Part shown: one piece after another, positions 1-64,000 of the stretch
Layout: each line of letters starts with the position of its first letter
How positions within the stretch are numbered: position 1 is the first letter of the stretch
Source: Branchiostoma lanceolatum
Taxonomy: Eukaryota; Chordata; Leptocardii; Amphioxiformes; Branchiostomatidae
Direction: 5' to 3'
Assembly: GCF_035083965.1 (NCBI RefSeq)
Contig: NC_089739.1
Coordinates: forward strand, 8,606,001 to 8,670,000
DNA: 64,000 bases
Program-made: the position numbers and the translations under genes
Notes under the pieces: generated by a model
What the model was told of the DNA's origin: nothing
What the model saw: only the letters and a program-made list of their open reading frames with translations
Databases searched by the model: none

Positions 1-404
1 CACGGACACTGCTGTGGATTTCTACGGTACTGAATGGAATTCATGCAGATATTGTCGTGACTGTCCATGGTACTGAAGAACATTTACATAGACACTGTTG
101 TTGGTATCCCTGGTATTGAAGACCATTCACATGCACATTGATAGATAGGTTTATCTAACTACTTCATGAAAATCAAACATTACAAGACTTGTGGCTTTAA
201 AAGCTTAAAGATTTTGAAGGAAAACTTTGCCAGGTAGAGAAACATGGATAACTGAAAGTACACTTCACGTTCGAAATCGTAGAAGTAGAACTAATACTGT
301 GTATAACATTAACTAAAAGTCATTTTTCTGCATTTTAGTTGTTGTTGGGTTCCCACTGTTGAGAGACACATAAATTGTATTTTTTTCCCGCCACGAATTT
401 GCAG
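1..404 (+). other. intron of GH16 copy 1
   Basis: Non-coding. It ends in an acceptor at 403-404, directly before the second WSC exon. By comparison with the paralogue the preceding exon (first half of the inserted WSC) should lie just left of the window. Nothing else recognised. Confidence 0.6.
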
Positions 405-3400
405 TTTCGGCCGAGGACACGGATGCCACATATCCTGCCCAGGGGATAGCGGCAAGGAATGCGGCGGACATGGCGTCACTTCCGTTTACGGACAAAGTAC
501 GTCACTTCCTGTTCCATCTATCGTGCTAAGAATAAAAAAAGGATTTGATTTTAGTCTCAAGTTTAAGTAGGAGAGAATGAAAGACAAAAAAGAAAATGGA
601 AGAAAGCTTATTCCATACCTAACGTGGTGCTTATGTGCACACGTTTTTTTTGGTGGGCGAGCCTTTAGAATAGTATCTTTAATCGACTATGACGATTTTG
701 GTCCTATCATTTGCAGCGTATGGTGACTGCACCCAGGACTTCCCCCAGGGCCGGGCCTGTTTCCTGCAGGGTTCCCAAAACGCCCCACTGCCGCCCATCC
801 AGTCTGCCAGGGTCACTACTATGGAGAGCTTCAGCTTCAAGTACGGGAAGGTCGAGGTCTGGGCTAAGCTGCCGACAGGCGACTGGATTTGGCCCGGTGG
901 GTGACTAGTTTAGTCTTACGTAACACTGGTGTTTCTCTGGCTCGATTGTGTGGTGGTGGGAACCCCAAAGTCTGTCCCCTAATGGTAAACACATATTTGC
1001 ATACGGGTCATGGCTGGGCAGTTTGCGGGGAAAAAGGTACGATTTAAAAGGCAACAAAATACACAAAAGGTAGAAAAGAATTAGTAATGAGCATAATCTG
1101 TGTATATTTTATGATAAACGTACATTTTGATTTTTCATCCCACGAAGGAGATCGGGCCCAGGTTTGGAAATGTGACCATGGGCACAGTATAACTTGGACA
1201 CTACTGGGAGGGACTGCAATTCAGCAATTAAGCGTGCTTGCTTCTTAGCGTTAAGACTTCATTCCGGTGCACGAGGGAACCCCATGCTTCAGCTACGTTG
1301 TAGAACCCAACCCACATTAAATATTCTTCGTCTGAATTGTTTTTTTTTATTTTTGCCTTCTTGTTTCATTTGCATTATCTGCTCAGCAATCTGGCTGCTT
1401 CCAAGGGATAACGCGTACGGGGGCTGGCCGGCTTCGGGTGAAATCGATATCATGGAATCCAGGGGTAAGTTACGATACTGTTCGTTTACTTATTAAAACT
1501 TCTACAAACACCCATTGAGTGACTGAACTTCATTTACAATCGAAGAGTAACATTCTTAATTATCGTGATCATTTTGTATCTATTATGTTTTCCCATAGAT
1601 TATTTCATCATTTATACGTTTGCCTACATTCAGATAAAATAACAAGCACGGAAACTTGTCAATGACCTGTAATGACCTCATAAACCACCTCGTTCGTTTC
1701 GCTCACTCGGTGGTATACGATATGTTCTTCTTTACTCAGGAAACCGGAACTTGTTCGGATCCTGGGGCGGGTCCATCGGAGTTGACGACATGGGGTCCAC
1801 CCTGCACTGGGGACCGAGATGGCCCTACAACGGCTACCACTTGACCACCAACTCAAAGTAAGGGGTAAATTTCTGATAAACATAAATAGACTAAACCATA
1901 TTTATCCATTTTAGAGGCCATTCAGCACATGGGACAATGATATGACAGCATATAAGTAATCAATAATGGTTATATTGAAGGTCAATCAGCACCAAGGTCA
2001 TCAGTGTTATAACAACATGGAGGTAATTGAGAACAGCAGCTTTGATGTCAAATGTTTAACTTTGACTTTTTTTCTATACGGAATTTTCCACTCCACTTCC
2101 TCTTCACAGGCACGCCAAGTCCGGTACTTATGGGAGTGACTTCCACAAGTGGGTGCTGACTTGGACCGACTCTTATCTCCGGTAAGACAACGATAATGGT
2201 CAATGTCACTCTCGTCTTGTGAAGATGATTTTATTTCTTTGATATAAGCTTTTGATTAACATTACATGTGTCCATTGATCACTCCCCGTCACTCTGCGGT
2301 GAGTGTGACTAGCATATGAAAAATATATTGCTGCAAAAACACAGACAGACCAAAAACAATACCTCCCCATGTATTAGTAGCCTCTTCCATTGGACCTGGA
2401 AATGACCGTCAGTTGTAGACAAGGTTGTTAAGTGACTAATTTCTACCAACTTTGAACTCTACGTCCTGTCACTCGACTTCATCATAATAAAGTCACCTCC
2501 ATTTTACTGGTCTAGTCATTTGTCTGGTGTTATAAACTACGTATACCTGATGACTTGAATGTATTCACAGGGTTGAGGTTGACGATGAAGAAGTCTTGCT
2601 GGTCTCCCCTCCGACTAATTTCTGGGACATGGGCAACTTCGGGCTGCCGTCTAACGAGAACCCCTGGGCTGGACGGGGCAAGATGGCGCCGTTTGACCGA
2701 GAGGTAATTCGTGACGGCCGTTTCATCTGCAAACCCTAACAAAAAAGTATAGGAATATGTGCTAACTTATATAGGAATAGGTCCGATGCTTCAATGAATC
2801 CATATGATGAAGTACTTCTGAGAGTCGACGTACTCAATCGTCGTGAAATATCGACGAGGTTTTGAATCGATACAATATTTTCTAAACTGTAACTGTTACA
2901 TAAAACACAGATGTCAAGGCACGTTACTTGGAGGAAAGTCTGTCTCCTATCCAATCAAAGGAGGAAGAGGATAGGCACATATTCCAGTAAGCATTTCAAG
3001 AGAAATAAGTTTCAAATGAAGCATTTTGATGTGGTAATCAAATGTCTTGACACCAACCAAGGACGTCCGGATTGCTGTAGCCTCACGAAAGCTTTCCACG
3101 AAATCGTCTTCCGGGAGGGACGTAAAACGGGGGTCCCGTGCTCGAGGAGGTGCCTCGAACACGTTAAACAGCCTCATTACCCTACACATTGGGTACCTGC
3201 CTGTGGCACTGGCTGCAAATACACCTGATATTATTATTATTATTATTATTATATCAGTTAACTTCTGCTTTTCACATTCCTAGTTCTATCTGATCTTCAA
3301 CGTCGCTGTCGGAGGTACAAATTCCTACTTCCCGGACAACGCCGACAACCAGCCGTACCCGAAACCCTGGAGCAACGGCAACTCCCGTGAGGGCGCCATG

Positions 3401-3499
3401 AGGGACTTCTGGAACGCCAAGAACCAGTGGTACCCCACCTGGAACGGTGATGACGTCGCCATGCAGATCCAGTCCATCAAAGTCTGGAAATTCGTCTAA
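405..3499 (+). CDS. GH16 beta-1,3-glucanase with WSC domain, copy 1 (5' part outside window)
   Basis: Secreted-type family 16 glycosyl hydrolase expected to cleave beta-1,3-glucan. Visible coding exons: 405-496, 717-896, 1387-1464, 1740-1857, 2110-2181, 2571-2703, 3284-3499 (stop TAA at 3497). All junctions are GT-AG and the phases agree. Exon 405-496 is the C-terminal half of a WSC (Cys-rich carbohydrate-binding) domain, with [11 protein letters not shown]. The next exon begins YGDC and enters the GH16 fold; the catalytic signature GEIDIMES is encoded at 1438-1461 with both glutamates and the aspartate present, so it looks active rather than a glucan-binding pseudoenzyme. The protein ends VWKFV. 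The exon structure matches the downstream paralogue exon for exon, so the missing N-terminus (signal peptide, first WSC, GH16 start) probably lies left of the window. Confidence 0.9.
3107..3225 (+). repeat. tRNA-derived SINE, 3' fragment in intron
   Basis: This stretch (GGGACGTAAAA...CGTGCTCGAGGAGGTGCCTCGA...) is shared with copies at 13147-13254, 17620-17830, 23139-23400 and 53228-53505. It lacks the tRNA-like head and is followed by a (TAT)n run to about 3255. Confidence 0.6.
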
Positions 3500-3698
3500 A
3501 AAGTCTCGCGAGAACTTAGGAGGTATCACCAACTCCCGCGAGACCTCAGGATGTCTCACGAGGTCACGCGAGATCTTGAGAGGTCTCACCAATTCATTCG
3601 AGATTTAGACGTGACCATATCTGACAAGGCTGCGTGAACATATGTGTAAAATATTGTCGATTTTATTATTTCTCATTGTCTGAGAGTGATTATCTTGA

Positions 3699-3704
3699 AA
3701 TAAA
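3699..3704 (+). promoter_or_regulatory. polyadenylation signal, GH16 copy 1
   Basis: AATAAA 200 bases after the stop codon, at a usual distance for a short 3' UTR. The paralogue has the same arrangement at 13891. Confidence 0.65.
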
Positions 3705-3960
3705 GATTTCTACCATGTGACACGATTGTTTGTTTCTTTCTTGCAAATATTCTTATACAATGTATCAAGAAACGATTAATCCACGATATGTCTTAGACAC
3801 TAAGCTTTTTGCCACGAACAGCAAAACTCTGGAACTCCCTCCCAGCCCACTGCTTTCCAATCCCCCCCCCCCCCGAATATAGCCTACAAACCTTCAAAAC
3901 AAACATGCAGCGCTATCTCCCACCTTAGCTACATTAGTTCAATTAGTTCAATGCTTAGAA

Positions 3961-4124
3961 GTCGAGTACGACCTTGCATTGAGCGAGATCGTCTGAATGC
4001 AAGGTCGTACTCGACCTTGCATTGAGACTCTCCAAAAGAGTCTCCTTTTTTTGTAAATTGTAAGATAACAGATATTACCCCCAAATCAAGGAGGTTAAAA
4101 TAGCTTGATATTTTAACCTCCTTG
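3961..4124. repeat. three consecutive hairpins
   Basis: Three inverted repeats stand in a row downstream of GH16 copy 1. The first has 20-base perfect arms 3961-3980 / 3996-4015 with a 15-base loop. The second has 8-base arms 4024-4031 / 4037-4044 followed by seven T (4046-4052). The third has 16-base perfect arms 4087-4102 / 4109-4124 with a 6-base loop. No coding potential. Origin unknown: folded non-coding RNA or remains of small foldback elements. Confidence 0.6.
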
Positions 4125-4838
4125 CCCAAATCTAGGAAAAAAGACACAAAAAGCTACACAACTAAAGAAGTGTATCAAACAACAGTCTCAGGGTAAAATG
4201 TTTTATAAATGATATCGGTAGACAAATGTCAACACGTTTTCAATAGGGACGAACAGAAATGACACGTTGTCGAAAACGCTCAGTCTGTCAACATTTGCAG
4301 CTCACTTGTACAAATAGTTCTGGCAACCAACCCACCTGCTCAAATGGTCATTGCGATTATAACCTTCAAAATTGTTGGTACCAGATGGAACCAGTGATAC
4401 GGAGAAGGACGTGCAACCTTTAGTTCTTCCGAACAATACATCAGACATGCGTAGCAACGGGTTTATGTTTATAGTAGTGTAACACAGTTCTTCAGGACGA
4501 TGTCGATCAAGATAATCTATACAATCAACAGACAAACAGGTTTTGTTTTACCGAAGGCCAAAAGAAAATAAGGTTCTAAAGCCACTCGAGGTTCTATGTC
4601 AGTCAGCCTGAATGACCATGACTTTAAGTGCGCAAAACAGGATGGTTGCTCGAGGTTAGAGGTTACATACAAATGATTAGGTGAAATATAAATAGATAAC
4701 TCAAAATGTTCTTTAGGTCGAAATATGACCTAATATGGATATATATAATTTACGTACGTTTTATTCATAGCTGGGCAGACGACGTAGACGGTTCACGTAT
4801 GAATGACCCATAATTCATCAGTGTTTCCGTTTTAGGAG

Positions 4839-4845
4839 TATAAAT
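4839..4845 (+). promoter_or_regulatory. TATA box, GH16 copy 2 promoter
   Basis: TATAAAT lies about 30 bases before a likely start site near 4870. A short 5' UTR exon would run to 4893, where a GTAAGT donor begins (4894). The acceptor at 5340-5341 places the splice five bases before the ATG. This TSS and leader exon are inferred. Confidence 0.5.
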
Positions 4846-5346
4846 GTCAGGTTGAACATTTATCCCCGTGTCATTGTTGCTGAATCACAAATCGTAAGTA
4901 CAACAAATCACTGGGCGTATCTTAAGTGTGCATTTGGAACGACTTGCGAAATGCTTCGTCATTTCTAATACTTTGCTGTGACAGAATGGAAAATCATGTA
5001 AAATAAAGCAAACATTTGTTTCAATATGGTCTGTACTTGTCTACAACAAATCTCTTAGCGGGCTTAGAAAATGTTGCCGGTCATAGGAGGCCTTAAGAGT
5101 GCAAAATCGCGTCAAAACATTCTGAAGAAAAAAAGGCAAAATCATTTTATTCTTCTTGGTTACGCAGAAGATACCTGTCAGAATGCAGAACATCAAACTT
5201 AAATTCGAACAACCCATAAGAAGGTTATTGCAGTGGCAATGCAGTCACACCACATTCTTGACAATGTGTGAAAAGTTGAGGCTTCCATATCATTGCGCGA
5301 GGAGTAATCATAATTGTAACATGATTTATTTCTATTTACAGACAAA

Positions 5347-6168
5347 ATGCTGTTGCTGGTAGTTTTGCTCTTCCATGCGGCCTTGTGGTCCACTGGGGAA
5401 GCCGTGGGTAAGAAACAAAACTATTCGATAAACTTAACCAGACTCCATTATGCTAATCATAGTTCTTATAACACCATAATACAACAATCATTGTGTAATA
5501 TTATTCTCCGGTTGAAAATACACAACTTTCTCCTATTATTGAACATTTCGCGAGAAATTCCACTGCGGCTCGCGAAAAACGTACTTTTTTTCGTGAAATA
5601 GATTATTGCATCATCTTGCAATTGTATGTAATCACGATGACGAAGCAATGTTTTATTCCCAAAAAGTACCTCGTGGAAGCTTTCATAAGCACTTAAACTG
5701 TACACGCAAAATAGGTTATGCAATATCTACATAGTACGTTACCTTGTAAATTCTACAATTCATTGTGTATACACTGTACTATGAACGGAAGCTATAGGGT
5801 TATCAATCTATTGATTGTGTGTCATGGGAATAGCAACAGTTGGTCTGCCTATGGCAAATGTAGATATCAGATGACATGCTTATTTTAGCCTTTATGTATC
5901 ATTAAGGATATGTAATGATTATTCTACTTCATAATTTTTTCCCTGAATTCGTCCAGGTTTTTTTTTCAACAATGGAGTATCTGAGAGTATGGTACCGTCA
6001 TGATATAGTTTCAATGCCCTAGTTGTATGTACTGGGTGATACGAACATAGAAGGTATCCGAAAATTTATCATTCATGTGTCTGTGCGTGCGTGTGTGCGT
6101 GCATGTGTGTGTGAGAGACTATGTGTGTGTGTGTGTTTATAATTGTGTGTGTGTGTGTGTGTGTGGCT

Positions 6169-6208
<40 letters not shown>

Positions 6209-6224
6209 CAGAGAGAGAGACAGA

Positions 6225-6285
<61 letters not shown>

Positions 6286-9200
6286 GGCGGGGGGGGGGCA
6301 CACACACACAGACAGAAACACTGATACAGCTCTTCGCTCCCTTAGGGTTCAGTTCAGTGATCGTTTGTAGGAAGTTTGTCTATCACTTGTTTCTTACGGT
6401 TGTACATGTCTGATTTGTAGGCACCTATCTTGGTTGTTACATCGACGATCCCAATGACCGAGACTTCGCTCATGTGACCACCATGACTTACACCAACGGT
6501 TACACCACCTGTAGCCAGTACTGCTCCTCCCGGGGGTACCGATACATCGGAATGCAGTACGCTATCGAGGTACGTATACGGCCACACTGATTTGATGTAT
6601 ATGGATGACGTCCGCGCCAGCATCAATTTTCGAAAAAGATAAAAACCATACTGTGAATCGTACAAAGAAGCTGAACAAGGGCACATAAAAATTCATATGC
6701 CGCCCAAGCAGATTAGCAACCATACTATAAATCATACAAAGACGCTGCAAAAGAGCAAATATGTGCTGTAAATTGCAACAAAAAAACACCGGTAAACGGA
6801 TACTAATTAGTAAAATTTTTAGTTTGTACACACTATCAAAATTTTTTGTCCATGCACACATTTTCTCAAGGCTAATTTGAAGCACTCCAATACAATCTTG
6901 ATACAAAACCGTATGCATAACATACCTTAACCTAACCTAAATGATCTTTGAAAGGAATCTGACCGTTAGTTACGAGTTATGCTCAAATTTGTTGCTGTTT
7001 TCTCCAGTGCTTCTGTGGCCACAGTTACGGCAAGCACGGCCGGGCCCCGGAGTCGGACTGCTTCTACGGCTGTTCCGGTGGGACTGGCGGGCAATGTGGT
7101 GGAGACTACAGGAACACTGTCTGGGACCTCGGCACATGTATGTCCATGTATTCATCTAATACTTTTCTTTCCGCATCTATTGTACGAATGGCATATTCTA
7201 AGAATTCAGATTAGAAACGCTGTTCAAAATTCGGTACAGATAAATGTCATGAATCAACAAAGACCAAAGTCTAAAGGAGGTCTCACAAAAGGATACGCTC
7301 TGGAGACCTGATATCAAAGTGTGGAAAAAAGACGTAGGTAGCTTCTCTTGTGGTATGGGCTGGACACACGTACAACGTGGACACACGTGCGACGATATCC
7401 TAGCAATCACGATAGAGTTGGTTCATTTCGAGGTACTATGATGTCCCAAAGAGCTCCCAGTGACTTTTTTGGGGAACTTGTTTAGATGTAAAGGCTACGT
7501 TATAACAAGGAATGTAGGGGATTTTTACACGTCAAATAAAATATTGGAGGTAGAGTTTACATGTAACAACGTCTTTCTTGCTCCTCAGCCGGTGTAACTA
7601 CCGGAACCGGAACCGGAAACTCAGATAACTTGGAGCTTGTGTTTGAAGACACCTTCGATACCCTGGACACGACCAAGTGGAGGCCAGAGGTCACCGCAGG
7701 GGGTGGTGGGGTAGGTACTCTCGTTCCCATGTTAGGTCGTTGCATCTTTGCTTAGACGATGCTTTATGAATGTTCGTAACATGTGCCTCTATATAATCAT
7801 CAGCAATATGTATCATGAACTAGTACACATATATCTCCGGGTAGCATAGGCTAGGCTTTATTAGACATGTCGTATTGGCCAGCTTCCAGAGAGTTGTTAC
7901 AGTCTTCACCAAACTGATTTTGGAGCTATGCGTAGTGTTCAAAATACATAGCGATAAGACTGGAAACGTCATTGTCCCGCGAACATGATATTTCTGCAAA
8001 AAATTAAAAGGTTACAGGTATATTGATAAGGCAGTATATTTAGAAAGTATGTTAATAAGGCAGAATTATCAGTTACACTGATATGAAAGTTTTGGAGGTT
8101 TCCTGAAAGGATAACGTAGTGTTGCTCCCTCACAGAACGAAGAGTTCCAGTATTACTACGGCCACCCTGACAACCTGTACGTTCAGAACGGGAACCTCTA
8201 CCTCAAACCGGTAACTATTTTATCTTATTGTAACTAAATCAACTTACATCAAATTCTACGCTGGGTTGTCATCATTATCATTACTGTTATAATTATCATT
8301 TTCATGATTGCTATCATCACCATTATCATCATCATTATCATAATACTTTTACATTGTAACTTGCAATAAACATGTGGCGTTCGCAGGAAAACAGCTACTC
8401 AAGCAATTGCTGGATACATTTTGGAAACGGTCAGACGTTCCAGATAGCATCCACAACCTTTCATCAATGACCGTGGACGAGATTTTAAGCTAGATCACCA
8501 GGTTTTAAACAAAAAACTATGAATTAATATGCAAATAAGTTGAAGAGAATTTCTAGAACTTACACTGAGCAGTGGATCGAATGAAACAGAAAGCCACCCC
8601 TGAATAGAGATGGAGGACACCACAAATTGTTTACTACATCTGATAATTCTTCTCTCTTACAGACACTCGCTTCAGAACACTACGGCGAGGAATTTCTGAC
8701 GGAGGGATACATTGACTTCTGGCGTGAGTTATCCAATCACATTCCATCTATATGTCTGTCTATATCTATCTATCTGACCGGTTCACTTTGCACTGCATGC
8801 AGCTATATGTAGGTGTCACTGCTAACAATACGGTGGTTACGTTTGGGACTGCATTGTTAGCAGCGACACCTAGCTTCAGTGCAAAGTGAAACAGTCAGTC
8901 AGAATTGCCCTTAAGAATACGACAGACGGTCATTGTCATTCAAGTGTGGATGATGTTACAGATCCAGACAGTCATTACGGTCACAATTGAAAAATGGGCC
9001 CTGTCGGGAAGTTTACGGGCTGTATTTTTTGCACTTCCGGGCGTTACCCCTACGTGGCCCCGCGGGGCGCCCTGTGGCTAACGGGATATTTTGGGCACGG
9101 CCAGAGCCCTGGAGGTTGTTAACATGGAATTAAAATCGACCCGGGACCTGGTAAAAAATAGGCGCCGTGAGCTAATCATGAGAACACTGAGAGGTACCTT

Positions 9201-12200
9201 CCGGTGTCCGGCAGTTCACCCTGACAATTTTGTGTCTTCGGGGCTCGACCGGGGCTATACCCCCAACGGGCACCGTTGCAAATGTGACCGTAGCATAAGC
9301 GGCAATGTTGTTTCAGACGGCTACAACTACATCGGATGTTTCGACGACGGGGGAAACCAGGACCTGACGGAGAATCTGCTGACCGCTGGTGACATGAACC
9401 CTGGGAAGTGTGTGACGCACTGCGCAGGACAGGGGTACGAGTACTTCGGACTGAAGGGAACACAATGTCGCTGTGGACACACCTATGGCAGGTAGGGGAT
9501 AATCTTGAGGACCGTACATATATAACACTTTCGCCTTGTGAATCTTGTTGAACAGTCACTACATTGCAAAGATGGCCAAATTTGGAGCCTCGAACAAAAA
9601 ATGTAACATCAATTCCATCGTTCGAACCCGGTATTCGAATTTTCAACAGTGGCACAATCAGTGCACGTGAAGCGTGTTCTAATCATTCTATGCTATATGC
9701 ATGGAAGACCGTGTGATACAAGTAGAATCCCATGTGATAACCCAAAATATCGCCCGGTACGGAACACACGTATCGAACGTTATCCCGGTCCAGGTGTGAC
9801 ATGAATACGTTAATCATACAATATGGAGCAAAGAGCTCCCCTGATTCACAAATAAAGAAATCAAGGTAAGATCTACAAACTTGACAATCAACACATTTAT
9901 ACATTTATATGTGTGTTGATTGTCAAGATACATGTACATGTGTTGATTGTCAAGTTTGTAGATATAGATATATAAAGAAATTGAAATTATAGAAGATGTC
10001 CTTTCCTGGAGTTTTTCTTTAGTTCAAAGAATGTCTTTTTTGTTGCTACTACGCTGCAATAGTCAATGTTTTTCTCTCACCTATGAAACCCACCGCTCCG
10101 CTAGGTTTGGCCGGGCACACAGTCACCATTGCAACACTAACTGTCCTGGAGACAGCGGCAAGGAGTGCGGCGGAGCCGGGTCTTACACGTCCGTCTATGG
10201 ACAATGTATGTCATCACCCTTCCTGTTATCAGTTAGTGAGGCCACGTTGGTTTGATTTTATGGATAACGTCCGCGAGCGCGTCCATTGTTTGCTATATCA
10301 TACTCTGTGTTTTTAGTAATTTGTTCAAACTTCCTGACCACTTAGATTTCATAATGACGGCAATATTTATTTTTTCGCACGTTCGCTTCAGTTTTGGGGT
10401 TCCCAGAAGATGTCATCCATCTAATCGAATCAATACGGCCTTAGTTAGATCCTTTCCACACTTTCGGTGTGCGATTTCTATAACCCTTGGGACACACAGT
10501 TTGCAAGCACAACGATAGTAGCCTGGTATCCATCCCTATTATAGCTGCCGAGTTTCTTTCGTCCTCTCAGAGAAGATAGGTACCAGGCTACGACATAGAC
10601 ACTATGGGCACTAGGGTCTAGTCCGCTGGTAGCTGATAGTGCACTAGTGTTCAGCTCCCATACTCTTTCTCATGAGTGCTGTATGAATTGCACAAATGCA
10701 ATAGACCTTGATCGCTGATACGCAAGGTAACAGTTACCAACTGGATAGAGTTTAGAAACGGTCAGACGTTTGAGATAAGATTGTGTTTTTTGTACATTGT
10801 CCTTTCTGTTGGGCTTTTGTGAGAAGTTTGGTCATGTGTCTTCAGCGTATGGAGACTGCACATCAGACTTCCCCCAGGGACGGGCCTGTTCCCTACAGGG
10901 TTCCCAAAACGCCCCCCTTCCACCCATCCAGTCCGCCAGGGTCACTACCGTGGAGAGCTTCAGCTTCACGTACGGGAAGGTCGAGGTTTGGGCTAAGCTG
11001 CCGACAGGAGACTGGATTTGGCCCGGTGAGAACTTTATTTATTTAGTGTGCTATGCATGTATGGATTGATTGATAAACAGTGACAGGAAATGTCCTAAAG
11101 CATAGCTGTTTCCCAAAATATGCCATTTGCAAGTTTAGTGTGCGCCTGTGTAGTGGTGATAGTCGGAAAGTCTCGCGAGACGTTGCTGCCTCGAGACCTT
11201 GAACTCCAAAATGGCGACGCCATTGCTTGTTGATGACGTAAGGGTGGTCTCCGGTTCTTTTGAATCAAAGATCCTTGTAACCTGGGTTCGATAGAATGTG
11301 CTAATTCTCCACTGTTGTTTTTATTTGCTCAGCAATCTGGCTGCTTCCAAGGGATAACGTGTATGGTGGATGGCCGGGTTCGGGTGAAATCGACATCATG
11401 GAATCCAGGGGTAAGTTGTACCATTATTCATTGTTGCAAAAAAATAAGCCTATTCGCGGTTCAAACTGCGCAAGCGCAGTGAGACGAATTGTGGGAAATA
11501 TGTCAAAGTGAAGGCCCCTAAACTGGCAAACATTTCTTGTCTAAACAATGTTTAATACATGTCAATACACGTTTTGCTCATCTCAGGGACCCTTAACTTT
11601 GTAGCATTTCCCACAATACATCTCGCCGCGCATGAGCAGTTAAATCATACGTGAAAAGTCAAAAATACATTTGCATGTCATCGACACTAAACCAATACGC
11701 AAAAAAACCAACCTTGCTGTTGTTTTCTTTATTATACAGGAAACCGGAACCTGTACGGATCCTGGGGCGGATCCATCGGAGTTGACGACATGGGGTCCAC
11801 CCTGCACTGGGGACCGAGATGGCCCTACAACGGCTACCAGCAGACAACCGGCTCAAAGTATTACCCTCGTGTATAGTCTGTAGTGTACTTTACGCGAAGT
11901 TTATATCCGTGATAAAGCGTTGAGAAGATTTGTCTTAATGTCCATTTAATGGTCTGGCCGTGAATGAGACACAGGTGGCTATTGCGAAGGGTTAGTCCTA
12001 CTGAAGAGGCAATACAGAATATAAGACTGGAACATACGTAAGAGATTTAGGTACTACACACATACACACAAACACTCCCATGCACACACAAACACACACA
12101 TAGAGTAAGAAAATAAGATTGTATAGATATACATAAGTTCCTATGTACTCGTGGTTATCTTGGAGAAGAGCTTGATTGTTCTAAATTGCCAAATGTCCTA

Positions 12201-13724
12201 AAATGCTAAATGATGTACTTCAACTTACAGGCACGCCAATTCTGGTACTTATGGGACTGACTTCCACAAGTGGGTTCTGACTTGGACGGACTCCTATCTC
12301 AAGTGAGAATACTTAATGATGTTTCCCTTTACAGTCTGGTCTTTACCATTGCACCATGCGATAAATATAAAAAGATAAAATATTGAACATATACGCAGCA
12401 AAGAATCGCACGTATTCTAAGTCCGTGTGCGTGTGCGCTTATACATAATTATTGCTCGATTGGACCTGCATAAATGTCTAAACGTGCTTGAAACTAAATA
12501 ATGACTTTGATATTTGCTTAGGGTCGTAGCCCCTCCGATTTCCCCAGCGAAATATCTAAGTGCATGTATTGAAAACTAAATGATGAATTTGAGGTATACC
12601 TAGGGTTGAGGTCGATGATTTTTGGCCCCTCCGTTTTCTAAATGTGCTTGAAACTAAATGGTGACTTTGATAATGTACTTATTAGAGTTGAAGTTGATGA
12701 TCAAGAGGTCTTGATGGTCTCTCCTCCGACTAACTTCTGGGATATGGGCAACTTCGGCCTGCCGTCTTACGAGAACCCCTGGGCTGGAGGCGGCAAGATG
12801 ACGCCATTCGACCGAGAGGTAGATTATCTTTATTGTTCACTCTTTTAGTGCCTAGTGGCACATAGGTCATCAAATTTCTTTGCTATTTCAGTAGCAGGGT
12901 ACGTTTGGGAAGGTTAGTCATCCAGGTAAACAATAGACAATTCAAATTCTACAACTGGATAAAATTCGGAGACTTGATTCCGGACGTTTCGAGTGACATC
13001 CAACACTCTTTTTCAGCGTCACTTAAATGAACTGTAAATGAACTGGTAAAACGAATACAATGCTAGTAATTGAACATGTCAAGGACACTAACTCGTCAGA
13101 AACGTATGCAAATGTCAATAAAATGTAAATCATGTTAGGATAGCAGTAGCAGGGTATATTTCTACGGGAAGGGGTTGCTAGCCGTTCCCCTTTAACGTGC
13201 TCGATGCACCTCCTCGACCATGGGACCCCCATTTTATGTCCTTTCCGGAAGACTGTCGTTCACATTTCCGAGTACGCATTTGCAGCGACATGAGTTGTGG
13301 GTAATATGTCAAAGGTTAAGGCCCCTGAGACAAAACAAAACACGTCTTGACATCTTTATGCAAATCGAGACAATGGTCGAGACGAGAACTGTTTACAAGT
13401 TAGGGACTTTCACCTTTGATATATTACCCACAATTCCTATCGGTGCGCATGCGTACTCGGAAGTGCGAACGACCTTATTAAGTGACTTATCTTGCGTTCT
13501 CTCTCTAGTTCTATCTGATCTTCAACGTCGCCGTTGGCGGGACCAACTACTACTTCCCGGACAACGCCAACAACCAGCCGTACCCGAAACCCTGGAGCAA
13601 CGACAACTCCCGTGAGGGCGCCATGAGGGACTTCTGGAACGCCAAGAACCAGTGGTACCCCACCTGGAACGGTGATGACGTCGCCATGCAGATCCAGTCC
13701 ATCAAAGTCTGGAAATTCGTCTAA
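5347..13724 (+). CDS. GH16 beta-1,3-glucanase with a WSC domain nested in the catalytic domain, copy 2
   Basis: Complete gene, 556 aa. Exons: 5347-5407, 6421-6569, 7008-7137, 7589-7710, 8136-8210, 8663-8723, 9317-9491, 10105-10205, 10846-11025, 11333-11410, 11740-11857, 12231-12302, 12686-12818, 13509-13724. The signal peptide is [22 protein letters not shown]1 covers residues 22-112 and a Gly/Thr linker leads to about 130. GH16 starts with [15 protein letters not shown] (131-199). A second WSC follows (200-291), and GH16 resumes at YGDC (292-556) with EIDIME at 370-375, so both catalytic glutamates are kept. The inserted WSC is encoded by two exons (9317-9491, 10105-10205) with phase-1 introns on both outer sides, so it could be skipped without a frameshift. 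Family knowledge: WSC domains bind carbohydrate; GH16 laminarinases attack beta-1,3-glucan. A digestive or antifungal role is likely but unproven. Confidence 0.92.
6081..6283. repeat. (TG)n microsatellite with (GA)n interruption
   Basis: Long TG/GT run with a GAGAGA block near 6190-6215, in the intron before WSC1. It produces long but meaningless open frames on both strands. Confidence 0.9.
8775..8902. repeat. foldback (MITE-like) element
   Basis: Imperfect inverted repeat: the left arm with CACTTTGCACTG and AGGTGTCACTGCTAACAAT is mirrored by ATTGTTAGCAGCGACACCT and CAGTGCAAAGTG. About 128 bases, in an intron of GH16 copy 2. Family not recognised. Confidence 0.55.
9317..10205 (+). other. WSC domain module inserted in GH16 (two exons)
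   Basis: Exons 9317-9491 and 10105-10205 encode one WSC domain ([11 protein letters not shown] ... CRCGHTYGR ... [11 protein letters not shown]). The upstream GH16 exon ends YIDFW plus one base, and the downstream one starts YGDC after one shared base. The module is therefore flanked by phase-1 introns, the classical signature of exon shuffling. In usual GH16 glucanases these two pieces are adjacent. Confidence 0.85.
9870..9964. repeat. inverted repeat in GH16 copy 2 intron
   Basis: Arms of about 26 bases (AGATCTACAAACTTGACAAT / ATTGTCAAGTTTGTAGAT) with an internal repeat of TGTTGATTGTCAAG. Lies between the two WSC2 exons. Confidence 0.55.
13147..13254 (-). repeat. tRNA-derived SINE fragment
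   Basis: Reverse-strand 3' portion of the SINE family seen at 17620, 23139 and 53228. A second fragment with the end motif GTGCCTAGTGGCAC is at about 12846-12910. Confidence 0.55.
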
Positions 13725-13890
13725 GTCTCGCGAGATTTTGTGAACTCTCGTGAGATCACACTAGAGCAATATTCTCTCACGTGACCATGCCAAGCAAGGC
13801 CATTAAATTATGCACAATATCGATTTTATTGCTTCTGTCTCAGAGCAACAGAAATGGTATCTTGGTAAAATCAGTGTAAGAAAATGGATT

Positions 13891-13896
13891 AATAAA
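13891..13896 (+). promoter_or_regulatory. polyadenylation signal, GH16 copy 2
   Basis: AATAAA 167 bases after the stop codon, mirroring copy 1. Confidence 0.65.
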
Positions 13897-14332
13897 GACA
13901 TCAATCTATACAATAATGGCCTTTACATTGGCTATTTCTAGAATAGTTTTGTACTGTAAACTGAGACGTGATGAAGTGATCACTTAAGTCAAGATATTTC
14001 AAAGATCTACCAGCCTACTTTGTAGGCGAATATGCTACATTTTCAATCGTAAACCAGTCCGGTGGGTTAATTTGCATGTGACTTTTGCCACGACGAGTTC
14101 ATCGAGGTCGCACCGTGAGTAAGAGCAGTAAAACATCCATTCAGTCAAAACAGATATATTGTCTGACTTCCTATCGCCATCGTGAGACGTAACAGCTTTG
14201 GCTTTCAAAGATATTACCCGTAGCTTTCATGGAAATGGGTGAGTCCAGGCGTTTGTATTGATCAGATATATCAACACGAAGCTAGCTAGCGCGCAGCGTG
14301 TGTAGTAAACGCCAAAGGGCGGCCGTACCAGC
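13897..14332. other. spacer between GH16 copy 2 and the FAM151-type gene
   Basis: No exon, RNA gene or repeat recognised. Confidence 0.5.
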
Positions 14333-14342
14333 TATATAAATA
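14333..14342 (+). promoter_or_regulatory. possible TATA box of the FAM151-type gene
   Basis: TATATAAATA. A start site about 30 bases on would give a short leader exon ending at the GTGAGT donor at 14394. The acceptor at 15519-15520 is 15 bases before the ATG. Its pyrimidine tract is weak, so this leader is tentative. Confidence 0.3.
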
Positions 14343-15535
14343 CAAATACAGTGCCTCTAAGCCGAAAGCATGCCCCCCCCTCCCCACAATGTTGGTGAGT
14401 CCCAGCTATATACAGTACAGGACAGTGGCTTCTCCATGGATGGCCCCTGTATTGCCGCAGGCGTGACAGTATGTACCGGCCTCACCTCGGCATGTTTCCC
14501 AAAGGTCAAAGGGCATCAGACGACTGTTAACATTCACATGTGCGAATGGCTCAGGGGAGACTAAAGGGATTGCGCCTGCGCCGCCAGACCGCACGATGAG
14601 AGACCAAGTAAAAAACATGGTTTAAACCATTGAAAATTCTTTTTGGTGGGATTTTTTGTGAAATCTGGGCAATATAGGATAGGCTGTGGTAGGATAGACT
14701 CTGTATTTACTGAATTAGTTGAAATAAATGGTCTTTCTCTACCTTGTGGGGTTTGGCACCCCCCTGATATAGTGGGATGGTCTTCAACTGGGTGTTTGAA
14801 GCCTGTAGGGCCTATCCAAGGGCTCTGATTAGGGGGGGGGGGTTATCTGGAGAATAGCCGTATAGAATTTGTCAGGGATGAATCTGATGACAGTTGACAT
14901 AACTGGTTAGTATTTGAGGGTAAGTTATTGTAGTCTGATGTTTTGATTCCTGAGATAATGACACCTTCTTTTTCTTAACTTCCCCATAGGGCTACATGCA
15001 TTACTGCCATTTATTGTATCCCTTTAGTCTCCCCCTCAGAACCCGAATGGTTAATAGATGGGGTTATTGATAAACGATCAAAAAAGGAATAATCAATCAA
15101 TAAATAAATACGTGACTACCTTTATCTAACGTTATGCTCGATTGCTCATGTCGGCTACACAGCAGTTTATCAAACTTTCAAAGAGGTCAAGTTATTATAA
15201 TCGAAAGGACAGCTGGTGGGGCAATGAGAACTGTACCATGCAAGAACCATCTTTCAAAGTCGCAAATGAAACAGCTAGTGCAGAATACTGAAGCAATAAA
15301 ATTCACTGTCTCAGGCTTTTATACCCCGCGCAAACCTTTCTGGTTCGTACCTAAGCATGATCAAGCATGACGCCAAGCCGTGAATCATTAACAGAGTTGG
15401 TGAGCTGGGTTCGTGCCAGGGCCTGAGGTCCCACCATCGATGGCCTTGGTGCTTGTAGAGTAATTGATAACTGTGTGTCAAAGGTTGCCAAGACGTTCCG
15501 ATAGTTACGTGGTGTAACAGTCCCTACAAAACAAA

Positions 15536-22640
<7,105 letters not shown>

Positions 22641-24096
22641 TTTAAGATGGGCAACGATGTCTTGAAAAACATCTTTTATTATGCATGTCATCTCACTTCT
22701 CATCTTATTTGTTAAACTTCACGGATGTATTTCAGTAGATAGGTATGGGACGACAAGAAGAAAGTGCGCATGCGTGGCAAAAATGTGCGTTTGATATGTA
22801 AAGAAGTTACAGCTACAGATATACATGGTCTTTCTTGTGTGTCTTAGCAGTCACATTACTAGTCAAGTCCCACAAGGTATTGGCAATGCCTCCTCTCGGA
22901 TAGAAGGACCAGCGGCTCTGTCAAGACCTTTCTGTAAGATGTGACGTGTCACTTGCGTCTGTGGGCTCACCTTACTCTGACTGCTGTTAAAACCTGGCTA
23001 AAACAAGGGAATTTTCATTCTTACCAATATAGTTGAGTTAATAGTGTCTGATGAGGACGCTGCACCAGCGCTCTAACCCTACCTGTTAAGTGGCTCTTAC
23101 TTGATCTTCGTTATTTTTTTATGTCTGTTTCAATTGAGGGATCTCCCTGTAGCTCAACTGGTGTCAGCATCACAGTTGAGCTCCTGGTTCCAATTAGTTT
23201 CTATCTGGGACACCCTGGTTCAATCCTGGGAAGGGCACGTCGGTTGAGGCTGCAACCGTCTTCCGAGCGGAAGGGATGTAAAATGGAGGGGGGGGGGATT
23301 TCGGGGAGGGAAGGGCTAGTAACCCCTCCCTGGGTAAAAATATACCCTGCACTGACACAGAAACAGCAAGGGAACCTATTATGGGTCACTAGGCATTACA
23401 ACAACGTTTTGCCTGCGTTCTTGGGGCAGAACAGATTGAACTATTCTTGGATCTAAGACACTCACGAGTTGGGTGCATTACACATTGGTTATCAATTATA
23501 ATAGGGCCACTCTGATGAAAAAAATGAAACACAGAGAGTTTTAAATCAAGTATTAGATATGCATTTAATCAAAAGTTGTATTGATATTCCTGCTACCCTT
23601 TCTACTTAACTTGGGTCGACGCCGCGTCAGCGTTTTTAAAAATACTTTAACGTTACATATGCATTTCAAGTGGTGTCCTTTCATCTGATATACATATAAT
23701 GAATATACTTTCATTTGGAACATTTGACTGTTGGTTTCATTTTCATAGCAAATCTCAAGATGAATGGTGGGTTCAACTATACAAGAATTATATTTAAGTC
23801 ATTGTTTATACTATAGTATTCTATTTGATAGGTACATTTCTTCTTTTTATGAATCCACCATTCTTATGGATAGTGTCCTAGATACATTTTCTACAATACA
23901 CTCAGTGTGCATCGGAAGTGTATCCACCACTACGGATGGTTAAATCTTTAACAAGGGATATCTCCAGACAGTTAAGGAATCATGTTGTTGTTAATGACAG
24001 AAAACTTAATTGTACATCTTAACATTAATGAAATAAAAGTCTCCTAATTTCGAAAATGATTTTTCCCGTATTCCAAATTATCCGCGTCACTTACTG
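22641..24096. other. spacer between convergent genes
   Basis: Between the FAM151-type stop (+) and the copper-brace candidate's stop (-). Contains the SINE listed separately. No exon seen; no clear AATAAA close to either stop. Confidence 0.5.
23139..23400 (+). repeat. tRNA-derived SINE, best copy
   Basis: Carries an A-box-like TAGCTCAACTGG (23150-23161) and a perfect B box GGTTCAATCC (23217-23226), followed by an unrelated body. It is a Pol III promoter-bearing retroposon, not a functional tRNA. At least four other partial copies are in the window. Confidence 0.75.
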
Positions 24097-27000
24097 CTAG
24101 TTGCTAATGTATGGAAGAAAAGAGAGGTTATGCAAATGACGAAGGTTGGTGGGGTTGGAGACTGTGACTTTTTGTGTTTCCAAGGCAACCGTTGCTATGA
24201 CATCAGCGTTGGGTGGATCCACCAGACGGAGCACGTGGTATAGAACGCCATTCTGCTGGTCCAGGGTGATGACGTCACCGCCGTAGTAAGATTGGTACCG
24301 GTCTGAAAGGGCAAAAAAAGGACACTTAAATGATTTTGGCAACACCTCAGCGGCGGAGCCTACATTGCTAATACGAACACATTGGCCAGTTTGCTGCTAA
24401 TCTAATAGGGGACAGATTTTGAGATAGCTTTGACTATGACCATGACTTACGGGAAGAGATCTTCATCCATGGCTGTACGACTCTACTCTACTCTACTCTA
24501 CTCCACTCTACTCTACTCTACTCTACTCTACTCTACTCTACTCTACTCTACTCTACTCTACTCTACTCTACTCTACTCTACTCTACTCTAATCTAATCTA
24601 ATCTAGAATGGCTTGAGCAGGTCTGCGCATTACGGAATAGGGACATGCAGGCCACTATGTAGCGTACGTACCAGGCACAGCAATGACCCAGAGCGGCTTG
24701 ATGAGGCCCAGTTTGGGGTCCACAGTCACCAGAGTGTACGTCACCTGCCGATCCAAGAACAGCCCGGGAGATATGGCAACGAGCTGGCCTGGACGTGAAC
24801 AAACGAAGGAACAAATGAATGATCTTACAAAGCGGAGGATATACAAAGTAGCTATCAGTCTCACACGAAATGATCATGAAGACTTCGACGAAGCTCAGCC
24901 CAAATGTCTTCAAGGGCATCCTGTTCAAGATGAAACGATAGACCTATCCCCGAGCAACACCCTAGCAGCTAACGCTCCTCAGTAAAATCAAGGTGGTTTG
25001 AAATCAATAAGTACAATTCATAAATGAATTTATACCATAACAAAATGGCGGATATGTGAGGCGCTAGTCACATGACTAACCCCACTCTCTTATGGCCAAA
25101 TCAGTGATTTTGAAAGACAGCCAAGATTGGTCTATTGAATACCTGTCTTCTTGTAGTAGTGGATAGAGGAGATGGTGTAGTTATCCACGTCAAGCTGGGC
25201 GTACGACATCTTTACCGGCTTCCTATAAACAGGACAAATGGACAAAGGGCAGGGTTATACAAAAACATATATGATGTAAAATGGGGGCTTCTATTTTGTC
25301 AGCTTTTCTTTGTGTGTACCAGAAACGCATAAAAACACGTCAAAAACAAGTCGGAGACTAACCTCTGCTTTGAGAATACCTAGTGATAAAGTAAGACAGA
25401 CCCCACTCACGTATTGAGATCAAAGGTGTAAATCCTGGCGTCCAGCGTGTCAGGTGCGTTCTCATTTCCCATCAGAATGTAGAAGATGTTTTTCTGTGTG
25501 TCGGCGGTGGCCCAGAGGTAGTTTATGTACAGATCCTCGGTCTTGCTCGGGTCCGAGAACAGCTCCTGGTACGAGCCGTCCTGGTTCAACAGACCGACTC
25601 GGAACGTGAAGGTACCTAACATATCAATGGAGACAATTTTCATCAATCAATCTTTTGGCAAGCAAATGTATTATGAAATGTATAAACTTATAACATAACG
25701 TAATCAAATGCCACAGGGTGTCTGCTACTTTACCAGTAACCATATTGACACTCCATCTGCACAGGTCATTGACCTTATTTGTTTAAAGAATGTGAGAAAA
25801 CACCCTCCTCCAGCAGGCCTAAATCCCTCAGCACAGCTGAATCTCTCGGCACAGCCTCCTGTGCCGAGGGATTCAGCAATGCCGGGGGATTTAATCATAA
25901 GCCTACTGGAGGAGGGTGGTGAAAAAGAGGGAGAAGAAAAGGAAAAAGCGGAGCAAAAACCACGAAGGTAAACATAATGAATGACATCCAGATAGAAAGT
26001 AAAACGGACAAATGCACAACTCTGGTGAATGACTGGTGAGTCCAGGGGAACATACAGTAGTACATAAAGTGATATAAGATATTTACAGGACATAATCGCA
26101 CAATTTTAGAAATCTTAGTCGCACAATGTACAATATCTGTAGTACCTGGTTTATCTCGCACCATGTCCATGTTAAATGTCAGCATGGAGCCTTGGCCGTT
26201 CGTTGTCATGGCGACGATGGGCGACATCAGTGCTTTGGGGTCCACTGCCTTCTCCATATCGTCCCCTGTTGGTGCCTGGAATAATAGGATGTTTGCAGTC
26301 ACGTGACGATGGCGTGAGATGACGTAAATTATGTCCGCCATCTTGGATCTAGCTAACCCATCCTATTTGTATCTATAACTTGTAAATTGTGACCTCAAGT
26401 GCAAAAGAACCTCTAACTGACAAGAAAATGGCCAACTTTCATTTTTACGGACTGACAATGAAGAAATTAATATGTTGGAGACTTATAAAGGAATACAAAT
26501 CCAATGGTGTTGAAAAAGCACAGTGACTTACCTCGATAATCAGAAGCGTGTCGGCCGTCGCATCTAAACTGCTGTCATTCCCGTGTTTCATTGTAAACAT
26601 CAACTTACTCTCCTCGCTATACCCCAACATCTGGTCCATTATGAAACGGTTGCCCTGTTCCTGACGTTGCCCCTTGACGTCCCGCCTGTTGCCGATGCCT
26701 CTTCTGAACGGTGTCGTCCCCCTGCCCGCGTGGCTGTTCCTTCTGGTCCCCATAATCTCCGGGCGGTAGCCGGACCCGACGCCGAAGTCGAACGTCTTGA
26801 CGGAGTTGACCGCCCCAGTAACGGTGTCCACAGACACAAACTCACACTGCAACGGGTCTAGTTCTGAGTAGGAGAAGCCGTAAAGCCTCGTGCTACCTGG
26901 CATTGTGGTGGGGTTGGGGGCAGGTTGGGGAACGATAGGAGCTTTTACAGGGACAGGGTTGAGTTCTTTAGAGGGGGTATGGTCGGTTAAGTTCTTGATG

Positions 27001-30000
27001 GCGATGTCGGAGCACTGGTAGAAGATCTGTTCGCCGGGTTTGTGAGAGTTGTACCTGAATCTCAGCACGCAATGGGAGCAGTGTACGTTTGGCATCACCT
27101 AGAAGGGAGACAGAAAAAAAACTAGAACAACATGTACTCGTACATTTATTATTCAAAGTAAGCAAGTCATCTCACAGCTTAAACTGAACACAGTATGTGC
27201 TGTCATGATGCATCGTGGTCTAAGGTCAAATTTCAAAACTCAAGGTCCATAACTTGTAAATAGTTTGAAAAAAAAGTACATACATCTCAAAGTATGCCAT
27301 TTCACTGTTCATTGAAATGCGTTTGCACAGTCCCAATGCATTTTGCACCAATCGCCTAGACTATAAGGCCAAATTCAACGAATTTGTATCCGATTCTTTA
27401 CTTAGATGTGCTTGCAACGTTTCAACGTGGATGTTTGTTTACTTCTGAGTGCAGTGTGTGAAAATGCCATCATTCGAATTCAGTGCTGAAGTGCCTTCCA
27501 TTCAGCTGCAATACATTTCTGTCCATTTTGTTTCATCATTTCTTTACTTTGCATGTGAGAAAAGTAGTTGCGACTAAACGCAGACATTCTACATTATAAT
27601 GGGAAATGTAAAATAAGTATTTATAGCGGCGCGCTCCTCTTTTTGATTTTTTTGTTGTCTGCTAACTCATCTTGTGATAGAAGATTCTTGGACCAAATTT
27701 GTTTATTTTCTGCTCTATCATTCCCTTCATTTCTCAACTCTTACCACAGGGATGGAGTAGTTGCGCTGGTGGTCCTGCGCATGCTCATTCAGGTCGCCGA
27801 TGACGGCCAACAGGTGGAAGGTCTTCATATCCGTGACGTCAGACCAGGCCACATCCATGTATCCTGGAGGGGGGGTATTCTTTGATTGATGGCAACATTA
27901 CCTAAGTAACAGGACAATTTACTCTACTAATATCTGTTTTACCTTTGAATTGAATTTATCCTCATTAGTTTGTCTGTCTGTTTGTAAACAGGACAACAAG
28001 AAATACTTAAAAAATTTCAGGATTATCTTCATAACATATGGAAGTTCACATTTCTGGGTCAGGACTCTTAACCATGGCAGGATTATTCTTCCCACTGAGG
28101 CGGCGACCTCTGAACGACCAAATACTCATTTGCAGTTTTTGTAGTTCAAACGAATCTAATGATAAAAAATGCTTATAAATTTCAGGATTATCTTCATAAC
28201 ATATGAAGTGTATTTTATAAGTTTTGAGACTTTTTACCAAATCAATCCAATTTTTGTCGCTCAACGCTTCCCATCAAGTGGAAAAGGGGTCTAACATCTG
28301 CTAACATAATTCACCAGGGTACATAATTCCGCCACCCTGAAAAGATACCTCCAAAACAGATCTACAACCAAACGTCCCCCAGTATATGGCACTCCTATAT
28401 ATCTTAACTGTGTATACTTTGAGGAGTGCTTCACTAGAGATCTCTCAAACCCACTGTTTTTTTAAGTGACGGATTTATGTAACCCGGCGGGTTAATGTTA
28501 ATGGAGGTTGTAAGAAGAAGTTGAAAAGTCGCAGACCTGGATAGCCAACCGTGTAGTAGTATGCAAAGTGATCATGAGCATTTGGTGGGGAGTATTAGCC
28601 TCCGTTGCAGACTCTGAAGCGGCTTTTTGGGGGGCTAAATAATACACTTTTTGCAGCCACCCCGTAACTATCAGCCATCCTGTAACCATTAGCCGCCTAG
28701 AGTCTGCGTTATTACGGCATGTCAAAGCGTAATTAAAATCACGTTAGGGCGATTAACGCAGAGGTGCGAATTTCCTGCCTATGGTAGAGGGTAGACCGCA
28801 CAATAAGAACAGTATACACGCACCTCCCCCAGTCAGTGTGCTGTCACGCTTGTGGCAAAATAGTTTGTCATTTCTCATTAGAAACCCGTTTTTCAAGACT
28901 ATCGAAGAAAGTCATCGAAGAAACCAAGGAAAAACGTAAACAAAACAAGAATTTTCGCCCGTGCATTTCAGCCCCTACGTCGTGATTTGCCGCGGTTCGC
29001 CTTCATTTCTGGCCGTATTCGACACAACATATATTTCTTTGAATATTTTTCCGTGAAAATTCTCCGTATGTACCGTAGATAAATCGTTATTTTCGCTAAG
29101 AATTCACATAAGTCACGACGCTCGCTCGAGTCGCAACCCGCCCCGTCCAACAAGACGTAAACAAAACAAGAATTTTCGCCCGTGCATTTCAGCCTCTACG
29201 TCGTGATTTGCCGCGGTTCGCCTTCATTTCTGGCCGTATTCGACACAATATATATTCCGGTGAATATTTTTTCGTGAAAATTCTCCGTATGTACCGTAGA
29301 TAAATCGTTATTTTCGCTATGAATTCACATAAGTCATGACGCTCGCTCGAGTCGCAACCCGTCCCGGGCCGTCCGCCATGTTTTTAAACTCATTGATATG
29401 CAAGGTTCTGAGCGCTGATTGGTCTGCGTCATAAAGACTGTGCTCTGATTGGTTGACAGCAAGATGTGACGTGACAACACGGGCGGGAATTTCCCTTTAC
29501 ACTTCAGGCGTTTCTTGTCAAAATAGATCGCATTTTGTGACGCATATTATAGCGACCTTCGTAACAAATTGATTTTGCAAAATTAAGTTTTTTCTGATCA
29601 CAACATTCAGTTACTAGTACTTTTCCTAGTCAATTAATTTTCGCGGTACGGTCAATTAATTTTCGCGGTACGGTCAATCAATTTTCGCGGTACGGCCCTC
29701 CCCAAGTGGACGGCCTCTCAGTCGCGGTCTGGCGGAAACACTGCTTCTAATAATCGAAGTTTGTCTTTAGGAACAGTAGAAATGGCAAACTATTTTGCCA
29801 CAAGCGTGACAGCACACTGACTGGGGGAGGTGCGTGTATACTGTTCTTATTGTGCGGTCTACCCTCTACCATAGGCAGGAAATTCGCACCTCTGCGTTAA
29901 TCGCCCTAACGTGATTTTAATTACGCTTTGACATGCCGTAATAACGCAGACTCTAGGCGGCTAATGGTTACAGGATGGCTGATAGTTACGGGGTGGCTGC

Positions 30001-31437
30001 AAAAAGTGTATTATTTAGCCCCCCAAAAAGCCGCTTCAGAGTCTGCAACGGAGGCTATAGGGGGAGTATACTGTCATGAGCCATCTCGTAGTTCCAAGTG
30101 CACATTTGGAGTCATGATGCAATATGTTCTAAGGTCCCCAATTTGTAAACTATTCTTTGCTTAGACGTATTCACCACGTTTCAACGTGAATTTTGCTTAC
30201 TTCAGAGTACCCGGTCTGAAAAAAGCCATCATTCACATTCAGTGCTTAAGTGTTGAGGTTATAGGCAGAGATTGAAAAGGGTCAGACCTGGATAGCCGAC
30301 CGTATAGTAGTATGCAAAGTGATCATGATCATATGGTGGGGAGTATACTGTCATGAGCCAAGTGCGCATTTGCAGTCATGATGCAATATGTTCTAAGGTC
30401 CCCAATTTGTAAACTATTCTTTGCTTAGACGTATTCCCCACGTTTCAATTTCGTTCCATTTCGTTCCATTTCGTTTCATTTCGTACTTTCGGGGGACCAT
30501 GAATTTTTGTTTACTTCTGAGTACCCGGTCTGAAAAAGCCATCATTCACATGCAGTGCTGAAGTGCTGAGGTTATAAGAAGGGGTTGAAAAGGGTCAGAC
30601 CTGGATAGCCGACCGTGTAGTGGTTGTAGTTCTGCTGCCAGAGCAGCGTGACCGCCGTGCTGCTCAGGTAGGTCCGGGCGGGAGGGCTGGCCGCCTCACC
30701 GCCGCATGGGGGGCCGTGCCGGAAACACGTGTGGCTGCCGGACTAACAAACAAACAAATAAAGAAACAATTTTCTATTTATTTATTTGCACAACAAGAAA
30801 ATACATAATAACTATAGATAATAGATAAAAACAGGTGCAGGAGGAGGGAAAAAAGTCTGGTAGAGACTACGTAGGTATTGTCCGATTGTTTGTCCTAGCC
30901 AGGACAATGACCCTGTCACATGCGCAGAGGTTAGTGACCTCTCTCTACAAATGAAATGCATGCTCAACTTGCCTATACAAAGAAGGGCATCATCGTCATT
31001 GAAGAGAGACACAGAAAATGCCGCAAAGGACCCACAAAACAAGCTCGAATGATACACCGTACCTGGTTGTAACATCTACTAACATAATTCTACCATTCTA
31101 CATAATTCCGCCACCCTGAAAAGATACGTCCAAACAGATCTCCAACCCAACGTCCCCCAGTATAATGCACTCCTGTATATCTAAACTGTGCATACCTGGG
31201 AGATGCTGCACTAGAGATCTCTCAAACCCACTGTTTTTCAAAGTGGCGGATTTATGTAACCCGGCGGATTCACGTTAATGGAGTTACATTAACTTTTACA
31301 TGTAACGTTACGTTACGTACTTTTGAGATGTCGAAGTCTCCCCGTTGCCGAGGTTCGATAACGCACAGGTGGCCACTTCCGGTACTCAAAACCAGCAGAA
31401 ATACAGCCAGACAAAGTACCGTTGCTGGTTGATCCAT
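24097..31437 (-). CDS. secreted copper-brace (LPMO-like) domain fused to propeller-like region
   Basis: Predicted 560 aa. Exons on the minus strand: 31437-31321, 30742-30601, 27863-27745, 27098-26532, 26275-26146, 25615-25411, 25222-25143, 24788-24672, 24302-24097 (stop 24099-24097); phases all agree. A signal peptide (residues 1-22, ending STGSG) would leave His23 first: HLCVIEPRQRG. The domain continues with CFRHGPPCGG (45-54), QQNYNHYTVGYPG (75-87) and a closing segment with VHCSHCVLRFRY and FYQCSD. Six cysteines could form three disulfides. A Pro-rich linker (about 160-185) leads to a 370-residue region of repeated beta-strand motifs (IYTFDLNT, YTLVTVDPKLG), propeller-like by eye, with an Arg-rich insertion. 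Known of LPMO and BIM1/X325-type copper proteins: the N-terminal His plus one more His bind copper. His80 as partner is inference. No catalytic activity can be claimed from sequence. Confidence 0.75.
24477..24602. repeat. (CTCTA)n pentanucleotide satellite
   Basis: About 25 tandem CTCTA units with drift to AATCT at the end, in an intron of the copper-brace candidate. Confidence 0.9.
28298..28502. repeat. dispersed 205-bp repeat, copy 1
   Basis: Shares about 205 bases with 31069-31282 in the same orientation, including ACATAATTCCGCCACCCTGA and ATTTATGTAACCCGGCGG. The two copies bracket the rearranged intron 2 of the copper-brace candidate. Confidence 0.75.
28596..30060. mobile_element. 1,465-bp non-autonomous DNA transposon, Mutator-like
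   Basis: Long terminal inverted repeats of about 285 bases (28596-28880 and 29778-30060) are flanked by the perfect 9-base duplication GGGGAGTAT (28587-28595, 30061-30069). The interior has a 221-base tandem duplication (28936-29156 and onward) and three copies of a 20-base unit ending TTTTCGCGGTACGG (29631-29696). No transposase frame. Long TIRs with a 9-base TSD match the MULE pattern. The outermost bases differ by three between ends. Confidence 0.8.
30375..30565. repeat. local intron duplication unit
   Basis: The sequence GTCATGATGCAAT...AGTGCTGAAGTG recurs at about 27200-27510, 30100-30260 and 30375-30565, in introns 2 and 3 of the copper-brace candidate. In the two 30-kb copies it lies next to a copy of the end of exon 2. 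A solo end of the hAT-like element (30447-30500, GTTCCATTTCGTTCC) is inserted here. Confidence 0.65.
31069..31282. repeat. dispersed 205-bp repeat, copy 2
   Basis: Partner of 28298-28502, located directly inside exon 1's donor side of the same gene. Confidence 0.75.
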
Positions 31438-32070
31438 TCTGTTGCAGATAGCCGACAAAAAGTCTTAAGAAAGAACATGTAACACTAACAGAAGCTTGCC
31501 GCGTTGTTTTGTACCGTCTGAGTCAAGGTGGGAGTGTCACATGGGCGTCACGCGCGCTTATTGTGATTTATCAGGTGTTGTAGACTGTGCCAAAGGTCGC
31601 TTTAATCATTAACCATAAACTTCAAGCAGATGTTTGGTTTGGTTTTTTTTCCAATACATTGGTGGGGCAATTGTGACTCTTTTTCAATTCATATTATGAC
31701 ATTTTAGAGACACACTATGTCTATGTCTGACTTCGAATATTTTTCAGGAGTTCCTTCCTTATATCAAACTATCTATTTTGTCTTTTATCGATCCCAGTAC
31801 CTCTCGCATGCTAAGCGAGCGCTCTACCATATGAGCTAATCCCCCGCGGATGAAAATGGAACGGTCCAAGTTCGTGCGCAGGACTGTTGTCCTCTCGTTC
31901 CCAGGAATTTTAACGTATAATTCCCTTGGAAACAATTAGACACGATTATTTCATGAATTATGTCTTTAAAAGGAATTGCTGCTTATAGAAATTTCATTAA
32001 TTTATAATAGAAACAGTAAATGTGATGGCGTAACATCGAAAGACTAAGGAAACGAGTTTGTTTACATGAC
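31438..32070. other. divergent spacer between copper-brace gene and MORN2
   Basis: Head-to-head intergenic region. Contains the truncated tRNA-Ala and leads into the MORN2 distal promoter; nothing else recognised. Confidence 0.5.
31787..31845 (-). pseudogene. truncated tRNA-Ala(AGC)
   Basis: The minus strand reads GGGGGATTAGCTCATATGG and then anticodon arm CTCGC-TTAGCAT-GCGAG with anticodon AGC, as in eukaryotic tRNA-Ala. The sequence follows the tRNA to GGGATCGAT and then departs; the 3' half of the T arm and the acceptor strand are missing. A functional tRNA is not possible as it stands. Confidence 0.7.
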
Positions 32071-32098
32071 GTCTCCATGGTAACAAAGATGGCTGCCG
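32071..32098 (+). promoter_or_regulatory. RFX X-box plus YY1-like motif, MORN2 distal promoter
   Basis: GTCTCCATGGTAAC (32071-32084) is a full X-box (GTNNCCATNGNAAC type), bound by RFX factors and common at ciliary genes. It is followed by AAGATGGCTGCC (from 32086), a YY1-type element usually just downstream of a start site. 36 bases on is an ATG followed by a splice donor. Confidence 0.65.
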
Positions 32099-32133
32099 CA
32101 CTGTGAAGTTTGCGAGACACTTGCACCACGAAG

Positions 32134-32140
32134 ATGCCAG
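32134..32140 (+). CDS. possible distal first coding exon of MORN2
   Basis: ATGCCAG followed by a GT donor (32141, GTTTGT) leaves phase 1. The MORN2 exon at 35870 accepts phase 1, giving a protein starting MPAKDKKVKQ. This would be a shorter alternative N-terminus to the one from 35150. Inferred from phase and promoter motifs only. Confidence 0.45.
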
Positions 32141-33959
32141 GTTTGTCGTCTTTTCCTACACTCAAGTTGCTGTTTTGCTACATTTATTAATAAATAAGAT
32201 GTGTATGGAGACTTTGAAGTCCATACATAAGACCTAGACGCGTGTTATATGCGTAATAGAAGCACTATTTCGACATTGTTTACGGAAAAACTCATCTCCC
32301 CGGCCCCCATACCACCCCGAAACATGATTCCCAATAATTTGCAAGACGACAAATATTATAGATCTACTTTATAAATCTCATATTTAGCAGCCTATACTGC
32401 CAGGAAAACCTTGCAAATAACCCTGCACCATTCGCTCAAACCGCTAACTGCTTTTATCCCAGTCGGACTGCTGACAAATGATTTTTTCCTAATAGTTTGT
32501 CAGTGTGTAACTTGGCCTTACAACATGCCAAAGCTTGATGGGACGTGGTTCTTGTTCTTGTTTTGATACTGAACAACACCCATTAGTTGAGGCAAAGCGT
32601 TCAGGGGTAGCAGTGCACACTTCTTGGCGCTTCCTCAGGTGGTTTGTGACCTCCTCTCTGAACTTTCCCAATTTTGTTATTTTGTTACTGAGTATGGCAA
32701 AGAGTTCCAATCTGTGCATCAGAATTAGGCTTCAGATATGATGCACGGTTTTCGACTTAATCTGATTTCAATTTCTTATGTAATCTAATTCAATTTCAAT
32801 TAGATATCATTCTAAGTCAAGACGTTCTATCAAAGATAACCTGCCTGTTCTAGTTAGGCTAACCAAGGAGAAAACGTTAAAGGCGAAAAGTGCAGCATTT
32901 AGATCTGAAAACAGATTAAGGGTCTCGAAGTGAGCTTTTTGATGGCCTCGTCTAGCACTAACGTTAGTGGAAGGTAAAAGAAGCATCAAGCCCCCAAAGG
33001 TGTGCAAAATAGATATTCAGTTTGGTTACACTTGCCAGACACGCCACCTAGTGTAATTTAGCAGAAGTGCATTTCTACCTTGCAAAAGGCACATCCAAGT
33101 GCCAGGGAAGACCATGATAGGGCTAGGGGGGAAGTAAATTGGAAGCCGAAGGATACAGTATTGAGAGATTTTGAAAAGAAAGTTTCACAGAAAAAGTCCC
33201 CCTTCCCCAGAAGAAACTGGGCCAAATGAAAACAACATTATTTATCAAAGCCTGTTGAACAAAAAAGTTTGCACCGATATATTCATCCTTCTTATATTGT
33301 AACTTGTCCTTGTCCTCTTGAAAACGGCTCTGTGAACGAAGTGTGTAGAAAGTATATATTTGTTAAGAAAATACCTCATTGTCACAATTCACTTGAGTAT
33401 TCAAGTTGTTAGCTTTGTGTGCCAACATTTTCACTACAAATTGCTCCAAACCTTACCATCAAACAGTGAACTTTTTAGATCGTAATTTCTGTTTGTCATT
33501 CAGGAGTTTCAAAATGTTTGAATTAGATAAAGCTGGTGTCCAATCAACAGGTGTTTCTGATATTTTTGTGTACCTACTGACAAAGAAACTAAAGTCAAGT
33601 CGAACAGTTACAGAACTATGTAATATTATAAGGGTTCATGTAAAGAACTATGTACAGAAACCGTAACATGATATGTTTCCAGTAAACCCATGTATAAACA
33701 TTACCAAGCCTGGGAAAGTCAGGTTGCTTTTAAGTATGTTTTGGGTTGATACAATTACCCATCTATGAACTAGTGACACGGCCAGTACACCCCTAAACCC
33801 TGTGGGATAGTCCAAAGGCTTGCACACAAAAGGCTGTGACATGTGTTGAAAAGTGGGTCATTGGATTTAGGAAGAGGGGGGATCAGGTTGCAGAAAGAGG
33901 ACACCTTAATTTGATGAACCTAAAATACTGGGCTGTTTAAGTGAGATGACCTCGGTGCT

Positions 33960-35149
33960 TACTGCTGTCGACTGGCGGCTCTCCGTGTCGTTTTTGGTGT
34001 TGCTAGTGAAAGAGAGGCTTGTTTGCGCCGCCAGGGTGGTAGGAGAAATAGTTCGAAAACAGGACAAGGAAGAGACAACCTGTTGTGCTGTTCCATGTCT
34101 GCTTCAAGATGGATTGAAGACTGCTTCAACTCGTGGCTGCTGTAAGACCTTTTCTAGAGATGAAGCTTTAAGAAAAGTCTCAAGTTCCTGTTGGCCGAAG
34201 CTAAGGGTTTTGCTAGTGACTTTGTGGTATTGGAGACTTATTACCATTTCGCAAAAAAAGTAGCAGCTGTCTTCAGTGCCAGCATCCAGATTCTTGTACT
34301 AAAATGTATATCAAACTCTGTAAAGTTCTCTGAATGATTTCATCTCAACGATGGAAAGAAGACGGACACTTTTCCATGACGGCAAGAGGCCTACCTAACG
34401 CAACTCGCAACCAGGATTTCTGTCTGACTTCTGTACAAGAGTTGCCAAGTACCTCCTCAAACATGGATTGCCACTGACAAAGAGGGAGAGAAGGTGTACT
34501 TACAGAGAAGTCAACGCACTCACGAGGATTAGCACAGATCCGGTTAACAAGTCACACAACACGACAGCCAGATCTTCAGCTGGAGAAAACGCGTTCGGGT
34601 CGTTAATTGTGTGACAGTTTGCCATTCATGCACGGATTTAGGAGAAATTTTCAGCACTGTGGGAACAAAGGTGGCTGGTACAGTAAAGTGCTGGGATATT
34701 AGTCTGAAGGGGAATCTGACAGAACCATTTATCAAATTTACTCCAGTTTACTTAGCTGTGTGAATCCAGAAACGCCTGTGGCTGAAGACTTGTTTCAACA
34801 ACTGTGAGGGTTAAGGACCAAGCTGTGCGGATCTGTATCAGCAGCAAACGGAAAAGACCTCTGTAAGAACGGCAGTGCTCAAAGAACAATTTCAAGAAAA
34901 AACAGAAAGGCTTGTGGCTGAAAGCTTTAACCTTGTTGCAACAGCTGTGAGAGTAAGACCAAGCCTTTCGAATCACTGTGTGTGTATCGCTGTATCAGGA
35001 AACTCAAGTTGCAACCAACTGAAGGTCTTTGTTGCAACAGATTAAACCTCAGTGTTAAAACAATTGATCTCTCAACTTCAACGCATAACAGACTCTGAGG
35101 GAAAAACAAGTGATAAACATTAGCCTTTCTTCCTACGAATTCCAACAAC
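33960..35149 (+). other. possible 5' leader region of MORN2
   Basis: No long ORF of note. An imperfect tandem duplication of about 165 bases (CTGTGGCTGAAGACTTGTTT near 34776 and CTTGTGGCTGAAAGC near 34910) precedes the ATG at 35150. It could be transcribed leader; I cannot show it. Confidence 0.3.
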
Positions 35150-38100
35150 ATGGAGGATGAAAATCTGGAAAGACCGCCGTCCACAGGACCGTACGAATAC
35201 CGTGGTGACGAAAAGCATGTGACATCGGGAAGCGAGTTTGGTTCAATGTCGGACAGCACTCCGAGACGAGAGAGCCCCGGACCGGTGTTCGGGGTAAACT
35301 TGGATGAACGTTCGCTATTGGAGCGCGTCGACAGTGCTCTGAACAGAACAGGTGCAATTACAAGGCCTTAAAATGTTTTTAAAGAAAGATTAGATATTAC
35401 ATTTCAGGATGTGGCCATCCTACATGATAGAGAACTCTACTTTCTGGTAGAAACAGGACACAGATATTGATTTTTCTTTAATCATAATCCTTTTTTGTGA
35501 TGTCATGGATAACATCCATGCATTCATTGATTCTATGCTCTTTCGGCCAATCAACTTCTTCCTTTCAACAAATTGGCGATAATGTACAACTTACGTCATA
35601 ATGGTCACATTGTAATAAGTTTCTGTGAAATGCAATCCAAGATTGGGTGATTGTCATTGTCACAAAACTTTCAGATAACCTATGATGCAACGTAAATGAA
35701 TAGAAAATGAAACTCAAGAAATAAAAATGGCTAAAAAGGAAAGTCTGATAATCCTGTGCGCAATGTCCATGAAGAAGTATAATTGAAATTTGTGGTTCAT
35801 TTTCAGCTTTATTATGTTCTGTGATTTGCCCTTGAGATTACATGTTTGTTCTTTTCTGTTTTTCTGCAGCTAAAGACAAGAAAGTGAAACAACCCTCCGT
35901 GGAGGAGCCTGACAAAGGTGGGCTTCAATCTTTGTACCTTGATTAATAACTTTTCTTAAATTACACAAATAACCTTTAACTGTTCTTCTATACGGCTTTG
36001 TGAACTGGACAGATCAGAGCCAGAATAAGGGGTTATCATCTTTGAAATCAAAAACCCCAAACCTTTGGCTTGGAATGTTGTCCAACCTGCTTTTGTAAAA
36101 CAATGCTAGTTGTGGATGAAGATTTGTTGAGATCGGACTGTTCAATGAGTGGAGATTTTCCTGTTAGGCCCATTGGAGTACAATATACAGATTGACTGTT
36201 TCCAGGATCAGTTTTCATCAGCATTGAATTTGGTTCTTTTTTGTTTAATTTTAATGAAGAAGTGTTGATGGTTTTATCCATGCAGGTCCGCCTCTTCAGA
36301 AAGGAGTCTACATCTTTCCTAATGGAGACAAATATGGTAAATAAATCTGATTCATTGTTTTAAATTTCCATTGTTCTTTAGAAGTAATGCAAGTAACAAT
36401 ACGGTAACTGTTCTGGACACACCCATTTATTTCCTTGTCTTGCAGACATATTTGAGTAGAATGTATCAAGATAGAGGAGACTAAGCTTATATAAGAGATA
36501 TATACATTATATATAGTTGTGACAAAAACCTCAATTGAACTATACTCACTGCCTGAAACTGTATCAAGTTACAGACTTTCACCTCAGACTGTTTCATGTT
36601 GATATTCCAAAGTAGCAATTATTTCTTTTTAAGTCTAACAACCAACAAAGTGAATTAGTGACTGGCTATAAGAGCAAGAACCCTGTTCCAACAAATGCAG
36701 GTTTAAACCCCAGCTGGGGCATGCCAGTGACTTTAAAAAAATGCTCCATACTGTTTTCTCTGCTTAGCACTTGGCATTTACAAAACAGAGGAACACAGTG
36801 GAACACTGTTGCATACTAGTACTTGCTTGTTGTTCTTTCCTTAGTGCTGAAATGACTTCCATAGGGACAAAACTTGCTTTTCTCAAGGATAGTAATGCAA
36901 AGATAATTATATACATGTAGTAGTTGAACACACCACTTCCAGTGGACTAGCCTCCTGCAGTAGTGGCCTGTGTGGTCCAAGAAATGGGGATGGTACTGCT
37001 AGCCTCTACCAGGCTCTGCGGATCGCTGGAAAATAGTATAAAAAAGAGTGAATAGTATGCTATTTGGGTCACCAATTGTCCCTATCTCCCTACCTTAGCA
37101 TACTATTCACTCTATGTTTCCAAATAGAGTGAATAGTATGGTATGTGGGTCCCCTATTGTCTCTATCTCTGTAGCTGACTCCCTAAGCATACTATTCACT
37201 CTATTTGGCCAATTTCTACTCTTTTTCCAGGAATTTGCGGAGCCTGGTAGAGGCTAGGGTATTGCCCCTATACACAGAAAGGTGTGGGAAGGAGAACTAA
37301 AATTGGATTTTTACAGTGAATACTCTCAGTCAAACAACAGATACCACTACCAGTGGACTAGCCCCTGCTGTAGTGCTTACACAACTGTGTGGCCCAAGGG
37401 CTATAGAAACAGGAATGGGCACCGTCCTAAACACCCAAAGGTCTGGGAAGCTAGGATTTTAACTAAACTTTGATATCTACAGATGGTGAATACTCTCAGT
37501 CCGACAACGGGGTGCTGGAACGTAACGGGATTGGAACCCACACGACAAAGGACGGCGTGGTTTACACGGGCCGGTGGGTGCAGGACAAGATGAGTGGGCA
37601 GGGGAAGCTCGAGCATCCGTCGGGCGCGGTCTACGACGGCGAGTTCTACAGTAATATGTTCCACGGGCGCGGAAAGTACGTCTGGCCGGACGGGTCCTTC
37701 TACGAGGGGAACTGGGAGGAAAACAAGTACGTAAACAAACAAAAATCAACCTTTTAACTTTGTGTGTTGATGAAGATTAGACATCCATAAAAAGAACAAT
37801 TTGTCCAATACATTTGTAAGGATTCTTCTACAAGGGAAACTGGCAGGGAAACAAACATGTAAACAAATAAACATTTTAGATTTTGTGTTTATACATCAGT
37901 ATGAAAAATATGTTTTTGTCCAAAATATCTTGATGGGTCTTTCTATGAGGGAAAGTGGAAGGAAAACAAGTACATGTAACGTTACGTAAAAAAAACTGTA
38001 ACTTTTTGTGTTGATGAAGGTTAACAGACGTCAAAATGAAAATATAATTCAAGGGAACCGCAAGGAAAACAAGGATGTAGAAACACAAAATTGATAAATA

Positions 38101-38246
38101 TGCATGACAAAACTTAGTCTTTCTTTTTGTATTTCAGGATGGAGGGTGATGGAGAGTTTATAGACACTGAAGGACAGACGTGGACAGGCACTTTCAGACA
38201 TCGGGCAGCCCCGGGTCTTCGCTTCAAACTCAACTTGGAGATCTGA
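35150..38246 (+). CDS. MORN2: MORN repeat-containing protein 2
   Basis: Predicted 217 aa. Exons: 35150-35351, 35870-35917, 36286-36336, 37483-37726, 38138-38246 (TGA 38244). After a Ser/Pro/Glu-rich N-terminus the protein reads GVYIFPNGDKY, then about four MORN repeats including YTGRWVQDKMSGQGKLEHPS, YDGEFYSNMFHGRGKY and YEGNWEENKMEGDGEF, and ends TFRHRAAPGLRFKL. The last three exons match vertebrate MORN2 closely in order and motif. MORN repeats bind lipid or act as structural hairpins; mammalian MORN2 is reported in LC3-associated phagocytosis and is enriched in testis. The X-box at 32071 suggests ciliary expression. Exon 1 (35150) may be one of two alternative first exons. The last intron holds degenerate copies of the end of exon 37483-37726. 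Confidence 0.88.
37001..37258. mobile_element. 258-bp MITE in MORN2 intron
   Basis: Ends TAGCCTCTACCAGGCTC / GAGCCTGGTAGAGGCTA are inverted. Inside, the 16-base motif AGAGTGAATAGTATGC recurs in both orientations, forming a foldback structure. A half copy is at 18207. Confidence 0.75.
37690..38100 (+). repeat. degenerate tandem copies of MORN2 exon end and donor
   Basis: About 115-base units starting 37690 (true exon end and donor), 37820, 37932 and about 38050. Each copy resembles DGSFYEGNWEENK plus donor and intron start; the 37932 copy reads DGSFYEGKWKENK followed by GTACAT. Confidence 0.7.
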
Positions 38247-40999
38247 TGGCTCAATAATCCCTTTTGACAGGCACCTTCCAACATGGGGCAGCCCTGGGGC
38301 CTTGCTTTAAGACTGCGTGGACAAAATATTCTGCTACTGTGAAGCTTTGTGTCATAGGGCTTGTTTATGTATGCGGTGTACATTTACAATTGTCTGCCAA
38401 CTTTTGTAATTTTGCTGAATTCTAAAAGAACTGTAAATATGGTTGTTTTTCTAGGGTGTAGGAGTAGCTTAGAAATATGACAAATTGTAAATCATGTACA
38501 TTTACAAAATGGTAAAAAAAAGTGAATACTGCACAAAACTTGGTGGTTTTTACTGTTAGCTTTGGAAGATTTTGGGGTTATCCCTGACTGGCCACTTCAT
38601 CTTGTAAATCATTTAAATGTCAGGACTAGGACAAAAGTGTCCAAATCTTAAACCAAGGAGCATTTCTAAGTGTTTGAAGCTTCTTTCTTAAACATATGCA
38701 GTAGTGCATCTAAGATGCAAATTTATACAATGAACATTTTTGACACTTTTAAAAAAGAGAAAACATTGATCTTTTCCTTGCAGCAGAAATGCCACAATTA
38801 TATCTTGTATACACATGTTCTGCATGTGTATAAGTGTTGAATCGGTCATGGGCAGTTGGTTCTATGTTCACTATTTGTGGTCACTTTTCCACCCCAAAAT
38901 GACAACAGCAAAAATATTTTCCATTGTTACTACATGGCTTTTTTTGCACAGTAACTGTACAACAGGATTGTTTCAACCGTGAATTTAAAACACTGCGAAT
39001 ACCTCAATACTTTCCCCTCCTACCATGAAAATACGTCCCTACGAAGATAAATAAATCTACAGTTACTGTAGCTTCATTCCATGGTTGATACCATTCTTGA
39101 ACCCGAGTCCTACAACTCCTTGGATTCCTAGGATGCGGGTCCAGTTCTGGGTAGTAGAATGAGTTGATATCTATATCTATGATGTACAAGAATAAATGTT
39201 TCATTGATATCTGACTACAAACTGAAGGATAGAAAGTGTCTGATGAAAAAAAAAATAGTTTGCATTTTGATGGGTAAAATAGGTTAAATTTATTATGACT
39301 GCTAAGGCAACAAAGAAGACTAAAATGTCTCTTTGTGTTTTTTTCAAAAACCTGTTACAATAATTGTATTTCACATTAAATACATAGCACAAGACTTTAT
39401 ACATATATGTTCATTAAAAGTAGAATTACATTCTACAAAATTTGAATATTTTCTGATTAAAAGAGCACACAAAAAAAGAACTGCAATTATATTCTGTTGC
39501 CTGGTGACGTGGTACAATTTTCTTTAAAAATGATTTAGCTGCCATAATTACGTTTAAATCGCTACATTACATTGTAAGAACTCGTCTCAATTTTGCAACA
39601 TCCTATGCTACATAATCCTGGTAATATGGTACATCAATATGAAATAAGCCTATTAGATAATGGGATATTCTGGAATAGAAATTGCCCTAACAAAGCTTAG
39701 TAAAGACGGTTCCATTGAAAACAATTGGAAGGGGAGGAATGACAATATTTTGAGATCCTCCATTTAAAGGTAAAGGTAGTCACATAGCCTTTTTGAGGCA
39801 GTAGGGGCAGTTGGCTGTGTCTTTTACCTCCCCAACCAAAGTCAGGTGCCCAATTTTACACCTGGGTGGAGTGAGGAAAGTGCCAGTTACGACAGGAATT
39901 GAACCCGGGACCTCTCGATCTCACATCTGCCTAGCCACTCGGCGCCACTCAATTTACAATCCTGTATATGCCAAGAACAGCTATTACATCAAGTAGTGAG
40001 TAGAACCCCCCTTGTCAAATTGGTAACCCCTTTTCTCTTTTAACAATTTGGCTCGCCCCTGAGTTGTCGCCAAAAATGTCACGCTTTACCCCTTCCAAAA
40101 CCATTTTAAGGGAACAGTCCAAAACGATATACTTCTAGCCCACAAGCACGCACAGACTTTGACCATCGCTATTATAAAGATTCATGATCGATCACATTAT
40201 GACACTTATCTCTAGCTTAAAGCACCTCTTGAGAAATCTCAGCCTGGAACAGACTACACAAATGTAAACTTTCCCTACACACTATTCATATATTATAATA
40301 TATCCATTTCTTTACGCTTTCACAAAGGAAACGAGTACATGTACATCAAGGCATTAGGAAATATACACTTATTCAAGGATTGCACTATGATACATTAAGG
40401 GCACGTTCAAATATCAACATTAAAACAGTAAGGCATTTATACATGTACATGTACTTTATACACAGAATCAAACTGTAATACAGTAGCATATGTTTGCTAC
40501 CTTCTAAATGGGCCTTTGTTGCTCTTGACCAGTTGCCCCCCCCCCAAAAAAAAGTTGCCTTCATTGTGAAATTCAGTGTTTTTTGGAAAACAGACGAAAA
40601 TTGATGCATCGATGTCATACACATAATCAAGACAGCATGGCCTAATGGATGCTGCAAGCAGCGCCCCCTTGTAAGCTTCTGTGGCATAGCAAGCTCCCAT
40701 TCCATCGAGGGCTTCAAAAATGGTGTGATGTTTGGTTTGCTTTCAACTTATATTTTAAGACACCTGTACACTAAAGCCCCTATTTCACATTGGTGGCCTC
40801 GCTGTGTCCTAAATTGGATTTGTGTTACCCTTGACTTAATAATGGGAATATCATGCAAAACATTCAAGTATGACTATGACATTTTTATCGATGAAATTTG
40901 TTGAGCACTCTGTCAAATGCCCCAGCTGCCATGGGTCCAGTGAGATAGGGGCTTAACCACACTGGCACCAGAAAAAAAGACATACTGAACAATTACAGT
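38247..40999. other. spacer between MORN2 and the Compass/Dve gene
   Basis: Convergent intergenic region holding both 3' UTRs. Candidate AATAAA signals for MORN2 are at 39050-39055 and 39191-39196, far from the stop. A tRNA-derived SINE is at 39780-39952. No exon seen. Confidence 0.45.
39780..39952 (-). repeat. tRNA-derived SINE, Ser/Leu-like head
   Basis: On the minus strand GCCGAGTGGCTAGGCAG is followed by a B box GGTTCAATTCC, then a non-tRNA body. Different family from the SINE at 23139. Confidence 0.6.
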
Positions 41000-43900
41000 T
41001 CAGAAGGAGTCATTGGATGTGTCCATATCCAAGCTGTGCTCCTTTTTCGCCACTTTGGCCCGGGCGTTTTTGAACCAGATCGAGACGCTCTTTAGTTCAA
41101 ATGGTTGGTTCCGTCTCCACTCGCTGGCGTTCAGTTCTTCCGTCATTTTCTTCATCTCGGAACGCGAGGGTTTCGGATTCACGTTGAACCACATCTGGAG
41201 TTTCGGGAGCTCTGAGACGGGGTTGATGATCAGTCGTCTCCGTGTTGCGCGTGACGATTTCCCCGTTACGCCGTTCCCAAGTTGTGCTGCTCCTGCCGAA
41301 GTTGTGGTGGCGGACGTAGTCTGGTTGTTGTGTTGGGTATACTGGTCGCCTGTTACGCCATTCCCAAGCTGTGCTGCTCCTGCCGAAGTTGTGGTGGCGG
41401 ACATAGTCTGGTTATTGTGTTGGGTATACTGGTCGTCTGTTACGCCGTTCCCAAGTTGTGTTGGTCCTGAAGAAGTTGAGGTGGTGGCGGACATAGTCTG
41501 GTTGTTGTGTTGGGTATACTGGCTGGCAGCTACCTGGACTTGCACAGGCACGGAATCGTTAGCGTCGCCATCCTTGGGTGAAACCACCTCCTCGCTTTTT
41601 GGAGTCATGGCGGGCGCTTTTTTTATAAGTGGAGTTGGAGAAATACTCGATGTGGTACTTCTCTCAGAGGGACTTGCGCTACGACTGCGAGCCTCATCGA
41701 GACTACACATAGAGCTTTTTCTGGATCGTTCGGCTCCGTATTTAGACTCCTCTTCTTCCTCCATGCTAACTTCGTCCGGTATGGCGCTGACGTTTTCCGT
41801 TTTCACGATGACTCGTGGCGCATCCTCCAGCACTCTTTTTTCGACTTCCGGAGCAATTAAGGTACCTGTGTCGTTGTGTCTATTGCCGTTGTGATCACTC
41901 GAGGGCATTGTTTTTTCTACACCATCTCTGTCCAAGTTGTCTAACGGCGATCTCTTTGGCATATCCGGATCATCTTTCACAACAACTTTGCTCCCGTGTG
42001 TGCCAACAGGCACTCCCTTTTCGCTCGCGGACATCGAAGCCATGATGGAATTGACCACTCCGGTAACCAGGCTGCCGACCGTTGGGGCGGGGCTGGCCAC
42101 GCCCGGCGACGTCACCATGGAGACCAGGGTGGGGCTGCTCATCATGGACATGGGGACGACCGTTGGGATTTGCTGGGAGGGGATCGACGAAGGCGTGACG
42201 TTGGTTGGGGCGGAGACGGGGATGGAGACCGTTCTTGCGTGCTGGAGCGCTAGCACGCTGTGGGAAAGCGGCCCCGGCTGGATTCGCGCCACGTTACTGC
42301 TGTAACCCGACATCTGTAACGATCCGATTGGTCCAATCATACTTCCTCTCCTGCAAGGGAAAAATACAAGAGAAACATGAGACGGCCTTAGTGTAATATA
42401 AAGGGAAAGCTGAAAACTTATGCTGTAATTGTCCCAAAGAGAAGGTATTATTACAAAATTAAAAAAAAATGTTTCTGTAACTACATTGTGACTAAGATAC
42501 ATTGTAGTTGATTTGTACATCTTCACACAATCGTATATCAATCTACCAACAGCTTGCGACACATTGTACCTGACATAATCGTTGTGCAATTAGCTTGACC
42601 TTTCCCAAGGGCACAAGATCAGTGACATGACAGGATTTGAACCCAGGATCACTTGGTTCTGAGCCGAACGCTCTGCCATTACGCCACACGACCCCACAAT
42701 AGTTTAATATTTTGTAAAACAAATGAGCAGACTAACCTACCTGAAGCCGTTCTTATGTCTGGGTGTGTACAGCCCCTCTTTCTTGTACTTGGCGCGTGCG
42801 TTCTTGAACCAGATGTGCACGGCCTGGTAACGTAGTGGCGCCTGGTGCTTCCGAACCTCGCTGTTGTTCAACTCCTGCAGGTATCTGGGCAAAAAATAAT
42901 CAATTTCATTACTAACAGTTTTTTGGTTGTTGAAAATGGGCACAGTAAGAAAGCAAAAAAATAACCCTAGTGGGTTCTGTATCTGTATTCAGTGTAACAC
43001 ACTAGCTTCATAGACACGCGGCATGGCAGCAGCTGGTTATACTGACACTGCATTATTCAAAGCTACACATCTAGTTGCAAGCATTATTCGAAGGTACATA
43101 CATGTATGTATCTAATGAGCAAGTGCTAATCAAGGCCAAAAAAATCTGCAATTTGGGAACACCAGAGTTTGTCTGGTCGTAAACAAAATGGCTGCTGTAC
43201 CTGTTGATCTTCATGGGATCAGGACGCGGATCTTCCCGGAACCACGCCATCAGCTTTGGAATCTCGTGCTCCAGACTAAATGTCGTGCGGAAGCGCTTCC
43301 GATGCTTGATGGGGCCGTGGCTCCCACCGCTACCGCCGGACAGCTTCTTGTTGGCGCTGTGTGTCGCGGTGTGTGTTGCCGCTGCGTCGCGGTTGGTTGA
43401 TGTTTTGTTTGGAGTGGTCACCTTGGCGTACCATTCGTGGAATGCCTTGTGCTTGTGCGGCGGAATTTCCGCATGGAATTCTCCCCTCATCAATTGGTCT
43501 ATCTCAGTCTTAAGAAGAAGTGGGATAAAACAAGGTAAATACATCTCATCTCATCTATCTTAGTATAACAACTTGACTGTTGGGGCACCACTGGTAACCA
43601 GTTTTCTCCACACTTCTCAGTTTTCTGTTCTTCTTAGTGTTTCACTAAGTGTCATGCCTATCCATTCTCTGGCATTATCCTCCCATCTCCTCCGTTGCCT
43701 ACCCCTCTTTCTTCCTCCATGCATATGGTTCCTTGCATGATAGTTTTTTTAGTCCCAATGACTGTGGCACTCTGGAATATATTACCTTTGATAGAACATC
43801 AGTTTGTACAAGAGGACACATGTATCACCTTGGTGAGTGGACAGTCGCCCCTGACCAGTGTTTGACTGGTATTGAATTATGCCTAACTGTACTTTTTCTT

Positions 43901-46900
43901 TTGAAAAATTTAATTTCTTGGCCATCTCTAGGTTTAGATCTGGATCTGCACCATTTCTAATACAGTAGAACACTTCCTGTAGTTTTAAGTGAAAAGTGTA
44001 TGACCTTGGTGAGTGGATAGGCACCGTTGCCCAGTGTGTTGACCGGTTTGTGCGGTGGTTATTTTCCTATGTGTGAGTAGATCAAATAAATCCCCCCAGA
44101 TATGAAGCTTGAACTGTTCAGTACAAACCTGGTGTGTTACACCACAAGGCACTGAGTTTACTAGGAATGCAATACAAACAAACGAACCTTGGTGAGCGGA
44201 CAGTTGCCGTTGACCAGTGTGTTGACCGGTTTGTGCGCCAGGAGACCCTGCAGTTTGATGGCCACCTGGTGGTTCTGGTGGATCCGGCTGGATGTGGCTG
44301 CATCAAGCTCCGGACTGCTGACCTCTAACCTCTGACTGACCTCTGATACCCGAGGCTTTGCTGGGGGGCTCGACATCACCACTGCAAAGAATGGTTCAAT
44401 GGACAATGTAACAATTATAATCAAACTCTTCCACACAATATGGCACTGTTATATTGCCAAACCCAAAACAAATGCAGAATACACGTATTGTAGAGGTGGT
44501 CATCACTAGTACAGGTTTGACTGTACATAACGTTGGGTAACATAAATTCGCGGGGTACTTAAATTCGGGATTTTTCGAAAACGGGGTATTTAGGGATATG
44601 TGCTAGATGCAACATCAGTAATACCGCTAGAAATGCAAACTCGACAGACTAATGTATTCAGAACACTGTCTGAAAAGCTTCGATAACCATGCATTAGAAG
44701 TTGGCTACGTCAAAAACTCTCCGTCCCTTCTTGTCACAGTCTGAGGGCTTCGTGGGAGAATATACTACATAGTTGTTCGCTGGTTTATAAGACAAATGTC
44801 ACATCCGCTTCCTGCTAAACACAATTATTTACAATACAACTTATAAGGATCTCTTTTGCTAACCTATAACTGGACTCTAAGTGTGATTAATCATCAAAAC
44901 GCCTCTTTGTTGCTACAACCAATGGCTACGGCACTACGGTGAATTTTCCCGCCGCCATATTCGTTACCCAGAATCCTGCTATTCGGCAGACGACAAACGT
45001 TTGCGAGGAACACTTTTTTGTCTAATGTTGTGTGTGATAGTGGACTGATGGCGATATTTTCCTCAAAGTTTGCTCTTAGCACAAGCAGAAACACATGGAC
45101 ATAGTAGTATTACCATTTCTACGGCATCCAGCTAACGCCCCGATGAATAATGTACAAATTTCCATGACGGTGGGGATGAACTTTGAGTGACGTTCTACCG
45201 ACTCAACAAACGGGATGTTAGAAGGCCTGATGTGTGTGGTACGGCCGTTTTTTCGTGTATTTTTTTTACTTGGACACGTCTATATCCATAGCACTCTCCT
45301 CAAGCCAAGGATGGAACGAATAGCTGCTGTATAAAATATAATTAGCGGTAAGATATTCAAGACGAATCTTCTCTCCCGAATTAATGTTCACCCCTGTCCG
45401 ACAGCACCGTCATTGTGCGTGCGGCCGACGGTAGTTTCAAGTTGAAATATTATGGTGTCAGCACGACTAGAGACAAAATCTACCATATAGATGATTAGTG
45501 CAAAGATAGTACATGATACTGACAGAATTATGGAAAAAAAGGATGGTTTATTGTTCTGCTAGATTGATTTCAGTCAACCATTATCGGAAAAATCCCGAAT
45601 TTATGTTACCCAACGTTACATTGCATACATACAAACAGCACCAAAAACGTAAACTTGTTGGCTAATTATAACGTTTTGTCCAGTAATGTTTGTTGATGAG
45701 GACCACAGGAAAAGTAGCTGCAATGTATCATGGAAGCTCATCTGTGTTGGTAGTAATCATAATACAGTGCTAAACTTTCTTCCAACACTAAGGTATTCAC
45801 GAATCAAATTTTCAATGACCACATATTGGTCAATATTGATCCTGAAGAAGGCGACAGTGGTGGGAGAAAATTTTATCCTTGAATACCTTAGTGGTGGAAG
45901 AAAGTTTAGCATTGTATTATAGCGGCAATGTACTTGTATCTTGTATATTGCTAACCTAATTGTAGATCTAAATAAACTCAAACGTAACTATGTATTAAAC
46001 AAACTGACCTGGTTGTCGGTTGGTGACACTGCTGACAGCTGCAATGACAGATTGTTGTTGGGGCGGTGGGGCTGAAGTCAGGAGAGAGGCGGTCTGGTCT
46101 TGTACTGGGGACATGGTAGGCATGGCAACAGTCTGCAGCGGGGTCTCCTGCTGGGGTTCCTGCACCGGGGTCTCCCATCGCAGTCTGTAGTGACATCAGC
46201 ATAGAGGAGGATTATCAACTTATCATCATAACATAACAGTCAGATTATTCAGACAGTCGGGCATTACAATTTATAGTACAGCAAAAACAACAACTAGATA
46301 ATTCATTAAAATATTTGAATACTACTGTTCATCAAGACAGCATAAGGAAAATATATACATTTAAAATCAAATCAACAATCGAAATCAGCTTACAAATTGA
46401 GAGGTCAGATGCACCTTGCGCACCTTTACAAGTTGCCCTTCCAGGTGTGCATCAACGGGACAGGTGTACATCACCAGGAAAGGTGTGGCTTACCTGGACA
46501 GTTTGATCCTGAGGACGGCCAGGTGGAACACCTCCCCTAACACGTGCCCGACTGTCGCTTGTGGGTTGTCTGAGATCGCGTTGAACGGCAGAGGCTTCCA
46601 GTTTTTCACTTCCATGTGACCTGCAGAAGACAAAAACTTGTTGGTTACTCATGACAAGCTCTCTGTCTTTGGGCCATACACTTCATTTTGAGTTTTTGAA
46701 AGATGGACTGTAATAGTGATGTTACACTAGTAACTAGCCAATCTAGCAGTTTTGTGGGCTACTATGATTTCCAAAAAATAAGAACACAATTTTTTCTTCA
46801 ATTTTCTATTATCGGTATCTTCAATTCAAGTGAAGCATGATACTTTTTTACATTGCTAGTCGTCCAATGCAGCTTTGCTACAGCTTACAACTAACAACAT

Positions 46901-49900
46901 AAAACTTTTCAAGATGAGCACAATCTTGCCATAAAAACTTCAAAGTCAAACTATCATTTGAGTGCTCTGATTTTTTAGTGTAGGAAGAAAGTACAAAATG
47001 TATGACACTTTTTTCCATGCTGAATCTTTTAAAGATAAACTTCAGTAACCATCTTTCCAAAAATTCAGCATAATTCTATCATAAAAACTTCACAGTCAAT
47101 TGTATTCTACAAGTGCTCCGATATTTGGTGTAGGAAGAAGGGATCCCCCGAAAGTGCAAAATGGAACGAAATGGAACGAACTAAAACAGGTCAAAAAATT
47201 TAATAATATCAAATAGATTCAAGAAATAAAACACGTTATATTATGTATTTGCTTCCTGTTCCAGTCTACTGTGAATGTTACAACGTTCCTTATATTTCGC
47301 TATCTACTGGAATTTCATTTCATAATGTTACATATGTTTTAGTTCGTTCCATTTCGTTCCATTTTGTCCATTTCGCACTATTGGGGGACCGGGAAGAAGG
47401 TACAACATACATGCTAAATGTTCTAACGTTCCAAATGGACCTTACCAGTGGCAACAACAGACTGAACAGTCGAGTATCCCAGCTTCCCCAGCACCACGCC
47501 GACCAGGTCCAGGAAGAACGTGGAACACGGGATGATGGCGTAACTCTCCATCTCCTGGATAACGCCGCTGTCCAGCGTCGTCTCGATCACACAGCGAATC
47601 GGCAGGCTTCTGTCTGTGGGAGGGGGGCAGGTTTATTTAATGTCAAGCTTATGCACAGTATTGACCTTATCATATACGTACTGTAAATGCAGAAATGTTT
47701 GCCGTGGTTTTATGTTCGCGATTTTCGCAGTGAAGTCTTTACCCAACTTGAACCCACTGCGAAAAGCCATTTCATTATGTGACTGTAGCGCTACTACTGT
47801 TTCAAATGCAAACTCAAAACCACCGCAAACAGTCCATTTTCTCCCTACATCGAAATTAAATCCCTGTGAACATTTCTGCATTTACAGTAGCAGCCAATGG
47901 CTGAATTGCGTGGAGTTACAGTTAGGATTTTACCACTATCAATTTTGACTGAAAGAGGCTATATATATACAACTTTTAAACTCTTGGTAAGGTTCATAAA
48001 TAAGATATCAACTTACATGCTGTTGATTTATGATAAGACAACATCCCAAATTACTCACTTTGATTAGAAACTTAACAAGTTCCGGCTAAAACAGTTTCAT
48101 GATAAAACATTACAAATACATAAATTTGTGCCCTCTAAATTTGTACATGTATATACAATGTCTCAAAATACTCTCGTACAAAGTGTGTTTCAATTGTTCC
48201 AGTTTTTCAGAATAAAGGAATGATGCATGAAGAAATAAATGGATGGATGAATGAATGGATAAATGAATTAGATATAATATCAATAATTAAGTATTAAATG
48301 GCAGCCACAGGCTGAAAACTTATTTTGAATTATTGTTGCGACAACTCAATGTCCAAAAGTCTATGGTGTTCTTTGTCCTAGCTATCACTTATAACTATGA
48401 TATTACAACACTACATTCTTTCTTTAAAAACTCAACCAATTGAAGACAAACTAAAAAAAAAACACTTCTCTGAAACATTTTGCAAAAAAAAATACAAAGC
48501 ATGCCATTCATCCTCTACATGACTTCTCATTTAACTGTCTAACTACATGTAACTAACTTACTGGTATCCAACAGAATTATTTGAGTTGAGTCAATTGACA
48601 TTACTAAACATTGTGGTACAAGTTAATGATTTTAGGCTTTGTCTGTTGACAAATGAAGTTAAATCGAAAAGAGTAGGGGTCCTTCCTGGTGTGAGTGGAT
48701 CAAACCTTACAGTCTGGACCTGGATCTTGAAAAGGTGATAGAGTCACCTGTTATGTCAATCCTTCCACAAATGTGGTAAATCTGAATAGATAGATATTAC
48801 TAAACATTGTGGTACAATTTAATTATGTTAGGCTTGGTCTGATGATTTATGAAGTTTAATGACCTAGTAGAACTGGGCCAGACCAATATTACCAATTACC
48901 CATCAAATATTCATTGGCCATGATTAAAAGTACCCAAATTCATCAACAGAAAATAGGGCAGACATACACATGTATTTTCCGATATGGTGACGATCATGCT
49001 TTTATATATTAGGTCAAGACCAAAGACTTAATTTCATACATAGTTATATGCTGAAAATTGATTCAAGTTTGTGGGGAAAAGTAGTTGAAACTACAAATAA
49101 CTTTGAAAAGGGGGAACATGTACTTGTAAGTTGTATAGGAAAACGCAACAGCCCATAACTAGACCTGAGTACAATAGCCTGGATTTAAGTCTTAGAGTTG
49201 GTATTACTTAATAGTCACATCTTCAATCGTGCGACACTGTACGGGGGTCAACTTGCACAAATGCACTTCATAACAAAACAGAATGTTTGTGGTGTGAACT
49301 TGGCACAAAGTTATGACTTTGAACTTTGTTAAGTGCTAGCAAAGATGAACTTTCCTGCTAAATCCTAAAAAACTGGTTTCTTTAGCATACTAATGTCAAC
49401 ATTTCATCTAATCCAAATTTCTGAAACCACAATTTGTACTAGAAGTACATGTACGTAATAAGTATGTATAACATCAACAGTTCTTCCAGGTACCCATAGA
49501 CTGCCACATTAAAGAAACTGTTATTGTAACTGTAAATACCTCAGGGATTTCTGATGCTGCATCTATAAGTAGATCTCTTTACATTCTTTGAAAAACAAAT
49601 GTAGGGTACCAGGCAGAATCATGATGGTTGGAATTTCTCTTTAAAATTGCAATTATTTTCTCATGTATGAAATCCTTACCTCCCGGTTTCATGCTTGTGT
49701 TGGGGCTGACCATGACCCGAGGGGGGTGCTGGGACCGGATCGTCGGTTGGTGGTGGTGGAACAGGTGCGAATGCGACGTGTGCTGTTCCGCGTCCCCGTC
49801 GTGTTGCGCCCGACTTCGCTGCGTACCGCCATGTTGGTTCCTGGACATCGTGATTAAGACAACCGTGTTCACACTATCGCTGAAGTCCATGTTCACTTTT

Positions 49901-51281
49901 GACGTTTTACGCAAGTTTGCAAAAACCTTCTCTTCTCCTTACATTTTACAAGTCACCCAGTTACAAATTTTTATCAGAACAAGTGCATACATCTTTCGAC
50001 ACTTAACGGCACGGTCACATTTGTCGAAGGTGGTCACACAATTTTGATGCCGTGCGTACAATTTCCAAGAAGGCCGTGACACAGCCAACTGTCGACAAGG
50101 ATCTAAGGCAGCCTTTTTCGCAGCAAGACAGCTGAATTTTGCAGGAAGCATGCACGACGAAGAGTGCCCTCAGTTTGGGATCAAACATCGATAGCACAAC
50201 ATTTGTGACAGTGACTTGACTAACCCATACACAAATTAACCATCCTGAGTTTTCAAAACAATATTGATGAAATATTAATGATATTGTTGGGTCTGGGCAA
50301 CGGTCGGCAAAAAAAGGTCCCTTGTGCAATGTTTCTCATCTGTCATCCTTAAAACCTTGGAACACAATTTATGACTTTTATTGTGGTTGCCACCACCCAG
50401 TTGTTTTTTCAGAAATGCCATTCGAGCTTGAAACTATGAGAATCGTTGCACAATGATAATAGATAATTATGTCGTGACATGGGATTTTCAGGCATCTCAT
50501 CTGAATGGGCTAAGTAACAACAATGAGCTTGAGCAATTATTGTTATTCATTATCATAAATGGGGAGAAGTTTTAAGAATGTTTTCAATAATAAAAAGGAT
50601 CAGCTCTTTTAATACGCTGTTCCTTTTGATGTCTCTGCTTACGACAGTGAAACAATCAGCTTTTTTCAATTCTTATCTACAATTTCGAGACACTATTGAA
50701 ATTTCTATTCAATAATCAGATTTTTAGGTCTTGTGCTTTGAAGTGATAGCAATTCTAAGTTATATTGTTGCTCTAAAAACAAGACAAAATTTCTTGCTCT
50801 AATGATAGCAAGCGCCCTCTGGCAGCACATATAGAAACTGCACTGCATAAACATACATTGTACAACGAAACAGAAGCACAAACTTTAAGACGAAAACGAT
50901 ACTTCACCTTTAGGGTGATTAGTATACTAACATTTGTTAATTCAAGCAACAGGATTGGGGAAGGTCTTCAATACTAGGGGTGGGGAAGGCTTCCCTGGGG
51001 GTGGGGAAGGCTTATATGGGGGTGGGGGGCTCACCTGGGGGTGGGGAAGGCTTACATGGGGGTGGGGAGGCTTACCTGGGGGTGGGGGAGGCTTACCTGG
51101 GGGTGGGGAAGGCTTACATGGGGGTGGGGAAGGCTTACCTGGGGGTGGGGGAGTGCAGGTACTGCTGCATGGGGGGTGGGGCCATCAGAATCTCCTCTGA
51201 GTTGACGACCTTGACCGGTTCCGTCTGTTTCCTGCGATGGCTGGAGCGGCCGCCCTCAGGCGAGACTGACCCACTGGCCAT
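41000..51281 (-). CDS. Compass/Dve-type (CMP-class) homeobox transcription factor
   Basis: Predicted 923 aa. Minus-strand exons: 51281-51139, 49840-49680, 47613-47446, 46620-46494, 46184-46009, 44381-44188, 43508-43201, 42884-42741, 42350-41000 (TGA). Domains: His/Gln-rich start; SATB-type ULD oligomerisation domain (about 102-200, ending VFHLAVLRIKL); CUTL domain (about 300-350, NGNCPLTKTEIDQLMRG ... FHEWYAKV); homeodomain 1 (about 393-463) and homeodomain 2 (about 841-910). Both recognition helices read IWFKNARAK, so position 50 is lysine and binding to TAATCC-type sites is expected. This set matches fly defective proventriculus, worm dve-1 and the amphioxus gene called Compass. Three near-identical 29-residue repeats (QYTQHNNQT...GNGVTG) precede homeodomain 2. 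The exon-1 start is the only ATG close to the ULD reading frame; a 5' UTR intron is possible. Confidence 0.88.
41260..41520 (-). repeat. three 29-codon in-frame repeats in Compass/Dve exon 9
   Basis: Three copies of an 87-90-base unit encoding YTQHNNQT-SATT-QLGNGVT, in frame and nearly identical at DNA level, suggesting recent expansion in a disordered linker. Confidence 0.85.
42612..42696 (-). repeat. tRNA-like SINE head
   Basis: The minus strand carries A-box TGGCGTAATGG and B-box GGTTCAAATCC spaced as in a tRNA, without a foldable acceptor stem. Between Compass/Dve exons 8 and 9. Confidence 0.6.
43826..44050 (-). repeat. two degenerate copies of Compass/Dve exon 6 end
   Basis: Copies at 43998-44050 and 43826-43870 resemble the end of exon 6 (true end 44188). 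The nearer encodes HKPVNTLGNGAYPLTK followed by GTCATA. The farther has a one-base deletion and then GTGATA. Both lie in the downstream intron and keep GT at the donor position. Confidence 0.7.
44530..45616. mobile_element. 1,087-bp non-autonomous DNA transposon, TA target
   Basis: Terminal repeats ACGTTGGGTAACATAAATTC / its complement, flanked by TA (44528-44529, 45617-45618). No transposase. In the intron between Compass/Dve exons 5 and 6. Confidence 0.7.
45760..45925. repeat. foldback element
   Basis: Arms AGTGCTAAACTTTCTTCC..CACTAAGGTATTC and complement, about 35 bases each. Compass/Dve intron. Confidence 0.65.
47142..47391. mobile_element. 250-bp hAT-like MITE
   Basis: Terminal repeats built on GGWYCCCCCRAAAGTGC and GGAACGAAATGGAACGAA are flanked by GGAAGAAG at both sides (one base offset on the right), an 8-base TSD as in hAT elements. 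A solo end occurs at 30447-30500. Confidence 0.7.
47681..47887. mobile_element. 207-bp MITE, TA target
   Basis: Inverted ends CTGTAAATGCAGAAATGTT / AACATTTCTGCATTTACAG flanked by TA. Compass/Dve intron between exons 2 and 3. Confidence 0.75.
50966..51148 (-). repeat. minisatellite of splice-donor units at Compass/Dve exon 1
   Basis: About nine units of 20-21 bases. On the minus strand each reads CCCCACCCCCAGGTAAGCCT or a variant. The unit overlaps the last bases of exon 1 and its donor (51139/51138). Confidence 0.85.
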
Positions 51282-51328
51282 CGTTAGTCAACCTGGGGGG
51301 ACATAGGGATAGAGATATGTGGACAGTC

Positions 51329-51570
51329 TTTGTATCTGTATCCGTACCTATATAGCCGGTATAACCGCCCTTCAGCAAAACTTGTACATTACACCAGCTT
51401 CTGTATCTATATAGCCGGTATAACCGCCCTTCGGTGTAACACACCAACTTTTGCATCTGTATTCTATATAGCCAGTATAACCGCCCTTCGACATTACACA
51501 CCAGCTTCTATATCTGTATTTATATAGCCTGTATAACCGCCCTTCGGTGTAACACACTAGCTTCTGTATC
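51329..51570. repeat. four tandem copies of a ~60-bp unit
   Basis: Unit contains TATATAGCCGGTATAACCGCCCTTC and ACACCAGCTTCTGTATCTG. Directly upstream of the Compass/Dve ATG exon. Confidence 0.8.
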
Positions 51571-53100
51571 TGTATACTTCTATTCTTATCTTTTCCCCCA
51601 GCCCACTCTATTATTTTCCTGAAAAAAAATCTTGAGGACCAGGAAAATAGGGCTGTCTCCAGGACTCGACTCCCTCTTTTCTGTGATTCTGTGATGAAAA
51701 TTTAAAGTGGGACGGACAAAAATTTCACCCCGTCCATCAAAAAAATCTGATTGGTGAAAATTTATATTTGTGAGCTTAAAATGACAGATTTAACAACAAA
51801 AAAAGAATACACAAAAAAAACATGCATGGGTTCCAAAAAAAAGGGTGGGATGAAAATAAATTCAAAGCAGGAGACAGCCTTATTCTAGCCTGATATTTTG
51901 GCCTGATGTTTGAGATCTCAAAAGGACGTCGACCATAAAACTGAGTTTGTGTTATCAGTTTCAGACAGGTGCAAACAGGCACAACTGCAGAATTGTAGAT
52001 GTTATCAATGGCGAAGATCATTCGTCAATCCTCCTCACTTTACAAAAAAGCCGCTACTGTAATTAAAAAGGCTTACATGATGGACATTTTGTAACAGATA
52101 TACTCCCCGGGTACATGCACATGGTATATTGTATATCATTATACAGCTTCAGTCAATATACACAATGTACAGTATAATATATACATTATATGACAACCAG
52201 TCTACATCCTGACAAGTGACAAGACTTGGTTATAATATATTGATATAATGTGATCTAATGATGAATTATATATATAATCTTTATTTTTCTAAAATTAATC
52301 ATAGAAAAATGGAATGGATCAGAAAGACTCAATCTAGAATTTCAAATCAAATTGATGTGGCCAAAGAACAGTACCAGCCTAAAAAGATGGTATCAAAAAT
52401 AATAATTTGTATCAAAACAAACAGACCTTTCATTATGGAGTAGCAACTAACAGGTTTTTATTCTTGCAAGCTGACTTAAAGATTAATATCAGATTACTAC
52501 TTTCAGATTAATATCAGTCCTGCATTCTTTTTGCCGACCATACAAATGGCTTTATATTTTTCTCCTGGAATCTCAAAAGAATCTCCGCAAACTGCAGGTG
52601 GGAATTTCTAGCCATGTATTCAACAGTAAATTACACAGGTCTTAATTGATGTTTTGACTCGGCTGGGCTTATGTATTGTTTTCTCAGGTGGGAACAGACG
52701 TCACAAAACAGCAGCAGTAAGAGAAACGACGAGAGGAATGAAAACTGACAAGCCATGGAGATTAATTCTCTTTAGCAACAAGGAAGGTTTTCGAGCAAAT
52801 GCAAACTTCAAAGTGATCCGATTTTCGTATGTTGTTTTGACAAATCTATAGGAACTTTCTTGTTTGTTGGTTTTCCCCACGATTAATTCTCTTTAGCAAC
52901 AGGGAGGGATTTCGGGCAAATCCACACTTCAAAGTGATCCCATCTTCGTTTGTTCTTCTGATAAATCTAGGATTTTTCCTGTATGTTAATTTTTCCCACG
53001 ATGTTTGACCAGCCCTAGAGGCTCGGACAACTCTTCGACCACGCATGGCTGAGGTTATCGTCAACAGGATCCACAAACAAAGGGCTAATCTCCGACCAGA
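51571..53100. other. 5' flank of Compass/Dve
   Basis: AT-rich, no gene. Contains a tandem duplication of about 124 bases around 52763-53010 (GATTAATTCTCTTTAGCAAC in both copies). Confidence 0.5.
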
Positions 53101-56100
53101 GGAGAGGGGCTCAGGCATTGTGCCTTAATCCGGCGGATTAGGGGGCAGGCGGCGTGTAAGCCCCAGTTAATTAGTACCCAAGCTAACAGGGCGGTCGAGA
53201 AGTGGGTTCGTTCGTTCGCTTAGACCATTGCAGTGCCTAGTGGCACTTAGTTTCCTTGCTGTTTCAGTGGTAGGGTATATTTTTACACAGAGGGGTTGCT
53301 AGCTATAGCCCTTCCAATTTAACATGCTCAAGACACCTCCTCGAACACGGGATCCCCATGTTCCGTCCCTTCTGAAAGACAGGTGCAGCCCCAACCAAGA
53401 TTGCCTTCCTCGGATTTCAACCGGGGTATCCCAGTTCAACTAATTGGAAACAGGAGCTGAACTGTCATGATCAGACTGCTACCAGTTGAGCCACGCTGGG
53501 TGGCACGGTGGAATGACGAGGTACGAATGATACACAGCCGAGAGGGGCTGAACCGACAGGCAAGATTAGCGTCACGCTGGCCCGCTAAACCCCTCTGATC
53601 GACGCAAACGTCTGACGTTGTGACGTGCCTAATTGGCGCTGTCGCTGATTAATGTCGTTATAGCGCGGGATTAATTATTTCTGTCTTAATAAGACAGTTG
53701 TGTTAAGGAGGGATTGGTGCATGTGTGAGGGGTGTAAGCTCTGATAATTTGTCATGATGCCCTAGAGCTGGGATGTGTGTGTGGGTGGGTGGGTTAGGGA
53801 AGGGTGTGTCCTAATGATTATCATTACGCATGTATGATTAATCTGAAGCAACATAAAGTTCATTTTATGGCTGCCGAATTCCCCTAGAGATTTCCACTGT
53901 TTTTTCATTGATTGTTTCAAGGAAAAACTTGATAAATGTTGGTAAGAGTTGAACATGAAAAGAACACAAATAAAGACAATTTGGGGAAATCCAATTAAAG
54001 TAATTAAGACATTGCCATAAATAATATTCATGACAGGAATCATCATCATCATCTGCTGGTGGTGAAGGAGTCACGGATGTTCACCCAACAGGAATAAAAT
54101 TCTTGTAATATTATAAGTATAATACATTCTGCAGGTCATTAAGATTTATTGTGAACCATGCTCTATCAAACAGCAAAAACTTAGTTGTAGTGTGTACTTG
54201 TATATCCGGTGGAAAATATAATATTTGTAGGGTTTACCAAGCTGGTAGATTTGAATTTCAAAAATGACATTCTGAAAATTCCGACCGTACAGTGACCATA
54301 CAGTGTTACAATAATTGCAGATGATACTGGCGTTGCATGTCTATTGTAATACAAAATGCGGCAAAGGTTTTACAACTTGACATTTTTGGGAGAGCTGGAA
54401 AACAAGTGACTTCTGACACCTTCTCCCTGTAGGAGATCTCTAAAACTGTCAAGTTATTTTCTCACTTTTCAACCGTGTCGGTGGACAGTGTTTCAGAACT
54501 CGGCGCCTTCGAGGCGGGGGACCGTGTTAACGCCCCCCCCGTCTACGGAATACGCAGAAATATCTGTTATCCCCGGAATTCTATGTCAGAGGTGTCTTAA
54601 TCGGACTTACGCAGGAGGCGTAATTTATTACCTAATTGCCGGGAGTTTTACTGCCCGCAAAAATTGGCATCATTCGTCAAGCGACTTTTCACCGCGCCGC
54701 GTCGCTTCCCCCGGACTTCATCAAAGGCCGCTCCGAGGGGGTTCCCGCGGTGACAAACGACGCGTTTCCGACGCGGGCCGGCATTATCACTCGGCCACGA
54801 TGTTGCGAGTGTTGGGGGAATCGGTAATCGGCGCTCGCCGACAGATTAAGCATGGCGTGTGGACGTTTCCTTGGCAGTGGCGTCGGGCAATCTATTCCCT
54901 AATTACTGCGCGCTGGCAGGGTCCATAAACTCCCGCTGTACAGACAGTAATAAATCCTGCCTTATTACACATTGAAGGACTGCCAGGGGGGATGAATGGG
55001 TGGTCAGGAGCCCATCTAGATGGATAGGGTTCATTGTCATGTATGACTACCCTATGGCACACACCATCGACTAGCTTCAAAAACCCCCGGAGTAACGAGT
55101 TGTCTTGAAAACGGTGATAACGGAACGCCCGGACAATCCGCACATCTCATCACGGATTTCCCATTTACGCCCCGGCAACACATCACCTAACGAAAACTCC
55201 GCCGACAAGATCTCCCGAAAATGTAAAACTCACTTCTTAGAGTCGTTAAAACCGACATCGTTTCCCAAACACACTTCTTACATCTCTATTAATAACACAT
55301 GTACACTTTTGACTACGAGTGAAGCCACTCTCCGAGAAGTACACCAATCCTTCTACGTAAGTACCTACAGAGACGTACAAAACAGTAAACTGCAAACCTT
55401 GACCTAGAGTAATCCGTCACTGGGCTCTTCTGTCCAAACATCACATTCAATATCATCCTCCGACACCAATAAATATCAATATATGGTGATCCTTGGAGGG
55501 CCTGCTTGCAGTGGATGTCTCCCGACGTACATGTACAGTTTAGTTATGCCGAGAGTGTCCTTGCTGCGCTTTGTGTCCAAATGGATTGGATTCGAGGATC
55601 TGGGTGGCGTAAACCCTCTGCCATTCCCAATTTTTCTTTTCGTGGCCGTGGTTATCTCCTAATTCCAGACAGCGGCACGGTTTTCTTATCGCTGCCACCT
55701 TGCGCGCCAAATCCGTTACGAAGGTCAGAGGGAGATCATATTTCAAAGGGGGATTCTCGTTCTAATCCACGCCGGACTTTAACACGACCAATCCAGCCCT
55801 GGGGTTTAGACGCTGACGTCAAAGAAAGATTAGCCCTAATCTCCATGCCTCGAGGGGACTCCAATCCCGGATTAGGCACCTGGTTCTTCCAAACAGAATA
55901 AATCCCGGCTAATGTGCCGCAGCCTGTCTCTATACAGCCCTGAATCAACCATCCCCGTACATTTTTACACGCGCTCGCAAAATTCTGTACATCTAGAATA
56001 AATCTCCACCCTGGTAATACATACAGGGACTTTGTGTGACGGTTTGCCTATTTGATAGGACGCGGCGGAGTTGGCTCTTTGTTCTTCCGAGGATTATTCT

Positions 56101-56240
56101 GCTGCGTTTGCTTGGATTAAGTCGGCCCGGCACTTCCCCCAGGGGTTTTAATTCTTCCAAAGTAAACGTGCTTAAGAATAATTCATAGACGTTTCTGCTT
56201 AAGCCGGTTGGTTGGGAGCCATATAAGACTTGCGGGGATG
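53101..56240. promoter_or_regulatory. candidate regulatory block A with K50 homeodomain sites
   Basis: No gene. Exact TAATCC/GGATTA at 53126, 53135 (an inverted pair), 53668, 55410, 55763, 55869, 56091 and 56114, with near matches (TAATCG, GATTA) at 54598, 54825, 55828. GC-rich islands at 54480-54950 and 55500-55900 also hold a TCF-like ATCAAAGG (54718). Role inferred. Confidence 0.45.
53228..53505 (-). repeat. tRNA-derived SINE copy, nearly full
   Basis: Reverse-strand copy of the 23139 family. B box reads GGTTGAAATCC on the minus strand; the body with TGCTCAAGACACCTCCTCGA is intact. Confidence 0.7.
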
Positions 56241-59200
56241 GTACATTTGTAGTGCTCTACTCGTACCTAGTTACAAATCACACCAGTGTTGCAACAGTAC
56301 AGTTTCTTTTCAAGCTTTAGACTAGAGTTGTTTCTGTTATTTAATCTTGACACTGATGTAGCCATTTGGCACCCCATTCTCTATTCGTTACAGTGTTAGG
56401 CAGCAGGAAGAAGGTTAAGCGAACCCCTGCTTCTCCTATTGGGCCAGTACTCTAGTAACTGATAGTCCTCACTCTTAACTGGTCTCAATCATGATATATC
56501 TGACTTAGGGAGTTAGGCTGTTCCAGTCCCATTCATGTAACCTGTAACCTTGAAATGGCCTTTGGGTCAAACCTTGATGAAGTGGCTTTGGGTCTTGATA
56601 TGTGATAACCACTGGGTAAAAAAAAAAAAAAAAAAAAAAATAAGAAAAACATCTGCAACTCCTGGTATGATTTGACCTCATTCTAATCTTTTTAATTATG
56701 ACTGGATAAACCAATTCTGTCTGTTAAGGTGACGGATGAAATTTTGTCCGTCAAATTAGTGGCTGAAAATTCCGTTCAAATGAGGGAATGATGAATGATA
56801 GGGGGGAAATCCTGCAACAGTATTTATCACTGCGCATGCCGTGTATAATCATGAACACATACATCATAGACTGATAGCCTTATCACCCATTATCAATGCA
56901 AGATTATCCCATAACAAACAGATTCCAGCGTCACGGCAGGAATTCAAAACGTTTACCTTCACTGATCATCCGATTCTTAACCCTCTACCTATCGACTAAT
57001 CCTGTTACCAATACAGACTTAATACTAAAAAGGGTACCTCAGCAAGGAAAAGGTTAAAACTGAACCTTTTTAAGTTAAGTTGCATATTCATAAGATCCCT
57101 TCAACAAACATTTATCTCTGGCTTTATTCAAGAAGGATTTAATTTCCAGAGCACCCCTCTCCAGCAGATGGTTAGGTCCTTAACCTTCTCCCTGCTGCCT
57201 AATCTCATAACCAATAGAAATTGGGTGCTAAATGGCAACCTTAGCATGCTGAATGTTAAACCGGAGTTCAAAATTCTTACAATTATTTCTTAAATCACAC
57301 TAAGTTCAAGTATAATGTAGTTAGATATTTTCATGAAGGATTCAAAATGATATATGCATACATCACGAAAGATTTCAAATATAATCTTCATGAAAGAATT
57401 AACATAATAATAATATGATTCTACACAGAATGCATTATGTCCAGATCCCCCCAGCATATCTACTGGTTGGTCCCCAAATCCCCCAGTATTCAGTTCTGGT
57501 GCTCATATCAGAGTCGACTAAAAGAAAAGAAAGATGTTATAAAATAATTATTTTTAAAAAAACTATACACTGTACATCATGATTATGAAAGGAAAGATTG
57601 AACAGACATAATCCTCTAGTAATGCATTCCTGAGGACTTCAGAATACATTTTGCCCAGATCCCCCGCTCAGCATATGAAGTGGTTGGTCCCTAAACCCCC
57701 CAGTATTCAGTCCAGGTGCGCACAAGTCGGCTAAATCCCGTCCCCTCCAGCCCTCCGCTGGGCCTAATCCTGTTTGCTCCGCGGATCAGCACCAGGCATT
57801 GTTACGCCGCCCCGACAGTCCATCAGCCGCTCCGCTTTTCATCTGCGGGATTTGGAGCGCCCGGCTGACGGGATATTCGCCCGGATTACCCCGTCGTCTC
57901 GACAGAAGGGGGATAAAATTTCCGACTCCGATTCAACTCCGATTCGGCTTTTAACATTCTGATTGAACCTATGGAAGAAATGCTTCAACATTCTCGTTAC
58001 AAAAGCAAATGTTTCCACATCTTTATTCAGTGACAGAAAGGTGCACTGTAACAGTGATCACATTTCTGAGTCTGATTCAACTTAATTATATAACATTCAA
58101 CTTTAAATTCTTATAGCTGACTTAAGTCAAGAAGTCTCTTTATGAAAGAAAATCCACACCTTTAAAGTTCAAACAAACTGACTGTAACAAAGATATTTCT
58201 GCTCCTCAAAATTTGTGATATCAGCTTTCCTTTTTCAGCAATCTGTTTAAAACTACATACACATACGACAGATCTTTTATTTTGTTTAAAAACTGTATTC
58301 TACAAATTCATATGAAAATATTTATACACATCTGAATCAACATTATCATCTCACACTCTCTGTTCATTCAAAGACACATCCGTAGAGTACCCAGAAGTGC
58401 TTGTAGTTATACCTATGATTTAAACTGATAGCCAGTCAAATCTCTTTCAAGTCTCCCTCCCACACACTTCATAGGCCGCTTTCTTTACACAGCCATGATA
58501 TAAGCTGTTGTATCAACGTCGCGCATTAGGACTCAGGAGATGACTACATGACATGATTCTGAATGAGGAATCACTTTAAAACTACCGGGTCACTGTACGG
58601 TGATCTGACTAATTACTGACGGTGAAGTTATATTTCTGTCATCCTAATCCTATAGTTGTTAGGTCCCAGATCTTAACCGGATTTCTTGCTTGCATGCTGC
58701 AGTTACAAATTGTATACTGTATCCTGGTTTATAACAAAGTTAACTATCATACTGATGCATAATAGGGAAATTTTTACCTCCATAAAAAATGGAGGTATTG
58801 TTTTGTGTGTATGTGTATGTGTGTGTGTGTGTATGTATCTGTTTGTTTGTGTTTCTGGATATTTGTTAAGTCAGCTTAACTTAAGAACCTCTGGATGGAT
58901 TGTGGTGATATTTGGTATGTGGGTAGGTATTGGGAAGACAAAGTTCAAGGTCAATTTTGGGCCTCCTGGTGTATGACCTTGGTACTGCTTGTTGACATGT
59001 GACATTGGAAAAACTGTCAGGTACATGTAGCTGTAGACATCTAGGTATAGACTTATACTAGAATCCTGATCTTTCCAGATCAAACTTTCATTTGTACCGG
59101 GAACTGTAACAACACGATGTACGAATAAACAAACCTAATCCATACAAGGAGTAAACAAACAAGTCGGTTTCAGTTCCCTGACTCCAAGGACCCTCGAGAT

Positions 59201-60290
59201 CTGATTACCACAACTGAAAGTCGGCCCCCGCCTGAAAATGAAAACGAGAGGTAAAAACGCAGTGACAAGGATTCAAACAACGTCCCACTTAGAGCTATCC
59301 TATTGTTCATGCCTGTCTGAGTATCCATGGTGGGTTTATCTGTGGGATTTGGTTTGCTTGAGCGAGCAGATATTCCGGTGGGAACAGAGTCACCCCGATC
59401 TAAGTCACCCGTAAATTCCTCAGCTCTTGACTTCCCCTGCAAATAAATCTTTGCAACCATATAGAAGAGTCATATCAAGAGTCATACCTACATTTTCGGT
59501 AAAATCAATAAATTTGGTGTTTCTTTATCTGACCAGTGAGCGTCGCTCCAGGCTGATTAGGGAATAAGAGTCGGGTCAGGCTGTAAATTTCACCGGCGCA
59601 CATTCAGCCTCACTCTAGTTTATGACACCCCAACGTTTTAACAACACTTTTCCCTGCGGGAGCGCACTCACTTATTCATGTTCCCTCATTCAAACGTCCT
59701 CTAGATCCAAGAAGTTGATTTTGTGAGAGAGCCTCAGAGGACGTTTTCAATGTAACACAGGCGAAGGTTTAGGGCGCTTCGTCGCGGAGATTCCCGGCAA
59801 ACCCGGCGTGGAGAATCTGGAGACGATGATGTCGTTCGGTCTACCGCGGTGCGCCGGTAATCCCTCACGGTAACAGCCTCCCTCCGCAGCGCGTTTACGG
59901 GGGATTTCAGACTTGTGCTGGTCACGTACAGGATTTAGAGTGATCTCAGCCTGTCAGTGATACATGTAAATAAATGCTGCTTCATTTCGCATTGAATTTC
60001 TAGCAGAATATACTCCAAAAGAAACAATATATCCCCCCCCAAAAAAAGACTAACAACCTCCTAGTCCTACAACCAGCTAAGCTAATTTAAAATCAAAAGG
60101 GATTTTAGCTTGTGCTGGTCACGTATTGGATATAAGTGATCTCGGCTTGCCAATGTTACATGTAAATAAACCCTGCTTCATTTCGTATTGAATTTCTAGC
60201 AGAATATACCCCCAAAAGATTAACAATATACCCCCGAAGAAACACACTAACAACCTCCTACAACCAGCTAAGCTGAAATCACCTATATAT
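56241..60290. promoter_or_regulatory. candidate regulatory block B with K50 sites and local repeats
   Basis: No gene. Exact sites at 56997, 57609, 57765, 57883, 58645, 59146 and 59858. Also a poly(A) tract 56618-56641, a 220-base-spaced duplication (57430-57500 / 57620-57730) and a tandem duplication of about 195 bases (59905-60100 / 60102-60285). Confidence 0.4.
58770..59080. repeat. dispersed repeat with TACCTCCAT/ATGGAGGTA hairpin and (TG)n
   Basis: Starts with an inverted repeat, then TG-rich sequence and CCTCTGGATGGATTGTGGTGAT. The composition is that of a dispersed element; family not identified. Confidence 0.45.
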
Positions 60291-62246
60291 CTGTGGTGGG
60301 TTTTGAGACACTTAATGATCAGTTCCTATGGTGTAGCACTAAATCAAAGCTTCACTTAGCATTGCAGACGTAGAAATCCTTATCAGAAAATTCCACCTCG
60401 ACTTGCCGAGTTTCTCGAGGCCGGGAAGCACATTCCTCAAGCGCGATTACGGAGTCCTCGCTATCTCTACCAGGACTATATCCGATCTTCATGAAGGAAT
60501 CCCAGAGGTGTACTTATCACAGAGAAGCCTGCCTATGGGTACATCATATCAATTTCCCTGTGTTGTGCGTTATTTCGTGTTTCTACTCTTGGGGGGCCCA
60601 AGAGAAGGAGAGGAAAAGATTAAGGGGGATGCTTAGCCATCCCTGCCGAGCTAAAATGAGATAAGCTATAAACCAACAGGATCTAAAACAAAAGGGCTTT
60701 TTATAATGAATGTGTATCAACTAACAATGACAATAATCAGTACGGCAATGTATTGACAATAGGTCTGCAAAAAAATCTTGGCAGTCAAATACTCTAATTT
60801 CAAATTTTCTTTGCTGTATGTAACATTATATTAGTGACAGACATTTTGTGAAATATTAGATGCACACAAATGAAAGGAATGTTATCGAACACGAGCTGAA
60901 AATTAATTGTTGACTTCGCCACGCAGAAATGGTTGAAAAATTGCAGAGTCACTTTCAAAGCCTACCGAAATATCCACAATTTTCCACATAATTAAGTCCC
61001 CTTCACACTTAATTAACAAAATTGTGCGAGTCAGTTTTAGCTGGTACGTGGCTGCGAACATATAGATATTATAATATACATTTGAAGACAAAACTCACAA
61101 CTCAAGCGACAAGTATCGATGAAGCTTAATTCAGAAAAAATATCTGAAGAATGTTGAAGAAATTTGACTGTTATATAAAACAACACGCTTGAGTTGTCAG
61201 CTTTGGATTTTCTTTCAATTTGTAGATTCAAGTGTTATAAATTAATTTCTCTTGAACAATCACTTTCAATTCAAAGCATTTGCTTGCAATAATTCAGGGC
61301 CAAACGACCACACAGTTTACGAGTTTGGATAGACTAAACACATCAAATCCTCATTTATTTGCCTCAATGTATGGTGCAATAGACAAAATATTTGTACTTT
61401 AAACTCGACAGAATTGTGACCCTAAGCAAAGAGAGACATCTCACGATCAGGTACGTGTATTGTATTCCGTGCACACACACACAACACAAAAGTTTGACGG
61501 CCTCCCACCTGTCTGAATGGACTGATAAACTACAACGCTTCAGGTGTGCCCGGGACGCCTTAAGGAGGCGTGTGGCACCGACCACCCAGACAAAAACACC
61601 TTAAGAACCGACAGGGAATCTCAAAACAAAGCCAATCCATTACAGGATCAGAAATTACAGCATAGATACAACGAGCTAGCAGCTCCCAAGGGAGCAGTTA
61701 GTGTAGAACACACCTCCCTATTGTTCTAACGTGTCTCACCTGCGGCCAGGTGTGAAGAGGAGCCCAGATCACACCAATCCGCCCACCTGGGCACGTCACC
61801 GCTTACCTGGATCAGCCTGGGCGGTCTTGGCAGCGGTAGGATTACAGAAGACGGTGGAAATCTGTCTGTGCGGGTGTAAAATCGGCGGGATCCATGAGGT
61901 TGTGTGGCTCCGTGCGCGCGGGCGGCTCAGGCGGGACTGCGGAGCCCCGGCCTGCGCTGATCTGATAAGGATGAGGGATTACCGACCGCATCGCCAGGTG
62001 AACCCGCCGTCTCCGTCCGCCACGCGAACAAGTCCGCGGCGAAATCCCGGCCGAACCGTCCCGAATCCCCCGCAAACTTTCCGCAAACTTTCCGCAGAAG
62101 TTGAAACGAGCATTTCCCACCAATTAGCGCGCTTAGTTTCCGCGCTAATCCCGATTTAATCCCGCGGGTGTCAAGTGAAAATGGTCAATCATTAATCAAG
62201 CGGTGATTCGGCCCAGGATTAGTGGATGGATTAGGGGATGACTTCT
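60291..62246. promoter_or_regulatory. candidate regulatory block C, 5' of TM9SF1-like gene
   Basis: No gene to 61730. 61740-62246 is GC-rich and holds TAATCC/GGATTA at 61839, 61976, 62146, 62157, 62216 and 62228: six in under 400 bases. Could serve either neighbour. Confidence 0.45.
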
Positions 62247-62436
62247 TCTCGCGAGAGTTTAGAGGCTGAGGTGACCATCCTCAAGTTTAACACCTTCTCA
62301 AACCCCAAGACGTACGATTTAAAGAAACTTAAGACGAAGGACAGCCTAGATTTTCTTAAGAGTCGTGTTTTCACGGAAGGGATGTGAGGTTTTGTCCACT
62401 TTTAGATTTAAATCTCCCCCGCGAGATTTCGCGAGA
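62247..62436. promoter_or_regulatory. TCTCGCGAGA promoter elements, TM9SF1-like gene
   Basis: A perfect TCTCGCGAGA palindrome at 62247-62256 and a one-mismatch copy (TTTCGCGAGA) at 62427-62436, 16 bases before the ATG. This palindrome is a known housekeeping core-promoter element bound by BANP in vertebrates. Confidence 0.6.
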
Positions 62437-62451
62437 TCTCGAATTTCCAAC

Positions 62452-64000
62452 ATGGCGGCTCTCCTGGCTACTTTGCTCGTCCTCGGAGTTCAAGGCTCCC
62501 TAGGAAAGACTTACCAAGACGGGGACAAGGTAAGACGCGAGAAATAAGAAGCCAAGACGTTAAGGAAGCATCCAAGAAATATTGGAGAAAATCTGGGGCG
62601 AATCGCTAGTGTTACAGACGAAAGGTCGTCGGTTAAAAACCGGCTCTGCAACTCTCGACGTATCGACCAATGGTTTTCCGTCCACGTCAGAGCAAAACAA
62701 GACCCCTAAAATAATTTGTTCGCTGCAAAATGGAAATGTTACGTTCATATTCTAGTTAAGGGTTAGATTGAGGATCTATTTATGGATTGTAAGAAATTGC
62801 CACGTCAATGCTTGTGATCATGTCCTTGAAAATAGGCGTTAGCGTAAAATCGTCTAATTATTCTACCCCCCTCCCCCAAAATTCAACCGAACATTATTTG
62901 TCTTCAACAACATTTTCTATGTTTGTGTCTTACAGTCCTGTGTTTTTCAAATCCTAAACTAACCTGGAATACGTGAATTACTATTTTTTTATTGTCTTGA
63001 TTTTTAATCATATATTCATAGTGCACATTTACAATCATGAAATCAAACAACAAGCTATAACAAGATTATATTCAGAAACTTACAGTGTCTTATTTTCAGA
63101 GACTATTCTGAAAATTGCACATTATCTCAGACCCCTCTTTACTCTATATCTCTACCTGTCCATGATAAAACTTGTCCATGACACAAGACAGGCATTCAGC
63201 CAGTACATATATTGGCCCCGAATGTCTTAAAAACTCATACATTCCTCACAGTAGAATCCTTGAATACAGCAGACAATAACAATGTCTGAAGATGCCCCTA
63301 TATTGAACTTAATGGCAACAAGTTCCACTCTAGGATAGTTCTAGGGAAAAGAAATGTGTGAATTAACTCTGGGCTGATAACTCTGGTTCTTGAAGGCATG
63401 ACTATGTCTTGTTCTTGTCTGAGCTGGTATTAGATACTTAGTAGTCAGCATGTCAACCCACTAGTAGTCATTTTGTAAATCATGCATATGTATGCAGAAA
63501 CAGGTATTTTCATCCCATTGTAGTAGGTTAGTATCTGATTCTTTTAGATAATTTGGCAATTATAACTTTTCCTTTCTTTACCCAGGTTACCCTGTATGTG
63601 AACAAAGTGGGACCTTACTTCAACCCACATGAGACCTACAACTACTATGAGCTGCCTCTCTGTAGGCCTGAGAAGGTTAGTTGGGAAAAACTATGTATTA
63701 GAGGCATAGAATGATAGAGCGTTTTCATGTGATGTACTCATAGGGACACCAACATTTCAGGGATTCTAGGATGTTTCGTGTATTGAAATACAAATGAATT
63801 GTAGTAGTGATGAATTTTTGTGGGTATTCTGTGATTATATTTTGGATAGAATGCAGGATTTTAAAAAAGAATTTGTCATATATGGTACTTTTGCAATTAT
63901 CAGGAATATGCCCCAGACTCAAGGTGTTTTGTACTGTAAGTTTGTCAACATTATTTTTACTTTCTTTCAGGTTGAGTTTGCCAGCCTGACACTGGGGGAA
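62452..64000 (+). CDS. TM9SF1-like nonaspanin, N-terminal part (runs off window)
   Basis: Exons 62452-62529, 63586-63675 and 63971-beyond 64000, all phase 0. The product starts with a signal peptide ([15 protein letters not shown]) and then [35 protein letters not shown] and SLTLGE, the conserved luminal start of the nine-transmembrane TM9SF (nonaspanin/EMP70) family. [21 protein letters not shown] fits TM9SF1 better than TM9SF2-4. Family role: endosomal/Golgi membrane protein in sorting and adhesion. The transmembrane part lies outside the window. The ATG is in an AACATGGCG context, giving a good start. Confidence 0.88.

Follow-up and report, generated by a model that had tools for sequence, protein, structure and literature searches.

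Does amphioxus possess a secreted copper-brace protein outside the known animal families? This question is raised by one gene in a window of 64,000 nucleotides of Branchiostoma lanceolatum DNA, which is the whole stretch analysed here. A sequence-only reading had placed at 24097..31437 a candidate whose mature chain would start with a copper-binding histidine and would be fused to a propeller-like domain. These coordinates proved to be exact: the interval coincides with a single minus-strand gene, running from the ATG at 31437 to the end of the stop codon at 24097. Its nine exons (Table 1) join into one open frame of 560 codons plus stop in the spliced translation, the eight introns are all of the GT-AG type, and an in-frame stop precedes the ATG of exon 1. 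The GC content is 0.55 in exons and 0.41 in introns, with 0.71 at the third positions of the exons. The nine-exon gene is a real gene. By tblastn, no convincing second copy of either domain was detected in the window, and for the copper domain the best match other than itself had an E value of 0.045 and contained stops.

Table 1. Features of the gene, with positions counted from the first letter of the window.
Feature	Position	Strand	Remark
Exon 1: signal peptide (codons 31437-31372) and mature start HLCVIEPRQRGDFDISK (31371-31321)	31321..31437	-	GTACGT donor
Codon of mature His1 (precursor His23), candidate first copper-brace ligand	31369..31371	-	cleavage rule and alignment
Exon 2: SGSHTCFRHGPPCGG...QQNYNHYTVGYPG, includes the conserved PCG	30601..30742	-	spliced frame
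Codon of mature His58 (precursor His80), candidate second ligand	30620..30622	-	five residues separate His58 from the conserved Pro-Gly
Exon 3: GYMDVAWSDV...NYSIPV	27745..27863	-	spliced frame
Exon 4: end of the copper domain (VMPNVHCSHCVLRF...EQIFYQCSDIAI), Pro-rich linker and start of the C-terminal domain	26532..27098	-	spliced frame
Codons of Gln128-Ile129-Phe130, N/Q/E-x-F/Y motif, Phe at the putative axial position	27021..27029	-	motif per PMC6950343
Linker, mature 140-171, 9 Pro in 32 residues	26898..26993	-	spliced protein
C-terminal domain, 367 aa over exons 4-9	24100..26897 (genomic span with introns)	-	no known family matched
Exon 5	26146..26275	-	spliced frame
Exon 6	25411..25615	-	spliced frame
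Exon 7	25143..25222	-	spliced frame
Exon 8	24672..24788	-	spliced frame
Exon 9, with stop codon	24097..24302	-	spliced frame

The two-domain architecture could be an artefact, if the exon chain were wrong or if two genes had been fused in the model. The exon chain is a prediction from genomic sequence, and the C-terminal 367 residues gave no match up to E 10 in Pfam, NCBIfam and PDB sequences, and none in 140 genomes of the phylum of genome G006, searched without positive control. However, the domain junction sits within exon 4, whose 567-base frame by itself covers the last part of the copper domain, the whole linker and the initial 122 residues of the second domain, and none of 3000 intron samples of the same length was open. 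We consider such an artefact very unlikely.

The predicted N-terminus was described in the sequence-only reading as a signal-like stretch followed by a mature chain starting with HLCVIEPRQRG, and the spliced protein agrees with this description. A hydrophobic core spans approximately residues 5-17 and leads to LSTGSG/HLC, in which G(-3), S and G(-1) satisfy the -3,-1 rule for cleavage at residue 22, before His23; cleavage was judged by this simple rule, which cuts after 18, 19, 20 or 21 satisfy too. In addition, His23 aligns with the His that opens the mature chain of bacterial relatives, likewise after a signal peptide, a homology support which carries a built-in bias. His23 is likely the first mature residue, and mature numbering is used below. 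The other landmarks of that reading, CFRHGPPCGG, QQNYNHY, six Cys in mature 1-143 and a Pro-rich linker, are all present in the spliced protein.

To which family does the first domain belong? Mature residues 1-143 matched the NCBIfam model SCE4755, "polysaccharide monooxygenase-like" (NF043005), with an E value of 5.8e-8 and 32.9 bits, below its cut-off of 75, and Pfam LPMO_10 (PF03067) with an E value of 5.1e-5 and 24.5 bits for the domain alone or 20.7 for the whole protein, the gathering score being 23 bits. With an HMM made from 45 bacterial relatives, the window domain reached 39.1 bits and the best of 2000 shuffles 8.0; its identity to the aligned bacterial relatives is 20-31%. These matches uphold the proposed relation to LPMO-type histidine-brace proteins and, at the level of sequence, mature 1-143 belongs to the histidine-brace/LPMO superfamily. 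Judged by the same scores, the window domain is a relative of the SCE4755 family and not a member, being below the curated cut-off.

The bacterial relatives were found in the phylum of Sorangium. Among its 282 genomes, 19 are matched directly by the window domain (E <= 0.01 per genome) and 40 by the SCE4755 model, 39 of them above its cut-off. Seventeen of the 19 are also among the 40; the other two, G259 and G287, have weak window-domain matches only and none to NF043005. No relative was confirmed in the genome contigs scanned with the window domain, nor in the viral contigs scanned with the window domain, with alignments A1 and A3 and with a further bait sequence. In plasmids, the window domain matched 14 records with E values between 1 and 7, and two of these records carry the annotation lytic polysaccharide monooxygenase. 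Profile A3, run across the phylum of genome G001, matched one of 297 genomes, G001 itself.

We examined the residues that could hold copper. An N/Q/E-x-F/Y motif is a feature of LPMOs (PMC6950343) and is found in the window domain as Gln128-Ile-Phe130, whose counterpart in a weak match to AoAA13 (E 0.19) is QIY. In the relatives, the axial place is occupied by Tyr in 44/45 (a gap in the remaining one) and the Gln place by Asp or Cys in 42/45, so that Phe130 and Gln128 are changes proper to the window domain.

The position of the second ligand is more delicate. The sequence-only reading had favoured precursor His80, which is mature His58. In the 45 relatives, the second His always lies immediately ahead of Pro-Gly or a variant of it, and the window has Tyr63 at this place. 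Since His58 is not directly before Pro-Gly, its pairing depends on where the 5-residue insertion is put. MAFFT paired it with the family His in one alignment and not in two others, and in the MAFFT set of 45 relatives all are gapped opposite His58. When the gap was scored at both places, the mean over the 45 relatives was 18.04 for an insertion after His58 and 18.29 for one four residues earlier; His58 was best or tied in 21 of them, that is in 15/23 of the close subfamily, in which an Asp stands two positions ahead of the axial residue, and in 6/22 of the remainder. By hhalign, His58 is paired against the close subfamily and Tyr63 against the whole set. Because the alignments disagree and in view of the gap-placement scores, His58 is the best candidate for the second ligand, not proven; the earlier choice thus holds as a candidate, and Tyr63 at the family-His position in whole-set alignments speaks against it.

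The same data could mean that the LPMO fold was kept and the copper site lost, Tyr63 replacing the second His and His58 being a mere loop residue. This would fit the whole-set alignments, where Tyr63 or its neighbours, not His58, are matched to the bacterial His, as well as the near-equality of the two gap placements. However, the nearest subfamily pairs His58 by hhalign, by most gap placements and in one MAFFT alignment, and neither the exposure of His1 by a signal peptide nor the retention of the Q-x-F motif would be required after such a loss. We find the loss of the site improbable; copper binding by the window domain is likely.

For one bacterial relative, L013, we analysed a predicted model of moderate confidence (mean pLDDT 66.4, pTM 0.67), which is a model of the relative and not of the window protein. 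With Foldseek, its closest folds are AA15, AA10 and X325 proteins, TdAA15A (PDB 5msz) being first and LaX325 third; the best E value is 9e-4 and the query TM-scores are about 0.4-0.56 among the best 20 rows. The SCE4755-type bacterial relative is predicted to take the LPMO beta-sandwich fold.

The third rank of LaX325 bears on another possible function, in which the histidine brace would bind copper to carry or store it, like BIM1/X325, with no glycan oxidation. Consistent with this, at a loose limit of E <= 10 Pfam BIM1-like_dom is matched by 10 of the 14 rows in alignment A3 (best 2.6e-10), and Bim1 is described in PMC7529816 as not redox active and as releasing copper. However, the window domain has no BIM1-like_dom match at E <= 10 (HMMER speed filters on). 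In addition, no hydrophobic C-terminal anchor is present in the window protein, whereas BIM1 is GPI-anchored (PMC10952591); the Asp copper ligand of X325, which lies on a Gly-rich loop in the Bim1 model, could not be located in the window domain; and the Q-x-F motif is present. A carrier or storage role is in our opinion less likely than oxidation, but it is a serious alternative. Because active LPMOs have Gln and Phe at the corresponding places and the window domain is missed by the BIM1 profile, we lean towards an oxidising copper enzyme that would act on an extracellular glycan.

The last 367 residues, which contain one Cys, had been read as a propeller-like domain of beta repeats. This reading was not supported. 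The best self-alignment scored 34, against 33.4 +/- 5.7 in 25 shuffles; the strongest repeat signal came at a spacing of approximately 110 residues, and at twice this distance, 220, with a score that 44/300 shuffles equalled; and cross-prediction between two sets of assumed blades failed both ways. The repeat signals are all within shuffles, with no family match.

Genomic surroundings were inspected on both sides. Beside the bacterial relatives, no copper or glycan theme was detected in 20 flanking frames from nine hand-picked loci (L008, L010, L013, L027, L028, L032, L033, L036 and L039); these frames are mechanical, from stop to stop, and some are perhaps not genes. Eleven of the 20 match Pfam, mostly housekeeping families. 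In the amphioxus window, laminarinase-like (GH16) and WSC exons lie approximately 12.6 to 23 kb from the near end of the gene; they are context, not evidence for a joint pathway. The same window also carries menorin exons and a homeodomain ORF; taken with the introns and the WSC and GH16 exons, this content indicates an invertebrate animal.

As a whole, the best explanation is a secreted LPMO-like copper enzyme with a C-terminal targeting domain, to which we give slightly better than an even chance. The gene product would be a soluble, secreted, two-part protein. After cleavage, His1 would bind one copper ion through both its amino group and its side chain, together with the side chain of His58. 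Phe130 would occupy the axial position known from AA10, and Gln128 would lie next to the oxygen site, the arrangement of AA9 and AA13. Cys30, Cys111, Cys114 and Cys133 are common to the window domain and its relatives, and disulfides 30-133 and 111-114 may form; Cys3-Cys23, a pair that most relatives do not have, may add a third bond near the brace. At the copper site, O2 or H2O2 might be activated to act on a glycan or glycoprotein outside the cell, and the C-terminal domain, tethered by the Pro-rich linker, might supply targeting. Several points weigh against this explanation: Tyr63, at the family-His place in several alignments, would leave no second His; Phe130 and Gln128 depart from what nearly all relatives carry at these places; the scores are below the cut-off of SCE4755 and, at full length, that of LPMO_10; the L013 model has the pLDDT, pTM, TM-scores and best Foldseek E value given above; and the 20 flanking frames beside bacterial relatives have no copper or glycan theme.

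A broader proposal, which we put forward tentatively and think rather unlikely to hold in full, is that of a copper mono- or peroxygenase of animals, perhaps of the chordate lineage, which would form a family separate from AA15 and share its nearest found relatives with myxobacteria. It would be marked by the 5-residue insertion after the second His, the extra Cys pair beside His1 and a C-terminal targeting domain of undescribed fold, and would be a candidate new AA family in animals. In the open-licence literature, we found no mention of "SCE4755" and, among the matches listed (titles and abstract openings), no description of this two-domain architecture. LPMO and amphioxus came together in one open-licence paper, on a tunicate genome according to the part available.

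The LPMOs known from animals belong mainly to AA15, a family associated with the digestion of biomass and with moulting in insects (PMC5823890 and PMC9156745). TdAA15A resembles the window domain by its CxxC-VLQ and CADIAI ends and by the aligned positions of His91 and Tyr184. In contrast, it is a 195-residue chain with the ten Cys that are conserved in T. domestica LPMOs and their best matches (PMC5823890), and the window domain has 143 residues and six Cys. A PDB sequence search with the window domain alone did not find 5msz at E <= 10. The X325/BIM1 proteins (LaX325, PDB 6ibh/6ibi) are similar to the window domain in size and to the bacterial relative in fold; they differ by the GPI anchor of BIM1, the Asp ligand and the Pfam BIM1-like match (PMC10952591 and PMC7529816). 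A further candidate for comparison is the LPMO-like fungal LPMO14 family of Voshol 2017, for which remote BLAST matches were noted in bivalves, sea anemones and stony corals (PMC5320794); in a later tree, Metazoa account for 4% of their LPMO16 group (PMC6950343).

If the preferred explanation is true, a second, smaller animal brace domain would enlarge the known range of copper enzymes in animals, and the uncharacterised myxobacterial SCE4755 proteins would gain a eukaryotic counterpart. Both share a mature chain that begins with His behind a signal peptide, as predicted for the window protein, together with PCG, CxxC then [TV]L and an end of the [FY]YxC[AS]D type, in a domain of about 140-155 aa, followed in most listed members by a low-complexity linker. 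Unlike the window domain, the SCE4755 relatives have a His abutting PG or its variant and an axial Tyr; Asp or Cys stands where the window domain has Gln128, and the extra Cys of positions 3 and 23 are absent. Their chains end differently too, the MYXO-CTERM anchor model being above its cut-off at the end of four of the seven scanned, where the window protein has its 367-residue domain. Compared with these relatives, the window protein would be a test case for how far the second brace His can move.

The end of exon 2 of the gene encoding the LPMO-like protein recurs in intron 2. We observed that the copy of a 92-nt repeat beginning at 30533 covers the 3' end of this exon together with its donor site, and that the intronic copy at 30220 is 90% alike to this stretch; a weaker copy, at 28469, is 62% alike to that at 30220. 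Intron 2 also carries a foldback element with two arms of 280 nt, 902 nt apart, and a 215-nt duplication (95%) lies within this element. Since the complementarity of the arms is perfect (100%), a recent insertion is suggested.

Features in the window and at the bacterial locus L010
Feature	Position	Strand	Remark
92-nt repeat, three copies	28469-28560, 30220-30311, 30533-30624		
Foldback element	28596-30057		Intron 2 of the LPMO-like gene
Menorin-family frames (n = 3)	20046-22640	+	Pfam matches
Open frame, 529 aa	41003-42589	-	Homeodomain match
GH16 laminarinase-like exons and WSC domain exon	1176-1493, 9082-9492, 10779-11538	+	
Lipoxygenase frame and protein kinase/CCP_MauG frame	L010 1-4302		Near a Sorangium SCE4755 gene

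When the C-terminal domain (24100-26897) is compared with itself, similarity shows peaks at shifts of about 110 and about 220 residues; taken alone these peaks are not significant, the top value being reached in 44 of 300 shuffles.

Elsewhere in the window, the order of the three menorin-family frames, two above Pfam's cut-off and one below, suggests tandem genes. The frame matching a homeodomain (2.3e-5) contains a tandem repeat array with an 87-base unit (41265-41522). The GH16 laminarinase-like exons, in which the GEIDIMES motif is present, probably belong to two genes.

At L010, two frames lie close to a Sorangium gene of the polysaccharide monooxygenase-like family SCE4755: a lipoxygenase frame, and another that matches both a protein kinase and CCP_MauG.
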